The notes under the pieces were generated by a model, which saw only the letters and a list, made by a program, of their open reading frames with translations, made no database searches and was not told the origin of the DNA. 64,000 bases of DNA. Source: Heliomicrobium modesticaldum Ice1. GTDB lineage: Bacteria > Bacillota > Desulfitobacteriia > Heliobacteriales > Heliobacteriaceae. Shown here piece by piece: positions 1 through 64,000 of this stretch (positions are counted from its first letter, which is position 1; each line of letters opens with the position of its first letter). Both the position numbers and the translations under genes were made by a program. The stretch spans positions 723,501 to 787,500 of the forward strand of contig NC_010337.2 of NCBI RefSeq assembly GCF_000019165.1, in the 5' to 3' direction.

Positions 1-3000
1 CTTCCGTCGGCCATCGTTCCACCAACCACCACGCCGACAGCCGCCACAACAGCTGCTACAACAGCCGCCACAGCAGCCGCTACAGCAACTGCCACAACAG
101 CCGCCACAGCAGCCACTACAACAGCTGCAACAACCGCCACAGCAGCTAACACAGCAGCCGCCACAACAGCCACTACAACAGCTGCCACAACAGCTGCCAC
201 AGCAATTGCCACAACAGCCACTACAACAGCTGCAGCAACCGCCACGGCAGCTACCACAGCAGCCGCCACAACAGCCGCCACAACAGCCACTACAACAGCT
301 GCCACAGCAACAGAACAGATCGCCCAAGTCCTTTCCAGGCTCTCTCCCCACAGCCCGATCAACGAAGTGATCGAGACAGTTCAGGAACTCTCCCGCCAGT
401 GGGCTGCCGACGATAAAATTCCCCGCCCTGCGATCACCACCCTGGAGCGATCCCTTTCGGAGGCTCGCATCTACGCCGCCATGGGCCGCCAGTCGGACAG
501 CTTGGAACGGCTGCAGCAGGCGCTCTCTGCGACAGCGAAAGCCATTGCCCCGACCGTCCCTGCCACCACCACTCCCCCGACTACCGCCACACCTACGACT
601 TCCACCAATCCCACCACCACCACCACTCCCACCACTCCCCCGGCTTCGGCGCAAGTAGGAGCAACCCGTCCGTCGCTCCCTCAAGGCATCCTCACCGATG
701 CCGCCGCCACAGTCCGCCAAGAACCCGACCTGGCCAAAGCGATCCGGCAACTCCAGTCGACCGTCGCCGCCAACAGAGACATCGCGACAGATCTCGCGAG
801 CAAGGTGCAGCAGCAACTGGACAGCGCCCGCCACCTGCAACAACAAGGCTACGAAAGCTTAGCCCGGGAAAACCTCGCCCGTTCACTGGAACAACTGGCC
901 CGGCAGCTGCCTGACCGCACCGCTGCCCCGGCAGCTGCGACCGGTCAAGCCCAAACATTGCAAACTCAACCCATGCAACCGCCGCAAGGTGCGCCGACAC
1001 CGGCAGCTTCCACCGCAGCCTTTGCCGCCCCGACAACCCAGCCCCAACCAGCCCCGCCAGCACAACAACCGCCAACAACGCCCGCCGCCCTTCCGTCGGC
1101 CATCGTTCCACCAACCACCACGCCGACAGCCGCTACAACAGCCGCTACAACAGCCACAACAGCCACTACAACAGCCGCAGCAACCGCCACAGCAGCTGCC
1201 ACAACAGCCACTACAACAGCTGCCACAACAGCCACTACAGCAGCCGCCACAGCAGCCACTACAACAGCCGCCACAACAGCCACTACAACAGCCGCAGCAA
1301 CCGCCACAGCAGCTGCCACAACAGCCACTACAACAGCTGCCACAACAGCCACTACAGCAGCCGCCACAGCAACAGAACAGATCGCCCAAATCCTCTCCAA
1401 TCTCTCTCCCCACAGCCCGATCAACGAAGTGATTTCGGCCACACAAACCCTCTCGCGTCAACTCTCTACCGGAACCCCGAAAGAAGGTGCCCTCGCCTCC
1501 TCCTTAAACCGCGCCCTATCAGAAGCCCAGATCCTCGCCACTATCGGCCAAGAACAAAAAGGCAAAGAGCGGCTCAGCCAAGGACTGACCCAAACACTCC
1601 ATGCCCTGCTGCGACTTGCCCCTACCCCCTCTCCGTCCAGCGCCGCCCCCTCCCCTATGACCGACAAGGCCACGACCTTGCCAACCCCACCTACAGCGGG
1701 TACCTTTGATCCCCCAGAAGCCCCGCTCCCTCCTGCACCATTAACCGAAGAAAACGATAGCACCGCCATCGTCAACAAAGCCTATAAAGACGCCCTCGCA
1801 ATGGGCGGCATCGCATTGCCTGCCAAAAACTACATGATCACCGAGATCACCCGCCAACTCAACCAGGCCGCCCAAGACTTTCGGGACCTCAAGCGAGAAG
1901 TCACCCGCAACATCGACAACATCCGCCAGATCGTACAGAATCATCGCAACAACGTCTTGCCCATGGTCAAACCTCTGCTTGAATCGACGATCGACCTCTT
2001 GGACAATGCCATCCTGAAAAGCGACATCACCCTCTTCACCGACATGACCACCGAAAAGAAACTGATGGTCGCCAGCAGTCGCCTGGCTGAAGCCCGAACA
2101 CTGCTGCAGCAAGGACACAATCAAAAAGCCCATGACATCCTCACCGAAGTGAGGGATCAACTGGAACAAATGAACTGGCGTCCTGCTGACATCAAAGTCC
2201 GGCGCATCCTCACCGACAGCGGCCTCTTCCGCTTTGACAAAGACCCTGCCACCCCACTGGGCCGGCAGATGAACCACGTGCTGTCAGCGCCTGCGCCAAC
2301 CCAAAGCCTGTACACCAGCACCGCCTCTCCCCTGCCGAACCCGACCGCAACAGAGCCGTCGGCCCGCGACATCTACAACCTCCTTCGCACACTCGGACTC
2401 AATCATGACAGCGAAATCGCCCAGACAATAGCCACCCACAACCAAAAAACGCCGGCCTCCGAACCAGCTTCCCACCAACCCTCCCGTCAACCTGGAAGGG
2501 ATGGCGACAAGGGCAACCCCGGTTCACAACAACAGCCCGAAGCCCGACCCGACCAAGGCCACAGCAACCTCAAATCCACCTTGCTCCAATTGGCCAAAAG
2601 CGACAGCCCCCTCCCGCCGGGTCTGCAATCACTGGCCGAGCAGGCCCTCAACAACCTCACCGGACAGCAACTGCTCAGCAAAACCGACGTAGGCACGACC
2701 ATGCAATCCCTCTTCTTCAGCCTCCCCATGCTGCTCGGCAACCAGGTCAAAAACCTGAAGATCTGGGTCAACGGCCGAAATGAACGACAAAAGATCGACT
2801 GGGAGAACTGCAACCTCTACTTCCTCATCGATACCCCCAAGTATGGTGAAACCGGCATCGTCGTCTCCGCCGTCGACCGCAACCTAGCGATCACCCTCAA
2901 AAACGATACCGACCATTTCAAGGCAAACATGTCACCTCTAGTCGAAAAGTGCAAAGAAAGCATGAAAAAGATCGGCTATACCATCTCCTCCGTTCAATTC

Positions 3001-3123
3001 ACCCGACTGAACGAAGAAAAAAGTAAACCAACTCCGCCGGAAGCCCTCTCTCAGCTCCCGATCACCCCTGGCGTCAAAGTACCTGGCACCATCCATCCGG
3101 GAGGATTCAGTTTCAAGATCTAA
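1..3123 (+). CDS. ylqG: YlqG-like flagellar-associated protein, FliK-like C-terminus (5' partial)
   Basis: The frame is open from base 1, so the true start lies upstream; the GTG at 367 is internal. The visible protein alternates helical modules (a motif EQIAQ(V/I)LS.LSPHSPINEV followed by two helices, at about 320-520 and 1375-1610) with long Ala/Thr/Pro linkers. The last ~130 residues form a compact domain (SLPMLLGNQVKNLKIWVNG ... YTISSVQFTRL) resembling the C-terminal fold of hook-length-control proteins. In Bacillus, ylqG sits directly upstream of ylqH, as here (the next gene is FlhB-C-like), so a role with the flagellar export switch is inferred. The window contains a 1,089-bp tandem copy of part of the gene. 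The assignment rests mostly on context and on the C-terminal resemblance. Confidence 0.6.
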   Translation, partial: LPSAIVPPTTTPTAATTAATTAATAAATATATTAATAATTTAATTATAANTAAATTATTTAATTAATAIATTATTTAAATATAATTAAATTAATTATTTAATATEQIAQVLSRLSPHSPINEVIETVQELSRQWAADDKIPRPAITTLERSLSEARIYAAMGRQSDSLERLQQALSATAKAIAPTVPATTTPPTTATPTTSTNPTTTTTPTTPPASAQVGATRPSLPQGILTDAAATVRQEPDLAKAIRQLQSTVAANRDIATDLASKVQQQLDSARHLQQQGYESLARENLARSLEQLARQLPDRTAAPAAATGQAQTLQTQPMQPPQGAPTPAASTAAFAAPTTQPQPAPPAQQPPTTPAALPSAIVPPTTTPTAATTAATTATTATTTAAATATAAATTATTTAATTATTAAATAATTTAATTATTTAAATATAAATTATTTAATTATTAAATATEQIAQILSNLSPHSPINEVISATQTLSRQLSTGTPKEGALASSLNRALSEAQILATIGQEQKGKERLSQGLTQTLHALLRLAPTPSPSSAAPSPMTDKATTLPTPPTAGTFDPPEAPLPPAPLTEENDSTAIVNKAYKDALAMGGIALPAKNYMITEITRQLNQAAQDFRDLKREVTRNIDNIRQIVQNHRNNVLPMVKPLLESTIDLLDNAILKSDITLFTDMTTEKKLMVASSRLAEARTLLQQGHNQKAHDILTEVRDQLEQMNWRPADIKVRRILTDSGLFRFDKDPATPLGRQMNHVLSAPAPTQSLYTSTASPLPNPTATEPSARDIYNLLRTLGLNHDSEIAQTIATHNQKTPASEPASHQPSRQPGRDGDKGNPGSQQQPEARPDQGHSNLKSTLLQLAKSDSPLPPGLQSLAEQALNNLTGQQLLSKTDVGTTMQSLFFSLPMLLGNQVKNLKIWVNGRNERQKIDWENCNLYFLIDTPKYGETGIVVSAVDRNLAITLKNDTDHFKANMSPLVEKCKESMKKIGYTISSVQFTRLNEEKSKPTPPEALSQLPITPGVKVPGTIHPGGFSFKI
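43..318 (+). repeat. Ala/Thr-codon low-complexity repeat, copy 1
   Basis: Degenerate runs of GCC/GCA/GCT and ACA/ACT codons encode an Ala-Thr linker inside the YlqG-like gene. Its flanks, starting with LPSAIVPPTTTPTA at base 1, recur 1,089 bp downstream. Confidence 0.85.
1129..1377 (+). repeat. Ala/Thr-codon low-complexity repeat, copy 2
   Basis: This is the second copy of the Ala-Thr linker. The sequence beginning at 1090 matches the sequence beginning at 1, an offset of 363 codons, and the helical module after each linker starts with the same EQIAQ motif. Strong shadow frames on both strands here come only from the repeat. Confidence 0.85.
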
Positions 3124-3185
3124 CGCCGCCCCCATCTTTTCAACGCCCTACCGTTCCACCTGCACTGAAGAAATGAGGTCACCCC

Positions 3186-3488
3186 ATGAACTTCCGCTTC
3201 TTCAACCAAAAGCAGAAAAAAGAAATCGGCGGCCCTTCCGTGGCCGCCCTTCGCTATGACCCCAACAGCGACGCTCCTGTCGTCATCGCCCAAGGCAAAG
3301 GCCACTTAGCCAGAAAAATCATCGAAATGGCCAAAGAAAAAAACATCCCCATCCAGGAAGATCCCTTACTGGTGGAGAACCTCATCGATATGGACCTTGG
3401 CGACACCATCCCGCCGCAACTCTACCTCGTCGTCGCCGAAATCCTCTTAATGATTGAAGAGATGGAAGGCACCCAGAACAAATCATAA
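3186..3488 (+). CDS. ylqH: FlhB C-terminal-domain-like protein (YlqH family)
   Basis: A 100-aa protein matching the cytoplasmic C-terminal domain of FlhB/YscU export-switch proteins, without the membrane part. It has the block AALRYDPNSDAPVVIAQGKG, then IIEMAKEKNIPIQEDPLLVE, and ends with a helix rich in Glu. In full-length FlhB the equivalent region autocleaves at NPTH; that motif is absent (DPNSDAP instead), so this is an uncleavable partner or regulator. A GAGG ribosome site lies 7 bases before the ATG. It follows the YlqG-like gene by 62 bp and probably shares its transcript. The family call is firm; the function is not established. Confidence 0.85.
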   Translation: MNFRFFNQKQKKEIGGPSVAALRYDPNSDAPVVIAQGKGHLARKIIEMAKEKNIPIQEDPLLVENLIDMDLGDTIPPQLYLVVAEILLMIEEMEGTQNKS

Positions 3489-3502
3489 GGCAGTGAGCGA
3501 AT

Positions 3503-3940
3503 ATGGAAGTCAACAAAATCGGCAAAACAACTCCCACAAGCAAAAAAAACACCAACGACATCCCCGCCGATAAAATCTCTTTCGCCGAGATCATGGTTCA
3601 ACAACGGGAACAGCGAAGCATCGACAAATTTGTCAAAATGGCGGAAAAGATCGAAGATCAAGGAAAGATCCTTGCCGAATCGCGAACCGTAGAGGATCTC
3701 AAAAAGTACAAAGAACTGGTCAAGCAATTCATGGACGAAGTCATCAAAAAGGGCCTTCAACTGGAAGAACGCCGCGGCTTCAACCGCAGAGGCCGGGCAA
3801 AGATCTACAAACTCATCACCAAAGTGGATGAAAAACTCCTTGAGCTGACCGACCATGTCCTGAAAAAGCAAGCCAACAGCCTGAAAATCCTGGGGCTCGT
3901 CGGCGAGATCAAAGGGTTGCTCGTCGACATGTACACCTAG
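3503..3940 (+). CDS. yaaR: YaaR family protein (DUF327)
   Basis: A 145-aa, mostly helical, charged protein. The core (SFAEIMVQQREQ, then ILAESRTVEDLKKYKELVKQ, RRGRAKIYKLITKVDEKL and LGLVGEIKGLLVDMYT at the end) is the pattern of the YaaR/DUF327 family found in motile and spore-forming Firmicutes, whose biochemical role is unknown. There is no signal peptide or membrane segment. It starts 14 bp after ylqH, so it is probably in the same operon. Its position beside flagellar genes suggests a motility or cell-envelope role; that is inference. Confidence 0.85.
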   Translation: MEVNKIGKTTPTSKKNTNDIPADKISFAEIMVQQREQRSIDKFVKMAEKIEDQGKILAESRTVEDLKKYKELVKQFMDEVIKKGLQLEERRGFNRRGRAKIYKLITKVDEKLLELTDHVLKKQANSLKILGLVGEIKGLLVDMYT

Positions 3941-3971
3941 CTGCCACAGCGCTTACAAAGGAGGTGCCTTG

Positions 3972-4682
3972 ATGACAAACGAAGAATTCCAATCCCAAGT
4001 CCTAACACAACTGCAAACATTGACTTCAGAAGTCAGAAGCGTAAAAGAAACCCAAGAGGCGATGCTCGAGCGTCAAGATAAACTTGAACAAGGCCAAGCT
4101 CTCCTGCTCGAGCGTCAAGACAAACTCGAGCAAGGCCAAGCTCTCCTGCTCGAGCGTCAAGACAAACTCGAGCAAGGCCAAGCTCTCCTGCTCGAGCGTC
4201 AAGATAAGCTCGAGCAAGGCCAAGCTCTCCTGCTCGAGCGTCAAGACAAACTCGAGCAAGGCCAAGCTCTCCTGCTCGAGCGTCAAGACAAACTCGAGCA
4301 AGGCCAAGCTCTCCTGCTCGAGCGTCAAGATAAGCTCGAGCAAGGCCAAGCTCTCCTGCTCGAGCGTCAAGACAAACTCGAGCAAGGCCAAGCTCTCCTG
4401 CTCGAGCGTCAAGACAAACTCGAGCAAGGCCAAGCTCTCCTGCTCGAGCGTCAAGACAAACTCGAAACCGAAATGAATCGTCGCTTCGACGAGCTGACCT
4501 CCATGATCGCCCGTCGCTTCGATGAAGGCGACGGCTTATTGAATAGTCGAATCGACAAACTCGAAGAAAAGATAGCAAGAATTGAAGAGAACCAACAAAC
4601 GCAACACCGAATCCTCCTTCAGTTATCCTACAACTCGATTAAACACGAAGCCGATATCCAAGAACTGCGTCGAATAAAATAA
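3972..4682 (+). CDS. 14-residue-repeat coiled-coil protein
   Basis: A 236-aa protein with no recognised catalytic domain. After about 30 residues it contains ten LERQDKLE blocks, nine of them as perfect QGQALLLERQDKLE units (two heptads each), giving a single long coiled coil. A second helical region (MNRRFDEL ... IARIEENQQTQHRI) forms the tail. The ATG at 3972 is preferred over the TTG at 3969, because the AGGAGGTG ribosome site is then 5 bases upstream rather than 2. It is 31 bp after yaaR. The near-perfect repeats suggest recent expansion and a length-variable protein. A structural or tethering role is a guess; no homologue is recognised. Confidence 0.75.
   Translation: MTNEEFQSQVLTQLQTLTSEVRSVKETQEAMLERQDKLEQGQALLLERQDKLEQGQALLLERQDKLEQGQALLLERQDKLEQGQALLLERQDKLEQGQALLLERQDKLEQGQALLLERQDKLEQGQALLLERQDKLEQGQALLLERQDKLEQGQALLLERQDKLETEMNRRFDELTSMIARRFDEGDGLLNSRIDKLEEKIARIEENQQTQHRILLQLSYNSIKHEADIQELRRIK
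4065..4469 (+). repeat. 42-bp tandem repeat with 126-bp higher order
   Basis: The hexamer CTCGAG followed by CGTCAAGA recurs exactly every 42 bp from 4065 to 4443 (10 copies). Copies 4 and 7 share the variant GATAAG where their neighbours have GACAAA, so the array also has a three-unit, 126-bp period. Confidence 0.95.
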
Positions 4683-4876
4683 GAATGCAAGCAAAAACGA
4701 ACAACCCGCCCCTCTGATTTTGCTATCAGGGGAGCAAAAGTCCGATCTGCTATTTATCAAAATAGGCACTGTCCATAAGTCAGTTGACCTTAAGGAATCA
4801 TTAATTTGCTTGGTATCATTTGGCCTTGCATAGATTCTAACCCCCTTGAAAAATCGTCATCGCCCCAAAAATAAAC

Positions 4877-4904
4877 TAAACCTTTCCCTGACAAAAACCG
4901 ATAA
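4877..4904 (+). promoter_or_regulatory. Sigma-28 (SigD/FliA)-type promoter for the fliS-flagellin 1 unit
   Basis: TAAA at 4877, a 16-bp spacer and ACCGATAA at 4897 match the motility sigma-factor consensus TAAA-N15-GCCGATAA with one base changed and one extra spacer base. It ends 86 bp before the TTG start of the FliS-like gene. Nothing else is recognised in the 308-bp gap 4683-4990, apart from a short hairpin after the coiled-coil gene near 4705-4740. Confidence 0.75.
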
Positions 4905-4990
4905 TAAGGTAGACTTGGAGCAATAAGAAACCAAGCACACCTTCGCTATATAGAAAAATCTAGGGCCATGCTACAGGGGGTGACCAATAC

Positions 4991-5455
4991 TTGGATCGAA
5001 TTCCCACAGAGCAAGAAATCTTTCAGATGTCCTCGCAAGAAATTACACTGCTCTTATATCAAAACCTGACTGAACGCCTTCAGCTTTCGATCGCAGCTAT
5101 CAGGGAAAAGAAGTTTAACGAAGCCAACATACAACTGCAGAAAGCCAATGCCATTGTCGAGCGGCTCGGTGCCGGCATCAATTACGAAGCGGGCGCCATG
5201 GCAGAACAACTAGATGCGCTCTATAACTATGTAGCGGACCGCCTTTACGAAGCCAACTGGAAAAAAGACATCTCCATCATCGAAGAGCTCCTCCGTATAC
5301 TCACCCCTGTAGCGGAAGCATGGGAACAAATGCTGAAAGAAAAACCGACAACCCGTGCTGAACAGATTCGCTTGCAAACGTCCGCTTATGAACGGAACCT
5401 AGCCTATGATGATGCGGAAACTATCCATAATGGTTTCATCAACCGTCGCGAATAG
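4991..5455 (+). CDS. fliS: FliS-like flagellin chaperone, divergent
   Basis: A 154-aa helical protein with the FliS layout: an early LLLYQNLTERLQLSIAAI helix, a middle segment with LQKANAIVERL, then MAEQLDALYNYVADRLYEAN and a last helix ending in EAWEQML. FliS binds the C-terminus of unfolded flagellin in the cytoplasm and delivers it to the export gate. The TTG start is supported by GGGGGTGA about 7 bases upstream. It lies 54 bp before flagellin 1 behind one sigma-28-type promoter, so it is probably the dedicated partner of that flagellin. A second, more typical FliS lies at 42,175-42,816. Confidence 0.75.
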   Translation: MDRIPTEQEIFQMSSQEITLLLYQNLTERLQLSIAAIREKKFNEANIQLQKANAIVERLGAGINYEAGAMAEQLDALYNYVADRLYEANWKKDISIIEELLRILTPVAEAWEQMLKEKPTTRAEQIRLQTSAYERNLAYDDAETIHNGFINRRE

Positions 5456-5509
5456 ACACCGTTGTCACTGGCCTTTCTGCCGTCCAATATTCTTCAAGGA
5501 GAGATGACC

Positions 5510-6808
5510 ATGCGCATTAACCATAATATTCAAGCGTTAAATGCCTACCGGCAACTGAACAACAACCAGGGCATCGTATCGAAACATATGGAAAAGCTCT
5601 CGTCGGGCTTGCGCATCAACCGCGCCTCTGACGACGCCGCCGGTCTGGCCATCTCCGAACGGATGCGCTCCCAGATCCGCGGCCTCACTGTAGCGGAACG
5701 AAACGGTCTCGACGGTGTATCGTTAATTCAAACAGCCGAAGCCGCCCTTGATTCAGTGCACCAGATGCTCCAGCGGATGCGTGAACTGGCTGTGCAATCG
5801 GCCAACGGGATTTACACCGAGCAGGATCGCAGTGCCCTCCAAGATGAAGTGGACGAGTTAATTAAAGAAATTGACCGTGTTGCCGGGCACACGGAGTTTA
5901 ATACACGCAAGCTGTTAAATGGCAACATGGGAAAAGCCGTCTCAGGAGCTGTAGCTAATATCCAGACGAACAATCTGGTCACCTCTGGCGGAAAGGTTTT
6001 CAGTGGAGCTGCGAAATTAGTCAATTTATCAGACCGTGCAGGGAATAAGTTTGGTGTTGTCTCTGGCGATACGGTACAGCTAAGCTTTGTCGTTAACGGA
6101 AAATTGTTGCAGACAAGTGGAATTAAAATATCCGGCGGCACCACATTTAACAGTGTTATTGGCGCTGCCGTTAAAGACATAAACGGTTCATCTGCTGGAA
6201 ATGTAAGCGGATACTTTAAACTCACAGTAAGCGGAACGAAACTCCACTTTACCGCTGTTAGCGGAGGATATGCGAAAGCTGTATATGGGATTACCTTCAC
6301 CTTCCGTGATGCACAAGGGATCATGAAAACGCCAGCTACCGATGCCCTGTCATCCTTCCATGAAACTCGCCAAGCCTTGGTTAGTCGTCCACCCGGAGAT
6401 GCAACGCTACAGATCGGTCCGAATACCAACCAGCATCTTGGTTTAGAAATTGGTGATGTGACCTCTGCTGCCCTTGGGTTAAAGAGTTACTCCGGCGCGG
6501 AGTTCAATATAAAAATAAACACGCAACAAGACGCCAACATCGCCATCAAAGTCTTCGATGAAGCCATCGCCAAAGTCTCCAAAGAACGCTCCAAACTGGG
6601 CGCCTTCCAGAACCGCCTCGAATACACCATCAACAACCTGAAAGTAGCCAACGAGAGCCTCACCGCCGCCGAATCACGCATCCGCGACACCGACATGGCG
6701 ATGGAAATGACCCAGTTTACAAAGCAAAACATCATCAGCCAATCGGCGACGGCCATGCTGGCTCAAGCAAACCAGCTTCCTCAGGGCATCCTGCAACTGC
6801 TGAAATAA
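5510..6808 (+). CDS. hag: Flagellin 1
   Basis: A 432-aa flagellin. The N-terminal D0/D1 part starts MRINHNIQALNAYRQL and contains [20 protein letters not shown]; the C-terminal part has IRDTDMAMEMTQFTKQNI and ends in LPQGILQLLK. The ~200-residue centre (about 145-355) is Ser/Gly/Thr-rich and variable, as expected for the surface-exposed, glycosylatable domain. The ATG at 5510 is chosen because AAGGAG lies 8 bases upstream and the family begins M(R/I)INHN; an in-frame TTG at 5462 has no such support. It is co-transcribed with the FliS-like gene. It differs clearly from flagellin 2 at 45,035, so the filament may be composite. Confidence 0.95.
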   Translation: MRINHNIQALNAYRQLNNNQGIVSKHMEKLSSGLRINRASDDAAGLAISERMRSQIRGLTVAERNGLDGVSLIQTAEAALDSVHQMLQRMRELAVQSANGIYTEQDRSALQDEVDELIKEIDRVAGHTEFNTRKLLNGNMGKAVSGAVANIQTNNLVTSGGKVFSGAAKLVNLSDRAGNKFGVVSGDTVQLSFVVNGKLLQTSGIKISGGTTFNSVIGAAVKDINGSSAGNVSGYFKLTVSGTKLHFTAVSGGYAKAVYGITFTFRDAQGIMKTPATDALSSFHETRQALVSRPPGDATLQIGPNTNQHLGLEIGDVTSAALGLKSYSGAEFNIKINTQQDANIAIKVFDEAIAKVSKERSKLGAFQNRLEYTINNLKVANESLTAAESRIRDTDMAMEMTQFTKQNIISQSATAMLAQANQLPQGILQLLK

Positions 6809-6852
6809 GGCCAGACAAGGCTATCATCCATAAGACAAACCAACAGCAGACC

Positions 6853-6895
6853 AAAAGCCCCCGGTGGCTCATAACGAGCCTGACCGAGGGCTTTT
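6853..6895. terminator. Bidirectional rho-independent terminator
   Basis: AAAAGCCC and GGGCTTTT form the outer arms of a long, slightly imperfect stem with the loop ATAAC at 6871. It lies between the convergent flagellin 1 and epimerase genes and has T-runs on both strands. Confidence 0.8.
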
Positions 6896-6913
6896 GCCGT
6901 TTTCTCCTTTTCG

Positions 6914-8005
6914 CTATTGTTTCCCTTGAATCCAGTCCGCCGTCCGGGCGATCCCCTCTTCCAGAGAAACCTGCGGTTCCCAACCTAGCAACCGCTTCGC
7001 TTCACCAAAGTCGCAGAGCAGTCGCCGGATCTCACTCTGCGGATGAGGGTGGGCAACATGACAAACAGAAAAACCGGGACCGGCCTGAACCACCTCGCCA
7101 ACCAGTCGCGCCAACTCATTGATTGACACATCCCGGCCAGAACCTGCGTTAAGCGTCTTGCCGATCGCCTGCCTATCCATCCCAGCCTGAATGACAAAGC
7201 GAGCGCAATCCTCCACATAGAGCAGATCGCGCGTCTGCGTGCCGTCACCGAAGATATGCAAGGGCTCCTCACGCAAGGCCCGCTCCACAAAGATCGCCAC
7301 CACACCGCCTTCCCCATTCGTCTTCTGATAGGGGCCATAGGTGTTGAAGGGCCGAATCACCGTCACCGGCAGGCCATAGGCATGGTAGTAAGACAGGGCC
7401 AAGTGCTCCCCAGAGAGCTTCGCCCCGGCATAAGGCGACGCCGGCAAGACAGGATGACGCTCATCGATCCCTGCCGGCGCCCCGCCATCGCCGTAGCCAC
7501 AGCCATTCATGCCTTGGCCATCGGCCAGTTCCAGTCCTCTCCTGCTCGCCCTGTCGGCAGCCGCTTCCTCAAAGGGAGCATAGACCATACAGGTACTCAT
7601 AAAGACAAAGCGCGTACCGAACTCCCGGCACAACTCCAACAAGCCAAAAGTGCCTTCCACATCACGGCGGAACGTATCAGCCGGAAAATCGATGCTTTTT
7701 TGCACATTAATCTCCGCAGCTAAATGATAACAAAGATCGAAGCGATGCTCTTCAAACCAGCGGCGCAACCGCTCCCTGTCACAGATATCGCCCACTTCAA
7801 AGATCAACGTTCCCGTCACAATCCCTGTGCAACAAGGGTCAGCCAGACTGTCCGACCCCACCAACGCCTCGTCGCCATAGGCCAGATTCTCGGCGCGGCC
7901 ATTGCTCAGATCATCGACCACCCAGACATGATGACCAGCGCGCAGCAACTGCAACACCACCCAACGCCCGATAAAACCGGCGCCGCCAGTGACCAGTATG
8001 TTCAT
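6914..8005 (-). CDS. NAD-dependent nucleotide-sugar epimerase/dehydratase
   Basis: A 363-aa extended short-chain dehydrogenase. The N-terminal Rossmann motif GGAGFIG (about 7-13), a conserved Ser/Thr in MSTCMVY and the catalytic YxxxK (SPYAGAKLSGEHL) are all present, and VIRPFNTYGPYQ and QTRDLLYVED are typical of sugar-nucleotide members. It would epimerise or dehydrate a UDP-, GDP- or dTDP-sugar in the cytoplasm; the substrate cannot be told. Two unusual low-complexity insertions, around 45-65 and 155-195, make it longer than most relatives (~310-330 aa). It is the last gene of the minus-strand glycan island and converges on flagellin 1. Confidence 0.85.
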   Translation of the reverse strand: MNILVTGGAGFIGRWVVLQLLRAGHHVWVVDDLSNGRAENLAYGDEALVGSDSLADPCCTGIVTGTLIFEVGDICDRERLRRWFEEHRFDLCYHLAAEINVQKSIDFPADTFRRDVEGTFGLLELCREFGTRFVFMSTCMVYAPFEEAAADRASRRGLELADGQGMNGCGYGDGGAPAGIDERHPVLPASPYAGAKLSGEHLALSYYHAYGLPVTVIRPFNTYGPYQKTNGEGGVVAIFVERALREEPLHIFGDGTQTRDLLYVEDCARFVIQAGMDRQAIGKTLNAGSGRDVSINELARLVGEVVQAGPGFSVCHVAHPHPQSEIRRLLCDFGEAKRLLGWEPQVSLEEGIARTADWIQGKQ

Positions 8006-8051
8006 TCCCGTTTCCCTCCCTATCGTCTCGCCATCACCAGCCGCAAACGCC

Positions 8052-8657
8052 TCAAGCCAGCCGTTCCAACAGCGCCTCTATCTTCTCCCGGTGAGCAGCA
8101 AAATCACTGGCAAGCAGCCCCATCACCAAGACATCCTTGAAAACGCCATCATGCCAGACATGGCCGCGAAGCCGTCCCTCCAGCTCAAAGCCGTAATGAC
8201 GATGCATCTTAGCCACCTTGTCGTTGCCTTGAATCACCTCCAGGCAGACCTTGTGCAGCCCCAACTGGTCGAAAGCAAAGGACAAAAGCATATACTCCGC
8301 CTCCAAAGCCACACCAGGCAGACGGTCCTCGGCATTGGCAATATAAAACCCGACATCTCCCCGTCGATGCCTTCCGTCCACATCGGTCAGCGAGATCAGC
8401 CCTACAGGGCGGTAATTGGACTCTCCCGGCACAAAGCGCTCCACCAAAAAATAATGATGGCGCTCCCGCTTCAACACCCGCGTCTCATACCAGTGACGTT
8501 GCATCTCCGCTGTGATGGGATCCCAATTGTACATCGGATAATACACCTCTGGACTGTTGCGCCAACAACGAACCCTCTCCAAGTCTTCCGCTTCCACCAC
8601 GCGCAGCCGCACCCGCCGCCCATAAATCACATCCACAGTCACAGCCACATCGCTCAT
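8052..8657 (-). CDS. GNAT acetyltransferase, PseH/RimJ-like
   Basis: A 201-aa GNAT protein. RLRVVEAEDLERVRCWRNSP at the start, then PVGLISLTDVDG, VGFYIAN and the acetyl-CoA-side segment NDKVAKMHRHYGFELEGRLR define the fold. Enzymes of this subgroup include PseH, which N-acetylates the 4-amino sugar in pseudaminic acid synthesis. The PseI-like synthase four genes upstream in the operon supports such a role, but another amino sugar or a different acyl group is possible. Its start overlaps the stop of the acyl ligase by 4 bp (ATGA), so translation is probably coupled. Confidence 0.8.
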   Translation of the reverse strand: MSDVAVTVDVIYGRRVRLRVVEAEDLERVRCWRNSPEVYYPMYNWDPITAEMQRHWYETRVLKRERHHYFLVERFVPGESNYRPVGLISLTDVDGRHRRGDVGFYIANAEDRLPGVALEAEYMLLSFAFDQLGLHKVCLEVIQGNDKVAKMHRHYGFELEGRLRGHVWHDGVFKDVLVMGLLASDFAAHREKIEALLERLA

Positions 8658-10111
8658 CCCGGCAAATCCTTGCGCATCTTCTTGAACCGTTCACTGAAAA
8701 AACGCCCCTCCACAACAGTCACCTTCACCGGCACCTTATACGGAGCAAGACGGGAACGGCAAAACTGGCGGAGGCGCTTTTTCACCACAGCGGCCTCCTC
8801 TGGCCGCTTCAACACCACATGGGCCACAACCATCTGGCCGGTCAGCGGACTCCTTTCGCCGGAGACGGCCACGTCGGCAATGTTATCCATCTCCATGATC
8901 ACACTTTCCACCTCGGCAGGAAAGACCTTCTCACCACCCACATTGATAATCTCCGAACGGCGTCCAAGAATGCGCAGATACTCCCCATCGACAATAACCT
9001 CATCGTGGGTATTGAACCACCCCTCCTCATCGAAAGGACTAGGCGCATTCAGATAGCCCATCATGGCCGACTCCGCTCGGATCCACAAAACCCCATCAAC
9101 GACCTTCGTCTCGAACCCCTCCCCGCCGATCTTCACAAACAGCGAATCGGACGCCTTCGACTTAGACCGCAGAATACCCAACTCCGACAAGCCATAGGTC
9201 TGTTGCAGCCGCACATGCGGCAATGCCTCCCGAAGCCGCACCAAAGTGCTCTCCGGCATCACCTCCGTGCCATAGGTGATCAACTCCAGTGACGATAGAT
9301 CAGCCTGCTTATAGGCTTCCGAGAGGAGCAACAGATTCAGAAACGTGGGCGACGTGGGCAACACCTCAACACGATAGCGCGCAATATTGGCACAGACCGC
9401 CTCAGGCGAGCGGCCCGGCACCGTCACAATCGTCCCCGCGTTGGACAAGACATAAAGCAGCGTATTGATGCCGCCAATATGGTCAAGCAGCAAAAAGGTC
9501 AGCATCCGCTTGCCCTGTCGCCGTACCTGAAACTTCTTCAAGAGCAGCGTCATATCGTGCAAGACCGCCTTACTCTTGCCTGTCGAGCCCGATGAAAACA
9601 ACACCAGCCCCGGATGGCCGCGGCGGATCAGTTCCAACAGCAACGGATTCGTCGGCGTCGCAAGGGCGCTATCATCTGAGGGCACAACAGCCTCGTTGCC
9701 AACCAGCGGCGCCCCCCCTTCGCCGACCCAGCGATCGCCCAGCTTCCAGGCGAAAACGGCCTCATCCGTATCTGAAAAAGAAATGACCAACTGTACCTCA
9801 GCAATGGCCAAAAATTCCTCTCGGAGATGCCGCACCGACCGAGTCAACGGAACAACGATCGCCCCGCGATCGACCAATGCCAACAGCAAAGCGCAGACAT
9901 TGGGCGAATAATCGCCCTCAACAGCAACGACCATACCGGCCGTCACCGGCGCTTTAGCTTCCCGCTGCGGCGACGCCGCCCAATCGAGCCGCTCCTGCCA
10001 TTGGCCGATGCGCGCAAGCAACCACCGATAAGTGTAGGAGCGCCCATTCCATACGAGCGCCTCCTGTTCCTCCCGGCTTGCCATCGTCTCCAACATCCAA
10101 CCCAAGAACAA
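8654..10111 (-). CDS. Acyl-activating (AMP-dependent synthetase/ligase) enzyme
   Basis: A 485-aa member of the ANL superfamily. The AMP-binding P-loop LVLFSSGSTGKSKAVLH, the QTYGLSEL motif, the hinge region LRILGRRSEIINVGGEKVFP and a C-terminal Lys (KKMRKDLPG) are visible. It should adenylate a carboxylic acid and pass it to CoA or an acyl carrier protein. An ACP and a FabG-like reductase are in the same operon, so loading of the neighbouring ACP is likely (inference). The start codon is a TTG with GGGAGG 10 bases upstream; the ATG at 10096 is an alternative. It overlaps the GNAT gene by 4 bp. Confidence 0.85.
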   Translation of the reverse strand: MFLGWMLETMASREEQEALVWNGRSYTYRWLLARIGQWQERLDWAASPQREAKAPVTAGMVVAVEGDYSPNVCALLLALVDRGAIVVPLTRSVRHLREEFLAIAEVQLVISFSDTDEAVFAWKLGDRWVGEGGAPLVGNEAVVPSDDSALATPTNPLLLELIRRGHPGLVLFSSGSTGKSKAVLHDMTLLLKKFQVRRQGKRMLTFLLLDHIGGINTLLYVLSNAGTIVTVPGRSPEAVCANIARYRVEVLPTSPTFLNLLLLSEAYKQADLSSLELITYGTEVMPESTLVRLREALPHVRLQQTYGLSELGILRSKSKASDSLFVKIGGEGFETKVVDGVLWIRAESAMMGYLNAPSPFDEEGWFNTHDEVIVDGEYLRILGRRSEIINVGGEKVFPAEVESVIMEMDNIADVAVSGERSPLTGQMVVAHVVLKRPEEAAVVKKRLRQFCRSRLAPYKVPVKVTVVEGRFFSERFKKMRKDLPG

Positions 10112-10114
10112 GGT

Positions 10115-10876
10115 CTACACGCCTCCCAAATAGAGCACCTGCCCCGTAATATAACTGCTCCGTTCACTGATGAAAAAGTCAACCCCATTGGCCACATCGT
10201 CAAAAGTCCCCAACCGCGGTATGGCCATCTGCCGCAGGATCTGGTCGATCTTCTCCTGCGGCACACCGCGGATCAGATCCGTATCCATCGGCGTCGGCCC
10301 CAGAGCGTTACAGGTGATGCCAAAGGCAGCGACCTCCTTAGCCAGCACACGGGTGAATGTCTCCACAGCGCTCTTCGACGCCGCATAAACCGCCTCGCCT
10401 TCCAAGCCCAGCGGCACCGCCACCGTCGACAGATTGACGATCCGCCCCCACCGCCTTTTCATCATCACCTTGGCCGCTTCGCGGCAACAAAAGAAGGTGC
10501 CCATCAGGTTGGTGGCGACGATCCGAGCCGCCGTTTTCCCCGGCATCAGCATCGAGTGATTCATGGAAGCCACGCCGGCATTATTGATCAACATATCCAA
10601 GCGGCCCCAGCGTTTGCGAATGGCGGCGATCATCTGGATCACCTGCGGCTCTGCCGTCACATCCACCTGCATATGGCTGTAGCGTTCATGGACCAGATCG
10701 CTTTCGCCACGGCTGCAGCCGATCACCTGCAACCCCTTGTCCAAATAATACTCGGCCAGATGGCGGCCAATCCCTTTGCGCGCCCCCGTAATCACCATCA
10801 CCGGGGGCGCTGGCGTCGCAGGGGCCTTCACTGCCGCCGGTTCCGTTGCCGCCACTATTGCCTGTTCCATCACCAT
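10115..10876 (-). CDS. Short-chain dehydrogenase, FabG-like 3-oxoacyl-ACP reductase
   Basis: A 253-aa classical SDR: cofactor motif VITGARKGIGRHLA, structural LINNAGVASM, a catalytic Ser in VNLSTVA and YAASKSAVETF (YxxxK), with a C-terminal SSYITGQVLYLGGV. About 22 extra Ala/Pro-rich residues precede the domain. Because GGGAGG lies only 3 bases before the first ATG, the ATG at 10870 or GTG at 10873 may be the true start. FabG relatives reduce 3-oxoacyl-ACP with NADPH. Between an ACP and an acyl ligase, it probably tailors an acyl group destined for a sugar rather than serving housekeeping fatty acid synthesis; that is inference. Confidence 0.85.
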   Translation of the reverse strand: MVMEQAIVAATEPAAVKAPATPAPPVMVITGARKGIGRHLAEYYLDKGLQVIGCSRGESDLVHERYSHMQVDVTAEPQVIQMIAAIRKRWGRLDMLINNAGVASMNHSMLMPGKTAARIVATNLMGTFFCCREAAKVMMKRRWGRIVNLSTVAVPLGLEGEAVYAASKSAVETFTRVLAKEVAAFGITCNALGPTPMDTDLIRGVPQEKIDQILRQMAIPRLGTFDDVANGVDFFISERSSYITGQVLYLGGV

Positions 10877-10900
10877 CGGCCTCCCACCACACCCCTTAAG

Positions 10901-11200
10901 CTAGAAGAGCGTCATCACATAATCTGCCAGCGTTCCGATGGTCTGAAAGGGGCTCTGTTTCTGTGACATGGCCCGTTCATCGGCGAGCACGATCGACCGG
11001 CCCGTCTGCTCTTCCACCTGCTGCTCCACATCAACGATCAGCGTGACAAGACCGACCGAATCGAGGAGGCCGTCACGGCCAAAAATCTTAATCTGCTCAT
11101 TCCAATCCGTTTTGGGTGGAAACCCTTCCGGCAAAGCCTCGTCCTCAACCACATCAGCAAGAACATCCATAATCAACGCAACGATCCTATCCCGTTCCAC
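10901..11200 (-). CDS. Acyl carrier protein
   Basis: A ~99-aa acidic helical protein with the phosphopantetheine attachment motif GLLDSVGLVTLI (Ser in DSVGL) and a final helix TIGTLADYVMTLF. The GTG at 11200 has AGGGGG 8 bases upstream; a TTG at 11206 is possible but too close to the ribosome site. It is longer than housekeeping ACP (~77 aa) and carries an insertion after helix 1 (EALPEGFPPKTDWNEQI), as in dedicated pathway ACPs. The operon companions (ligase, reductase, GNAT, PseI-like synthase) suggest it carries an acyl group for glycan modification. Confidence 0.85.
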   Translation of the reverse strand: MERDRIVALIMDVLADVVEDEALPEGFPPKTDWNEQIKIFGRDGLLDSVGLVTLIVDVEQQVEEQTGRSIVLADERAMSQKQSPFQTIGTLADYVMTLF

Positions 11201-11215
11201 CTGCAAGACCCCCTT

Positions 11216-12397
11216 CTATTCATCGCCAGAATTCTTCCGGGGAAGCAACACATCCCACGTCACCGGCGTTCCCTTCGCAACTGGCCGATTCACCGCTCGT
11301 CCCAGCAGCGTCTCATAATACTTTGGCGGCAACCCATGACCCGGTCGGACGACGCGCAGGTTTTGCGCTGTAAACAGCTCCCCCGCCGCCATATCTTCAG
11401 CCACATAGAGAGACCGGCGATGGGCCAGCGACGTACTTTCGCCAGGCAGCGGCCCAAAGTGAACCTGTCCCAGCGCTTGCCAGGCTCGTTCCGTCTCTGT
11501 CACCAGCATGGCCAACTCATGCGGCTCCAGCGAAAAAGCGGCGTCAACACCGCCATCAGCCCGGCTGAGGGTGACATGCTTTTCAATGACCGAAGCGCCC
11601 AGCGCCACGGCCGCCACAGCCACCCCAATCCCCAAGGTATGATCGGACAAACCCACCTGCACCGCCATCGCGCCGCCGGCCCCCTGTCCCTCGCTTCCGG
11701 CTCCCGGCCATCTCCCTGTCCTTGTCGCAGCCGATACCGGTTCACCATGCCACCCCCGCCCTCCGCCAAACAACTGAAGCAACTGGGGGATCGTCCGCAG
11801 ATGACTTGCCGCCGGTGAAGCGGGATAACTGCTCGTGCACTTGAGCAAAACCAACTGGCGGCAGCCGGACGCGCGGGCCGTCCGAACCGCCTCATCGATC
11901 TCCGCCACCGTGGCCATCCCTGTCGACATCAGTATGGGCTTCCCCGTCGCCGCAACGCGGCGGATCAGCGGCAGGTCCGTCAGTTCAAAAGACGCGATCT
12001 TATAGATGGGCACATCGAGCGTCTCCAGAAAATCGACTGCCGTGGCGTCATAGGGAGTGCTGAATCCGATCATGCCCAGTTCCCGGCAGCGTTCCAATAT
12101 GGGCCGGTGCCATTCCCAGGGGGTATAGGCCTCAGCGTATAGTTCGTACAACGTCTTTCCAGACCAGAGGCTCTCCTGATCGTCGATGCGGAAGTTTCCC
12201 TGATCCACATCTAGGGTCATCGTGTCGGCCCTGTAGGTCTGTATCTTAAAGGCATGGGCGCCTGCTTTCGCCGCCGCCTCCACAATCTGCAACGCCCGCT
12301 CCAGGGAACCGTTGTGGTTTCCCGACATCTCCGCCACAATCAGCGGAGGGGCCTCATCGCCAATCATCCGACCGGAGACAGAAAATGCCTGTGTCAT
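11216..12397 (-). CDS. pseI: Pseudaminic/N-acetylneuraminic acid synthase (PseI/NeuB family)
   Basis: A 393-aa NeuB-family enzyme that condenses phosphoenolpyruvate with a 6-carbon amino sugar to make a 9-carbon nonulosonic acid. Motifs: PLIVAEMSGNHNGSLERAL at the start of the TIM barrel, FKIQTY, IYKIASFEL, GLSDHTLGIGVAVAA, VIEKHVTLSR, and a C-terminal SAF antifreeze-like domain (RSLYVAEDMAAGELF). EMSGNHNGS and the overall pattern favour the pseudaminic acid branch. A Gly-rich insertion of about 33 residues (around 210-243) lies just before the conserved VGLSDHT and is absent from typical members. With PseB at 37,974 and Maf at 40,291, this is the core of flagellin nonulosonic-acid glycosylation. 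Confidence 0.88.
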   Translation of the reverse strand: MTQAFSVSGRMIGDEAPPLIVAEMSGNHNGSLERALQIVEAAAKAGAHAFKIQTYRADTMTLDVDQGNFRIDDQESLWSGKTLYELYAEAYTPWEWHRPILERCRELGMIGFSTPYDATAVDFLETLDVPIYKIASFELTDLPLIRRVAATGKPILMSTGMATVAEIDEAVRTARASGCRQLVLLKCTSSYPASPAASHLRTIPQLLQLFGGGRGWHGEPVSAATRTGRWPGAGSEGQGAGGAMAVQVGLSDHTLGIGVAVAAVALGASVIEKHVTLSRADGGVDAAFSLEPHELAMLVTETERAWQALGQVHFGPLPGESTSLAHRRSLYVAEDMAAGELFTAQNLRVVRPGHGLPPKYYETLLGRAVNRPVAKGTPVTWDVLLPRKNSGDE

Positions 12398-12453
12398 TCT
12401 ACTCCGCCCTTACTCTTTATCATCTGCCGCGTTCGATGGTTATCCCAGGCTTT

Positions 12454-13548
12454 TCATCGGCCTTGCGCTCGGATCCGCTGGAACAGATCCAGGGCCGCCC
12501 GCACCGCCTGGTCCATATTCAGATAGCGATACTGCCCGAGACGCCCCACAAAGTAGACATCCGTCAACCCTTCCGCCTCTGCGGCATACTTGCGATACAG
12601 TTCACTGTTGCGGCGGGCCGGAACAGGATAGAAGGGCTCTCCCTGGGCCTGCGGGTACTCGCGCACGATGGTGGTCGCCCGGCATTGCTGACCGGTGGCA
12701 TGCTTCATCTCCAAGATACGGGTGTAGTCAAAGTGGTTGGGGTAATTGACGACACAGACCGGCTGGAAAAACTCCTGGTCTAATGTCTCAAACTCGAAGC
12801 GCAACGATCGGTAGGGAAGCGGGCCGTGTTTGTGATGAAAATACTCGTCGATCGGCCCTGTATAGATGAGAGATTTATAGGGGATGAGATGGCGGATCTC
12901 CTCGAAATCAGTGTTCAACAGCACCTTGATGTTGGGGTGGGCCAGCATCCGTTCGATCATCCGCGTATATCCCTGTTTGGGCATCCCCTGATACCGATCG
13001 GCAAAATAGTGGAGATCCCGGTTGAAACGCACCGGCACACGGGCGCAAACCTCCGGTTCCAGTTCGCTGGCGGGCATGCCCCATTGTTTCAAAGTGTAGT
13101 TGGCAAAGAATTTTTCGTACAGTTCCCGGCCCACCTGGCTGATGATCATGTCTTCCGAGTTATTGATTTCACGCGATTCCCGGCGCCGGGCCAGGAAAGC
13201 CTCCATCTCCTCCGTCGTCAGGGACAGGCCGTACAACTGATTCAGCGTCTCCAGACTGATGGGAAAGGGAAGCAACTGCCCATCGACCCAGGTCAGGACA
13301 CGATGCATGTAAAAACGCCATTCGGTAAACTGCGAGAGATACCCATACACCTCCCAGTCATTGGTGTGAAAGAGGTGAGCGCCGTACTTGTGCACCAGCA
13401 CCCCGTTGTCGTCATAAGCGTCATAAGCGTTGCCGCCCACATGGCTTCGCTTCTCCACCACCAGCACCCGGGCTTGCAACTCATTGGCCAGCCGTTCGGC
13501 CAGCGTGCATCCCGACAAGCCGGCGCCGACGATCAGGAAATCAAACAT
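12454..13548 (-). CDS. glf: UDP-galactopyranose mutase
   Basis: A 364-aa FAD enzyme interconverting UDP-galactopyranose and UDP-galactofuranose. The FAD-binding start MFDFLIVGAGLSGCTLAERL, KRSHVGGNAYD, KYGAHLFHTN, FANYTLKQWG and the C-terminal GRLGQYRYLNMDQAV are all diagnostic. The start at 13548 is chosen because AGGAGG lies 6 bases upstream; a longer frame to 13668 adds only a basic, non-homologous stretch. Galactofuranose is therefore a likely component of the surface or flagellar glycan made by this island. Confidence 0.95.
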   Translation of the reverse strand: MFDFLIVGAGLSGCTLAERLANELQARVLVVEKRSHVGGNAYDAYDDNGVLVHKYGAHLFHTNDWEVYGYLSQFTEWRFYMHRVLTWVDGQLLPFPISLETLNQLYGLSLTTEEMEAFLARRRESREINNSEDMIISQVGRELYEKFFANYTLKQWGMPASELEPEVCARVPVRFNRDLHYFADRYQGMPKQGYTRMIERMLAHPNIKVLLNTDFEEIRHLIPYKSLIYTGPIDEYFHHKHGPLPYRSLRFEFETLDQEFFQPVCVVNYPNHFDYTRILEMKHATGQQCRATTIVREYPQAQGEPFYPVPARRNSELYRKYAAEAEGLTDVYFVGRLGQYRYLNMDQAVRAALDLFQRIRAQGR

Positions 13549-13592
13549 GGCCAGCCTCCTCGCTCTACTTCGTTCGCGTCGTCCGCCGCTCC

Positions 13593-14120
13593 TTATCCGC
13601 CCTCGCTCGACTCGCATCCGCCGCTCTTTTGGGGAATCAGGACCGATGCCAGGGAGAAGACCAGCCACCAGGGTAGCCAGAGGATCGCCGCTCCCACAGC
13701 GGCCAAAAGGGCGCGCATCCCGTTGACGCTCCCGCCCCAGATCAAGCCGCCGGGAGTGAAGGGCTTCAATTCGCCAGGAAGGTTGATCAGGAAACGCGAA
13801 AGCGCGGCGATGGCCGCTCCGAAGCGAAGGACATTATAAAAGCCGGAGCCGGACACATTGGCCACCGGCACGATCACCACATCCCAGACTCGCGCCTTGA
13901 CGGCCTCCGGGATGTATTCCCTATCAAAACTGCCCGGTTGGGAATAGGGGATCACCTCATCCACCTCAGCATAGCTCGAAGCCATCTGGACCCCATGGGG
14001 ATGGGTCAGGACCGCTAATCGATGACCGGGGAACTCCCTTGTCAGCGCCGGGATGATCTTATCCATCTGCTGAAACGGAACGGAGCGGATCACCAAGCAC
14101 CATTTTTCCTTCTCCACCAC
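13593..14120 (-). CDS. Glycosyltransferase-9-like N-terminal domain with membrane tail
   Basis: A 175-aa protein. The first ~95 residues (WCLVIRSVPFQQMDKIIPAL, HRLAVLTHPHGVQMASSY, VDEVIPY, WDVVIVPVANVSGSGFYNVL) resemble the N-terminal half of ADP-heptose/family-9 glycosyltransferases. The catalytic C-terminal half is missing; instead a hydrophobic segment (MRALLAAVGAAILWLPWWLV) and a short tail follow. It may be a membrane-anchored accessory protein or a degenerate transferase. It lies 3 bp after manB and 44 bp before glf, clearly in the operon. The function is unknown. Confidence 0.6.
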   Translation of the reverse strand: MVEKEKWCLVIRSVPFQQMDKIIPALTREFPGHRLAVLTHPHGVQMASSYAEVDEVIPYSQPGSFDREYIPEAVKARVWDVVIVPVANVSGSGFYNVLRFGAAIAALSRFLINLPGELKPFTPGGLIWGGSVNGMRALLAAVGAAILWLPWWLVFSLASVLIPQKSGGCESSEGG

Positions 14121-14123
14121 GAC

Positions 14124-15518
14124 CTACCCTTCCTCCCTATCGATGAGGGCCAGCAACTCCGCTGTCTTTTGCTGAAGCAGTTCTTCGTCACCGCGCGTTT
14201 CTACATTCAATCGCAAGAGAGGCTCTGTATTGGATGCCCGTAGGTTGAAACGCCATCGCCCAAAGTCCATGCTCAAACCGTCTGTCATATCCGATTTCCC
14301 CGCACCGGCGTAAAACCGCTCGACCCGTTCCAGGACACGCTCCAGCGATGGGACAGAGCGGTTGATTTCCCCACTGCAGGGGAACCGCCGCATCCGTTCC
14401 CCGACGAGCGCCGACAAGGGTCGGTTCTCCCGGCACATGGCCTCCAGCACGAGCAGCCAGGGAATCATTCCGCTGTCACAGTAGGCAAAGTCGCGAAAAT
14501 AGTGGTGCGCCGACATCTCCCCGCCGTAGACGGCATCCTCCCGGCGCATCCTCTCCTTCATAAAGGCGTGTCCCGTCTTCGATTGGACCGGAACTCCCCC
14601 GTCCTCAGCCACCAGTTCTATGGTGTTCCAGATCAACCGAGGATCATGGATGATCTTTGCGCCGGGATAGCGCCGGGCAAAGGACTGGCCCAACAGCCCG
14701 ACCAGGTAGTACCCCTCAATGAACTGCCCCTGTTCGTCAAAGAAAAAGCAGCGATCAAAATCGCCGTCCCAGGCGATGCCCACATCTGCACCGGCCCCTT
14801 GAACAGCCCGTGCCGTCGCCTCCCGGTTTTCCGGCAGTAGCGGATTCGGTATGCCATGGGGAAATGAACCATCCGGTTCGTGGTTCACCCTGGTCCATGC
14901 AAAGGGGAGATGGGGCGCCAAGGCGTCGATAACCGGCCCGGCGCAACCGTTGCCGGCATTGACGACGACCTTGAGCGGACGGAGTACGGTCGGATCCACA
15001 TAGCTCAGCAGATGCGCCACATAAGGCGGCAAGCTGTTCTCTCGCCGCCTCCGCCCTTTTGCCCCCTCGCTTATAATCGATCCCGCGCCGCCGCCGAAAC
15101 TTTGTCCGCCGGCCAGCACCCGCGCTTCCAGTTCGCGCAATCCCGTATCTCCGCTCACAGGGCGCGCCTGGGACAAGACGAACTTCATCCCGTTATAGTC
15201 GGCAGGGTTGTGACTGGCTGTCACCATGATGCCGCCATCGAGATTCATGTGCGCTGTAGCGAAATAGACCTGCTCGGTGCCGCACAGGCCGATGTCTGTC
15301 ACATCACAACCGCTGTCAAGCAGACCCTGTGCCAATGCTTCAGCCAAAGCGGGACTGGATAGACGCGCATCATAACCGACGACGACATGCCTCACCTCGA
15401 ACAGTTCCCGATAAGCGCAACCGATCCGGTATGCCACATCTTCATTTAATTCATCGGGAACTCTTCCGCGCACGTCATAGGCCTTAAACGGGCTCTTCGG
15501 TTTCCCTGCTTGCATCAT
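14124..15518 (-). CDS. manB: Phosphomannomutase/phosphoglucomutase
   Basis: A ~464-aa alpha-D-phosphohexomutase. Substrate loop FKAYDVRGRVP, phosphoserine loop GGIMVTASHNPADYNGMK (catalytic Ser), metal loop DGDFDRCFF, sugar-binding GGEMSAHHYF and phosphate-binding RASNTEPLLRLNVE are all intact. It converts mannose-6-P to mannose-1-P for ManC (18,347). A basic Gly-rich insertion (about 155-180) is unusual. The ATG at 15518 has AGGAG 8 bases upstream; the ATG at 15539 is possible. The frame stays open upstream to 15911, but that part overlaps the glycosyltransferase fragment and is not conserved. Confidence 0.92.
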   Translation of the reverse strand: MMQAGKPKSPFKAYDVRGRVPDELNEDVAYRIGCAYRELFEVRHVVVGYDARLSSPALAEALAQGLLDSGCDVTDIGLCGTEQVYFATAHMNLDGGIMVTASHNPADYNGMKFVLSQARPVSGDTGLRELEARVLAGGQSFGGGAGSIISEGAKGRRRRENSLPPYVAHLLSYVDPTVLRPLKVVVNAGNGCAGPVIDALAPHLPFAWTRVNHEPDGSFPHGIPNPLLPENREATARAVQGAGADVGIAWDGDFDRCFFFDEQGQFIEGYYLVGLLGQSFARRYPGAKIIHDPRLIWNTIELVAEDGGVPVQSKTGHAFMKERMRREDAVYGGEMSAHHYFRDFAYCDSGMIPWLLVLEAMCRENRPLSALVGERMRRFPCSGEINRSVPSLERVLERVERFYAGAGKSDMTDGLSMDFGRWRFNLRASNTEPLLRLNVETRGDEELLQQKTAELLALIDREEG

Positions 15519-15565
15519 CACGGGCACTCCTGCATTCATTTTTGCCGGTGTCTCCCATCGCCTTT

Positions 15566-16027
15566 TTAACGGTAAAAGGTGAAATTGACCCGGTAGGGCA
15601 CCCGCAGTTTGCGGGCCACTTCCGGTTGCACAGGTTTGCGCAGGGACAAAATCATCCCAAGATTTTTGACAGCGTCCCAGGCTGCTTTCAGGTAAATCGT
15701 CGTCTTTTGCTCCATAGAAAAATACAGACAGTAATAGAAGAGCAATAGCGTCAGTGACCAGGCCCGTCCCATGGGCTGGTTTTTCCACACCAGCCAGAAC
15801 AGGTTGCGACAGTAGAAAAAAGGTGCCCGCCATGACTGGCGGTTGGTCGGAGACGCCTTGTGGTAGGACACGATATCGGGGAAGTAGCGTATGGTGTAAC
15901 CGGCGTCCCATATGCGAAAGGCCATGTCCATCTCGTTCATGTACAAGAAAAACTCACCCGGGTAATAGCCTACCTTTTTCATCACCGCTCGGCGCACCGC
16001 CGCGCCGGCGCCGTTAAAACTCATGTA
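15566..16027 (-). pseudogene. Family 2 glycosyltransferase, 3' part (split by IS copy 1)
   Basis: This is the C-terminal half of a GT-A glycosyltransferase, with SFNGAGAAVRRAV, the acceptor-side MNEMDMAFRIWDAGY and a hydrophobic stretch AWSLTLLLFYYCLYF. The reading frame continues upstream into the IS element. Removing the element and one copy of its 5-bp target duplication joins this part in frame to the fragment at 17,942-18,393 as DYYMSFNGAGAAV, a typical GT2 motif. The gene is therefore interrupted, not naturally short. A cryptic start inside the IS end could still give a non-functional peptide. Confidence 0.85.
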
Positions 16028-17941
16028 GAGGCCGTCTAGAAAATAAGCAAATTCCCTAGCCAGCCCTTGCAAAAGCATGATTTTTTAATACAAACAGCAA
16101 AAAACTAGAGTCTTTTTATCGGTCTCACCGGCCCTTTTTGAGGATTTTCCTCAAAAAGGGCAGATCTCCCCCTTGCACCTTATGCGGCTTTTTTGAAAGC
16201 AACACCGCGTAAGGCACTCACCTCCAACACCATGGTTGCATTCTTATCATTTCGTAGACGGTTGAGTTTTTGAAAGTTCGCCGCTAACGCGCTGAGCCGG
16301 GCGGCATAAGCCAGATTTCGTTTTCCGATACGGCGAACCCGGCGCAGTCCGTAACGGTTGACCAGTTCATTTTGCTTGGCTTCGATGCGGCTGCGAAGAC
16401 GCATCTGTTCCTTATAGATTTTCGTTTGGGAGTGCTTTGCCGCCTCGAGCATGACACCATAGGCGTTGTGAATAAAAATCGTGCGCCGATGTTTCTTTTC
16501 TTTAAAACAGGTCGTGTAACGAGGGCAGTGCTTGCAATCATGGTCCTTGGCGCGAAGCACGAAGTTCTTCCCATCTGCCACTTCCGAATAGGTGGTGATG
16601 ACTTTTCCTCTCGGGCAGATCAGTTGTGTTTGGTCTTCGGAAACTTGAAATCCCTCGCCCGCGAGGATATCACATTTTGTCTTTGGTGAAAGTGGCGCCA
16701 CTACGTCAATGCCTTTTTCCTTGAGGGTGACACGGTCATCGCCCGCACCATAGTGGGTATCTCCAATGATCGTCGGGTTTTCTACACAATCGGTGGGAAG
16801 CTGATCCGCTAACGGCACCAGACTGGAGCCGTCATAGTCGTTGGCTTTCATGGCCTCGGCGGCGGCGATAAATCCGGAATTTCCGACTTCGACGATGGCC
16901 ATCTTATACCCGCGCCATTTCGTCTTGCCCTTACAACCGAAACGGGCTTCGCTGTCTACAGCCGAAACTATCATATCTTTGACAGAACCGCCGGGGGCTA
17001 TCTCAAGAGTTCCATCATCTTTCCGAATGATTCGTTCACGGAGGATACGGCAAAGCAAAAGGGCGTAATGAATGACATCGGGCTTCTTCTTCCACGAAGC
17101 CTCCGATGACTCCACGTAGGCCAGCAGTTCGTCAGCCTCGCTGACCACTTCAACAAGCCGTTCCATTTTGGCCTTATCGTCCAGGTTATGCTCTTTCACT
17201 TCCGTCACTGTTTCCAGGTAACGTACCGCCCGAGGGGCATGGGGGATTGCATGCCATGGAACACTGTATTGCTTCGCCAAAAGACGCACCAACAGGCGCA
17301 TGGCTTGGCGGATCAGTTCGATGGTCGTGGGGGCACTGATGGGAGCTATGACATGGGTCGTGTCCGTTATCCAAGGTTCTTTCCCTGTCAAAACGCCCAG
17401 GTAGTACATCAACCGGATAAAGCGATCGAGATAGACCTTATCAAGTTCCTTTTGGATGAGCCGTTGCCGGTGGACGCCAAAATTGGCGTGATCAATGCCC
17501 GGTTCATCGAGGGCCATTCCTAACGCAAACTTGACCTCGATGTTCACACGTGTCTGTGCTTCCATCCCCCGGTCTGTTTCGCCCAGCATTTCCTGTAACA
17601 TGCAGGCCATCGTCATCTGCCGGGCCGCATGACTGGGACGTCCGTTGTCAAGGCAATAGAGACCTGTAAAATCCTCCGGTTGTATTAATAGGGGCGCCAA
17701 TTCACGAAACAGGCGAAAGACGGAATCGGCAGGCACAAGTTGGTCCCAGAGGGCTGCAAAGTCGTAAAAGCTAACTTGGGGGTCCACATCGAATCGAAAC
17801 AAGGTACATCGCCTCGCTATAAACAGTCTTTGTACCTATATCCTTCGACGCGAAGAGTCGAATTCCCTTTAAATTCCACCAATTTCCATATAAAAACGTC
17901 TTGCTTTTTGCCCTCTCTTGAGGGGGTTTTTAGACAGACTC
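16028..17941 (-). mobile_element. IS1182-family insertion sequence, copy 1
   Basis: A 1,914-bp element. Its ends form an imperfect terminal inverted repeat: left GAGGCCGTCTAGAAAA, right (reverse complement) GAGTCTGTCTAAAAAC. It is flanked by a 5-bp direct repeat ATGTA (16,023-16,027 and 17,942-17,946). It is identical, as far as I can read, to copy 2 exactly 7,150 bp away, so both inserted recently. A strong hairpin (GCCCTTTTTGAGG ... CCTCAAAAAGGGC) near 16,131-16,160 follows the transposase gene. Confidence 0.92.
16180..17802 (-). CDS. IS1182-family transposase
   Basis: A 540-aa DDE transposase. The N-terminal DUF772-type domain starts MFRFDVDPQVSFYDFAALWD and includes ANFGVHRQRLIQKEL; DTTHVIAPI carries the first catalytic Asp, DTHYGAGDDRV the second acidic region, and the C-terminal part has the Cys cluster CKHCPRYTTCF and the LAYAARLSALAANFQKL helix. 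It appears intact and probably active, since a second identical copy exists in the window. Confidence 0.95.
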   Translation of the reverse strand: MFRFDVDPQVSFYDFAALWDQLVPADSVFRLFRELAPLLIQPEDFTGLYCLDNGRPSHAARQMTMACMLQEMLGETDRGMEAQTRVNIEVKFALGMALDEPGIDHANFGVHRQRLIQKELDKVYLDRFIRLMYYLGVLTGKEPWITDTTHVIAPISAPTTIELIRQAMRLLVRLLAKQYSVPWHAIPHAPRAVRYLETVTEVKEHNLDDKAKMERLVEVVSEADELLAYVESSEASWKKKPDVIHYALLLCRILRERIIRKDDGTLEIAPGGSVKDMIVSAVDSEARFGCKGKTKWRGYKMAIVEVGNSGFIAAAEAMKANDYDGSSLVPLADQLPTDCVENPTIIGDTHYGAGDDRVTLKEKGIDVVAPLSPKTKCDILAGEGFQVSEDQTQLICPRGKVITTYSEVADGKNFVLRAKDHDCKHCPRYTTCFKEKKHRRTIFIHNAYGVMLEAAKHSQTKIYKEQMRLRSRIEAKQNELVNRYGLRRVRRIGKRNLAYAARLSALAANFQKLNRLRNDKNATMVLEVSALRGVAFKKAA

Positions 17942-18393
17942 ATGTAATAATCCGGCTCTGCCAGCGCTTGCGCTTTCTCGCCGGACGTCTCGCTCCGCTC
18001 CGGCCGACCCTGTTGCTCCCACTGGACAAACTGGTCATAGCTTCGCACGTCGAAAGCGACGACACCCAGGCGCGGGTCGGCCTGAAAGCGGGAGACCATT
18101 CGTGTGATGGCGTCGTAAGCCGGAAAGGAGTCATCATCAAGGATCAGCACATACTCACCGCGGGCCTGCCGGAATCCGGCGTTGTACCCCTCGACGCCCA
18201 GGTTTTTTCCTGTCTCGATGAGGCGCACCTCGGGAAACTCTGCACGGACCATGGCGACGCTGTCGTCAGTGGAACCGTTGTCGACGACGATGATCTCCAG
18301 CGGGCGGTAGGGTTGCTCTCGAAGGCGAGTCAGCCCTTCTTTCAGATCATTTCGCCGGTTCCAGTTCAGGATGACGACAGACACCAGTTCCAT
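17942..18393 (-). pseudogene. Family 2 glycosyltransferase, 5' part (split by IS copy 1)
   Basis: This is the N-terminal half of a GT2 enzyme: SVVILNWNRRNDLKEGL, VVDNGSTDDSVAM, GKNLGVEGYNAGFRQARGEY and the DDD metal motif LILDDDSFP. It starts at 18393 (GGAGG 7 bases upstream), overlapping the end of manC by 47 bp, and runs to EPDYYM, where the IS1182 element begins. The remainder of the gene is at 15,566-16,027. The intact gene would have encoded about 300 residues. Confidence 0.88.
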
Positions 18394-19777
18394 CGGATAA
18401 CCTCCCATATACATCATCAAACCGGACGATATCGTCTTCTCCCAGATAACTCCCGTTTTGCACCTCAATGATCTCCAGCGGAATTTTTCCGGGATTGCTC
18501 AGACGATGCCTTGCCGTTTTGGGCACAAACAAACTCTCATTCTCGTGAATCCACCTCGTCTGGTCGTCGACGGTGACGCAGGCCGTCCCTTGCAGGACGA
18601 TCCAGTGTTCGCTGCGGTGGTAATGCATCTGCAGGCTCAACTGGCTGCCCGGCGTAACGACGATGTGTTTCACCTTATACCCCGGCGCCTCCGCCAGGAC
18701 GGTGTATTTTCCCCAGGGCCGGAATTGGGTGGGATGTTCTGACGCCTCCCTTCGCCCGCGACCCCTCAGTTGTTCCACGAGGGACTTGATCTTTTGAGAG
18801 TGGCCCTTCTGCGCGACGACGATCACATCGGAGGTCTCCACCACGAGGGTGTCCGTCAGGCCGATCCCCGCCACCAGGCGCCCATTGCTCATCAGCAGCG
18901 ACTCATGACAGTCGATGGCGTGGCAATCCCCTGCCAGCACGTTGCCCTCTTCATCTTTGGTCAGGGCGTCAAAAATGGCATCCCAAGAGCCGATATCACT
19001 CCAAAATAGCGACAACGGGATAACGATCCCCCGATCTGATTTCTCTGCCACGGCGTAGTCGATCGACACCGAAGGCATCTGTTCAAAACGGGCCAAGGAC
19101 TGCTCGAAGGATTCGGCAACGCCATTGTAAATCTCAGGCGCATGGCTCTTCAGTTCCGCAAAAACCGTTTCGATCTGCATCGCGTACATCCCGGAATTCC
19201 AATAGTAATTCCCTTGCCGCAAAAAGGCCTCCGCCACACTCCGTTCCGGTTTTTCCGTAAAGCCTGTCACTGCAAACCCGCCGTGACAGGGTGCGCCTGC
19301 CTGAATATAGCCGTAACCGGTCTCCGGCTTTTCCGGCAGCACGCCGAGGGTGACGATCTTCCCTTGCCCGGCGCCTTCGACGGCCTGCTTGACGGCGTTG
19401 ACAAAACCATCCACCGGTGAAATCAGGTGATCCGACGGCGAGACAAAGAGGACCTCCTCATCGCCGCATCCCAGGACATCAGCGCAATAGCGGGCAGCCA
19501 GGGCGATGGCCGGCGCCGTGTTGCGCGCCGCCGGTTCCAGGAGGATGTGGGCCGCTAAAGCGCCGCAGAGGCGGAGCTCCGTCTGCACATGGTGATAATA
19601 GACCTGATTGGTGACAACCACCATGTCGGCAGGGTTGGCAACCGCCAAGAACCGCTCGACCGTCTGCGCCAGCAGCGACTTTCCCCCTTGCAGGCGCAAA
19701 AACTGTTTGGGATAGTCCTGCCGGGAGAGGGGGAACAGCCGTGTCCCCCCGCCACCGGCCAAGATGACGACTTTCAC
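18347..19777 (-). CDS. manC: Mannose-1-phosphate guanylyltransferase / mannose-6-phosphate isomerase
   Basis: A 476-aa bifunctional-type enzyme that makes GDP-mannose from mannose-1-P and GTP. The pyrophosphorylase signature VVILAGGGGTRLFPLSR begins at residue 3, FVSPSDHLI and FTEKPERSVAEAFL follow, and WNSGMYAM and IVIPLSLFWSDIGSWDA complete the nucleotidyltransferase part. The C-terminal cupin (RPWGKYTVLAEAPGYKVKHI, QLSLQMHYHRSEHW) is the isomerase-type domain. The ribosome site GGGGGTGA precedes the ATG. ManB downstream supplies its substrate, so a GDP-mannose-derived sugar is part of the glycan. Confidence 0.95.
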   Translation of the reverse strand: MKVVILAGGGGTRLFPLSRQDYPKQFLRLQGGKSLLAQTVERFLAVANPADMVVVTNQVYYHHVQTELRLCGALAAHILLEPAARNTAPAIALAARYCADVLGCGDEEVLFVSPSDHLISPVDGFVNAVKQAVEGAGQGKIVTLGVLPEKPETGYGYIQAGAPCHGGFAVTGFTEKPERSVAEAFLRQGNYYWNSGMYAMQIETVFAELKSHAPEIYNGVAESFEQSLARFEQMPSVSIDYAVAEKSDRGIVIPLSLFWSDIGSWDAIFDALTKDEEGNVLAGDCHAIDCHESLLMSNGRLVAGIGLTDTLVVETSDVIVVAQKGHSQKIKSLVEQLRGRGRREASEHPTQFRPWGKYTVLAEAPGYKVKHIVVTPGSQLSLQMHYHRSEHWIVLQGTACVTVDDQTRWIHENESLFVPKTARHRLSNPGKIPLEIIEVQNGSYLGEDDIVRFDDVYGRLSDGTGVCRHPELEPAK

Positions 19778-19801
19778 ATGGTCACCCCCTGCGGCGAATC
19801 G

Positions 19802-20211
19802 TTAGAGGGGAACTTGACATCCAAGCTTCCCATCGTAGAGCCGGATCAGTTGAACCCTTTCGGGAAGGACCGGTTGCAATTCCTCGTAAATCTCATGTTC
19901 AAAGGCTGCCGACGAGATGATGATATCGGAGCAATCCTCCTGGCGCTCGGCGAAAAACCGCTCTTTGGCGTACACGGGCAGACCGTGGAGCACCCTGCCG
20001 TCTTTATGGGGATTGGAATCGACGATCCCTTTGATCTTCTCCCTGGCAAAGCCTTTGTTGGTGAGCAGATCCAATAGCCGCATCGTATGAACCCCGCCCC
20101 CCAGATGTACGCCTGTTCGCCAGGCAACGCCTGTTCTAGGCGGGATACAAAGGCTGTCTCCTGCTCCCGCCAGTAGGCCTCCCCTTCCGGCGACATCTTC
20201 GAGAGTTCCAC
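19802..20211 (-). pseudogene. Rossmann-type sugar-nucleotide-binding protein, frameshifted
   Basis: Two frames together give one ~135-aa protein. GTG at 20211 starts VELSKMSPEGEAYWREQETA and runs to AYIWGAG; the continuation HTMRLLDLLTNKGF ... DSNPHKDGRVLHGLPVY ... DIIISSAAFEHEI is in another frame ending at 19802. Adding one G to the run near 20,092 would restore YIWGAGVHTMRLLDLL. The product would be the same GAG-x-F(V/I)D(N/S) module seen at the C-termini of other proteins in this island. It could be a sequencing error or real decay; the neighbouring radical SAM gene is also broken. Confidence 0.7.
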
Positions 20212-21108
20212 CTACCGGTCATAGAGGGTCATATCGCGGACATCCTGTTTCTGCCAGAATTCCTCCTGTTCCATCGTCGTTCCGCAAAAACAGGTGCGCA
20301 TCGGGCAGCGCTACGGCTCCGCAAGCTTTTTGCCGGTAAAGGTAACCGGCGCTTCCGACAAGAAATTGAAGATCTCGCGGAAAGCCTGGTGTTCGCATGG
20401 ATTCACCCGCCCGCTCTCCAGATAGATGTTGAAACGGCTGTATCCAGCCCGGCAGCAGCGCATCGTAGGCTGATGAAAGCCGTATTCCGATAAAAACCGC
20501 GTATGGACCGTCCGGTAGGCGCTTACAATATACTCCCGTTCCTCTGGGGAATAGGCCTCCGGGTATCGTTTGCCCTGGTGTTCTCCCACCAGGAAATTGG
20601 GGCACATGACGGCGCCCAGTGTGGTGAACCGCTCGGCCATCGCCGGATAACGGGCGATCCGTTCCGGTAGCATCACATAGATGACGGTGGTATAGACGTT
20701 CAAAGCGGTCAGGATCCGGACGTTATGTTCAAAAATGGCGTCATAGTGCGGATTTTGCTCATGTATGGGGTGGTAGGACAGCTTGATTTTGGCCAAACGG
20801 CGAATCGTATCGTCAGTGAAGAGATGATCGAGGGCGATAGAACCGTTGGTCGTCATGCAGATACGGTGCCGTGGCGCCAACTGGCTGTATAACGCAGCAA
20901 AGTCCAGGTTGATGAGCGGTTCTCCCCCTAAAAAGTTGATGTCCCATATCCCGGTCTCATCAAAAAACGTCCCTAAACGCGACAGCTTTTACCGATAGGA
21001 GGCCCAGTCCTGGGGCACGTTCGCTCTCGCTCCAAGACAAAAAGAACAATTGAAATTGCAGTGCTCCCATAAATTCACGGCCGCGCTTAACCGTTCCAGT
21101 TCCGCCAT
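20212..21108 (-). pseudogene. Radical SAM / SPASM-type enzyme with two in-frame stops
   Basis: Translation from ATG 21108 gives MAELERLSAAVNLWEHCNFN with the CxxxCxxC iron-sulfur motif (CNFNCSFC, residues 17-24), then a TAA at codon 40 (20,989-20,991). The same frame continues with INFLGGEPLINLDF (the GGE motif) and MTTNGS, a SPASM-like RCCRAGYS ... NPCEHQAF, then a TAG at codon 266 (20,311-20,313), and ends RCPMRTCFCG ... MTLYDR with TAG at 20,212. Both stops lie in otherwise well-conserved sequence. Such enzymes occur in flagellar and surface glycan clusters, but the substrate is unknown. A shorter product could begin inside, without the first cluster. Confidence 0.8.
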
Positions 21109-21129
21109 CGGTTCACCGCCTCATCGATT

Positions 21130-22533
21130 TCATATCACGTCGGCAGCCTTCCGTCCAGGTTGCGTTTCCTGCACCCGTTGACGGCGACTCTTGCCTAGAT
21201 CGATCAGTTTCTGCCGCAACACCGGCAGGAACCGTGCAATATACCCCTGATAGACCTGGTCATACCGCTGGAGAGCGCGCCGATCTTCCTCCGAGTGGAC
21301 GACATTCATATACGCGTCCACATACAACCCGACCTGTTCCGAGAGTTCATGGCGAACATCGGCGATCTGCCGGCAGGTTTGACACAACAGGAACGACCGG
21401 TCTGCGTCAGGAACGCCCTCCATCACCGGATGAGCAGGGAATTGGAGGGCCAGTTCGGCCGCAGGGAGTTCGCGCGACGCCAGCGACAGGCGGAGTCCCG
21501 GCTTGGCGGCAAGCATCCCGTTCACGATCTCCCGGAGAACCCGGATATCCCCGCAGTCCAGCAAGACCACCTGCTCCGTAGCCTGGAACACCTCGGCCAA
21601 CCGGTTTTGCTCACTCTCCCGCTCGAAGATCCTTTCCGGTCCGGCTTGACCGCGAGTCCCTGTGAGGGCGTCTGCGACGGCCATGAAGAGCGTCTTCACC
21701 GTGTTGTGTTGTCCTTTATACTCGGAGAAAAATGCAGCCTGGGCCAGTTCAGCGCAGAGGGCCTCTGCGAAGCGTTCCAGCGTCCCTCCATCGAGAGCCC
21801 TGGCGAAGAAATGGATCCGGTTCCGCCAAAAGTAGTACGTCGCGAAGGTGTTCTTGCGGACAGCGGCGCCCATCTTGTGCCAGGCTTTGGATCCTGCAAA
21901 TGCTACCACCCGGCGCCCCAACCTTCTCATCCGGTAAAACCATTCCACGTCGTCCCAGTAGATGAAACAGCCTTCGTCCATCAAACCGACCTTCCGCAGG
22001 ACATCGGCGCGGAGCATGACAGAACAGGCGGGCACATAGTCACACTCCATGATGTCAGGCAGATCGCCCCTATCGATATGGTTCTTGAAATGGGGTTTGA
22101 GGTGAAAACGCTCCCAATCGATGTTGGCGCCCAACTCCTGGAGTTGGTTAGGGTGAGCGTGTTTATACAACCTCGACCCAGCCGCCGCTACGTCAGGATG
22201 TTCTTCCATGAAGACGTGCAGCGCGCCGATGGCGTCCGCTTCCACGAACACGTCGTTGTCGAGAAGATGGATGTACTCGTATGCTTGCGAGAGCGCCCAC
22301 CGGATGCCCCTGTTAAAACCACCGGCACCGCCAAGATTTTGCTCGTTCCGCAACAGGATCACCTGATCCCCATAAGCGGCGGCGACGGCCTCGGCAGAGC
22401 CGTCGGTGGAAGCGTTGTCGACGACACAGAGATCGAATCCACGAAACCGGCTGGCCAGCACCGCATCGATGCACGCCAACAAGTCCTCTTTTTTATTCCA
22501 GTTGCAGATAACGACGGCTACGGGATGAGCCAT
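21130..22533 (-). CDS. Family 2 glycosyltransferase
   Basis: A 467-aa GT-A enzyme. AVVICNWNKKEDLLACIDA, CVVDNASTDGSAEAV, NEQNLGGAGGFNRGI and the metal-binding LLDNDVF (90-96) form the nucleotide-sugar part; VPACSVMLRADVL and YWDDVEWFYRMRRLG the acceptor part. The pattern resembles rhamnosyl/galactofuranosyl transferases (GlfT/WbbL type), which would fit the Glf gene in the island. The C-terminal ~170 residues are helical and of unknown role. ATG is preceded by AAGGGATG. It lies 21 bp before the radical SAM gene, so it is probably in the same operon. Confidence 0.9.
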   Translation of the reverse strand: MAHPVAVVICNWNKKEDLLACIDAVLASRFRGFDLCVVDNASTDGSAEAVAAAYGDQVILLRNEQNLGGAGGFNRGIRWALSQAYEYIHLLDNDVFVEADAIGALHVFMEEHPDVAAAGSRLYKHAHPNQLQELGANIDWERFHLKPHFKNHIDRGDLPDIMECDYVPACSVMLRADVLRKVGLMDEGCFIYWDDVEWFYRMRRLGRRVVAFAGSKAWHKMGAAVRKNTFATYYFWRNRIHFFARALDGGTLERFAEALCAELAQAAFFSEYKGQHNTVKTLFMAVADALTGTRGQAGPERIFERESEQNRLAEVFQATEQVVLLDCGDIRVLREIVNGMLAAKPGLRLSLASRELPAAELALQFPAHPVMEGVPDADRSFLLCQTCRQIADVRHELSEQVGLYVDAYMNVVHSEEDRRALQRYDQVYQGYIARFLPVLRQKLIDLGKSRRQRVQETQPGRKAADVI

Positions 22534-22579
22534 GGATCAGACATCCCTTTCTTCGATCGTTCCGTAGATCTTCGCCGGC

Positions 22580-23177
22580 TCAATAGGCCGTATAGATCCT
22601 GGGCCGCCCCAGAGGGGCATACCTCCGCTCGATCTCCCCGCGGATCTCGTCGAGATAGGCGATGGAGCCGACGGCAAAGACAGCATTTCCTTTTGACGCA
22701 GCTTCCTCCAGGGAGACAACCTGCACACCCTCCAGAGACTTGCCCCATAGATGTTGTTTTTTATCGATAAAAAACAGCACACGCAAGCCCTGCATAGCGG
22801 CCAACTGGAACAGGACGCGGCCTGCCTCTCCGGCGCCGTAGATCATCAACTCCCGGACGCCATCGGCCACGATCCGCGCCACCAGAGCGTGAAAGGCGAC
22901 GACATAGCTGCCCCGGCGCCTGCGCTTCAGGTGTTGTTGGAAAAAGTACAGCGGGTAGCGACGCGTGACGATCAATTGCGGCCAATAGACGTTGCCGTAT
23001 CTCCAGCCGTACGAGGAAAGCTCCAAAAAGCGTTCCACGCCGTCCCGCTGCATCAGTTCGTCCGCAGCGGCATCCCACAAACGGCGGCAAGCTTTACTGC
23101 CAAAGTTATCGTCATGGAGCAGTCCGCCCAATTGTTCGGCCTCGTCAGGTGTGGGCATCTCAATCATCCGATTAAGT
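22580..23177 (-). pseudogene. HAD-type glycan protein, 3' part with Rossmann module (split by IS copy 2)
   Basis: The frame enters from the IS end and reads NRMIEMPTPDEAEQLGGLL, FGSKACRRLWDAAADELM, then a C-terminal Rossmann-like module: LMIYGAGEAGRVLFQLAAMQ, LFFIDKKQHLWGKSLEG, AVFAVGSIAYLDEI. Excising the IS and one TAAGT copy fuses it in frame to the 5' part (25,092-26,892) as RDILAILNRMIEM. An isolated start at 23167 could give a 195-aa peptide containing only the C-terminal module. Confidence 0.85.
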
Positions 23178-25091
23178 GAGGCCGTCTAGAAAATAAGCAA
23201 ATTCCCTAGCCAGCCCTTGCAAAAGCATGATTTTTTAATACAAACAGCAAAAAACTAGAGTCTTTTTATCGGTCTCACCGGCCCTTTTTGAGGATTTTCC
23301 TCAAAAAGGGCAGATCTCCCCCTTGCACCTTATGCGGCTTTTTTGAAAGCAACACCGCGTAAGGCACTCACCTCCAACACCATGGTTGCATTCTTATCAT
23401 TTCGTAGACGGTTGAGTTTTTGAAAGTTCGCCGCTAACGCGCTGAGCCGGGCGGCATAAGCCAGATTTCGTTTTCCGATACGGCGAACCCGGCGCAGTCC
23501 GTAACGGTTGACCAGTTCATTTTGCTTGGCTTCGATGCGGCTGCGAAGACGCATCTGTTCCTTATAGATTTTCGTTTGGGAGTGCTTTGCCGCCTCGAGC
23601 ATGACACCATAGGCGTTGTGAATAAAAATCGTGCGCCGATGTTTCTTTTCTTTAAAACAGGTCGTGTAACGAGGGCAGTGCTTGCAATCATGGTCCTTGG
23701 CGCGAAGCACGAAGTTCTTCCCATCTGCCACTTCCGAATAGGTGGTGATGACTTTTCCTCTCGGGCAGATCAGTTGTGTTTGGTCTTCGGAAACTTGAAA
23801 TCCCTCGCCCGCGAGGATATCACATTTTGTCTTTGGTGAAAGTGGCGCCACTACGTCAATGCCTTTTTCCTTGAGGGTGACACGGTCATCGCCCGCACCA
23901 TAGTGGGTATCTCCAATGATCGTCGGGTTTTCTACACAATCGGTGGGAAGCTGATCCGCTAACGGCACCAGACTGGAGCCGTCATAGTCGTTGGCTTTCA
24001 TGGCCTCGGCGGCGGCGATAAATCCGGAATTTCCGACTTCGACGATGGCCATCTTATACCCGCGCCATTTCGTCTTGCCCTTACAACCGAAACGGGCTTC
24101 GCTGTCTACAGCCGAAACTATCATATCTTTGACAGAACCGCCGGGGGCTATCTCAAGAGTTCCATCATCTTTCCGAATGATTCGTTCACGGAGGATACGG
24201 CAAAGCAAAAGGGCGTAATGAATGACATCGGGCTTCTTCTTCCACGAAGCCTCCGATGACTCCACGTAGGCCAGCAGTTCGTCAGCCTCGCTGACCACTT
24301 CAACAAGCCGTTCCATTTTGGCCTTATCGTCCAGGTTATGCTCTTTCACTTCCGTCACTGTTTCCAGGTAACGTACCGCCCGAGGGGCATGGGGGATTGC
24401 ATGCCATGGAACACTGTATTGCTTCGCCAAAAGACGCACCAACAGGCGCATGGCTTGGCGGATCAGTTCGATGGTCGTGGGGGCACTGATGGGAGCTATG
24501 ACATGGGTCGTGTCCGTTATCCAAGGTTCTTTCCCTGTCAAAACGCCCAGGTAGTACATCAACCGGATAAAGCGATCGAGATAGACCTTATCAAGTTCCT
24601 TTTGGATGAGCCGTTGCCGGTGGACGCCAAAATTGGCGTGATCAATGCCCGGTTCATCGAGGGCCATTCCTAACGCAAACTTGACCTCGATGTTCACACG
24701 TGTCTGTGCTTCCATCCCCCGGTCTGTTTCGCCCAGCATTTCCTGTAACATGCAGGCCATCGTCATCTGCCGGGCCGCATGACTGGGACGTCCGTTGTCA
24801 AGGCAATAGAGACCTGTAAAATCCTCCGGTTGTATTAATAGGGGCGCCAATTCACGAAACAGGCGAAAGACGGAATCGGCAGGCACAAGTTGGTCCCAGA
24901 GGGCTGCAAAGTCGTAAAAGCTAACTTGGGGGTCCACATCGAATCGAAACAAGGTACATCGCCTCGCTATAAACAGTCTTTGTACCTATATCCTTCGACG
25001 CGAAGAGTCGAATTCCCTTTAAATTCCACCAATTTCCATATAAAAACGTCTTGCTTTTTGCCCTCTCTTGAGGGGGTTTTTAGACAGACTC
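23178..25091 (-). mobile_element. IS1182-family insertion sequence, copy 2
   Basis: A second 1,914-bp copy in the same orientation as copy 1 and apparently identical to it, flanked by its own 5-bp target duplication TAAGT (23,173-23,177 and 25,092-25,096). The different duplications show two independent insertions rather than a duplication of the region. Recombination between the two copies would delete the 7,150 bp between them. Confidence 0.93.
23330..24952 (-). CDS. IS1182-family transposase
   Basis: A 540-aa DDE transposase identical in sequence to the one at 16,180-17,802, with the same DTTHVIAPI catalytic region and C-terminal Cys cluster. It is intact. Confidence 0.95.
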   Translation of the reverse strand: MFRFDVDPQVSFYDFAALWDQLVPADSVFRLFRELAPLLIQPEDFTGLYCLDNGRPSHAARQMTMACMLQEMLGETDRGMEAQTRVNIEVKFALGMALDEPGIDHANFGVHRQRLIQKELDKVYLDRFIRLMYYLGVLTGKEPWITDTTHVIAPISAPTTIELIRQAMRLLVRLLAKQYSVPWHAIPHAPRAVRYLETVTEVKEHNLDDKAKMERLVEVVSEADELLAYVESSEASWKKKPDVIHYALLLCRILRERIIRKDDGTLEIAPGGSVKDMIVSAVDSEARFGCKGKTKWRGYKMAIVEVGNSGFIAAAEAMKANDYDGSSLVPLADQLPTDCVENPTIIGDTHYGAGDDRVTLKEKGIDVVAPLSPKTKCDILAGEGFQVSEDQTQLICPRGKVITTYSEVADGKNFVLRAKDHDCKHCPRYTTCFKEKKHRRTIFIHNAYGVMLEAAKHSQTKIYKEQMRLRSRIEAKQNELVNRYGLRRVRRIGKRNLAYAARLSALAANFQKLNRLRNDKNATMVLEVSALRGVAFKKAA

Positions 25092-26892
25092 TAAGTATCG
25101 CCAAAATATCCCGCTTTTTTGTGAGTGCCTTATTCCTAATATCGGGCTTTTGGGCGCATAACTTGAACCACATTTGTTGAAAAGCAAGCATTCCGCGCTG
25201 GCAGGCGTCTTTTTGCAACTGTTCTTCCGCGGAACAGCGATATTCCGAAAGCACCGGATAGACTTGCCCTTGTGGACTTTCCTCATAACCCAAGGTCGAG
25301 CCGACACCTTCCATGAGCAACTCTTCGATCGTTTGCGGGCTGCGCGCGATGGGCGTCATCAGATCGGCATTTTCCCCGGCATTGCCGGCAAAACCGCGGA
25401 TATCCATCCCTTTCAGCAGATGCGGGGTGACCGCTTCCGTTCCCATAGCGAGGAGATGGCACAGGTCGGCTGGACAGTTTTCCAGCGCCAGGGCAGATTC
25501 CAGGGAGGACTGAATGGAACCGCGAAACCCCAGATCCACCGTGGCAACCTTGCCTTCGGCAGGCAACAGTCCACTTACATACCTCGCCAGGAGCTGTCGC
25601 TGTCGCGCGATAAAAGACCGGATTTTGGTTAGAACCGGCGGTCGGGTCAGTAAGTCGCTCAACGCCTGTTCCACGTTGACGCCGTCAGCCATCACGGTCT
25701 GCCGGCAACAGGAAGCCTCTAGATCCAAGTAACTGGCAAACCCCTCGACCTCCGCCGGTTCCAGCGGGAACATGGACAGGATGTCGCCGACCGTCACGTT
25801 CCGCCGTTCGAACAACTTTTGGATCTCGGTCTCATCAAAGGCCTGCAAACCGGGGAAGTAGGTCGATTGCCGTGACACATACAAGGGGATCACGGGGATC
25901 GACAGCCCGTGATAGGCGAAGGTCTCCCGGAGCAACCTGCTCAGGAAACTCCCTTCCCGCATCAAGGGAAGCACACCGGCGATCTGCTCCTCCCGGCACA
26001 GGTCGACGATCCATTCGGTAAAGAGCGTAAAAAAGGGCCCCATGACGCCGGCGCCTAACCGGAACCAGAAGGCCTCCTCCTCGCGACAAGGGGCTGTAAG
26101 AGCGTCGGTCAGCTTCCGCAGCGAGAGCAGTTCCGGCAATATGTCGCCATGCAGGATCGACTCCCATTCGTAGATACTGTTCAGTTCCGGTGTGATCGCT
26201 CGGTAGTGTACTGCGTCGATCCCTGCCTTGGCGGCGCCATGCACATCGGCCGCCAGGTTGTCCCCCATGTGCAGGATCTCTCTCCGGTCGATGGAGGGGT
26301 AGAGCGCGCAAAGCCGCTCAAAGAGTTCTCCCGAACCTTTGCCAACCCCCTCTTCACTGGAGACAAAAAGCTTCGCGATCCACCGGCTCTCCAACCCATT
26401 CGCTTCCAGCAACGCCATGATCTGTTCAGCCGAGAGATACATATCGGACAGCAGGGCCACGGGGACGCCCGCTTCCCCGCAATGCCGGATCAACGAGAAG
26501 ACACTTAGGTTAAGATAGCAACTCGATTTTTCTGCAGCCAGTTCAATCGCCGCGATCGCCTTCCGGTCACCGATGTCTTCCGGAAGGGTGGCGTAAATCT
26601 GATCGAGCGAGATTTCCCTGGCGCCTGATCGTCGCTGTTGCCCATCGCGGGCCTCCTGTTCGGCCAGCTTGCGCAGTTGCCGGTACATCTCAGGGGTGAT
26701 TCGTCGGCACAAACACCCGGCGGCGTGAGCCGCTTCCGCCGTTCTGACAAAGACATCATCGGGGTTCCGGCAGGTCCGCAACAACAAGGTGTCAAAGACA
26801 TCCAAACTGATCAGGCGGGCTTTCTCAATCTTTCCTGCGTAAGCGGCCAGAAACCGGTCGTCCCGCCAAAGTTCCCTGCCCTGCTGATTCAT
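25092..26892 (-). pseudogene. HAD-superfamily hydrolase-like glycan protein, 5' part
   Basis: About 600 residues of a large protein. A HAD-like domain starts with LISLDVFDTLLLR (residue 28 on), has VALLSDMYLSAEQIMALL and ends with ILHMGDNLAADVHGAAKAGI. A second domain (about 235-600, with MREGSFLSRLLRETF, YVSRQSTYFPGL, ATVDLGFRGSIQSSLE) matches the COG5610-type hydrolases found in glycan clusters. The ATG at 26892 has GGAGG 7 bases upstream; the frame is open further up but lacks a ribosome site. The IS1182 element cuts it after RDILAIL; the remaining ~195 residues are at 22,580-23,177. Phosphatase activity is plausible but not demonstrated. Confidence 0.85.
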
Positions 26893-26920
26893 CGCCATCC
26901 CTCCTACCCTGCACCCTGTT

Positions 26921-28534
26921 TCAGGGCTGCCCCTCTCCTGCGATCGGTTGCTTGACAAAGCCGAATAAACCGTACCAAGGGACCGAAAGACCCAGCGCTT
27001 CCAACTGCGCGAGGATTTCCGCTTCCCACTCGGAAGCGACCAGGATAAAATCAATGTCCTTTTTGTCGATCAACTCATGGGGGGCAATAATCGGGAACTG
27101 CTCGCATTGCTTCCCCCATTTTGAGCCGTCATTATCAACAAAACAAGCTACCGGCATACCCCTGCGACGAAAAAAAAGGGCTGCCGCCTGACCGAGGGTA
27201 CCGGCGCCAAAGATCGCCGGCCTGGTTAAACCTTTTTCCCTGCAGTAGGCATAGAGTCGCTCCAACTGGAGAGGCAACGCTTGACGCCGCAAAAAGCCGC
27301 GGTCCTGGGCGGACAACAAGGCCTTGTGCTTTTCATGGATCACCGGCGGATAACGGCGTCTTTTTGCAACGTTTTTGTAGACCGCCGCGATTTCTGTGGA
27401 TACCTTCAGGACAGATGGCACAACGGGAAGGCGGCTCGCCCACCGGTCGACAATCGCCCGGTCAGAGAGGAGTTTTTTGATGACATCCCCAAGCTGTTCA
27501 TAATCGCCAGGTTCGAACAACATCCCGCATGCTTCATGAATCAATTCCGGTATCCCGCCAATCCTGGCGCCGATGACAGGAACGCCGAGACTGTACGCCT
27601 CCTGGATCACCAGCGGGGCCGAATCAGGACAGACCGACGGGACGACGAGCACATCCAACGTCGCCATGATTTCCGGCAGGTCTTCATGACGAAAAGCTCC
27701 TTCAAAGCGGATGTTGGTTTTCTCACCTGTCAGCCGCCGGAGGGTGGGCACGTATAAACGATCCCACTCACCGTACAGGTGCAGTGTCGCTTCGCTTTCC
27801 GGTATGTCTCGGAATGCCTCTATCAGCACATGGACGCCTTTATGGGGAGAGAGCGCCCCGATAAAACCAAAGCGGAGCCGCCCCTGCCGATCGCTCCTTT
27901 TGGGCAAAGGCGCCCCCGCTTCCACCATCGGATAGACGGTTTGGACGCGCTCTGGGGCGATCCCTTCCTGAACCAGACGGCGCCGGTTGGCCTGAGAGAC
28001 TGCTATGATCACATCCGCCTTTTGCAGCATCGCTTGGATAAACCGGTGCCGCTCGATAAAGACGCTGATCTCCGGCAGTCCGCCAGGCGCTTCCTTCGGG
28101 AGAAAACAACGGGCGCAATTGACCCCGCCGTTGGGTCCGTAGCAATAGTCCAGTTCATGATTGATCAAAAAGATTCGCGGGCAGATCACCCAATAGTCAT
28201 GAAGGGTTACGACGACCGGAATCCCCCTGTCATAGGCTATGCCGATGAGAGAGGCGCCCAGGTTTTGGAGTTCTTGAAAATTAACCACATCCGGTTTTTC
28301 CGCTTCCAGGAACGCGGCGAAGCGCCTTTCTTCTTCTGGGATGACACAATCTTCCCAGAGTTTGCCATCGAGGGAACGAATCGCCCCCGCCTTCCCTTCG
28401 CCGACGAAGTGACAGAGTTCAAATCCGCCGATCGAACAGAGCCCCTTCGCCAAGGTATCGATATACCGCTTCACCCCTCCCGCCGGTTGCGGATAGACAA
28501 ATGCCACTTTCAACCTTCTCGTTGCTCCCTTCAC
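26921..28534 (-). CDS. Family 4 glycosyltransferase with C-terminal Rossmann module
   Basis: A 537-aa protein. The N-terminal ~385 residues form a GT-B, family-4 transferase: VAFVYPQPAGGVKRYIDTLA, VVTLHDYWVICPRIF, RFGFIGALSPHKGVHVLIEA and VIQEAYSLGVPVIGARIGGI (nucleotide-sugar EX7E region). The last ~130 residues are separate, with AIFGAGTLGQAAALFFRRRG, VACFVDNDGSKWGKQCE and DFILVASEWEAEILAQL. This module recurs in at least four neighbours. The GTG at 28534 is the longest start; TTG at 28513 would begin (M)KVAFVYP, the usual family N-terminus. The HAD-like gene follows 28 bp downstream. Confidence 0.88.
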   Translation of the reverse strand: MKGATRRLKVAFVYPQPAGGVKRYIDTLAKGLCSIGGFELCHFVGEGKAGAIRSLDGKLWEDCVIPEEERRFAAFLEAEKPDVVNFQELQNLGASLIGIAYDRGIPVVVTLHDYWVICPRIFLINHELDYCYGPNGGVNCARCFLPKEAPGGLPEISVFIERHRFIQAMLQKADVIIAVSQANRRRLVQEGIAPERVQTVYPMVEAGAPLPKRSDRQGRLRFGFIGALSPHKGVHVLIEAFRDIPESEATLHLYGEWDRLYVPTLRRLTGEKTNIRFEGAFRHEDLPEIMATLDVLVVPSVCPDSAPLVIQEAYSLGVPVIGARIGGIPELIHEACGMLFEPGDYEQLGDVIKKLLSDRAIVDRWASRLPVVPSVLKVSTEIAAVYKNVAKRRRYPPVIHEKHKALLSAQDRGFLRRQALPLQLERLYAYCREKGLTRPAIFGAGTLGQAAALFFRRRGMPVACFVDNDGSKWGKQCEQFPIIAPHELIDKKDIDFILVASEWEAEILAQLEALGLSVPWYGLFGFVKQPIAGEGQP

Positions 28535-28562
28535 GCGAATCGGGTGGGCGCTTCCGTAACCC

Positions 28563-29669
28563 CTATGCCCGATCGAAACTCATCTCAGCCAGTTCGCGCC
28601 ACGACAAGACCAAGAGCTCCCGCTCACCGATCAACGAGCGGATCTGGGCTTTCACTTCCTCATCATAGCGGCCTTCAAAGGATAAGATCACGGCATCGAT
28701 CTGTTCCGCCTGCTCCCGCAACCAGTCCGGCCCGTAGATGGGAACGCTCCTCATCGTGTGGTTTTGCCGGCGCCCATCGTTGTCGAGGAAGCATACCGTC
28801 TCAATGCCCGCTTGCCGCATGTCCTCCAGCAGGAATAAGGCCAGCTTCATAGAGCCGAAGATGGCCGCCCGTCGCACGCCCCGCAAGACGCTGGACAGAC
28901 TGCGCTTTTGCAGAAGCAGCGCCTCGAACCAGGCGCGGTAATAATGAAAATTGTACTCGCCCGTCGAGAGGGGCTTGCTCTCGGTAGCAAAGAGCTTCTT
29001 CGTGATCAACTCGCCCTCGGCGCGGGTTTTCCAATAATTCTTCAAACTGCTGGAGGTTCCCCCGATCCGGAAGTTGGCGATGGTGCGGTCGAAGTAGTAG
29101 GCCTTGTCGCCGTCACTGAGGAAGCACTTAATCACAAACTCAAAATCACCGGCGATGGGATAATCGAGACTAAAACCGCCCTGTCGTTCAAAGAGGGACC
29201 TGCGGGCAAAAAAACCGGGATGCGGCGTCATATAGCCCTGCTTGAAATCCTCTATCGTCACGGGTTTTCCGTAATAATAGAAAAAACCCGAACCCTCTTC
29301 ATGCATCCGCACATTTCCATAGACGATGCTTAGACCGGGGTGAGCGTGAAAAATGGACGCTACCTCTTCGATCACATTGTCATCCTCAAGGTAGTCGTCA
29401 GAATTCAGGAAGTAAACAATATCCCCTGTTGACGCCCGGTACCCTTTGTTAAAGGCGTCATAGATTCCTCGATCCGGCTCTGATATCACCTTGGCGATGC
29501 GAGAGCGGTATCGGTCGACGATGTCCAGCGTGCCGTCCGTCGACCCTCCGTCGACGATGATGTATTCAATGTGGCGATAGGTTTGTCCGAGGATACTGGC
29601 GATCGTCTGCTCCAGATGCTTTTCGCTGTTGTAGGTGGCCGTAACGATTGAGATCAGGGGCCCGACCAT
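28563..29669 (-). CDS. Family 2 glycosyltransferase with C-terminal Rossmann module
   Basis: A 368-aa protein. The N-terminal GT-A domain has LISIVTATYNSEKHLEQTI, YIIVDGGSTDGTLDIVDRY, SEPDRGIYDAFNKG and YFLNSDDYL (metal motif SDD). About 120 C-terminal residues (AAIFGSMKLALFLLEDMRQA, VCFLDNDGRRQNHTMR, AVILSFEGRYDEEVKAQI) form the recurrent Rossmann-like module, here with GSMKLA in place of GAGTLG. The start at 29669 is chosen because GGGAGG lies 9 bases upstream; a GTG at 29687 adds six residues. It is 28 bp upstream of the GT4 gene. Confidence 0.88.
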   Translation of the reverse strand: MVGPLISIVTATYNSEKHLEQTIASILGQTYRHIEYIIVDGGSTDGTLDIVDRYRSRIAKVISEPDRGIYDAFNKGYRASTGDIVYFLNSDDYLEDDNVIEEVASIFHAHPGLSIVYGNVRMHEEGSGFFYYYGKPVTIEDFKQGYMTPHPGFFARRSLFERQGGFSLDYPIAGDFEFVIKCFLSDGDKAYYFDRTIANFRIGGTSSSLKNYWKTRAEGELITKKLFATESKPLSTGEYNFHYYRAWFEALLLQKRSLSSVLRGVRRAAIFGSMKLALFLLEDMRQAGIETVCFLDNDGRRQNHTMRSVPIYGPDWLREQAEQIDAVILSFEGRYDEEVKAQIRSLIGERELLVLSWRELAEMSFDRA

Positions 29670-29751
29670 ATGGAGTTGCCTCCCCACTTGCGTCTTTTGG
29701 CGGAGGGCAGATTTTCCACCTCTGCCTTAACGAGACAACCGTCTCAGCTCT

Positions 29752-30858
29752 TTATGGCTTGGTGATGTACGGAATGGTGTCGAAGTCTATAATGCTCTTC
29801 AACCCCATCTCGATCAACCGATTGCCGATTTCCTGGTGATAGGCGATGGAACCAATGACCACAAAAATATCCTCGACAAGGCCAATCGCCTCATCCGGAG
29901 CGGCGATGTTCAAATCCATCAGCTTTTGGCCGGCCTTCCGGACATCGCTGTCGATGAAGCCGGCTGCCTGGATGCCCAGTTCCTGCAACAAGTAGTACAC
30001 GGCGCTCCCGACTTTTCCTGTTCCCCAGATGTAAACAGGCCGTCCCTGGGCAGCTATGGTGATTCTGCCGATCCATTCGCCCATGCCGGCTTGGTGCACC
30101 ACCTGCTTGTTCTCCACGCCTTTGTAATGCTCCGCGATCTTTCTGACCCGGCGCGACTCATCGCCAAAAAACAGGTTCTTCCACCGCTGATTCGGCTGGT
30201 CAAACTTGCTCCCTTGGGGGGTGAAGACCGATATGCAATCATTTAAGAGCAAGCCGTTCCAATTGATCAATTCTTGACGGATACAGCACAGGCCCACGGA
30301 AGCGCAGATCGCCTCAAACCCTTCGGCGGTGACGGTGCCCGCCCGCCATGCGGCGTTTTCCACAAGGACCTCCCCGTTTTGATCACAGTAGCGGCCCAGA
30401 TTGGAATGATGGATAAAGCCCACGCCGTCGGGCTTTAATTTCTTCGCGAGTTGCTTCAGATAGGCTTCGAGCACGTCGATCTCGACATGCACCAAGGAGT
30501 CCCAACTGAAGACAAAGTCCAGCGAATTGTCTTCAATCATATCGAGCGATTTCCCGTCATTGGTGAAGTAACGGAGATTCTTTGCGCCGGCGAACCGCGC
30601 TTTGCAAGCGTCGATGCAACGTTCCGTTAAATCGACCAGTATCAGTTCTTGCGAGACATCTTTTAGAAACTGCGTCCACCGCCCGAAGCCTGGCGCCAGT
30701 TCCAGCGTTCGCCCCAACGGGAGGTAGGGCAGGATTCGCGGCAATATGGTGCAAGTCCATAGATACTCCGTTCCACCCCAACCGGCTGACCACTCATCGC
30801 CCGATTGACTCCAATCGTAATTCGACCAGGTTTGCAAGTTATCGTTGATCGTCGCCAA
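29752..30858 (-). CDS. SAM-dependent methyltransferase with C-terminal Rossmann module
   Basis: A 368-aa protein. The class I methyltransferase core contains LELAPGFGRWTQFLKD (SAM-binding motif I), LILVDLTERCIDACKARF and the motif IV-like FVFSWDSLVHVE. The C-terminal ~110 residues carry VYIWGTGKVGSAVYYLLQEL, AAGFIDSDVRKAGQKLM and IFVVIGSIAYHQEIGNRL, the same module as in its operon neighbours. A TTG start is supported by GGAGG 7 bases upstream. It is the first gene of the long minus-strand glycan operon; the IS1380-like element lies just upstream and may have separated it from its original promoter. Confidence 0.85.
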   Translation of the reverse strand: MATINDNLQTWSNYDWSQSGDEWSAGWGGTEYLWTCTILPRILPYLPLGRTLELAPGFGRWTQFLKDVSQELILVDLTERCIDACKARFAGAKNLRYFTNDGKSLDMIEDNSLDFVFSWDSLVHVEIDVLEAYLKQLAKKLKPDGVGFIHHSNLGRYCDQNGEVLVENAAWRAGTVTAEGFEAICASVGLCCIRQELINWNGLLLNDCISVFTPQGSKFDQPNQRWKNLFFGDESRRVRKIAEHYKGVENKQVVHQAGMGEWIGRITIAAQGRPVYIWGTGKVGSAVYYLLQELGIQAAGFIDSDVRKAGQKLMDLNIAAPDEAIGLVEDIFVVIGSIAYHQEIGNRLIEMGLKSIIDFDTIPYITKP

Positions 30859-30997
30859 TATAGTTCCTCCCTCAATAAATTAACCTGAATCAGTGACAGG
30901 ATAAAAAGTAAATAGTCGAAATTCAGCGCATTTCCCCGTATAATAGAGATAAACGAGTTTAATCGGAGTGATTTAAACTCACCGACGGGGTGAATGC

Positions 30998-32341
30998 ATG
31001 ACCATGAAGAAGTTCATTATCGAGCAATCGAATGAGGAGCTTACACCGGTAACTGGATTGGCGCTCGTGGGCGCCTTGTTAAGAAAGACTTCATTGAAAT
31101 TGCGATTGGATAAGTCCACTGTGCCCACTTGTTTGACACCAGATATAAGCCACGGAACTGTTGCTCTGAGCTACCTGGGCCTTCTCTGTCAGGGAAAGAA
31201 TGACTTCGATGCGATTGAGCTGGCTCGTGGAGATGACTTTTTTCGATACGCCATGGGCGTCGACATCGTACCCTCCAGTCCCACGTTACGACAACGATTT
31301 GAAAAGGTTGTTGAGACGGATTTGAAATGGAACGACATCATTATGGAAGAATCTGCTCGTCTCATCAAAAAAGCAAAAGTTCCCTTGACACCTGTTCGGG
31401 TCGGCGCTACGGACTATCTGACGGTAGACGTAGATGTGACGCCATTGGATAATTCCGGTTCCAAAAAAGAGGGGGTGACGCGCACCTACAAAGGTCATGA
31501 TGGCTTTGCGCCCATACTGGCCTACCTCGGTCAGGAAGGCTACTGCATAAACGTTGAGCTGCGTCCGGGCAAAGATCATAGCCAGAAAGGAACGCCCCAG
31601 TTCTTAACAAAGAGCATCAATTACGCACGCCAGTGCGGAGCTGAGAAGCTTCTGGTACGCATGGATTCCGGCTTTGACAGCGTCGATAACATACGCGTCC
31701 TCCGCGCAGAGAATGTTGACTACATAATCAAAGGCAACCTTCGCCAAGAAACTCCCGAAATGTGGAGGGACATCGCCCTTAAAAATGGGCAGGCCCGAAT
31801 TGTTCGGGAAGGAAAAGTGGAGTATACGGGCAGCGTAATGTGGAAGGTCGGCGATATGGAACAACGTGAACGGGTGGTTTTCCATGTCGTGGAACGAACC
31901 ATCTTGTCCAATGGGCAGCAATTGCTGCTTCCAGAGTTAGAAGTGGCCACGTACTGGACGTCGTTACCCGTCTCGCCGGAAGAATTGATTCATTTGCAAA
32001 GAGATCACGGAACCAGCGAGCAATTCCATAGCGAGTTAAAAACGGACCTTGATTTGGAACGACTGCCTAGTGGAAAATTTAAGGTCAATGATCTGGTCTT
32101 TCATTTCGGTGCGCTTGCCTATAACCTGCTTCGCATCGTTGGTCAAATGAGCTTACACCATCTGGATTCCCCTCTAAAGAGAAAGGCCCATACGCAGCGC
32201 CGCCGGATACGCACGGTACTTCAAAATGTGATCACCATTGCGTCTCGATTGGTGAGACATGCCAGACAAGTGAAGCTCCGGCTCGGGGCGCATAGTCCCT
32301 GGTACGCAACGTTTAAGGATCTCTATCTTGCTTTTTCGTAA
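30998..32341 (+). CDS. IS1380-family transposase
   Basis: A 447-aa DDE transposase of the IS1380 type: DYLTVDVDVTPLDNSGSKKE (first catalytic Asp), YKGHDGFAPILAYLG, LLVRMDSGFDSVDNIRVL (second Asp), HGTSEQFHSELKTDLDLERL (Glu) and a C-terminal LVFHFGALAYNLLRI. It is intact. A TATAAT box at 30,939 lies 59 bp upstream. I could not define the terminal inverted repeats. It separates the glycan island from the IS-rich stretch. Confidence 0.92.
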   Translation: MTMKKFIIEQSNEELTPVTGLALVGALLRKTSLKLRLDKSTVPTCLTPDISHGTVALSYLGLLCQGKNDFDAIELARGDDFFRYAMGVDIVPSSPTLRQRFEKVVETDLKWNDIIMEESARLIKKAKVPLTPVRVGATDYLTVDVDVTPLDNSGSKKEGVTRTYKGHDGFAPILAYLGQEGYCINVELRPGKDHSQKGTPQFLTKSINYARQCGAEKLLVRMDSGFDSVDNIRVLRAENVDYIIKGNLRQETPEMWRDIALKNGQARIVREGKVEYTGSVMWKVGDMEQRERVVFHVVERTILSNGQQLLLPELEVATYWTSLPVSPEELIHLQRDHGTSEQFHSELKTDLDLERLPSGKFKVNDLVFHFGALAYNLLRIVGQMSLHHLDSPLKRKAHTQRRRIRTVLQNVITIASRLVRHARQVKLRLGAHSPWYATFKDLYLAFS

Positions 32342-32577
32342 ACGGCAAGAATTTCCTAAAAAATCAAATTCATTCGATGGGATAGACCTTTGGATGTAAA
32401 ATGTGTCAAAGGTTAGCTTTGCTATACGCTTTTATGGATCTCGTTTCTTGACGGCATCACCTTCTTTGATAAGACGACGTGTTCAAATGGCTATCTAAGG
32501 AAATTGGATTAAATTCTTGTAATACGAATTACTTTTTGTGGAAAATCATTGGGGTACTGCTAAGTCGACTCACGGAT

Positions 32578-32757
32578 TCAGGATATCTTTTTGGCGTTCT
32601 CTATGGCGCGTGGGTCGAAAGCACGAATCACTGCACCTTCGACTAAAAGCTGATTAATGATTGAGATGGCGGCTGACTCACGCATATCGTCAGTTCCTGA
32701 TTTGAAAGCCAGGCTTAGAATGCCGATGCGCCTACCCGCTAAAGGCGGTTCAACCCC
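32578..32757 (-). pseudogene. Nucleotide-sugar 6-dehydrogenase, C-terminal remnant
   Basis: Minus-strand translation of this gap gives EPPLAGRRIGILSLAFKSGT, then DDMRESAAISIINQLL and AVIRAFDPRAIENAKKIS, ending in TGA. This is the signature start of the C-terminal domain of UDP-glucose/GDP-mannose dehydrogenases (GLAFKxxTDDxRES). Upstream there is a stop and no further homology, so only about 60 residues survive. It suggests a uronic-acid sugar was once made in this region. Confidence 0.75.
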
Positions 32758-32858
32758 CTAATTCTAGAGCGTAGACCCCTTATTCGCTGTTTTTCGTAGA
32801 GTCTCACAAAATTGACGATTGCGCTGATTCGGGGGGCTGCCGTCACCGCCTCTTACAG

Positions 32859-32945
32859 GTTCCTATACAGACCAACGTCTATCAAGGGCAAGGGCTTCGC
32901 CACGCCTTCGGCGTCCCTTGACAGACGTCGGCCTGTATAGGGAAC
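32859..32945. other. Large imperfect palindrome (30-bp arms)
   Basis: Left arm 32,859-32,888 and right arm 32,915-32,945 are inverted copies (GTTCC-TATACAG.CC.ACGTCT.TCAAGGG), with one bulged base, three transitions and a 26-base loop. In a minus-strand transcript all three mismatches become G-U pairs. No gene overlaps it, and it lies between the dehydrogenase remnant and the IS3 fragment. It could be an insertion-element end, a small structured RNA or a terminator-like element. Confidence 0.75.
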
Positions 32946-33011
32946 GTCAATTAGGCGGTCGACGTCGGGCTTTGCGCTTTAGCCTGCCTGGTCTATAGTC
33001 CGGTACCTATG

Positions 33012-33352
33012 CTACAGTGTGACAATAAAAGCGGGTACGTTCCCATCCGCCATCTGTCGACAAAACTCCGCAGGGGACATATTGTAGAGGCTGCCGTGGA
33101 TTCGCCTCTGGTTATAAAAGTCAATGTATTCTCCGACCACTTGGTAGGCGTCTTGGTAGGATTCAAAGGTATGCTTGATGTAGCACTCGCGTTCCAGATT
33201 TGCATAAAACGATTCGATATGGGCGTTTTTGTTCGGCGTCTTCGGGGGAATTCGTTCGTGTTCAACCTGGTATTGTTCGCACGTTTCCTCAAACACACGG
33301 CTGATAAACTGCGGTCCATTGTCGGTTCGCACAATTGGCTTCTTTTCTTTTT
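33012..33352 (-). pseudogene. IS3-family transposase OrfB, 3' fragment
   Basis: Translation gives KEKKPIVRTDNGPQFISRVF, RIPPKTPNKNAHIESFYANL, AYQVVGEYIDFYNQRRIHGS and YNMSPAEFCRQM, the C-terminal part of the rve integrase core with the catalytic DNGPQF (Asp) and NAHIESF (Glu). The N-terminal two-thirds is missing; the sequence stops at the end of the ISL3-like element. A 193-bp part is repeated at 35,790-35,982. Confidence 0.85.
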
Positions 33353-34681
33353 GGTTCCTCGCTATTTTGTGTGGGTTGGCAATTACAGAAATGATAAAAT
33401 GGAGCTATGAACAACAAAGATTTATTCCAATTAGCCCTCGGCTTAACCCCACCATGGTTTGTCTCTGAAGCCCGGTTTAACGCCGAGGCACAAGAACTTC
33501 ATATTACGATCGACTTCGTACCCGGAAGCTCATTTGCTTGCCCGGCTTGTGCTGAAGCTGGCTGCAAAGCCCACGATACAAAGGAGAGATCTTGGAGACA
33601 CCTGAACTTCTTTCAGCACAAGACCTTTATCCATGCATCTGTTCCTCGAACGAAATGCGACCGATGCGGGGCAGTCCGTCAGGTAACGGTGCCGTGGAGT
33701 CGGCCGGGCAGTGGATTCACCCTGCTCTTTGAGGCCTATGTGATGACACTCATGAAAGAAATGCCTGTTAAATCAGTCGCGCGAATTGTTCACGAACATG
33801 ACTCGCTACTGTGGCGAATCCTCCACCACTATGTTCATAAAGCTCGCCGAAAAGAAAACCTGTCGACCGTCGAGAAAATTAGCATCGACGAGACGGCTCG
33901 GGCGAAAGGGCATAAGTACATCTCGATGGTTATTGATGCCGACACCCGGCGAGTGATATTCGCAACAGAGGGAAAAGGCGCTGATGTTCTTCCGAAGTTT
34001 AAAGAAGATTTTCAATCCCACGGGGGTAGTGCCGAGAATATTACTGATGTTTGCATGGACATGTCCCCGGCCTTTATTTCAGGTGTAGAACGACATCTTC
34101 CAGAAGCAACGATAACCTTTGACAAGTTCCATGTGATCAAGCTAATCAACGAAGCGGTGGACCAAGTTCGACGGGAAGAGCAAAAGACAATGCCGGAATT
34201 AAAAGGAACTCGTTATATTTGGCTTAAAAACAAAAAGAATTTAACGATGAAGCAAAAAGCGATCATGGAAGATGTGCTGACCCAACGTAACTCAAAGACC
34301 GCCAAGGCATATCAGCTTCGACTTACCTTCCAAGAAATGTACGAAAAAGATCCTATGGACGCACCGATGTTCTTTAAGAAATGATACTTCTGGGCCACCC
34401 ATAGTCGGCTAGCGCCTATGAAAGAAGTCGCAAAGACCATGAAACGCAATGAGAAGGGCATCCTGCGCCGGTTTGTCTCTAACATCACAAACGGATTACA
34501 AGAAGGAATCAATAGCTTGATTCAAGCAGCCAAGCGTAAAGCGCGCGGGTACCGCTCAGTACGCAACTTCATCTCCATTATATACCTGGTTGCGGGTGGG
34601 CTCGATATTTCCGTAGCACCGGCGAACACTTGATACAATTTCAGCAAACAAATGTTCACCCACACAAAACAGCGAAGAACC
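33353..34681 (+). mobile_element. ISL3-family insertion sequence
   Basis: A 1,329-bp element bounded by a near-perfect terminal inverted repeat: GGTTCCTCGCTATTTTGTGT at the left and its inverted copy (two transitions) ending at 34,681. The outer GGTTCTTC-type ends are typical of ISL3. No 8-bp target duplication is visible, so one flank was probably rearranged after insertion into the IS3 fragment. Confidence 0.85.
33407..34633 (+). pseudogene. ISL3-family transposase with one internal stop
   Basis: A 409-codon frame containing one TGA at 34,382-34,384. The N-terminal zinc-binding region has FACPACAEAGCKAHDT and TKCDRCGAVRQVTV; the DDE part has KISIDETARAKGHKYISMV, DVCMDMSPAFISGV and FDKFHVIKLINEA; after the stop the frame continues YFWATHSRLAPMKEVA and GLQEGINSLIQAAKRKARGY. 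The stop stands where family members usually have Trp (KKWYFWATHS), so a TGG-to-TGA change inactivated it. Confidence 0.88.
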
Positions 34682-34693
34682 TTCAGAAGAATA

Positions 34694-34720
34694 TTTTATC
34701 AAAGATGCGTGGGTTCTGAC
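34694..34720 (+). repeat. 27-bp direct repeat, copy A
   Basis: TTTTAT(C/T)AAAGATGCG followed by TGGGTTCTGAC occurs here and at 37,711-37,737 with one mismatch. The pair brackets the FkbM gene and the broken DDE transposase. Probably old element ends or a duplicated flank. Confidence 0.7.
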
Positions 34721-34752
34721 GTCGACCAAACATCGAACGTTGTTTGGTCGAC
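34721..34752. repeat. 11-bp perfect inverted repeat
   Basis: GTCGACCAAAC (34,721-34,731) and GTTTGGTCGAC (34,742-34,752) with a 10-base loop lie just downstream of the FkbM gene's 3' end and directly after repeat copy A. It could act as a weak terminator for the minus-strand gene, but has no T-run. Confidence 0.55.
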
Positions 34753-34787
34753 GTTGAGGCCGGTGCTTCCGTAAACAGGCGTAATGA

Positions 34788-35834
34788 CTACGCCTTTGTC
34801 GCCGGTTTGCAGTATAAGTTCACCGCGAAGGGTCCTTCCATATTGCAGCGAACATACATGTCATAATCAGCCAGTTTGCTGATCATTAAGGGAAGGTTCG
34901 TCAGATCGATCGTATTATGGTACAAGGTGATCACCATTTTCGGTTTATGGGACCGAATCGTTTCGCTCAATCCCTGGATGACTCGTTCTTCAAATCCTTC
35001 TACATCCATCTTGATATAGCTGACCTTCTCCAGTTGCTGGTCGGTCACGAACTCATCCAGTTCGACGACTTCAATATTCTGCTCACCCATCTCGTCGGAC
35101 AGGAACGACCAGGGTGCGCCAGACTTGACCGTCACCCCTTTGACCAGACCGGAGCGACCATCACAACCCTTGTTCACCGGAACGATGATGTGATCCAACC
35201 GGTTATCCCGGATGTTGTCCACGAGCCAGTCAAAGTTCGCCTTGATCGGCTCAAAGGCAAAGACCTTGCCCGTAGAACCGACTTTGTCGGCGAAAAATAT
35301 GGCCGTATCCCCCCGGTAAGCGCCCACATCGAGCACCACGTCCCCACAATCAGGGTAGACATACTTCATTCTGTACAGATCAGCGATAAACTCTTTTTTG
35401 ATGTAGGGATCGTTGATGCCCTTGATCAGGTAATCTTTGTAGCGGATTACATTATCATCCGAAATCGTTTCACGGGTTTCATTTTCAAACAGGGTCGCGA
35501 TGGTTTCATCATTGGCTAACCGGGAGATCCAGGTCAGCAGGTAGGTCATCCGTGATTTTTGATCCGAAAGCAGTTCTAGGACCGCCTGGATATCCTCCAT
35601 GACCTGGGCGTTCTCGTAAGATTCGGGCAGGGAAAGGTCAAAGTTCGAAAGGGTGATGACCTTCCCCGTATAGTTCGTTGATTGCCGCAAAGCGGTCATT
35701 TCACGGGAATAGTAGTTCCCGCAGGCGACGACCAGACAGCCGAGCTTGTCGTTCACTTCATCTAGATGTTGGACCGGAAAGACAGAGATGTGGATTCGCC
35801 TCTGGTTATAAAAGTCAATGTATTCTCCAACCAC
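34788..35834 (-). CDS. FkbM-family methyltransferase, N-terminus replaced by IS3 sequence
   Basis: A 348-aa frame. The first 15 residues (VGEYIDFYNQRRIH) belong to an IS3 transposase fragment; authentic sequence starts near ISVFPVQHLDEVN. The C-terminal ~210 residues are an FkbM methyltransferase domain: DVVLDVGAYRGDTAIFFADK (SAM site), VFAFEPIKANFDWLVDNI and YIKMDVEGFEERVIQGL. Enzymes of this family O-methylate sugars or small molecules. The methyltransferase domain itself looks complete, but the upstream part and native start are lost, so the gene may be inactive or expressed from a foreign start. It is an orphan inside the IS-rich region. Confidence 0.75.
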   Translation of the reverse strand: MVGEYIDFYNQRRIHISVFPVQHLDEVNDKLGCLVVACGNYYSREMTALRQSTNYTGKVITLSNFDLSLPESYENAQVMEDIQAVLELLSDQKSRMTYLLTWISRLANDETIATLFENETRETISDDNVIRYKDYLIKGINDPYIKKEFIADLYRMKYVYPDCGDVVLDVGAYRGDTAIFFADKVGSTGKVFAFEPIKANFDWLVDNIRDNRLDHIIVPVNKGCDGRSGLVKGVTVKSGAPWSFLSDEMGEQNIEVVELDEFVTDQQLEKVSYIKMDVEGFEERVIQGLSETIRSHKPKMVITLYHNTIDLTNLPLMISKLADYDMYVRCNMEGPFAVNLYCKPATKA

Positions 35835-35982
35835 TTGGTAGGCGTCTTGGTAGGATTCAAAGGTATGCTTGATGTAGCACTCGCGTTCCAGATTTGCATG
35901 AAACGATTCGATATGGGCGTTTTTGTTCGGCGTCTTTTGGGGAATTCGTTCGTGTTCAACCTGGTATTGTTCGCACGTTTCC
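35790..35982 (-). repeat. 193-bp IS3 OrfB fragment, second copy
   Basis: It matches 33,096-33,288 over exactly 193 bp with about four substitutions and sharp edges (GTGGATTCG on one side, GCACGTTTCC on the other). Same orientation. It forms the 5' end of the chimeric FkbM frame. Confidence 0.9.
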
Positions 35983-36183
35983 AGAACCTACGCAATCGAA
36001 ATAGCACCAAGCAAATGAGCGACCTCTTACGGTTAACCGATTTAAGGGCGATACCAATTCTCTCTTTAAATGTTTAAATTATCCAGTCGACAGTTGCATT
36101 TATCCTACGCAATTTTATGGAAAAAAACACCTTGTTTATACCAGTGCTTCGATAGGCAATCCCACCCTTTCACCCTTGGTCAG

Positions 36184-37534
36184 CTAGGCAGTAGATAAGC
36201 CCCACTCCCAGACCCAACGATATAGATGTAAAGATAACCACCTCGTCGCTTCGCGCATCTCATCAATGAGATATCGAAGCGGCACATCTCGATTACGAGA
36301 AGAGGCAGGGAGGTGGTGAAAGAAAAACAATCGCTTAAGATTAAAAGCCAGCACTTGAAATCCGATCATTGCTTTGATCGCCACCGAATCGTGCACGAAG
36401 CAGTGGTCCAAGGCGTTGAACGTCTTAAGGTTGCGAAATCCAATATTCTCAATATCCCAACGAGCGGCGGCAATTTGTGCGATCGTCTGGGTATCCGCTT
36501 TTTCGGATGAGCATGTGGTTGCTATCCAGCGCTCCACCACATCAGTGACAAAGACTTCTTTGTTTGCTTCGATGACTGTCTTGTTGGTATGACGAATGAT
36601 TTTTACGATTCGCATGGGCACGCGAACTTGCGGCCATTGTGCCAATCCCTCTTCGTCCCAAGCTTGAACGTAAACGGTATTCCCCTTTCCATCTCTTTCT
36701 TCCCAAGTGGAGTCCGGAAGCCGGTTCGCAAAGCAGGCATTTGCCTCTTTCATTATCCGTCGACGTTCTTCTTTCATGCGAACAACTACATGAGCGCCTG
36801 CATCCAGAGCGGCATGAATGACGGGTGCTTTGGCAAACAGCGCGTCTAACGTGTATACATCCGTTATTTTTCCATAGGTCTCGGCCATACGTCGGATCAA
36901 TCGTTGGGCGACGGTGGTTTCACCTTCATCCTTGTCCACCCCATCCTGAACAGTCATAAATCAGGTTCGCGTTGCCGCCAACCTGTTGGGCGACTACGAC
37001 CGCATGATAATAGTCGGTGGTTTTGTCGCGGTGTTCGCGCGTAAGGCATTCGGGACAACGATAGGCCTTGGTGTGGAATAACTCCACGCCATCGATGGCA
37101 GTCACTCGCCAACCATTGATGCTTTCCTTCTGCGGGCCGCGTTGCTCCTTATATCGCTGGATCACACAGTTATGCTGCTTTCGTTGCTCTTTTAGATCCC
37201 ATTTCATCAAGGCTTGTCGCACCGTATCATGTGATGGCAATCGAATGTTTTTGGGAACCAATTGACGGAATACCCCGGTTTTTTACCAACGGTCCATCTG
37301 CTCCATACTTTCCATACAGAAAAAGGCGCCAAAAAAAGCGACGGTAAAAATGGCTGGGGCTTTGATACGGGGTTGTTTGCGACCATCCTTTGCTTGACGG
37401 ACCATCTGCGAAAAGCCATATACCTTTGAGGCGTACTGCGTAAAATGTTGAATTAGTCGGCCCGCTTTTTTTCCACCAGGTGTTCTACAAAAAATTTTCT
37501 GGACTTCTTCGAGTGGCTGTGCTACGCTTTGCAC
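36184..37534 (-). pseudogene. DDE transposase (IS4/ISNCY-like), broken
   Basis: Three pieces of one gene: 37,283-37,534 (QSVAQPLEEVQKIFCRTPGG ... MEQMDRW), then an in-frame TAA, 36,926-37,261 (VPKNIRLPSHDTVRQALMKW, VTAIDGVELFHTKAYRCPEC) and, after a frameshift near 36,955, 36,184-36,957 (GETTVAQRLIRRM, YTLDALFAKAPVIHAAL, ARWDIENIGFRNLKTF). IDGVELF and the ...WDIEN region carry the expected acidic residues. The exact IS family is uncertain. Inactive as it stands. Confidence 0.75.
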
Positions 37535-37973
37535 TGAGGATTCCCCCTTTGTTCAGTGTTTTGCTTTGCAACAACTCACTTCGACAAAGGTAACGGGAAT
37601 CCTTTAAAATTTTCTGGAAATTAATCTAATTATATCCATTTCCCCGTGGGAATTGTCGCGTTTTCATGACAATTCTCCAACAGCGCCTCAGACAGGGGAT
37701 TAGCAGACTTTTTTATTAAAGATGCGTGGGTTCTGACTTATCACAGGTAACATTAGATTCGCAACTGCGAAAGTTGAGTTACAAAAGGATATTAGCATTG
37801 CATAGTTGTTATTGGTCAAACCGCGCTTGTGGAAATTAGTGGTTAACCGATCACTCATGCATCAGGCTGTAACGCACCATAATATTACGACCTCTCTTCG
37901 CCAATCGTATGTGGGGCGATTCGACAAATTCTGTTTTCATCCTCTTGAGCACCCCGTGGCGGGACATGTTTGT
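37535..37973. other. Gap without a recognised gene
   Basis: About 440 AT-richer bases between the broken transposase and PseB. It contains direct-repeat copy B at 37,711-37,737. Near 37,851-37,967 on the minus strand is a 38-codon frame (MSRHGVLKRMKTEFVESPHI ...) starting 6 bases after the pseB stop. It has no ribosome site and no recognised homology; it might be the surviving start of a gene lost to insertions. I see nothing else. Confidence 0.5.
37711..37737 (+). repeat. 27-bp direct repeat, copy B
   Basis: It matches 34,694-34,720 with one mismatch and lies in the same orientation, about 3 kb away, outside the broken DDE transposase. Confidence 0.7.
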
Positions 37974-39059
37974 CTAATCTTGAAAAACACCTTCCATCAG
38001 CAGCAGTTGGCGCAGTTCCTCCTTTGGAATAGGAGCGATTTCAGCCGAACTGACCGTCTTGGGTCTATCATCATCGACTGCCCTCTGTTCGTCCAACATG
38101 GGCAAGACGTACATATCAGGCAACTCTAACGCCATGGCGCTTTCGTCAGGCGTCATCAATTCCTCAAAACGCTTTTCGCCGGGCCGCAAGCCGATCGTCT
38201 CTATCTCAAGATCAGCCGATCGTTTACCAACGATAGGGGCATATTCCTCGACGACAACCTCAACCAGATCCTGCAGACGGATAACAGGCATCTTCAAGAC
38301 AAAGACCTCGCCGCCTTCGGCCAGTTCCCCGGCGCGTATCGTCAAATTGGAGGCCTGAGACAAGGTCATCATGAACCGGGTCATCTCCGGGTCGGTCACG
38401 GTAATCGGCCCGCCCCGGCGGATCTGCCGCTTAAAAACTTCAATGACACTCCCCCGGCTATTGAGTACATTGCCGAAACGGACGGCTGAAAAGACAGTTC
38501 GGCGCGTTCCCCGAGACTGTTGAGCCGCAGAAATAAGCCGTTCTGCCAAGAGTTTCGTAGCGCCCATCGTGTTGGTGGGGCTAACCGCTTTGTCGGAGCT
38601 GGTGTAAACAACGCGCTCCACATAGTTAACCAAGGCGGCGTCAATGACGTTTTGCGTGCCCACCACATTGGTCTGCACCGCTTCGTACGGGTTGTATTCA
38701 CAGAGCGGGACATGCTTCAGGCTGGCCAGGTGGAAGACCACCTGTACACCTTCCATGGCGCGCTTCAACCGCTCCTTGTCACGGACGTCACCCAGCAGGT
38801 AGCGAAGCCCTGCCTGTTGGGCATACTCCTGCTGGAGTTCATACTGCTTCGCTTCATCACGGCTGAAGAGGCGCACCGTTTTCGGCTGGCAGGCAAGGAT
38901 CTTCGGCAGAAGGGTCCTGCCCAGCGAACCGGTGGCACCGGTAATCAGCACCACTTTTCCGCGCAGGTATTCTCCGTACCCCATCCGTAATGCCGGTTGA
39001 TGAGGTTCTTCCTCATCTAACGATTGTAGCGATGAATAGACATCAGACATTCTCGTCAT
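37974..39059 (-). CDS. pseB: UDP-N-acetylglucosamine 4,6-dehydratase (PseB/FlaA1-type)
   Basis: A 361-aa SDR. KVVLITGATGSLGRTLLPKI (cofactor), LLGDVRDKERL, VVFHLASLKHVPLCEYNPYE, VYTSSDKAVSPTNTMGATK (catalytic TSSDKA and a MxxxK variant of the YxxxK motif, as in this family), RFGNVLNSRGSVIEVF and ETIGLRPGEKRFEELM are the signatures of inverting 4,6-dehydratases such as PseB. It would perform the first step of pseudaminic acid synthesis from UDP-GlcNAc in the cytoplasm, supplying the pathway that includes PseI at 11,216. An extra ~25 N-terminal residues precede the domain. It is the last gene of the fliD-led operon; IS debris lies downstream. Confidence 0.88.
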   Translation of the reverse strand: MTRMSDVYSSLQSLDEEEPHQPALRMGYGEYLRGKVVLITGATGSLGRTLLPKILACQPKTVRLFSRDEAKQYELQQEYAQQAGLRYLLGDVRDKERLKRAMEGVQVVFHLASLKHVPLCEYNPYEAVQTNVVGTQNVIDAALVNYVERVVYTSSDKAVSPTNTMGATKLLAERLISAAQQSRGTRRTVFSAVRFGNVLNSRGSVIEVFKRQIRRGGPITVTDPEMTRFMMTLSQASNLTIRAGELAEGGEVFVLKMPVIRLQDLVEVVVEEYAPIVGKRSADLEIETIGLRPGEKRFEELMTPDESAMALELPDMYVLPMLDEQRAVDDDRPKTVSSAEIAPIPKEELRQLLLMEGVFQD

Positions 39060-39095
39060 CTCGCTTCAATTTTGAAGGTATTTTTCTTGTTGTCG

Positions 39096-39647
39096 TTAAT
39101 TTTCGATAAAGCTCTTCTGAATCCCTTCCAGCCAGGGGGTCAATTCATATTTTAACAAGTCACCGATAAAGACCGTGTCCCGCGCTAACATGGCTTGTTC
39201 CAATTCGCTTAACAAGTCGACAAATCGGCCTTGGTCGTAACTGTCAACCGCCAATAGGATGGCTGAAGTATCGAGAAAACTTAACCCTTCCGCGAGAGCT
39301 TCCATCTCTTCCCAAGCACCGGCGTCCTCGCCACGGTAGAATCGATCGGCCAGGTCAGGCAAGCCACGAACAAGTCGCTGTACATATTCCTTTACCGACT
39401 CCGCCAGTTCTAACAGCGCCGTATCCCTCGATTGAGTGATGAGGCGCGCCTCCTTGTCAGGCGTAACATTGCTCTCTTCTCGAATCAACAGGTCCCACGC
39501 TTCCCCATAGTCAAAGCTCTGTTCAGCATACTGAAAGCGGGCAATCACCCGTTCCGGATGCCTTTTGAGCCATTCGTTCAGCAAGGCCTCAATCTGATGC
39601 GCTTCTGACGCTTCTCCGATATATTCCTCATCTAGCCATAGCTTCAT
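39096..39647 (-). CDS. Hypothetical acidic helical protein in the flagellar operon
   Basis: A 183-aa acidic protein (MKLWLDEEYIGEASEAHQIE ... LTPWLEGIQKSFIEN) with no recognised domain, signal peptide or membrane segment; it is predicted helical from its composition. It sits between flaG and pseB in the same direction with short gaps, so a link with filament modification or chaperoning is plausible. The ATG at 39647 has AAGGAG 10 bases upstream. A 19-bp duplication of the ribosome site adds a second possible start at 39671 (eight more residues). Confidence 0.65.
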   Translation of the reverse strand: MKLWLDEEYIGEASEAHQIEALLNEWLKRHPERVIARFQYAEQSFDYGEAWDLLIREESNVTPDKEARLITQSRDTALLELAESVKEYVQRLVRGLPDLADRFYRGEDAGAWEEMEALAEGLSFLDTSAILLAVDSYDQGRFVDLLSELEQAMLARDTVFIGDLLKYELTPWLEGIQKSFIEN

Positions 39648-39648
39648 G

Positions 39649-39686
39649 TCATTGTTTCTCCTTCGGCTCATTGTTTCTCCTTCGGC
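39649..39686 (-). repeat. 19-bp tandem duplication of a ribosome-binding site
   Basis: TCATTGTTTCTCCTTCGGC occurs twice in a row (39,649-39,667 and 39,668-39,686). On the minus strand each copy supplies AAGGAG-AAACA-ATG. The upstream ATG is in frame with the hypothetical gene; the downstream ATG opens a two-codon frame that ends at its start. Confidence 0.85.
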
Positions 39687-39746
39687 GACATGTGCGAAAA
39701 GAGAGACAAAATGCCCCTGTCTCTTCTTTTATCTGTTGCCCATCAT

Positions 39747-40187
39747 TTATACCTTCTTGTCAAGCAGGATCCCGACATATTCTCTGAGCTTTGCCATCGT
39801 ATCCAAAAACTCTTGTGGCGGGAACTCTCGAAGAACGCGGTTATTGCGCTGGTCATAGACTTGAACTGAAAACTGTTCCATCTCTTCATGCCACTGCAGG
39901 CGAATGTCTGTGTTGATCGCCAATAAAAAGGCATTCGTTTCTTGCATCATGCGGATGACCGCATCTTTTGAAAAGCGAAAAAAAGATTCTCGGGCCACAA
40001 GATCGATCAGCGTTTCTTTTTCATTGCCCGCTGCGGTCTTGGGAGAACTTAGAGCAGGCTCCGACTCCGATTCCGGTATAACCGCTGCCGGTGAAGTCCG
40101 GGACAGCCCCACCTCTGCTTGGGAGACCCGTTCACGGCTTGGCGCTATATAGTTGCCATCCATAGCTTTTATGCCTGCCAATTCCAT
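39747..40187 (-). CDS. flaG: FlaG family protein
   Basis: A 146-aa protein. The first ~75 residues are a disordered Ser/Pro/Glu-rich tail. The C-terminal FlaG domain has FRFSKDAVIRMMQETNAFLL, LQWHEEMEQFSVQVYDQRNN and VLREFPPQEFLDTMAKLREY. FlaG affects filament length in several bacteria and usually neighbours fliD. The ATG at 40187 has GGAGG 10 bases upstream; the GTG at 40196 is too close to it. Confidence 0.88.
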   Translation of the reverse strand: MELAGIKAMDGNYIAPSRERVSQAEVGLSRTSPAAVIPESESEPALSSPKTAAGNEKETLIDLVARESFFRFSKDAVIRMMQETNAFLLAINTDIRLQWHEEMEQFSVQVYDQRNNRVLREFPPQEFLDTMAKLREYVGILLDKKV

Positions 40188-40290
40188 GGCCTTCACTCCT
40201 CCATATCAAGAAAGCATTATACCTATCTACCTTAATTATCGTAAAAAAAAGCAGCCTGCTTAATAACCGATCTTCCCTTGCGCTGGTTTT

Positions 40291-42096
40291 TCAATTCCAA
40301 TCGGCCAACCCGTAGCGCAGCTGGTGCAAAGCTGCTTCCACACCGCGCAAAAACAAGGGAACTTCCCGAAAAGCAAAGCGTTTTTTCTCTTCCAGATCAA
40401 AATCCAACGCATCAGGCAGGTATTTCTTTATGATGTGCGTCTCGTTGCGGATCAGGTATACGACCAGCCCGTTAAAACCACGCTGATTGAAGAGAAGCCA
40501 CAAGCCCTGGATCAGCTTTTGGTAACTCGCCTGAGCACGCTCCTGTTCATTATTCTGGCAACGCTCCGAAAACTGTTGTAGCTGCTCAAAGATCTTCCGG
40601 ATCTCCAACGCCGTATCATCGAGAATCTTTTCCACCCGTTTGGCCAGCGGTTTGAGGCTCCTGGTGCGGATGCGCGGGAATGCGAAAGGCGGCTTACCGA
40701 CAGAGTCTCCTTCCAGAAGGCTCGGCATTAGCACTTCCCAGTCTACATAGTCAACACCGGCGATTTTCGCCCCTCGCCGCGCTGTATTCACAAATGTGAC
40801 CGCACCAGAAATCTGGCGAATAAAAAGCTCCATATTCTGACGCATGATTTGAAAACTGTCATTCGTGTACACCGTACCGCCGTCATTGGCTTCAATCGGC
40901 TGATACTTCTTCCGGTCTTCTTCGCTCGCTTGAGCGATCGCCTCATTGACACCGGTTGCGTACCGGCGATCATCAATAAATGCCAGGTCTTGCCCTGCCA
41001 AGATGATCCGAGAGATGCCCAACTTGGAAAGAAGCTGTATCGTCACCACGGCAATGGACGGGGCATCGATGATAACCTCGTCGGGGTTGACTCCACCGAC
41101 GATCTCCGCATAGACATTGTCCTGGTTGAGAATGAAATGAGCTTGCGGCCCTACATGTTCACTGACAATATCGCTGTAAATAGTGCTGCCGAAGACCAGC
41201 GGAATGCCCTTGTCCAGATTTGGCCGCAAGATATTAAAGTTGTTTACAAAGGGATCATAAGAAACAAACATGTGCGGCGCGATTCCATGATGAACCAAAG
41301 CATTGACACTTGTCCCGGCGGCGACGATGATCGTCTTCTTTTCTTTTTTCAACCTTCTCAGATAAGGGATGGCTTCGGCTAGGGACGGTCCCGATGCCGT
41401 CATCACCGCCGTCTGTCCCGCAAAAAAATCTTTGTGCTTGAACACTGAATCTGTCCGCAAGATATGCGGCAGGTTTTTTAGCGCATTGGTAGCCCATTCC
41501 TTTTGAAAAGGAATATTCATCTCCAAACTGTCCACATAGCTCGTTCGCAACGCTTTCATCCGTTCTTGAAAGGAACGGTAGGCATCAGGAAAGCAGCGTT
41601 GTACCGACGGGATGGTGAGTATCGTCCAGTCCGCCTTCATCTGTTGGATAATCTCTTGGAGAAACCATTCCTGCTTCGGACGATGCCCGTCAAAAGCCAA
41701 GTGTTTCACTTGCTGCCAAGGGAAATTCGTCCAGTCTCTTTCGTGCAAAGACGCTAAGAAAACAGTCCCGTCGGGTTCGTATATATGCAATTGCACTCTG
41801 GGATTGATTCTTACCAAGGCTTCCAGGTGATATCCTAAAGCTAACCCAAAAACAACGATATGACGGATACCCTTCAGGTCCTGCTGGCTCGCCCATGTCT
41901 CCGCTTCTTGGATTGGGTTGTAGCGACTATGCAAATACACCCCACCTTGAGGCGTGCAAAACTGGGCAGTTGGCACGCCGGGAACCCGCGAGGCTACAAC
42001 CTCCACCTGATTATGGGGCGCCCATCCCTGGAGTTGTTCAAGGATCACCGGACAGTATTCCTGAAAGAATCGAATATTGCGATCGATAAGTGCCAT
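40291..42096 (-). CDS. maf: Motility-associated factor (Maf) flagellin glycosyltransferase
   Basis: A 601-aa protein with the DUF115/MptE-like core: IRHIVVFGLALGYHLEALVR, FFAGQTAVMTASGPSLAEAI, IIVAAGTSVNALVHHGIAPH, MFVSYDPFVNNFNIL and LAGQDLAFIDDRRYA. Maf proteins transfer pseudaminic or legionaminic acid from the CMP-sugar to Ser/Thr of flagellin in the cytoplasm before export. Position between fliS and flaG, with PseB in the same operon and PseI elsewhere in the window, fits that role well. The C-terminal ~150 residues are helical. The ribosome site is weak (AGGCGG), so translation may depend on fliS upstream. Confidence 0.9.
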   Translation of the reverse strand: MALIDRNIRFFQEYCPVILEQLQGWAPHNQVEVVASRVPGVPTAQFCTPQGGVYLHSRYNPIQEAETWASQQDLKGIRHIVVFGLALGYHLEALVRINPRVQLHIYEPDGTVFLASLHERDWTNFPWQQVKHLAFDGHRPKQEWFLQEIIQQMKADWTILTIPSVQRCFPDAYRSFQERMKALRTSYVDSLEMNIPFQKEWATNALKNLPHILRTDSVFKHKDFFAGQTAVMTASGPSLAEAIPYLRRLKKEKKTIIVAAGTSVNALVHHGIAPHMFVSYDPFVNNFNILRPNLDKGIPLVFGSTIYSDIVSEHVGPQAHFILNQDNVYAEIVGGVNPDEVIIDAPSIAVVTIQLLSKLGISRIILAGQDLAFIDDRRYATGVNEAIAQASEEDRKKYQPIEANDGGTVYTNDSFQIMRQNMELFIRQISGAVTFVNTARRGAKIAGVDYVDWEVLMPSLLEGDSVGKPPFAFPRIRTRSLKPLAKRVEKILDDTALEIRKIFEQLQQFSERCQNNEQERAQASYQKLIQGLWLLFNQRGFNGLVVYLIRNETHIIKKYLPDALDFDLEEKKRFAFREVPLFLRGVEAALHQLRYGLADWN

Positions 42097-42174
42097 GATT
42101 TCAGCCGCCTGTTCCTGTACTCGTCGGACCTCGCCGGTTGACAGCAGGCATCTTATGGTGATGTCTCTGCTGTC

Positions 42175-42816
42175 TCATGCGTTGACGGGAGCCGGGGATG
42201 TCTTTTGAATCCGCGATTGCTTAATCGCCTCCACCCAGGTATCTCTCATGTCTTGCAAAAGTTCTTGAGCATGATTCAGGTGGGTCTTATCTTTTTTTAC
42301 GTTTCCTTCCACCAGACAGTATAATACAAAGTCATACAAGGCCATCAGCTGGGAGGAGATCTCCTGGGACATGTTCAGTGTTTCCATGAGTTCAATCACA
42401 ATATCTTGAGCACGGATGATCCGTTGATGGGCTTCCAGCATATTTTTTTCGTCAATGGCCACGATGCCTTTCTTGATGAACCGCAGCGCGCCATCGTAGA
42501 GCAACGTTGTCAATTCTTCCGGCGGGCTGGTCATGATCTTTTGCGTCATATAGGCATCGGCATTGCTTAACTGATTCCCACCCATTTGGCGATTGAGCGT
42601 CCCTGTTGTCGTCAACGCTGCCGTTTGCGGCGCAACAAAGGGATGGCCGACACCGTTGGGAATCTGGTTATTTGCAGAACCGTCTGGCAGCCTCGGCGAC
42701 ACCGTTTGCGACGGTGCCGATGCTATCGTCCCTGCCGTTGGCGCCTTTCCGCCATTTTTCGCTGCGCTGTAGGCTTTTTGCGCCGCATAGGCTTGTGCTG
42801 AATTCCACGGATTCAT
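42175..42816 (-). CDS. fliS: Flagellar export chaperone FliS, extended N-terminus
   Basis: A 213-aa protein. The last ~125 residues are a standard FliS four-helix chaperone: NADAYMTQKIMTSPPEELTT, LLYDGALRFIKKGI, RAQDIVIELMETLNMS and YDFVLYCLVEGNVKKDK. Typical FliS is ~125-130 aa; here ~85 extra residues rich in Ala, Thr, Pro and Gly precede it, probably disordered. It binds flagellin C-termini in the cytoplasm. AAAGGAG is 8 bases before the ATG. It follows fliT in the fliD operon. Confidence 0.92.
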   Translation of the reverse strand: MNPWNSAQAYAAQKAYSAAKNGGKAPTAGTIASAPSQTVSPRLPDGSANNQIPNGVGHPFVAPQTAALTTTGTLNRQMGGNQLSNADAYMTQKIMTSPPEELTTLLYDGALRFIKKGIVAIDEKNMLEAHQRIIRAQDIVIELMETLNMSQEISSQLMALYDFVLYCLVEGNVKKDKTHLNHAQELLQDMRDTWVEAIKQSRIQKTSPAPVNA

Positions 42817-42842
42817 GCAAGCGTCTCCTTTTTCCTCTTCAT

Positions 42843-43250
42843 TTATCTTCGCTGATCGAATCGATTTTCCAGATGATTCGTCTCCATCCTATCATAAGCG
42901 CCAACAGTATCCATCTGCCGCTTTACCTCTTGCATTTGTCGGAGCAGTTCCTCTTTGATATCACGATTGAGACGAACTATCTCCATCCACTGCGCTTCTT
43001 GCTCCGATTGAACAGATTCTTGCGATGCCGCTTGCTGCCGGACGCAGGCGTCGATGCGTATTTGCAGTTGTTGCCGCTGCTCCAGCATCTCGTTGAACAT
43101 CTCCCCGTCGTTCCTTCGCAGCACCGTCAACATTTGTGTGGTAAGAAAAAGATAATCCCCCCAGAGGCGACTTGCATCACAGCGTTCCTCATCGTCTCGG
43201 CATCCCCTCGGCTTCTGTTTATCATTCGCTGCGAAAAAATCCTTATCCAT
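42843..43250 (-). CDS. fliT: FliT-like flagellar chaperone
   Basis: A 135-aa helical, highly charged protein (LWGDYLFLTTQMLTVLRRND, MLEQRQQLQIRIDACV, VRLNRDIKEELLRQMQEVKR). Sequence similarity is low, as is normal for FliT, but size, helical content and position directly after fliD and before fliS match. FliT is the export chaperone for the filament cap FliD. It starts 3 bp after the fliD stop, so translation is probably coupled. Confidence 0.7.
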   Translation of the reverse strand: MDKDFFAANDKQKPRGCRDDEERCDASRLWGDYLFLTTQMLTVLRRNDGEMFNEMLEQRQQLQIRIDACVRQQAASQESVQSEQEAQWMEIVRLNRDIKEELLRQMQEVKRQMDTVGAYDRMETNHLENRFDQRR

Positions 43251-43253
43251 CCC

Positions 43254-44834
43254 TTAGCCTTTCGCGCCAAACTGCTGCGACAGCCAGGCGCTTTGGGCAT
43301 TCGCCCGCTGCAACGCTGTCTCCAGCGCCGAGAACTGTCGATAGTATTGGTTTTCGAGGCGATGCATACGCTCTTCCATATCATCTAACTGCTTGTTATA
43401 CCGGCGCAACTGTTTCCCCAGATCGCTCATATCGTCAGCGCCAGGCAGTGTCCCGGCTCGGACTCTCATTTTATCCATCGCTTCTTTTAGACGGTCGTAG
43501 AGACGGACAGCCACACCGCTTCGACTCAAATCATTGATCTTATTCTCCGGATTAGAAGGGTCTGCCTTAGTCACTGTCGTGCCAAAGAGCTCACTAACCA
43601 CGTCAGGATTCTCCGTAAGCGCTTTGAGAAGAACGTCTTCGTTGAGATACAATTTGCCACCTTCGCTGTACAGGCCTGTTGTGATGCCGATGGACGACAA
43701 GGACTTATATTTTCCCTTTAATTCACCGATCGCATCCGATACAGCAAATCGCATCTGCGATACCAGATTGCGCAGGGACGACTCATTGCGCAACAGGCCG
43801 CTTTTGGCCTTTTCCTCCCAAAGCTTGATCTCATTCTCCTTCATAGCCCGCTTTTGCTCATCTGTCAACGGAAGAAAGTCTCGATAGGTCTTTTCTTTCA
43901 ATTCTCCGTTGAGTTTATTCAGCATCTCATTGTATTTATCGACAAAATCTTTCACCGTCTTTACTGTCCCTTCCAGATCGGGACTCACTTGAAGGGTCAC
44001 TATCGGCTCTGCCGTGCCTTCTGTCTTCTGCAAAAAAGAATAGACGACACCTGCCACTGTCAAAGTGTTCTTAGAAAGATTGCTATAGGTGATGCCGTCG
44101 ATCTCCACTTCCGCCGCCGTCCCTACCCATTTGTAACCTACATTATCCGGCGTTCCATCGCCGTTAACATCCAACGACCAGTTGTCTGTCGGCGAGGCGC
44201 CGAGCTTGAGTTTCCCTATCATTTCTTGGGCCTGTGCGTCTGTGGTTCCGGTAAAATCAATCTTTGTCGTCGGCCCCTGTTCTGTCGTATATAAAAAGAC
44301 TCGATCAAGATTGACGTCATAATTGGCTTTGACGCCGGCCCCGGCTTTATTTATATTGTTCACCCATTCGTAGATGCTTTTGTTCGGATCAACGCTGATC
44401 TCCTTGCCATTCAGCTTCATCGTGAAGACATCGGTCGACGTCAGCCCCAAATGGGTTTTTAATGCGTTCTTGTTCGCATTCGCTGTGGCGCTGATCGCCG
44501 CTTCACTCCCCTTAGTGACGCCTTGGGCCAGCGACTTCACTTTGACCATATGGGACGTGTTAGCCGCATCGGCCGTAGCTGTCGCCGTCACCGCGATGCT
44601 ATTTCCGGAGGTAACGCTCTTGGGGCTTGTCGAATTCGACAGCTTCAGTTTGAATATAGCATCGCGAAAGTCGCGCAGCTGACTGTTGAGGTCAATGATC
44701 TCGGTCTGTCTCCATTCCGTTTGCACCTTCTTTTGGTAAATCTGATCCCTACGGACAACATGGCCTTTCATCATCTCTTTCACCATCGCATCGATATCCA
44801 TCCCGCTGGCCAATCCGCCGATCCGCATGGTCAT
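43254..44834 (-). CDS. fliD: Flagellar hook-associated protein 2 (filament cap)
   Basis: A 526-aa FliD. The N-terminus has MRIGGLASGMDIDAMVKEMM and the FliD_N domain; the middle (about 120-260) is the variable D2/D3 region; the C-terminus has TVKDFVDKYNEMLNKLNGEL, LSSIGITTGLYSEGGKLYLN, LYDRLKEAMDKMR and a final coiled coil. It caps the growing filament outside the cell. The start at 44834 has AGGAGG 9 bases upstream; a longer frame to 44882 is not conserved. It heads the operon fliD-fliT-fliS-maf-flaG-hypothetical-pseB behind a sigma-28-like promoter. Confidence 0.95.
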   Translation of the reverse strand: MTMRIGGLASGMDIDAMVKEMMKGHVVRRDQIYQKKVQTEWRQTEIIDLNSQLRDFRDAIFKLKLSNSTSPKSVTSGNSIAVTATATADAANTSHMVKVKSLAQGVTKGSEAAISATANANKNALKTHLGLTSTDVFTMKLNGKEISVDPNKSIYEWVNNINKAGAGVKANYDVNLDRVFLYTTEQGPTTKIDFTGTTDAQAQEMIGKLKLGASPTDNWSLDVNGDGTPDNVGYKWVGTAAEVEIDGITYSNLSKNTLTVAGVVYSFLQKTEGTAEPIVTLQVSPDLEGTVKTVKDFVDKYNEMLNKLNGELKEKTYRDFLPLTDEQKRAMKENEIKLWEEKAKSGLLRNESSLRNLVSQMRFAVSDAIGELKGKYKSLSSIGITTGLYSEGGKLYLNEDVLLKALTENPDVVSELFGTTVTKADPSNPENKINDLSRSGVAVRLYDRLKEAMDKMRVRAGTLPGADDMSDLGKQLRRYNKQLDDMEERMHRLENQYYRQFSALETALQRANAQSAWLSQQFGAKG

Positions 44835-44916
44835 GGGCAATACCCTCCTCACTCGAAGAAATCGACTATCGCAACATCCCATCTTCTTCTTGATGCGCTA
44901 ATCGCTCTTTCTCTTA

Positions 44917-44942
44917 TTATCGAACACTTAAGGGAAAACTTA
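44917..44942 (-). promoter_or_regulatory. Sigma-28-like promoter for the fliD operon
   Basis: On the minus strand TAAG, a 14-bp spacer and TTCGATAA approximate the motility consensus TAAA-N15-GCCGATAA (core CGATAA exact). It lies 83 bp upstream of the fliD start and downstream of the flagellin 2 terminator. Confidence 0.6.
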
Positions 44943-44977
44943 AGGGCAGCCAGTTGTCAAGGGCGTGAGAAGGAAAC

Positions 44978-45005
44978 AAAAAAGACCCAGCATCAGCTGG
45001 GCCTT
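44978..45005 (-). terminator. Rho-independent terminator of flagellin 2
   Basis: On the minus strand GGCCCAGC-TGAT-GCTGGGTC followed by TTTTTT, starting about 30 bp after the flagellin stop codon. A compact, strong stem with a U-run. Confidence 0.92.
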
Positions 45006-45034
45006 TCTCTCTTTGCGGTTCCCTACGTATAAAA

Positions 45035-46261
45035 TTAACGGAGCAGGCTGAGCACGTTTTGGGGCGCTTGGTTGGCTTGCGCCAGCATGGAGTTGGAGGC
45101 CTGTTGGAGGATGTTGAGACGGGTGAAGTTCATCATTTCCTTCGCCATGTCGACGTCGCGGATCCGGGACTCGGAAGCCTGGATGTTTTCTGCCGCCGTG
45201 TCAACGTTGCGGATGGTGTATTCCAATCGGTTCTGGAGGGCGCCGAGCAAGCTCCGCTGGGCAGAAACTTTTTCGATGGCCTGTTGAATCCGCTCGATCG
45301 CGACAGCTGCACCCCACTTGCTGCTGATGTCGACACCGCTTAAATCGAGTGCTTTGACACGCATGTCATTAATAGCAGCAAACGTAGTCTGACCCGCGTT
45401 AGCTCCGATCTGGAACATCATGGAGCCTGAAAGTACGTTCTTGGCGTCTTCGTTTTTCCCGAAGACAAAGGTAATCGTCTCCCCAACCTTCATCCCACTC
45501 AATGCAGCAGAGATCTGCAATGCCTGAGCAGCACTATTCGCCGTAATTTGACTACCAAGCCTGATACCAGATGCTGAAATATTAAGGAACGTGGTATCAC
45601 TTCCAGCCAAACGACCGCCGCTATTAGTATAAATCGCAAAGTCACCAGTGCTCATTGAGGCGCCAGAAGTATCTTTCTCCCGAACCAGGATGACAGCGCC
45701 ATTGATTTTTACACCACTTGCAGCCGCTTGTCCTTCACCGATATTCTTGAACATATCCTGAAGAGCTTTCAATCCGCTAAGTTTGAGGGAACTATTATTA
45801 TTGATCTGAACGACACCGTCTACTTTCTCCCGCGGACCCGCCGCGCTGCCTTCCAGGAGCTTCTTGGTGTTAAACTCGGTGGTGTTGCCGATGCGGTCAA
45901 TTTCCAGCTTGAGCTGCTTCACCTCGTTCTGCAGTTCGCGACGATCCGAGTCAGTGTTCGTGTCGTTCGTCGCTTGGACAGCCAGTTCGCGCATCCGCTG
46001 GAGGATGTTGTGCGTTTCCGTCAGGGCGCCTTCCGCCGTCTGGATGAGCGAGATGCCGTCTTGGGCGTTCCGGCTGGCTTGGTTCAAGCCGCGGATCTGA
46101 CCGCGCATCTTTTCCGAAATGGCCAGACCGGCTGCGTCGTCGCCGGCACGGTTGATGCGAAGGCCAGAGGAGAGCTTCTCAATCGACTTAGCTTGGAAGC
46201 TTGTGGTCACGCTCATGGAACGATGGGTGTTGATGGCCTGCATGTTGTGGTTGATAATCAT
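45035..46261 (-). CDS. hag: Flagellin 2
   Basis: A 408-aa flagellin: [60 protein letters not shown] and C-terminal [20 protein letters not shown], ending [10 protein letters not shown]. The central ~130 residues are the exposed variable domain. AAGGAGG lies 8 bases before ATG. The gene has its own promoter and terminator and follows fliW-csrA, as in Bacillus, so CsrA repression relieved by FliW is expected. It differs from flagellin 1 mainly in the centre. Confidence 0.96.
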
Positions 46262-46316
46262 GGCTGATTCCTCCTTGAATAGTTAATGGGTGCATCCTTG
46301 CCCCATCACTCTGTTT

Positions 46317-46332
46317 CCGTTCCCGGGAACGG
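46317..46332. promoter_or_regulatory. 16-bp perfect palindrome in the flagellin 2 leader
   Basis: CCGTTCCCGGGAACGG lies in the ~110-nt untranslated leader between the promoter and the flagellin ribosome site. In RNA it can form a hairpin presenting GGA, and further GGA triplets occur nearby (including AAGGAT and the AAGGAGG ribosome site), as in CsrA-controlled leaders. A CsrA role is inference. Confidence 0.55.
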
Positions 46333-46377
46333 AGGCTTGGCCGGCGTATCGAAGATACCACCCGCCTTACACTCATT

Positions 46378-46404
46378 ATATCGTATTGGCGGCTCATTTC
46401 TTTA
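46378..46404 (-). promoter_or_regulatory. Sigma-28-like promoter of flagellin 2
   Basis: On the minus strand TAAA (46,401-46,404), a 15-bp spacer and TACGATAT (46,378-46,385) match TAAA-N15-GCCGATAA in the -35 and the CGATA core. It lies just after the csrA stop codon, 117 bp before the flagellin start. An overlapping TATAAT could serve sigma-A. Confidence 0.6.
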
Positions 46405-46407
46405 GTC

Positions 46408-46671
46408 CTATTTTGCACTTTTTTCTTTTTTATGATCTGACCCTTTGTCTTTCTGCAAGAATGCCGTGAGGCCACTCTTGTCGGCCACAGACTGTACGGC
46501 GTCGCGGTTGGCCCGTTGAATCGCTTCAAAAACCTCCCCGCGATGCACTGTCACATGCCGTGGCGCTTCGATGCCGATGCGGATCTGGTCGCCCCGCACT
46601 TCCAAAATGGAGATGGTGATGTTCTCCCCGATGACGATGCTTTCGCCGTTGCGCCGTGTCAAGACGAGCAC
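46408..46671 (-). CDS. csrA: Carbon storage regulator CsrA
   Basis: An 87-aa RNA-binding protein: [40 protein letters not shown] and VHRGEV with the conserved RNA-contact residues. The C-terminal tail is somewhat longer than usual and Lys-rich. It should bind the flagellin leader and block translation, and is itself sequestered by FliW. The GTG start follows the fliW stop directly (TAAGTG), with GGGGGCGGG upstream, so translation is coupled. Confidence 0.95.
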
Positions 46672-47133
46672 TTACCCGCCCCCTTTTCCGTTGGCTTCTG
46701 TGCTTGCTGAGGCGGGATAGAGCCGGTGTTTTGTTGTGTAATTCGTTTTTTCCAAGACAACCTGCGCCGCCTCACCCTTTTTCCGATTGATCACCAAGGG
46801 AGCCAGGAGATTCGTCGTCATGTCGTGGTAGTTATCGGGCACCGTGACGATCGTCCAGATCTCGCCAAGGTTGTTTTCATCAATGCCGATATGGCGCACC
46901 TGCTCAATATGAATGGGCGCATTATAATCCGGAAAAAAGGCAAAGGGGGTAACGAGCAAAAAGGCCAAGGGCGGTGTCATGATGGACTGTAAAAAGGCGA
47001 AAGCATCCGCTTCGGCGCAAGGCAACAGGACAAAGGCCTTCTCCTGAGGAAAGCCGGGTATACCCTGGGGAAAGCGAATCACTGCTTCATCGGGCACATC
47101 CAAGACGCCAAAGCGCTCCGTCTGAATGCGCAT
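46672..47133 (-). CDS. fliW: Flagellar assembly factor FliW
   Basis: A 153-aa FliW: TERFGVLDVPDEAVIRFPQG IPGF at the start, FAFLQSIMTPPLAFLLVTPF, FFPDYNAPI and TIVTVPDNYHDMTTNLLAPL. FliW binds CsrA allosterically and also binds flagellin; secreting flagellin frees FliW to inhibit CsrA. Adjacent csrA and flagellin genes support the same circuit here. GAGGAGG precedes the ATG. Confidence 0.95.
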   Translation of the reverse strand: MRIQTERFGVLDVPDEAVIRFPQGIPGFPQEKAFVLLPCAEADAFAFLQSIMTPPLAFLLVTPFAFFPDYNAPIHIEQVRHIGIDENNLGEIWTIVTVPDNYHDMTTNLLAPLVINRKKGEAAQVVLEKTNYTTKHRLYPASASTEANGKGGG

Positions 47134-47175
47134 TCTACTCCTCCTCGCAAGTCACAGATTGAGCCTGGCTAGAAG

Positions 47176-47586
47176 TCATACCAATTGATTGACAATCCGT
47201 CCTGTCAAGGAACCGGCCGAGGTCATCACCCAGTCGATAGCAGGCGCCTGCTTCTCATAACGGACGATGGGCGGATCGAGGCGGGTCAAGCGGATCTCAA
47301 CGTTGTCTCGGAAATCGAAGGCGCTCAATCCCGCCTCAACAGCGGGATCGCCCTTGTTCTCGATCCGGGCCATGCGATCACCTTCTGCGGCGATGCGGCC
47401 GGTGAAGGCGAGCATGGCTTGACGGCCCTGGTCTGCCTGCTCGCGGGCGACGACAGAGGGGTCTTTCAAACCGATGGAGGCTCTCACGGGGGTGTTATCG
47501 ATGGTGAGGACGCCTCGCGGCTGGCGGATGCGCGGTTCAAAGCCACCAGGAAAACCGGACATGCCGCTGGGAATCATGACTGCCAT
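47176..47586 (-). CDS. yviE: DUF6470 flagellar-cluster protein (YviE-like)
   Basis: A 136-aa protein. The C-terminal two-thirds has VLTIDNTPVRASIGLKDPSV, GRQAMLAFTGRIAAEGDRMA and VEIRLTRLDPPIVRYEKQAP, matching the DUF6470/YviE family that sits between flgL and fliW in Bacillus; its role is unknown. It is shorter than YviE (~190 aa) at the N-terminus, which here is Gly/Pro-rich (PSGMSGFPGGFEPRI). The start at 47586 has GGGAGG 9 bases upstream. Confidence 0.82.
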   Translation of the reverse strand: MAVMIPSGMSGFPGGFEPRIRQPRGVLTIDNTPVRASIGLKDPSVVAREQADQGRQAMLAFTGRIAAEGDRMARIENKGDPAVEAGLSAFDFRDNVEIRLTRLDPPIVRYEKQAPAIDWVMTSAGSLTGRIVNQLV

Positions 47587-47634
47587 AGGTTCAAGCCTCC
47601 CTTCCTCGCGCCGAAGGGCGCTGCTGCTCAAAAC

Positions 47635-47714
47635 CAGAAGCTCAGATCGGGCTGCTCAACCCAGAAGCTCAAACCGGGCTGCTCAACCCAGAAGCTCAGA
47701 CCGGGCTGCTCAAG
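47635..47714. repeat. 27-bp tandem repeat, three copies
   Basis: CAGAAGCTCAGATCGGGCTG plus CTCAACC repeats at 47,635, 47,662 and 47,689 with one or two changes, in the 233-bp gap between flgL and yviE. A further palindrome (GACCGGTCTGTCCGGTC) follows. No gene is seen in this gap. Confidence 0.88.
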
Positions 47715-47819
47715 CTCAGGCAGACCGGTCTGTCCGGTCAGATCGCTCCGGGCCGATTCAACATAACCTGAGAGCAGCTCTCTATGTTGCGCCGGATCGA
47801 CTCATCGTACAAAGAACAA

Positions 47820-48749
47820 TCAGCGCAAGAAGTCCACCAGCGACGGCTGGATGATGCGGGCGCCTGCCGAAAGGGCAGCCCGGAAGACGTTCTCCTGCAT
47901 GCGCATGTTCGTGTATACCTGAGCCATGTCGGCGTCTTCCCGGTCGGACAGGGCTTCGGTGATGTGCAATTGGAACTCTTCCAAGCGGGACTTGGTGAAG
48001 TCGATGCGGTTGGCCCGGGCGCCGACGGAGGCCCGCTCTTCATTGACGCCGTCGAGAAACTTGTCGGTAATGGCCAGGTACGTATCCAGGTCTTCTGTCG
48101 TATTGGCATCCTTCAGCGTTTTCGTCAAAGAATCCAAGAAGTTGAAGAGGTTTTTCTCCGGTTCCGGCACGGGCGAGCCTGGCCAGTTAAAGTCGTTGCG
48201 GACGAAGACATTCGTTCCTTTTGAGTTCATCGCCACGACAGCCTTGGCATCGATCTCCACGTTGATGTCGCCGTTGTTCCCGTTCCACTTCCAGTAGCCG
48301 TTGGTGTCTTTGGCGCAGGGCGGCCTATCGGTATTCGTCCCGGCAAAGATGTAGCGGCCGGCAATGGTGGTATTGGAGACGTTCTTCAGATGGTCATTCA
48401 ATTCGCTGATCTCGTCGGCGGTGGCCTTCTTGGCCTCAGTTGTCGTCGTGCCGTTATCCGCTTGCAGGATCAGTTCGCGCACCCGCTGCAGCACGTTGTT
48501 CACTTCCGATAAGGCCGAGTCGGAGTTCTCCAGCCACGTCTGGATCTCGCTGGTGTTTTTCATGTATTTGTTCACCTGTACCAGGGTGGAGCGGTGAGTC
48601 ATGATCTGCACGTTTTCCATGGGGGCATCTTCCGGTAGCCGGTATTGCCGGCCCGTGGACAGTTGGAATTGGGTTTTGTCCATCTTCCCGGCAACATCAT
48701 AGAGGCCTGTCAAAAAGCTTTTTGACATCATCGCTTGGGTTACTCGCAT
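47820..48749 (-). CDS. flgL: Flagellar hook-associated protein 3
   Basis: A 309-aa FlgL: MRVTQAMMSKSFLTGLYDVA, LSTGRQYRLPEDAPMENVQI, VNNVLQRVRELILQADNGTT, NTTIAGRYIFAGTNTDRPPC and the C-terminal DADMAQVYTNMRMQENVFRA. It forms the junction between hook and filament. The start at 48749 has AGGTGA 6 bases upstream and begins MRVTQ as in the family; the frame continues to 48782 without support. Confidence 0.94.
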   Translation of the reverse strand: MRVTQAMMSKSFLTGLYDVAGKMDKTQFQLSTGRQYRLPEDAPMENVQIMTHRSTLVQVNKYMKNTSEIQTWLENSDSALSEVNNVLQRVRELILQADNGTTTTEAKKATADEISELNDHLKNVSNTTIAGRYIFAGTNTDRPPCAKDTNGYWKWNGNNGDINVEIDAKAVVAMNSKGTNVFVRNDFNWPGSPVPEPEKNLFNFLDSLTKTLKDANTTEDLDTYLAITDKFLDGVNEERASVGARANRIDFTKSRLEEFQLHITEALSDREDADMAQVYTNMRMQENVFRAALSAGARIIQPSLVDFLR

Positions 48750-48792
48750 CGCGCTCACCTCATCACAGATAGGGTTGCCCAATCGTCAAGGC

Positions 48793-51003
48793 TTACCGCC
48801 CGACGATCCCCAGGCGGTGAATGATCGTGTCCAGCATCTCGTCCATGACGTTGACCATGCGGGCCGATGCGTTATAGGCCTGCTGGTAGCGGATCATGTT
48901 GGTCATCTCTTCGTCAAGAGAAACGGACGATATAGATTGCCGCTGCTTATCGATCGTGTCGGTCAAGACCGTCTGATTATCATGCATGCGCTTCGCTTCT
49001 TGCCCTGCCACGCCAAGGTCGCCGACAACATTGCGGTAGAAGTCGTCATAGGTCATGGGATTCAAAAAGTCGCGGATTTTCTCATACTTCAGGTTGGCCA
49101 GGGCCAAGGCGTTGCGGTTATCGCCGACAACGGTGGTGCCTTTATCGGAGGAGGTGCGCGACGGCTGTGAGCAGGCCAAGGTGGAGGCTGTCAGTTCCGG
49201 GTTGATCTCGATGGAATCAATGCGCTTGGGATTAGAGATTTTGTCGGCATTGTCGACGAAGAATTTCCGGTCGCTGCGTGCCATCGTCGGATCTTTGCGC
49301 AGATCTGCTTCGGAGACGCCGGCCATGTGGACCTCATTGACAGAACGCACGACGACCAAGGCCAGTTCATTCAGTCGGCGGCGGGCATCCTGAATCAGCC
49401 CTTCCCGCTTGGTGATCTGGAATTCATAGGCGCCTGCCGGCGCGCCTTCCCAGATGGGCGAGAAAGGCGCCATGGCCGCCGCATCGAAGACCATCCGTTC
49501 TTTGCCCTCTTGCATCACCGTCACCCGCGAGCCGACGACTGTCGTCGTCATGGTTCCCAAGACCGAACTGGATGCCACGGAGATGACGGCGTTCTGCCCG
49601 TTCGACACAGTGATGTTTGCCATCGGCGTCCAGGCAGCCGATACAACAGGCGGCGAGGGGAAGGTCCCGAGGGTGAATACTCCCGATGCGCTCACATCCT
49701 TCACCGTGTTGAAGATAACCTGCAGGCCGCCCGCCGAGGCGGTCTTGGCCAGCCTGGCCTGAATGCCGCTCTCTCTTGTGAAGGCATTGACTTTGTTGAT
49801 AAACGAGCCTACGTCATCATTCTTGTTCAGGAAGATGTTGAAGGATTTGCCGCCGTAGCCCATGGTGATGGTGCTGGCCGTGGCAAGGGGAAGGCCTTTC
49901 GCGGGCAGGAACAAGGTGGCCGACACAGGCTTCCATTCGCTGCCGATGGTGAAGCGGTAATTCCCTGCCGGGGCAGCGCTGGTAAGATGCAGCGATGACA
50001 GCTTTTCAATATTCAGCGAGCCCGCATTGGCGCTGATCTGCCAGTCGAATTTGTCGCTCCCGAAAAGGGTTGTCTCTTTTCCGGGAGGCACCAGGGAGCC
50101 TCGCGACTCCAAGATTCCTTGCAATTCGCCGGCATTGAAATAGGCGCTCTGACCGGTGTCCCACTTGATCTCATAGAGGGCCTTGTTGTTCGCATCAGGT
50201 GCATCATAATAGGTAAGCGTGCGGAAGCTGACGCCGTCGACAAGGGTTCCATTGCCTGCCGATACACTGACCATGCCGCTGGCATCTTCCGAGACAGTGA
50301 TGTCAACCAGTTTGGCCAATTTGTCCAGGAGGATGTCCCGCTGATCGCGCAGGTCATTGGCGTTCTGCCGGTGTCCGCCAAGGATGCTCTTGTCCGGGTT
50401 TCCACTCTCGATCCGCTGAATCTGACTGTTGATGGACGCGATTTGGCGGCCATAGCTGTTGATGTCGTATACCATCTGGGCCAGCCGGTCGTTGAGAGAC
50501 GATTCTATCTGGTCAAGTTGCCGGCTGATGTGTTTGAGCGTCTCAACGAGGGCTTTGCCGCGCTCAATGACGACGGCGCGCGCCGCCGGCGGGCTGTCCG
50601 TGTTGGGGGTGACGTCCTCCCAAGCCTCCCAGAACTGATCCAGCACACTGGCTAAGCCTTTGTTGTCACTTTCGGCGAGGAGAGACTGCAGCCGTTGCAG
50701 CGTATCGGACTTGACCGACCACGCACCGAGGGTGCGGATCTCTTTGCGGTAATTGAGGTCGAGAAACGCGTCGCGGTAGCGGCGGATCTCACTGACATCG
50801 ACGCCCGTCCCAATCTGACCGGCGCCATAGACGCCGTGCATGGACGGTTCAAACAGGGACGCTGTTGTTACCGAGACGATGGTCTGCCGGGAGTAGCCTT
50901 CTGTGTTGACGTTGGTGATGTTGTGTCCGGTCACGTCTAATCCGATGCGGTTGGCATTAATGCCACGCTTGGCGATTTCCAAACCGAAGAAGGTCGAAAC
51001 CAT
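48793..51003 (-). CDS. flgK: Flagellar hook-associated protein 1
   Basis: A 736-aa FlgK: MVSTFFGLEIAKRGINANRI, LDVTGHNITNVNTEGYSRQT, DAFLDLNYRKEIRTLGAWSV, VLDQFWEAWEDVTPN and C-terminal DEEMTNMIRYQQAYNASARM with VMDEMLDTIIHRLGI. It is longer than Bacillus FlgK (~507 aa) because of an enlarged central region (about 320-560). The start at 51003 is set by homology; only a weak AGG lies upstream, because an IS607-type element now separates flgK from flgN and possibly from its native ribosome site. Confidence 0.94.
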   Translation of the reverse strand: MVSTFFGLEIAKRGINANRIGLDVTGHNITNVNTEGYSRQTIVSVTTASLFEPSMHGVYGAGQIGTGVDVSEIRRYRDAFLDLNYRKEIRTLGAWSVKSDTLQRLQSLLAESDNKGLASVLDQFWEAWEDVTPNTDSPPAARAVVIERGKALVETLKHISRQLDQIESSLNDRLAQMVYDINSYGRQIASINSQIQRIESGNPDKSILGGHRQNANDLRDQRDILLDKLAKLVDITVSEDASGMVSVSAGNGTLVDGVSFRTLTYYDAPDANNKALYEIKWDTGQSAYFNAGELQGILESRGSLVPPGKETTLFGSDKFDWQISANAGSLNIEKLSSLHLTSAAPAGNYRFTIGSEWKPVSATLFLPAKGLPLATASTITMGYGGKSFNIFLNKNDDVGSFINKVNAFTRESGIQARLAKTASAGGLQVIFNTVKDVSASGVFTLGTFPSPPVVSAAWTPMANITVSNGQNAVISVASSSVLGTMTTTVVGSRVTVMQEGKERMVFDAAAMAPFSPIWEGAPAGAYEFQITKREGLIQDARRRLNELALVVVRSVNEVHMAGVSEADLRKDPTMARSDRKFFVDNADKISNPKRIDSIEINPELTASTLACSQPSRTSSDKGTTVVGDNRNALALANLKYEKIRDFLNPMTYDDFYRNVVGDLGVAGQEAKRMHDNQTVLTDTIDKQRQSISSVSLDEEMTNMIRYQQAYNASARMVNVMDEMLDTIIHRLGIVGR

Positions 51004-51057
51004 GCTATGCCTGGTTTCCAAAACCGTAACAAATTGACTTTGCTTTGGTTTTGACAC

Positions 51058-51290
51058 GCTGGCGACTACCCCAGCGCGGGAGATCTCACAGGATTCGATC
51101 CCCTCGGATACAAGCCATCACTTGTACATCACGGGATGTTTCTATCGCCTCGAATGCCGTGGGCATCCGAGTCCGCCGCAATGAGGGGTGTTACCCCATC
51201 CGTAAAGAAACACCGTCGTCTTCGCCTTTCACCGCGTGTACGAAGACGATTATGTACGTTACGCTACAAGTTCTAGGTTAGTCCGAGGAT
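51058..51290 (-). ncRNA. Candidate omega-RNA / right-end structured region of the TnpB element
   Basis: Directly after (and overlapping) the tnpB 3' end, five separate short inverted repeats follow one another: 51,217-51,248 (CGTCTTCG arms), 51,185-51,197 (GGGGT arms), 51,154-51,166 (ATGCC arms), 51,110-51,125 (ACAAG arms) and 51,058-51,075 (GCTGG arms). TnpB guide RNAs are transcribed from exactly this position, with the guide reading out of the element end. The ends of the RNA and of the element are not defined here. Confidence 0.55.
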
Positions 51291-52724
51291 CTCTTTCCGG
51301 TGTGACCGCCAAAACTCAGGCGTTACACTTCCTTTCGTGATGATTTTCGCTTCTTTTTCGATCCGCTGATGGATCATGGCCCATCGTTTCCATTCGGTAG
51401 ACGGACTTTTCGTCGGAAGGAGTTTTTCCCGCAAGAGCCTCGGGACTTTTTCTTTCATCCCATAGGCCCTTCGGGCAATGACCAGGGCCGCGCCGTGGTG
51501 AACGTCCAGACCATACTGGTGGGTATACTTGTACAAGCCGATCTTCGACGTAAAGGCGGGCTTCACTTTCGTATACTCGATCCCGTTTCGGATACAGGCC
51601 CTTTCCAGCATCGTGAGCATCTTTCGATAGATGAACTGGTGCCGGATACGCGAGAATTTACGCCGGGTATCTTGGTCGTGTTCGAACTTCAAGTCCTCAA
51701 AGGCCACGCCGCATTGGCGATCCTTCGCGTATTGAATGACTTCCTTGACCATCTCGCCAATCAGATTTTCTCGTCGATTGGATCGGGCATAGGTCAGTTC
51801 ATGCCGGGCGATAGCGGTGTGATGGCGGTAGTTTCCGGTGCGGTCGATATGGGTGAGGGCAAAACCGTCCGGGTTCGTATCGATGCCGACGAGGCCCGCA
51901 TGCCCGGTGTATTCGACCTTGTAGGCCCGAACCGCCGCTTCGTCAAAGGTCACATGCACATAGTAACGACCGCGCCGCCGGAGGATTTCAACCTGGTAGG
52001 CGTCGCCCGTGTGGAGGTAGTCGATCAGCATCTGGCGGTAGTTGCGCCCGTTGACCCTTCCGGTCTTCTTCGACTTCTTTTGGGCGATGTAAAGGGGAAC
52101 GGTGACTTTCACCGAAAGACCGGATTGGGTTTTGGCGAGGGTGCTGATCTCCAAGAAAAGTTTCTCGTCGTGATAAAGGATGCGAAGGTTCGGATTGCCC
52201 TTCTTGGTTTTATCGCCGCGAGCGTAGACGCGATTGGAGCGTTTGTCCCGCCACTTTTCGATGGAAATGGTTCCGGCACAACGCTGATGGAAGGTTTTCT
52301 TGCCGTCAAAGATGACCGGAGGAATGGTATTCGCGGTGAGAAACTGTTGATAGTAGTCGCGTTTTCGTTGGCGCTTATCGAGCTTGGAAAGAAGGGCCTT
52401 GCGTTTTTTTTCGGACTTCACATGCTTGAGTTTTTTCTCGACGGCTTCGGCTTTTTTAGCATAATTCTTCACGTACTCGGGGAGAAGTTTTCGTTGGGAA
52501 ATAAGTGTTTGGCGGGCGTCTTCCACGGCGTCCTTGGCTTGGCGGATGTTCAGGCCGTAGCGAGAAGCCACATCCTTTTCGATGTCGCCGACGCTCATCG
52601 AGCCTTCGATCATCCGTTGAAAGCTGTAGCGAATGGCCGATGAAAAAATCCGCATCAAATCGTCTACGGCGGTTTTTGCTTCATCGGAGAGGGCCGGAAT
52701 CTCGCCGCGAGCGGTGATTTTCAT
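51273..52724 (-). CDS. tnpB: TnpB-like RNA-guided nuclease, zinc-ribbon-less type
   Basis: A 483-aa TnpB-related protein. After a helical N-terminus and coiled region come the RuvC-like motifs: GLVGIDTNPDGFAL (Asp282), GVAFEDLKFEHD (Glu343) and YGLDVHHGAALVIARRAYG (Asp407). The CxxC...CxxC zinc ribbon usual between RuvC II and III is absent; instead there is KVKPAFTSKIGLYKYTHQ. All three acidic residues are present, so it is predicted to be catalytic. Its ATG overlaps the stop of an IS607-type TnpA remnant by 4 bp. It lies between flgN and flgK on the same strand, inside the late flagellar operon. Confidence 0.85.
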   Translation of the reverse strand: MKITARGEIPALSDEAKTAVDDLMRIFSSAIRYSFQRMIEGSMSVGDIEKDVASRYGLNIRQAKDAVEDARQTLISQRKLLPEYVKNYAKKAEAVEKKLKHVKSEKKRKALLSKLDKRQRKRDYYQQFLTANTIPPVIFDGKKTFHQRCAGTISIEKWRDKRSNRVYARGDKTKKGNPNLRILYHDEKLFLEISTLAKTQSGLSVKVTVPLYIAQKKSKKTGRVNGRNYRQMLIDYLHTGDAYQVEILRRRGRYYVHVTFDEAAVRAYKVEYTGHAGLVGIDTNPDGFALTHIDRTGNYRHHTAIARHELTYARSNRRENLIGEMVKEVIQYAKDRQCGVAFEDLKFEHDQDTRRKFSRIRHQFIYRKMLTMLERACIRNGIEYTKVKPAFTSKIGLYKYTHQYGLDVHHGAALVIARRAYGMKEKVPRLLREKLLPTKSPSTEWKRWAMIHQRIEKEAKIITKGSVTPEFWRSHRKEILGLT

Positions 52725-52873
52725 TCCCGCACACCCTCTTTTTGCAATTGATCGAGGGTTTGTTTGATCTTTCGCCCGCCTCGTGCGCCATAGATCCGGG
52801 CGCTAAAGCTCGTAATGATGGAGACAAAGTCTTCTACCATTTCTTCATTCAGTTCAGTGGGGGGTAACGCCGA
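52721..52873 (-). pseudogene. IS607-family serine recombinase (TnpA), C-terminal remnant
   Basis: Minus-strand translation reads CSALPPTELNEEMVEDFVSI, ITSFSARIYGARGGRKIKQT and LDQLQKEGVRE, then TGA. LVEDfxxIxTSFSARxYGxRG is the C-terminal signature of IS607 TnpA. A stop lies just upstream and the resolvase catalytic domain is missing, so only ~50 residues remain. It identifies the TnpB gene as part of a decayed IS607-like element that can no longer move by itself. Confidence 0.82.
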
Positions 52874-53017
52874 GCATTAGACTGGCTTTGGAAATAGAAA
52901 CCGATGGATTCATGGATAAAGACCTCCGTGCTATCCTCTTTATCGAGTTGGACGAATAGTCTGAGCAAAAAGTTCCGCTTTTTTCCTTTTTGTTACGATT
53001 TTAGGAGAGCTGTTTAA

Positions 53018-53023
53018 CCTCCC
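53018..53023 (-). promoter_or_regulatory. Orphan ribosome-binding site after flgN
   Basis: GGGAGG (minus strand) follows the flgN stop by a few bases, where the flgK ribosome site would be expected. No start codon with a real gene follows; flgK is now 2 kb away beyond the TnpB element. It may be the displaced flgK signal. Confidence 0.4.
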
Positions 53024-53026
53024 TCA

Positions 53027-53641
53027 TCAAGCCCGCCTGTTGAACAGAGGTTGCCGTTCCGCTTCTCTCTCCCCGTCCGGGCCGTAGCTCGGTGTAACAT
53101 CCTGGACAGCTTGGGTGAGCATGTCGTAGAACTGATCGATGAAGCCAAGGGAAAGGCGGAGCATCTCTTCATTGCGGGCATTTTGTTGTCTCAAACGCTC
53201 TACCGCCCCCTGCATTTCCGTCAGAGCGGCTTGCAGTTTGGTCCGCCATTCTCCCGGCAGATGGGGAAGCAGCTCGGTCATCGTCATCGAAGCTGACGGC
53301 GTCGGTTTTTGTACGGCCTGTCGAGCCGCTTGACCCGGCACTGTTTCACTGGTGCTCGCGTCTGCGATGCCGAGATGAGCGATGATTTCCGCACAGAGCT
53401 TCAGCCTCTGTTGTTCCAACTGTCCCGACTGAAGGATGAGCACTTGCTGCATCTCCGTGTTTTTCTGGATCTCTTGGATGTCTGACTTTTTAATGGCTTC
53501 TTCCTGTCTCTTAGCCAAGCGGAGCAGCCCCTGCATCATCCTCTGCTGCGCAGAAAGCAGCTCATCGAGGCGCTGAAAAAGGCCCCCCCGGGGGTTTCCA
53601 TCGGCGGGATAACCCGAGGGGACCTGTTCGCTCGTCTTCAT
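53027..53641 (-). CDS. flgN: Flagellar export chaperone FlgN
   Basis: A 204-aa helical protein with the FlgN arrangement: LFQRLDELLSAQQRMMQGLL, LAKRQEEAIKKSDIQEIQKN, QQVLILQSGQLEQQRLKLCA and a C-terminal helix ending LSLGFIDQFYDMLTQ. FlgN keeps FlgK and FlgL soluble for export. It is longer than usual (~150-160 aa) because of a Thr/Ala-rich insertion around 95-120. It lies 47 bp after flgM. Confidence 0.85.
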   Translation of the reverse strand: MKTSEQVPSGYPADGNPRGGLFQRLDELLSAQQRMMQGLLRLAKRQEEAIKKSDIQEIQKNTEMQQVLILQSGQLEQQRLKLCAEIIAHLGIADASTSETVPGQAARQAVQKPTPSASMTMTELLPHLPGEWRTKLQAALTEMQGAVERLRQQNARNEEMLRLSLGFIDQFYDMLTQAVQDVTPSYGPDGEREAERQPLFNRRA

Positions 53642-53688
53642 CCCAGATCACCCGTTTTCTTACGTAATATCTGGCAGGGCTCAGCCCA

Positions 53689-53982
53689 TCAGGGCCGGCG
53701 GAGCATCTGCTCAGCGATCTGCAAGCCGGTCACATGGTAAGTCCCGGTTTGCACCGCTACCTGCAAGGCCCCGATCTTGTCTGTGCGCAGATCCGGCGCT
53801 TCTTGGATCGCCTTGACAAAGCCTTGCAATTGCCGAGCTTCCTCTGAGATGGACAGCGAGTCACGGCTTGGCTCAGGCCGCTGCGATCCTTTGACTTCGC
53901 TGTTGCCGTCGCTTTTCTTCACAATCGGCTCAATGCCATAGGCCTTGTGTATATGATGAATCGGTTTCGACGAATGGATCAT
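53689..53982 (-). CDS. flgM: Anti-sigma-28 factor FlgM
   Basis: A 97-aa FlgM. The C-terminal half has RDSLSISEEARQLQGFVKAI, APDLRTDKIGALQVAVQTGT and YHVTGLQIAEQMLRRP, the sigma-28-binding helices. It holds the motility sigma factor until hook completion, then is exported. AGGAGG lies 8 bases before ATG, and a sigma-28-type promoter lies 59 bp upstream, giving the usual autoregulatory loop. Confidence 0.93.
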   Translation of the reverse strand: MIHSSKPIHHIHKAYGIEPIVKKSDGNSEVKGSQRPEPSRDSLSISEEARQLQGFVKAIQEAPDLRTDKIGALQVAVQTGTYHVTGLQIAEQMLRRP

Positions 53983-54040
53983 TGTGATCCCCTCCTGTTG
54001 TGCCAGCGTTTACCCCGACGAAGCGTTGTTACTGTTCTCT

Positions 54041-54067
54041 TTATCGTCAGCAGGAAAGAAATCTTTA
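54041..54067 (-). promoter_or_regulatory. Sigma-28-type promoter for flgM and the late flagellar operon
   Basis: On the minus strand TAAA (54,064-54,067), a 15-bp spacer and GACGATAA (54,041-54,048): one mismatch from TAAA-N15-GCCGATAA. It is the best sigma-28 match in the window. Confidence 0.82.
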
Positions 54068-54162
54068 GTGTCTCCAAGAAAAAAGCACAGGAGCTCCTTG
54101 CTCCCATGCTCTGTATCATGCTCTCGACCATAGTGCTCTCCTATCTGGCAACAATGCTCCCG

Positions 54163-54579
54163 TTACTCCTTCAGATCAGCCGTAAACATCTTGTCCTTCG
54201 GCCGGTTTTTGATTTCCCGCGCAGGCGTCTTCTCCTTGGCGCCGCCGGTGAGCCGCTGCAGGTCCCGAGCGAGGTCTTCCTGGCATTTGTTGCAGTAGCG
54301 GCCGCTGGTGATGGGGGCGCCGCAGCTGTCGCATTGAAGGGAGGCGCCGCTCATCTGGCTCGCTTCGATGCGGCCTTCCTTGATGAAGTGCAGGATCGTG
54401 TCTTCATCGACGCCCGTCTCTTGGATCACCATCAACAGGGGCGCGCCGGGGTTGTCGCGCAGATATTCGCGCACTTTGTCAAATTGCTTTTCTTCTTCTT
54501 TGACACAGACGGGGCAGATTCTGCGGCCGCCTTGGGGGATGAAGATCCGGTTGCAGCGAGGGCAGTTTTTTACATCCAT
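54163..54579 (-). CDS. yvyF: YvyF-family flagellar operon protein (TIGR03826)
   Basis: A 138-aa protein. It starts with a zinc finger (NCPRCNRIFIPQGGRRICPV, CxxC...CxxC), then a helix-turn-helix-like region (MVIQETGVDEDTILHFIKEG RIEA), a second finger (LQCDSCGAPITSGRYCNKCQ) and a charged tail. This architecture is that of YvyF/TIGR03826 proteins encoded beside flgM in Firmicutes; regulation of flagellar genes is suspected. It lies between comFC and flgM, as in Bacillus. Confidence 0.9.
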   Translation of the reverse strand: MDVKNCPRCNRIFIPQGGRRICPVCVKEEEKQFDKVREYLRDNPGAPLLMVIQETGVDEDTILHFIKEGRIEASQMSGASLQCDSCGAPITSGRYCNKCQEDLARDLQRLTGGAKEKTPAREIKNRPKDKMFTADLKE

Positions 54580-54781
54580 GCTTGTCTGTTCCTTTCTTCA
54601 CGGCCTTAGCGGAAATTCCGCTTTAAACGACTACAGCTCGGCAGACCTTGACCCGCCCCCGGCGGGAGGGATTCACCCCTCTTGCTTCTCGCAATCATTC
54701 CCTTTACGGTGTCCACCGTCTGTTGTGTTCTTTTTATCTTGCTTTTCATTATACGAATCGTGCGGCGAAGGGACAATAGGT

Positions 54782-55963
54782 TTATTTGCCCACGCCTGCC
54801 GCGACGGTAAGCGCATAGATGCGGCTGATGCCTGCCGCCATCAATGTCCGCGCCGCTTCGGTCACGGTGGCGCCGGTGGTGTAGACGTCATCGATGATGA
54901 TGGCACAGGGGCAGGGCTTGCCTTTTTGTATCGGCAGGTCGGACAAGGGTGACGCCGCCGGCGCGAGGGATGACGCCGATGCGGGAATAGCCGCCGGCGC
55001 GGGGGATGACGCCGATGCGGGAATAGCCGTCAGCGCGAGGGATGACGCCGGTGCGGCAGTGGCCGCCGGCGCGGGGGATGACGCCGATGCGGGAATAGCC
55101 GTCAGCGCGAGGGATGACGCCGATGCGGAAGTGGTCGCCGACGCAAGGGATGACGCCAGGTAAAACTGTCCCCGCAGGTTGGCGAAGCGTTCCTGGCGCC
55201 CCAACTGGGCTTGAGTCGTCCGATCGGCCCGCCGAGCCAGCAAGGGGACAAGGGGAAAGCCGGTTTCGCCGGCGATCACCTCGGCGAGGCACTCGGCCTG
55301 GTTGAAGTTGCGCCGATAGAGCTTGTCCGGGTGCAGGGGGATGGGCACGAGCCAGGCGCCGCGCAGGCTGCCCCAACTGTTCCACCAGCTGCTGCCGGGG
55401 ACATCCGTCCAGAGTCGGCGGGCCATCATTCTGCCGAGAGCGGTGGCGATCGACCGTCGACCGCCGTACTTCAGGTCATGGATGCTCTGGCGGAGGATGC
55501 CTTCATAGGGGCCGATGTTCCAGGCCCGAAGAAAGAGGGGCGCTTCACGGCGACAGTTATGGCAGAGGCGGCTGTCCCTGCCATTCTTGCTGTCCTTGCC
55601 GTTCTCGCTGTCTTTGTCGATCTTGCTGTCTTTGTCGCTCTTGCTGTCATTACCGACCTTGCTGTCATTACCGACCTTGTTGTCTTTGCCGTCCTCTTGC
55701 CGGCTGTCGGTATGCGCTTCCATATATTTGCCGCAGCGCGGGCACTGGCGCTTGTCGCCAGTCAGCGCTGCGATCGCTTCGTAACAGCGGCGGCAGAGGC
55801 CGGAACGCCCCGGCGCGCGCCCATACAAATCCTGCGGTTGCTGGCACAAGAGGCATTCGGGTGCCTGCGGAAAGAGCGAATGCTGAAAAAAAACCTTCAT
55901 GGCCTGTCGGGTCGCATGCAATGATGAAAAGGGTTTTTCATAAAAAATCGCTTTGATACCCAT
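54782..55963 (-). CDS. comFC: ComFC-family amidophosphoribosyltransferase-like competence protein
   Basis: A 393-aa ComF protein. Two Cys clusters (CLLCQQP ... CRRCYEAI and CPRCGKY ... CHNCRREA) are followed by the phosphoribosyltransferase fold: YEGILRQSIHDLKYGGRR, VPIPLHPDKLYRRNFNQAEC and PRPP motif CAIIIDDVYTTGATVTEAAR (about 355-375). Typical length is ~230-250 aa; the excess is two repeat insertions, one Asp/Lys/Ser-rich in the second zinc cluster (about 92-130) and one Ser/Ala/Pro-rich before the PRPP site (about 275-345). The GGAGGTGA ribosome site is 7 bases before ATG. It acts with ComFA in DNA uptake. Confidence 0.88.
   Translation of the reverse strand: MGIKAIFYEKPFSSLHATRQAMKVFFQHSLFPQAPECLLCQQPQDLYGRAPGRSGLCRRCYEAIAALTGDKRQCPRCGKYMEAHTDSRQEDGKDNKVGNDSKVGNDSKSDKDSKIDKDSENGKDSKNGRDSRLCHNCRREAPLFLRAWNIGPYEGILRQSIHDLKYGGRRSIATALGRMMARRLWTDVPGSSWWNSWGSLRGAWLVPIPLHPDKLYRRNFNQAECLAEVIAGETGFPLVPLLARRADRTTQAQLGRQERFANLRGQFYLASSLASATTSASASSLALTAIPASASSPAPAATAAPASSLALTAIPASASSPAPAAIPASASSLAPAASPLSDLPIQKGKPCPCAIIIDDVYTTGATVTEAARTLMAAGISRIYALTVAAGVGK
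54965..55150 (-). repeat. 36-bp tandem repeat inside comFC
   Basis: GATGACGCCGATGCGGGAAT-type units of 36 bp, about five to six copies, encode the Ser/Ala/Pro-rich insertion (ASSLALTAIPASASSPAPA pattern). In frame, between conserved strands of the phosphoribosyltransferase fold. Confidence 0.85.
55575..55695 (-). repeat. 18-bp tandem repeat inside comFC
   Basis: CTGTC(T/A)TT..CGA-type units of 18 bp encode KDSKIDK/NDSKVG hexapeptides between the two CxxC pairs of the second zinc cluster. Confidence 0.8.
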
Positions 55964-55983
55964 CCTGTCGTCACCTCCATCGC

Positions 55984-58533
55984 TCAGTTCGCCTCCCGGG
56001 CTCCGCCGTCAGAACGCAAAAAGCCCTCTCGCCGCGCCTGCTCATTCAACCAGCGGATCGTTTCGACGGCTTCTTGCATCGCCGCCGTGACCTGCGTCGC
56101 CATGAACCAGACCTCCCCATAGGGCCGCTCTGATGAACGGCCTGCCCGCCCCGCCATCTGCACCAGCGTCCGCTCGTCGTAGATCCGCTCGTTTTCAGCG
56201 AACAAGACGACCACATTGGCCCGAGGAACGGTGATGCCGCGCTCCATGATCGAGGTGGTGACGAAGAGGGGAAAGAGCTGTCGGCTGAAGCGCTGCCGCT
56301 TCGCTTCCCGTTCCGGGTCGCGGGAATGGCTGTATTCCACCCAAGTCCCCTTAAAGTCATTGAAGGGCGGCAGGCGCGTCGCCGCCTTCAGCGATTCGCC
56401 GACCCGCTGGGCCAGGAAGACAGAAGGCACGAAGAGAAAGACCTGGGCGAAGTCCCCTTCGACTGAGCGGTGCAAAAAACGCAAGAGCCCCTCAGGGAAA
56501 ATCATCCGCTCCCGCTCCCAGCGCCACGCCTTCTCCAGGACGATCGTGGGCGTCGGCAAGGGATAGCCGTGATGACGGGCAGGAATCGTCACCAGGAAGA
56601 GTTTTTTCTTCCGGACAGCCTGCTTCATCTCCTGATCCGGCGTGGCCGTCATCAAGACGATCCGGCCGTCGCGCTTGCGCGAACGGCTGACAGCATGATA
56701 GAGCATGGCGCTGCCCTGATAGGGAAAGGCATCGGCTTCATCGAGCACAACGAGGTCGAAGGCGCGGTAAAAGCGGATCGCCTGATGGGTGGTCGCCACC
56801 ACCAGGCGGCTGCGCTCCGCCTTGTCGCCGAATTTGCTCGCACTGCCGCCATAGAGACAGTGCACCGGCGTGCCGGGAAAAGCCTGTTCGATCCTCGGCG
56901 CCAGTTCAAGGACCACATCCCTGCGCGGAACGGCGAAAAGGACCCGTCCTCCCTGCCGCAGCACCTGGCCGATGGCGGCAAAAGCGACCTCCGTCTTCCC
57001 GGCCCCGCAGGCGGCCCAGACGAGGGCGCCCCCTTCGGGTGTCGAGGAAAGGCCGGGGGACGCTGCTCGGCCCGGCGCAAAGGACCCGCCCGGCGCGGAG
57101 AAGCCGCCCGGCGCGGGGAAGCCGCCCGGCGCAAAGGACCCGCCCGGCGCGGAGAAGCCGCCCGGCGCAAAGGACCCGCCCGGCGCGGGGAAGCCGCTCG
57201 GCGCGGAGAAGCCGCCCGGCGCGGAGGACCCGCCCGACGCGGAGAAGCCGCCCGGCGCGGGGAAGCCGTCCAACCATTCCACCAGACGCCGGCTCGCCTG
57301 CTCTTGCATCCGGTTCAAGGGAAATTGCAAAAAGGGACCTGGGTTAGAAACCCCTTCGCCTTCATCGTCATGCTTCGACTGAATCGGCTTCTTGGCCTCA
57401 TCGTCTTGCTTCGACCAAATCGGCCTCTTGACCTCATCGTCTTGCTTCGACTGAATCGGCCTCTTGGCCTCATCGTCTTGCTTCGACCAAATCGGCCTCT
57501 TGGCCCCCTTTTCTGCCCGGCGAAGGAGACCTTCTGCATCCCGCTCCCAGTCATGGCCAACGGCGCCGGTCAGCCAAGGCAACAGGTCGTGATCCCAGCG
57601 CCGTAGCCAACCTTCGTCTCCCGACAGCCCATAGAGGGGGCGGCAGAGCCTCGCTTCCCCCATGGACAGGCATTCCTCACAGAAATAGCATCGTTCCCTG
57701 CCGCAACGAACACAGGGGCTCGCCGAAATGCGCCTGCTCTGGCCGCAGCGGACACAGCAGGCCTCATCCGGTCCGTGCAGAAAGACCGACGGGTAGATCT
57801 CCACGGCGCCGGCCAGCGCCAAGATCTGGAGGATATCCTCCAGCTGCTCGAGAGGGAAGGTGCGGTTGGGCCCGCTAAACCTTTCCAAAATCGCTTTTTC
57901 CAGTTCAGCGGTAAACAACAATCGCCCTTCCAGACATTCGGCCACATGGCGGATATCATCCAAGCGGTAACGGAGCCCTTCCCCCGCAGCCGGGCGAAAG
58001 ACGTGAAGAGGGAATCCGGAAGCCGTCAAGGGCGAGTAGCCGAAAGGCTTCAACAAATCGATGACTCGACCCGAAAGCCGGGAAAGCTCCCGATCGGCCG
58101 CCATCGACGGCTGCAGATCTTTCCGATCGATCTGGCGGCGCCAAGGCCACCAACGCCCCCAAAAGGTCTCGCCTGCAACGGCAACCGCTCGCCCTTCCTT
58201 TGCCTCCCCCGCTTCGGCCGCCCTTTTTTCCCACTCTGCCTCCGGCGCAGGCAGCAGTCCCCAGCCGAGCCGGTGGCCGAACCTGCTGAACAGACCGGCG
58301 AAGGTCTGGGAAAAAAGCGATCGTCCGGCAGAGGCATCGGCGGCGAGGGTCTCGCCCAATTCCTGAAGGATGAAGAGGGCAACACCGATGGGCAGGCTCG
58401 GCGTGAGGGAGATGAGCGCCTCCAGGCCTTCCGGTGCCAACATGGTCAAATCGAGGGCCGGATCATGGGTAAAACCGAGCCAGCTTTGCTCTCGTCCCCT
58501 GGCCAGATAGACATACCCTTTCAAGCAAACCAT
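55984..58533 (-). CDS. comFA: ComFA-like DNA helicase/translocase
   Basis: An 849-aa protein. A Cys cluster (CCVRCGQSRRISASPCVRCG then CYFCEECLSMG, about 255-295) precedes the helicase core: Walker A AACGAGKTE (~510), VVLDEADAFPY (~596, DEAD), VLMTATPDQEM and helicase-C MAGRAGRSSERPYG. ComFA powers uptake of single-stranded DNA in competent cells. It is far longer than Bacillus ComFA (~463 aa): an N-terminal extension of ~230 residues, and two repeat insertions just before Walker A (four 12-residue KRP(I)WSKQDDEA units; a Pro-Gly-Gly-Phe/Ser array). It follows a promoter-like TTGATA near 58,585. Confidence 0.9.
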   Translation of the reverse strand: MVCLKGYVYLARGREQSWLGFTHDPALDLTMLAPEGLEALISLTPSLPIGVALFILQELGETLAADASAGRSLFSQTFAGLFSRFGHRLGWGLLPAPEAEWEKRAAEAGEAKEGRAVAVAGETFWGRWWPWRRQIDRKDLQPSMAADRELSRLSGRVIDLLKPFGYSPLTASGFPLHVFRPAAGEGLRYRLDDIRHVAECLEGRLLFTAELEKAILERFSGPNRTFPLEQLEDILQILALAGAVEIYPSVFLHGPDEACCVRCGQSRRISASPCVRCGRERCYFCEECLSMGEARLCRPLYGLSGDEGWLRRWDHDLLPWLTGAVGHDWERDAEGLLRRAEKGAKRPIWSKQDDEAKRPIQSKQDDEVKRPIWSKQDDEAKKPIQSKHDDEGEGVSNPGPFLQFPLNRMQEQASRRLVEWLDGFPAPGGFSASGGSSAPGGFSAPSGFPAPGGSFAPGGFSAPGGSFAPGGFPAPGGFSAPGGSFAPGRAASPGLSSTPEGGALVWAACGAGKTEVAFAAIGQVLRQGGRVLFAVPRRDVVLELAPRIEQAFPGTPVHCLYGGSASKFGDKAERSRLVVATTHQAIRFYRAFDLVVLDEADAFPYQGSAMLYHAVSRSRKRDGRIVLMTATPDQEMKQAVRKKKLFLVTIPARHHGYPLPTPTIVLEKAWRWERERMIFPEGLLRFLHRSVEGDFAQVFLFVPSVFLAQRVGESLKAATRLPPFNDFKGTWVEYSHSRDPEREAKRQRFSRQLFPLFVTTSIMERGITVPRANVVVLFAENERIYDERTLVQMAGRAGRSSERPYGEVWFMATQVTAAMQEAVETIRWLNEQARREGFLRSDGGAREAN
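57061..57276 (-). repeat. 18-bp tandem repeat inside comFA
   Basis: CCCGGCGCGGAGAAGCCG-type units, 18 bp, about twelve imperfect copies, encode an APGGFS/APGGSF array immediately before the Walker A motif. Confidence 0.88.
57366..57520 (-). repeat. 36-bp tandem repeat inside comFA
   Basis: CTTCGACCAAATCGGCCTCT plus 16 bases, four copies, alternating ...ACCAAAT... and ...ACTGAAT... units, encoding KRPIWSKQDDEA / KRPIQSKQDDEV. Confidence 0.9.
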
Positions 58534-58724
58534 CGCAAATCCCCCGAGTAATCCAATAATTTCTAAAAATTCAATTCGTTATCAATGTTGAGATCCCTCC
58601 TTTTTTCGCGAAAAGAAAACCTCCCGGCGCAAACGGCGACGGAAGGCAAAAAGGGACGCCACCGCGTCCCGAAGAGTGGTAGATCTTTTTGCAGCGTGAA
58701 CAGGAAGGACACCCTGTGCAATGA

Positions 58725-59056
58725 CACATAGGACTTTCTGCAAAGCGCCATCCCCTGCAATGGCGCAAAGGACTTTCTGCAGAGCGCCATCCCCTGCAAT
58801 GGCGCAAAGGACTTTCTGCAGAGCGCCATCCCCTGCAATGGCGCATGGGACCTTCTGCAGAGCGCCATTCCCTGCAATGGCGCAAAGGACCTTCTGCAGA
58901 GCGCCATCCCCTGCAATGGCGCAAAGGACTTTCTGCAGAGCGCCATCCCCTGCAATGGCGCAAAGGACCTTCTGCAGAGCGCCATCCCCTGCAATGGCGC
59001 AAAGGACTTTCTGCAGAGCGCCATCCCCTGCAATGGCGCAAAGGACCTTCTGTAGA
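58725..59056. repeat. 39-bp tandem repeat array with internal hairpins
   Basis: About 8.5 copies of a 39-bp unit lie between degU and comFA. Each unit contains GCGCCAT-N8-ATGGCGC, a 7-bp perfect stem, and a CTGCAG palindrome. Variants (GACCTT / GACTTT) alternate along the array. All frames are open because 39 is divisible by 3, but no ribosome site or conserved protein is evident. There are no spacers, so it is not a CRISPR. Confidence 0.92.
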
Positions 59057-59096
59057 ATGAAGGCGGACGAAAGATGCTGGCGAAAAAAAAAAACAG

Positions 59097-59753
59097 CTAC
59101 AGTTTGACCAGCCGGTTCTTGATGGCATACAGGGCTGCCTGTGTGCGATCCTTCACCTGGAGCTTGCGGAAGATATTCGTAATGTGGTTCTTGACCGTCT
59201 TCTCGCTGATAAAGAGCGCGCTGGCGATGTCCGCATTGGTCGACCCCTGCGCGATCAGCCCCAGTACCTCTTTTTCTCTTTCCGTCAACTCGTCCCCCGA
59301 ATGGGCGACTGTCCTGTTGAAACGCCTCTTGGCCAGCACCTTCTGGACGATGGCCGGGTTGAGAACGGATCCGCCGCGAGCCACGGTGACGATGGCGCCG
59401 TAGAGCGTTTCCGGGCTGACGTCCTTAAGCAAGTAGCCGTCGACGCCGGCTTCGATCAGCCTGATGATCTGGTCTTCTTCTTCATGGGCCGTCAGGACGA
59501 GGATCGCCGTCTGCGGCTGTTCCCGCTTCAATACCCTTGTGGCCTCCACGCCATCGACACCAGGCATGTGAATATCCATGAGTATCACATCCGGTTTCAA
59601 GCGCCGGGCGAGATTGATCGCCCCTTGCCCGTCGCCGGCTTCCTCCAACACCTGAAATCGCGGATCCAGTTCCAGTATTTTGCGCACACCTTGCCGAAGC
59701 AAGGTGTGATCATCGGCCAAGATCAACCGGATCGGCTCCATATCAGGACTCAC
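59097..59753 (-). CDS. degU: NarL/DegU-type response regulator
   Basis: A 218-aa regulator. Receiver domain: LILADDHTLLRQGVRKIL, phosphoacceptor Asp60 in DVILMDIHMPGVDG, a Thr in VLTAHEE and a Lys in YLLKDVSPETL. C-terminal LuxR-type helix-turn-helix: LTEREKEVLGLIAQGSTNAD, IASALFISEKTVKNHITNIF. DegU controls motility, exoenzymes and competence in Bacillus. It overlaps degS by 4 bp. Downstream lie the 39-bp array and comFA, the classic DegU-linked locus. Confidence 0.93.
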   Translation of the reverse strand: MSPDMEPIRLILADDHTLLRQGVRKILELDPRFQVLEEAGDGQGAINLARRLKPDVILMDIHMPGVDGVEATRVLKREQPQTAILVLTAHEEEDQIIRLIEAGVDGYLLKDVSPETLYGAIVTVARGGSVLNPAIVQKVLAKRRFNRTVAHSGDELTEREKEVLGLIAQGSTNADIASALFISEKTVKNHITNIFRKLQVKDRTQAALYAIKNRLVKL

Positions 59754-60898
59754 TCCCCGTCATTTTCCGACTTGAGCGGTATCCGAAACTTGATCTGTGT
59801 CCCCTGTCCGGGGCGGCTGAGGACCTCCCACTCACCGTCCAATAACTCGGCCCTTTCCCGCATGCCGCAGAGGCCGAAGCGATCGCCGGGACGGGCGAAG
59901 ATGTCCGCTACGTCAAAACCGACGCCATCATCGCGGACGATGACCGACACCGCCTGCGGTGCGATCTCAAAGGCCACCTGGACCCTCTTCGCACCGGCAT
60001 GTTTCCAAACGTTCTGCAGCGCCTCCTGGATCATACGGAAGATCGCCACCTCGTAAGCCCGCTCAAGCCGGCACGCTTGGCCGAAGAAACGCGTCTCCAC
60101 AGCCAGTCCTGTCCGCTCGGAAAAATCTGCGGTGTACCGCCGAATCGCTTCGATCAGCCCCTGGTCATCCAACCCATGGGGGCGCAGGTCATAGAGGATT
60201 TTGCGCAGTTCTTTCAGGCTGTCGCGCAGCCTCCCCTTCAGTTCCTGCAACTCCCGCCGCACCCGCCCCGGATCGGTTTGCAGCAACCGTTCACAGAGTT
60301 CGACCTGGAGGACGAGACTGTTCATCCCCTGGGCCGGACCGTCATGGATCTCCCGGGCCAGGCGGAATCGTTCCCGGTCCTGCGCCATGATGATGCGCAA
60401 CGCCGCCTGCTGGCGGACCTGGGCCTCGTCCATCTTCACATGGAGATCCTTCAGGTTCCCGCCCATAAAATCCAACACGACGCCCACCTGATTCATCAAC
60501 TGCTCGGCCCGCTGCACCATCCCTTCCAGGTGCCGCAACCGTCGCTCCAGTTCGTCGCGCTTGGCCCGCAGCTGACCTTCCCTTTCCCGCAACACAGCCA
60601 GGTTGACCTGAATATCGCGGGCCTGTTCATAAGCCAGCCGGATGTCTTCTTCCGTGTACCGTTTCAGTTCACGGCTTACCTCGACGAGGCGAAGACGCGC
60701 CTGCCGCTCCTTCAAGGTCAACAGGTCCACCTGGGCGATGACTGCTTGCGCCTTTTCCCGGACTTCCTGCAGGTCTTTTTGCAAACGACTGCACTCTGTC
60801 CGGGCATCCTCGGCGATGGCGAATATCTGTTCTTTCGCGTTTTCTATCGACTCGATCGTCTGGCGGACGATTTTATCTAAAGTGCTGGCGTCAGGCAC
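59750..60898 (-). CDS. degS: DegS-type sensor histidine kinase
   Basis: A 382-aa soluble kinase. The N-terminal ~150 residues are a coiled-coil sensor domain (DegS type), followed by the HisKA_3 phosphoacceptor His185 in REIHDGPAQGMNSL and the HATPase domain (EALQNVWKHAGAKRVQV, VRDDGVGFDV, RFGLCGMRERAELL). There are no membrane segments, so a cytoplasmic signal is sensed. GTG start with GGGAGGGGGG upstream. It shares a transcript with degU through an ATGA overlap. Confidence 0.93.
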   Translation of the reverse strand: MPDASTLDKIVRQTIESIENAKEQIFAIAEDARTECSRLQKDLQEVREKAQAVIAQVDLLTLKERQARLRLVEVSRELKRYTEEDIRLAYEQARDIQVNLAVLREREGQLRAKRDELERRLRHLEGMVQRAEQLMNQVGVVLDFMGGNLKDLHVKMDEAQVRQQAALRIIMAQDRERFRLAREIHDGPAQGMNSLVLQVELCERLLQTDPGRVRRELQELKGRLRDSLKELRKILYDLRPHGLDDQGLIEAIRRYTADFSERTGLAVETRFFGQACRLERAYEVAIFRMIQEALQNVWKHAGAKRVQVAFEIAPQAVSVIVRDDGVGFDVADIFARPGDRFGLCGMRERAELLDGEWEVLSRPGQGTQIKFRIPLKSENDGE

Positions 60899-61038
60899 GG
60901 CCGCCCCCCTCCCATCCTGCTCTCAAACCCAGCGAAAACGGTCGTGGGACGCCGTCGAGGGCCGACCGCCTCTAGGCGTCATCAGAATGATCCGCCTGGT
61001 TGGGTTCGACAGTTTCCACCTTTTCTCCTGCCTGCACC

Positions 61039-61259
61039 TTCGACCAAAGCCAGGAAGGAGCCGGCTTCACCTGCCCGCCCTTCGACCAAAGACAGGAAGA
61101 AGCCTGCTTCGCCTGCCCGCCCTTCGACCAAAGACAATAAGGAGCCTGCTTCGCCTGCCCGCCCTTCGACCAAAGACAGGAAGAAGCCTGCTTCGCCTGC
61201 CCGCCCTTCGACCAAAGACAGGAAGGGGCCTGCTTCTCCTGCCTACACCTTCGACTAAA
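61039..61259. repeat. 42-bp tandem repeat, upstream of degS
   Basis: TTCGACCAAAGACAGGAAGA plus 22 bases recurs at 61,039, 61,081, 61,123, 61,165, 61,207 and 61,249 (last copy degenerate). A stem GGAAGGAG ... CTCCTTCC follows at about 61,264-61,297. The 549-bp gap 60,899-61,447 holds this array and no convincing gene; the many open frames are a consequence of the period. Confidence 0.9.
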
Positions 61260-61447
61260 AACAGGAAGGAGCCTGCATACACAGACTCCTTCCTCCAAAA
61301 AGCCTCTTGTCCTCGTCACCGGCATGAGGGGGCTGTCGTCGACATCTTGGCGCAGGCGTTGTCGATGATAGCGATTTTGACTCCGAATTGGCGCTGTCGT
61401 CCGACGCGGTGATATCCTTTTTCTACCCAATCGATCCCTTTCATGGA

Positions 61448-62875
61448 TTACAGCGAGAGGTCTTTCTTCACCTGTTCTTGAATTTCCCTCAGCTGGGTTT
61501 CACTGTTCGCCTCTACATACAGGCGGAACAGCGGTTCTGTTCCGGAGGCCCGCACCAGCGCATAGGCACCGTCAGCCAACTGAAGCTTCACCCCATCGAT
61601 GGTCACCCGTTTGACCACATTCACGCCCGCCAAAGCGGCCGGGGCATACTCATGCAAACGCGCCAGTATCCCGGCTTTAGCCTCCGGGTGGGTATGCAGA
61701 TCGAGCCGCTGCGAGACGAGCCTGCCATATTCACGGTCGATCTCCGCCAGCACCTCCACCAGCGGGCGGCCGGCGACGGCGCGAACCTCCGCCATCAAGG
61801 CGCAGGCCAGGACACCGTCTTTTTCGGGCATATGTCCGCGCAGCGACAAGCCTCCCGACTCCTCGCCGCCGAGCAGGGTTTCCCGTTCCCGCAACGACTG
61901 GCCGATGTACTTGAACCCGACCGGCGTCTCCTCGACGGTAAAACCATGGCGGGCGGCGATGCGATCGAGCATATGTGTGGTGGCCACCGTCCGGGCCACG
62001 GAACCGGCCAGTTTGCGGTGTGTCAGGAGGTGATGGTAGAGGAGCACGAGCACCTGATTGGCCGAGATGAAGGTCCCGTCGGCGTCGATAACGCCGAAGC
62101 GGTCGGCGTCGCCGTCTAAGGCCAAACCCAGGTGGGCGCCTGACTCGACGACACTGCGCCGCAGTTCCGTCAGCACCGCCGCCGAAGGCTCCGGCAGGCT
62201 GCCGCCGAACAGGGGATCCCGTGTGTTATGGATCACCGCATAGGATAGGCCGCACCGCTCCAAGACCGCTTCCAGATAGCCGATCCCCGCTCCCCACATG
62301 GGATCGACGACGATCCGCAAACCGGCCGCCGTGATCGCCGGCAGATCGACGATCGCCGCCAGTTGATCCAGGTAGGGCGTCATCGGCGCAATCTCCCGGA
62401 CGAGCCCTTGTCCTCTCGCATTGTCCAGGCGGATTTTCTTGATCACTTCCGGTCTCGCCGCTGCCACCAGCTCGCGCACCCGGCCCTCGATGCGGTCGGT
62501 GATATCGGGCAGCGCCGGTCCGGCATAGTCGGGGATGAACTTGATGCCGTTGTACTCAGGCGGATTGTGGCTGGCCGTCAGCATGATCGCGCCGGCAGCC
62601 TGGTGATGGGTGATGGCAAAGGCGGTGACCGGCGTCGGCAGGGAGACCGGCGGAAGCAGGACAGGGATCCTGTTGCCGGTGAGCACCTCGGCGGCCCGCA
62701 AGGCAAACTTATCGGAGAGGAAGCGATTGTCATAGCCGATGACGACGCCGCGGTCGGCCATACCCGTGCCTTGAACATAATCGGCGATCGCCTGGACGAC
62801 GATCTCCACATTGCCAAAAGTGAACTCTTCTGCCATGATGGCTCGCCAGCCATCGGTACCGAACTTTATCGCCAT
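61448..62875 (-). CDS. Phosphoglucomutase/phosphomannomutase family protein
   Basis: A 475-aa phosphohexomutase, distinct from ManB. FGTDGWRAIMAEEFTFGNVE, catalytic AIMLTASHNPPEYNGIKFIP (Ser), metal loop ALDGDADRFGVIDADG, GGEESGGLSLRGHMPEKDG and phosphate-binding RASGTEPLFRLYVEA are complete. It interconverts hexose 1- and 6-phosphates, probably glucose, feeding glycan or storage pathways; the exact sugar is not decided by sequence. It stands alone between two repeat arrays. Confidence 0.92.
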   Translation of the reverse strand: MAIKFGTDGWRAIMAEEFTFGNVEIVVQAIADYVQGTGMADRGVVIGYDNRFLSDKFALRAAEVLTGNRIPVLLPPVSLPTPVTAFAITHHQAAGAIMLTASHNPPEYNGIKFIPDYAGPALPDITDRIEGRVRELVAAARPEVIKKIRLDNARGQGLVREIAPMTPYLDQLAAIVDLPAITAAGLRIVVDPMWGAGIGYLEAVLERCGLSYAVIHNTRDPLFGGSLPEPSAAVLTELRRSVVESGAHLGLALDGDADRFGVIDADGTFISANQVLVLLYHHLLTHRKLAGSVARTVATTHMLDRIAARHGFTVEETPVGFKYIGQSLRERETLLGGEESGGLSLRGHMPEKDGVLACALMAEVRAVAGRPLVEVLAEIDREYGRLVSQRLDLHTHPEAKAGILARLHEYAPAALAGVNVVKRVTIDGVKLQLADGAYALVRASGTEPLFRLYVEANSETQLREIQEQVKKDLSL

Positions 62876-62994
62876 TCAACGACATCCTTTCATCCAGTGT
62901 TCATCCGGCTTTCCCGTCCAGTTTACATCCGGCTTTGACCCGGTTTTCATCCAACTTTCATCCAACTTTCATCCGGCTTTCATTTAGCTTTCAT

Positions 62995-63385
62995 CTGGCT
63001 TTTATCCAGTGTTCATCCAGTGTTCAGCCAGTGTTCGTCCAGTATTCAGCCAGTGTTCAGCCAGTATTCGTCCAGTATTCAGCCAGTATTCAGCCAGTAT
63101 TCAGCCAGTATTCAGCCAGTATTCAGCCAGTGTCCAGCCAGTGTTCGTCCAGTGTTCGTCCAGTGTTCAGCCAGTATTCGTCCAGTATTCAGCCAGTGTT
63201 CGTCCAGTATTCAGCCAGTATTCAGCCAGTGTTCAGCCAGTATTCAGCCAGTATTCGTCCAGTATTCAGCCAGTGTCCAGCCAGTGTTCAGCCAGTGTTC
63301 GTCCAGTGTTCAGCCAGTGTTCAGCCAGTATTCGTCCAGTATTCAGCCAGTGTTCTTATCCAGTGTTCTTATCCAGTGTTCACAG
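62995..63385. repeat. 12-bp tandem repeat array
   Basis: About 30 copies of CAGCCAGT(G/A)TTC and its GTCCAGT(G/A)TTC variant cover this stretch; weaker TTCATCCGGCTT-like relatives extend back to 62,890. All plus-strand frames stay open, giving Ser/Val/Gln/Pro-Phe repeats, but there is no ribosome site and no domain. The gap between the mutase and the AbrB gene contains nothing else I can recognise. Confidence 0.9.
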
Positions 63386-63420
63386 TGTTCATCCGGCTTC
63401 GTCAGCAGACAGCACCGCTC

Positions 63421-63606
63421 TTATCCGGCTTTTTCCGTCGAAAGGCCCTCCTCCGGTTCGATACAATACAGATGTGTGATCGGTTGAATCACCAGGCGCC
63501 CCTCCTGGTCGATATGGAAACGGACCAAGCCCCCTTGGGGAAAGGCTTCCCGAACAGCTCGCGGAATAGACAGCTCACCTTGTTTGGTCAGGAAGGTCAA
63601 TTCCAT
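63421..63606 (-). CDS. SpoVT-AbrB-like small DNA-binding protein
   Basis: A 61-aa protein: MELTFLTKQGELSIPRAVRE AFPQGGLVRF HIDQEGRLVIQPI. The pattern (K-x-G-x-(L/I)-x-IP-x-x-(V/I)R) is that of the swapped-hairpin AbrB domain found in transition regulators and antitoxins. GGAGGGG lies 7 bases before the ATG at 63606; the frame extends upstream without support. No toxin gene is adjacent, so a stand-alone regulator is more likely than a toxin-antitoxin pair. Confidence 0.7.
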   Translation of the reverse strand: MELTFLTKQGELSIPRAVREAFPQGGLVRFHIDQEGRLVIQPITHLYCIEPEEGLSTEKAG

Positions 63607-63873
63607 TCCAAAGCCCCTCCGATCGATGTTTCGTGATTCGCCGATTGCGCTACCGGCTGGCGAAGTAAGCATAGCATGACCGGAAAAGCCTGTCCCAAAT
63701 AATCAGTCGAAAACTACTGCTGTTTCTGCCACCTTTTTGTCTAACCATGTCGACGGGGCGGGACTTATGAATCGGGCTGCGCCCAAAATCCAAAACCGAA
63801 AATAAAACCGGCGACTTCTGGAACAGGCCTATTTTGCCACAGTCCATGATGTCACCGGCGGTTGCGCCGAAAG

Positions 63874-64000
63874 CTATTGCCATGATCGGGACCAGCGGGC
63901 GACCGTCTGGTCCAGCCCTTGCGGCAGCGCCGTTTTCGGCGTCCAACCTACCGCATCCTTGAGTCGCCTGTTGTCCAGATAGCTATGCAGAATGTCACCG
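63874..64000 (-). CDS. NAD-dependent nucleotide-sugar epimerase, C-terminal end (partial)
   Basis: The minus strand enters from outside the window and reads GDILHSYLDNRRLKDAVGWT, PKTALPQGLDQTVARWSRSW Q, then TAG at 63,874. This is the usual C-terminus of UDP-glucose 4-epimerase-like enzymes (GDI.HSY.DN.R....LGW.P...L..GL..T..W). The rest of the gene lies beyond the right edge. An overlapping frame from 63,946 to 63,650 is a shadow of this one plus intergenic DNA. Confidence 0.8.
   Translation of the reverse strand, partial: GDILHSYLDNRRLKDAVGWTPKTALPQGLDQTVARWSRSWQ

Follow-up and report, generated by a model that had tools for sequence, protein, structure and literature searches.

A 124-nt hairpin was found at 32841-32964 on the minus strand of the window, the 64,000-nt stretch of the Heliomicrobium modesticaldum Ice1 genome that was analysed, within an insertion sequence of the IS3 family. 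The hairpin is real, selected and strand-specific. We propose, at a probability of roughly 57%, that it may be an open-promoter mimic that is folded from single-stranded DNA and acts in cis as a single-strand origin, from which the complementary strand would be primed via RNA polymerase. Fold, strand bias, covariation, promoter-like spacing, mean bubble position and distribution over mobile elements were all computed for the hairpin and are presented below.

The hairpin and its host element

The starting point was a palindrome whose arm differences were all said to become G-U pairs on the minus strand, and both claims were borne out. The inverted repeat has 27-nt arms at 32862-32888 and 32915-32941 that are 89% complementary and separated by 26 nt. 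Folded as RNA over 32855-32950, the minus strand reached -59.5 kcal/mol (z -8.7), compared with -46.5 (z -6.7) for the plus strand, and an equally good fold was obtained in 0 of 200 shuffles for either strand. The corresponding DNA folds over 32841-32964 reached -41.2 (z -9.8) on the minus and -36.3 (z -8.2) on the plus strand. Folding of both strands confirmed that only the minus strand turns the arm differences into G-U pairs (G.T in DNA); on the plus strand they are A.C, and single mismatches are present in the plus-strand fold alone. The minus strand, on which the hairpin folds, is also the transposase-coding strand in the window copy. The extent originally given was adequate for the core palindrome but not for the full element, of which the palindrome is the inner part, as an outer stem (32954-32964 with 32841-32850) extends beyond it. 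Covariance model R1 matches the whole element at G000:C1:756339-756467.

Read 5' to 3' along the minus strand, the element begins with the outer stem 5' arm CGTCgACCGCC (32954-32964), which has one bulged base and would form the downstream duplex of the promoter mimic. The 5' (putative template) side of an internal loop follows (32941-32953) and contains TAAT as in most aligned copies. The 5' arm of the core stem, GTCAAGGG (32915-32922), leads into an apex made of two small hairpins, A (32902-32914) and B (32893-32901), each with a C-GAA-G triloop. On the return side, a -35-like TTGATA (32880-32885) lies inside the CCCTTGAT arm of the core stem. It is followed by a 17-nt spacer (32863-32879), paired in the fold, and by the 3' (putative non-template) side and edge of the internal loop (32851-32862) with a -10-like GAACCT, which reads GACCCT in most copies and GANNNT across the family. 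The outer stem is completed by its 3' arm GGCGGTGACG (32841-32850). The window copy consequently reads TTGATA-17-GAACCT, and a few extra pairs narrow its internal loop in the DNA fold.

The element had been thought to stand alone in a gene-poor stretch. It was instead located within a truncated copy of an IS3-family element, here termed IS-A, that retains about 612 bp (32741-33352) and adjoins an ISL3-family transposase. The complete element is 1606 bp long, and its assignment to the IS3 family was established by Pfam on copy L009, in which OrfA (HTH_Tnp_1) and OrfB (rve) overlap. Four IS-A copies are alike over the whole 1606 bp, while OrfB is reduced to its 3' part in the window copy (33012-33332, minus strand; Pfam rve_3 3.7e-16). 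The TAG stop of this transposase is followed by 47 nt, the hairpin and then the right end of the IS at 32746-32784 (minus strand), which ends ...GGGGGTTGAACCG and is common to the four full-length copies. As the right end is 56 nt away from the hairpin, the earlier suggestion of an IS end was abandoned: the hairpin is not a terminal inverted repeat at the IS boundary. Nor is the window copy a free-standing MITE with its own terminal repeats and target duplication and no transposase, as had also been suggested, since it is part of the body of an IS3-family element.

The recommended genome search for further copies gave seven hairpins in total, five in IS-A and two in an unrelated element that encodes an rve/Mu-C transposase and an AAA ATPase. 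The two host elements have only about 142 bp in common. Within the same taxonomic family, the covariance model found the element in 7 of 9 genomes. The model match started 41-48 nt past the last OrfB codon in all eight IS-A-type matches that reached the query end, a count that leaves aside the 7 of 15 OrfB matches in these genomes not reaching it. OrfB relatives followed by the hairpin were found down to a protein identity of 74%. A segment of about 142 bp shared by two unrelated ISs within a single genome, along with short versions that have no transposase, is what an independent mobile palindrome of the MITE or REP type hitch-hiking in insertion sequences would leave. This explanation is very improbable given the single fixed site after OrfB in 8 of 8 IS-A-type copies with that end, the end repeats that the best-delimited short elements (L046 and L052) possess outside the hairpin, and a geometry that recurs across phyla.

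Short hairpin repeats, seven in number, were observed in three related genomes (G003, G006 and G007): L046 1393-1746, L052 1393-1746, L056, L041, L054, L034 and L047. Their common blocks, about 150-354 bp long, enclose the hairpin, and no transposase was seen nearby. In L046 and L052, which are alike over 354 bp, inverted GAGCCAC/TTCCGG motifs flank the hairpin on both sides; terminal TG[AC]ATA repeats were noted by eye, as was a 7-bp target duplication of one short element. These repeats look like IS21-type MITEs. A second strong palindrome, with 17-nt arms that are 2 nt apart and 94% complementary, is found in the window at 34719-34754 near the ISL3-family transposase.

A blastn search of 32700-33100 against a plasmid collection gave no match. 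Rfam covariance models gave no hit in the window at gathering score, and a lax search of 32700-33020 returned only 12.4 bits (E 4.9). A resemblance of the CCUAA loop to the twister ribozyme was dropped as no Rfam match was obtained.

Selection on the fold within the family

Selection on the fold was evaluated in an alignment of 11 copies. In these, 95.1% of the cells pair, a value reached in 0 of 500 shuffles. Changes on both sides of a pair were observed in 7 of 43 pairs, which was matched by 9 of 500 shuffles; counted by cells, both-sided changes occurred in 16, a number that 0 of 500 shuffles reached and for which slid versions gave at most 8. Compensatory changes among copies, as the original prediction had asked for, are accordingly present, and its view of the transition bias between the arms as a mark of selection fits selection on the folding of one strand.

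The arrangement of the hexamers was followed in a wider set of 17 family copies. These derive from 24 loci, from which L058-L060, belonging to another family, were left out and L034, L041, L047 and L054, having no TTGA at the corresponding site, gave no row. The 17 include near-identical pairs, and only L055 is from the present genome, the IS-A copies of the window not being among them. The model strand folds better in 17 of 17 copies, a bias that is partly circular as the strand was picked by covariance-model score. The 3' arm reads TTGANN-17 nt-GANNNT. TTGA was required for counting and its presence is no independent evidence (4 of 21 loci were without it); GANNNT was found in 16 of 17 copies, the sole exception being the decayed copy L044. 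A(-11) and T(-7) were each present in 16 of 17. In the fold, duplex covers both the -35-like hexamer and the spacer, the internal loop contains the -10-like hexamer, and a transcription start would fall about where the outer stem begins. A stable hairpin with one strand favoured, and -35 and -10 elements at promoter spacing with an opened -10 region, are features of single-stranded DNA promoters and single-strand origins; both were found, the latter in the Heliobacteria-type copies and in the mean profile of the wider class described below.

Related hairpins in other phyla

A scan for the core pattern GTCAAGGG-N14-40-CTTGCCCTTGAC gave at least 118 stretches in one genome collection and 21 in one viral collection. 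The sample comprised 139 loci, of which 136 had 70-nt flanks (3 were dropped) and fell into 66 clusters. A hairpin was formed in 38 clusters, and 28 of the 66 failed the hairpin filter, which covers only nt 1-14 outside the core. TTGAC and CAAGGG were imposed by the search pattern and their conservation in this set is no evidence. Among the matches listed, similar hairpins were found in several phyla in ICEs, in IS3-, IS110-, IS256- and IS21-type elements, in Rep elements and in phage contigs.

Bubble calling from minimum-energy folds was too noisy, with no bubble in 30 of 59 clusters, a core that did not form in 7, and 22 calls that were widely placed, and pairing probabilities were used instead. 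In the 38 clusters the mean pairing probability after CCCTTGAC was 0.59-0.89 at nt 1-19, 0.28-0.44 at nt 20-29 and 0.50-0.65 at nt 30-43. The mean profile is thus open from about -11 to -2 before pairing returns, in a region that the filter did not select. The full geometry, comprising all three criteria, was present in 12 of 38 clusters versus 0 of 47 control hairpins (Fisher 2e-5), the controls being other hairpins of the same loci that passed the same filter and merely fray outward. At least one geometric criterion was missed by 26 of the 38 filter-passing clusters. With a manually entered -10 weight matrix, the score of the right arm was higher than that of shuffles (p 0.0035) and higher than that of the left arm in 23 of 38 clusters (p 0.03); the left-arm score was no different from shuffles (p 0.58).

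In 32 of 38 clusters the better fold was that of the strand set by the pattern (p 2e-5), and neutralising the apex left this number at 32 of 38. GNA triloops were present in 21 of 42 cases on the folding strand versus 1 on the opposite strand (Fisher 5e-7). C-GNA-G loops form very stable DNA minihairpins. These results bear on a structured RNA in the 3' UTR of the transposase, for instance a 6S-like RNA-polymerase decoy or a stability element. 6S RNA itself imitates an open promoter, and the sense strand is very stable, with G-U pairs and covariation. Nevertheless, no Rfam family matched, a -35-like hexamer and GNA triloops are more readily understood as features of DNA, and the pattern strand of the IS110 set runs antisense to the transposase gene, all of which makes an RNA of this kind improbable. 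The small structured RNA that had been suggested originally holds as far as the strand-specific stem goes; in place of its transcript of about 90 nt, the triloops, the promoter-like spacing and the association with mobile elements, of which some have a single-stranded DNA stage, fit folded single-stranded DNA better.

Neighbouring genes were named by Pfam. They include ArdA and ParB (the ICE-like set), a serine recombinase, a G2P-type Rep, IS110, IS21 IstB, IS256 and IS3, as well as three tyrosine integrases, a relaxase/DUF3363, NikA/MobC and, below the Pfam cut-off, Rep_trans; the relaxase locus (L087) belongs to a cluster failing the hairpin filter. Some members adjoin ordinary chromosomal genes such as TilS, DNA_alkylation, an ABC transporter and serine dehydratase. 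Phage_integrase, Transposase_mut, IstB and rve lead among 75 neighbouring proteins of the hairpin clusters, and rve, phage and ISL3 families are present among 61 proteins of the non-hairpin clusters. This comparison covers the best 25 of 68 and 25 of 76 families, and the non-hairpin set holds real members and is no clean control.

An ICE-like set (L155, L175, L083 and relatives), mostly on contigs of Oscillospiraceae or Clostridia, has the hairpin between parB and genes including ArdA and accounts for 32 of the 136 pattern loci in the sample. In L164, L070, L132 and L073 a G2P-type Rep, the hairpin and a serine recombinase are close together (by Pfam in L164 and L070, by blastp cluster in the others), and a transcript from single-stranded DNA would run towards the recombinase gene. 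IS110-type genes end 37-105 nt from the core-pattern site in L110, L166, L191, L118, L177 and L185, with Pfam run on L110 only. Viral contig L183 carries a reverse transcriptase (RVT_1) gene at 390-2438 together with a class hairpin and a tyrosine integrase.

Orientation was compared in phage contigs and insertion sequences. The coding strand of filamentous phages is the virion strand. In phage contig L193 the hairpin lies between a Zot-domain gene and a weak Rep_trans gene, all on the plus strand; in L187 secretin, Zot and Phage_GPA are on the minus strand with the hairpin, and in L181 Phage_GPA and the hairpin are on the minus strand. The foldable strand is therefore the strand coding the named genes in all three, of which only L193 is in a filter-passing cluster, L187 and L181 forming one cluster that failed the filter. 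A further viral contig, L194, has terminase and portal genes and is a double-stranded-DNA phage. For IS3-like genes at most 200 nt from the hairpin (n=14, blastp clustering), 8 were upstream on the foldable strand, 3 were reversed, and the other 3 overlap the hairpin or sit to its right on the same strand. IS110-linked hairpins were reversed relative to the transposase gene in 6 of 6 cases. Filter-failing clusters hold 3 of the 6 IS110-linked and 2 of the 3 reversed IS3-linked elements.

These orientations also bear on an outward-facing, conventional double-stranded promoter near the right end of the IS, serving flanking genes or the transposase of the circle, with a palindrome that is incidental or modulating. 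In the IS3 copies TTGANN-17-GANNNT does point outward to the right end, and ArdA is downstream when the hairpin is read in this way. GANNNT is however a poor -10 box for double-stranded DNA; the two -10 bases that sigma flips out are those kept in it. Furthermore, an incidental palindrome is not expected to show both-sided changes or a bubble at -11 to -2, and in the IS110 set such a promoter reads into the transposase in antisense. We consequently regard a double-stranded promoter as distinctly unlikely.

A candidate single-strand origin

We infer binding of RNA polymerase, priming and a step towards the IS circle as follows. Once single-stranded, the transposase-coding strand of the IS would fold into the hairpin and imitate a sigma-70/sigma-A promoter that is already opened. 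The parts of this mimic would be TTGAnn as a -35 box within duplex, a spacer of 17 nt that is likewise duplex, a preformed bubble that contains A(-11) and T(-7), and duplex again downstream. The hairpin could then be bound by host RNA polymerase, and a short transcript made on the 5' arm, in the direction of the 5' side of the folding strand, would be extended by DNA polymerase into a complementary strand. In this manner a single-stranded IS copy displaced in copy-out transposition may be turned into a double-stranded circle that is able to integrate.

The anatomy is of the same kind as that of Frpo, and a hairpin that drives gene transcription from incoming or displaced single-stranded DNA, with no priming, was considered first. 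ArdA, an anti-restriction gene, and serine recombinase genes adjoin members of the class, in agreement with such a function. Its standing was lowered since gene starts are not consistently on the transcribed side: it is the 3' ends of the IS3, IS110, IS256 and IstB genes that adjoin the hairpin, and the recombinase set (L070, L164, L132), in which a gene start does lie on this side, is an exception. In addition, a transcript from the best-folding strand would be antisense to the IS3 transposase gene, which it would enter at the 3' end. Gene expression of the Frpo type is therefore unlikely. Priming of DNA synthesis is preferred over it because the RNA would be antisense to the IS3 transposase and no gene of the element starts at the hairpin in the IS110, IS256 and IstB contexts.

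Some observations count against a single-strand origin. The folding strand is not always the transposase-coding strand, the ArdA gene of the ICEs is on the side that a double-stranded promoter would serve, and members of the class are found beside ordinary chromosomal genes and in a double-stranded-DNA phage (L194). The proposal is also slightly weakened by the strand comparison in phages, as two of its three contigs belong to the cluster that failed the filter. To our knowledge IS3 relatives of E. coli have no such hairpin, and it therefore cannot be essential to copy-out in general.

Single-stranded DNA promoters of the Frpo/ssi type are known from F and ColIb-P9 (Masai & Arai 1997, as cited in excerpts of PMC11541004 and PMC9849209), and the same excerpts describe Frpo as folding into a stem-loop that carries the -10 and -35 boxes. 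As far as these descriptions go, the present element resembles them in being a long hairpin of single-stranded DNA that would offer -35 and -10 elements to host RNA polymerase on mobile DNA, and differs in its site: Frpo belongs to the leading region of conjugative plasmids, whose leading genes it serves, whereas the hairpin described here is at the 3' end of insertion sequences. The IS3 element lies on a single 3.08-Mb contig and not in the leading region of a conjugative element. No similarity to Frpo1 or Frpo2 of the F type was found when the F leading region was read and folded; the Frpo hairpins of F have an AT-rich apex and no common core, the sole GTCAAGGG of the F stretch being elsewhere.

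In single-strand origins of the RNA-polymerase type, known from rolling-circle plasmids and ICEs, a structure in single-stranded DNA recruits host RNA polymerase and primes the complementary strand (excerpt of PMC4595007), and the minus-strand origin of M13 is likewise a promoter-like template (excerpt of PMC7948647). A comparable position is seen in class member L193, a hairpin on the coding strand of its phage contig that is flanked by a Rep-like gene and by one with a Zot domain. The intergenic virion strand of M13 reads TTGACG-17 nt-TAATAG at about 5758-5786 of the record (L202); no GTCAAGGG/CCCTTGAC core is present in the M13 stretch examined, which is also predicted to fold differently. 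A large intergenic hairpin of M13, at about 5520-5553 of the same record, also ends in a C-GCA-G triloop.

IS3, IS21, IS256 and IS110 elements form circles. For ISs that transpose by copy-out/paste-in, to which the present IS3-family host with its OrfA and OrfB corresponds, the sections seen of PMC7780238 describe conversion of a figure-eight into a double-stranded circle by host replication and a promoter formed at the joined IS ends; these sections contain no description of a promoter-mimic hairpin inside an IS or of priming of the second strand of the circle. In strand-biased integrative elements, replication of the figure-eight can yield single- or double-stranded circles, and nicked double-stranded ones were found (PMC10214605, in part). 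A single-strand origin would turn single-stranded products of the figure-eight into double-stranded circles. In the open-licence papers searched, no description was found of a single-strand origin or similar hairpin inside an IS.

The hairpin is most likely of a known functional kind in an unexpected place, the insertion sequence, with a signature that recurs across phyla. More tentatively, and at somewhat less than even odds, several copy-out IS families may carry their own RNA-polymerase-primed single-strand origin. Its logic would be common to ICEs, rolling-circle elements and certain phages in different phyla, and it would prime second-strand synthesis on the displaced single-stranded copy of the figure-eight intermediate and be kept in miniature derivatives. 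Copy-out transposition is used by a majority of bacterial IS families (PMC7780238), and a hairpin within an IS makes the question of second-strand priming directly testable. If true, the proposal would provide a recognisable signature of sequence and structure for single-stranded DNA promoters and origins beyond leading regions.
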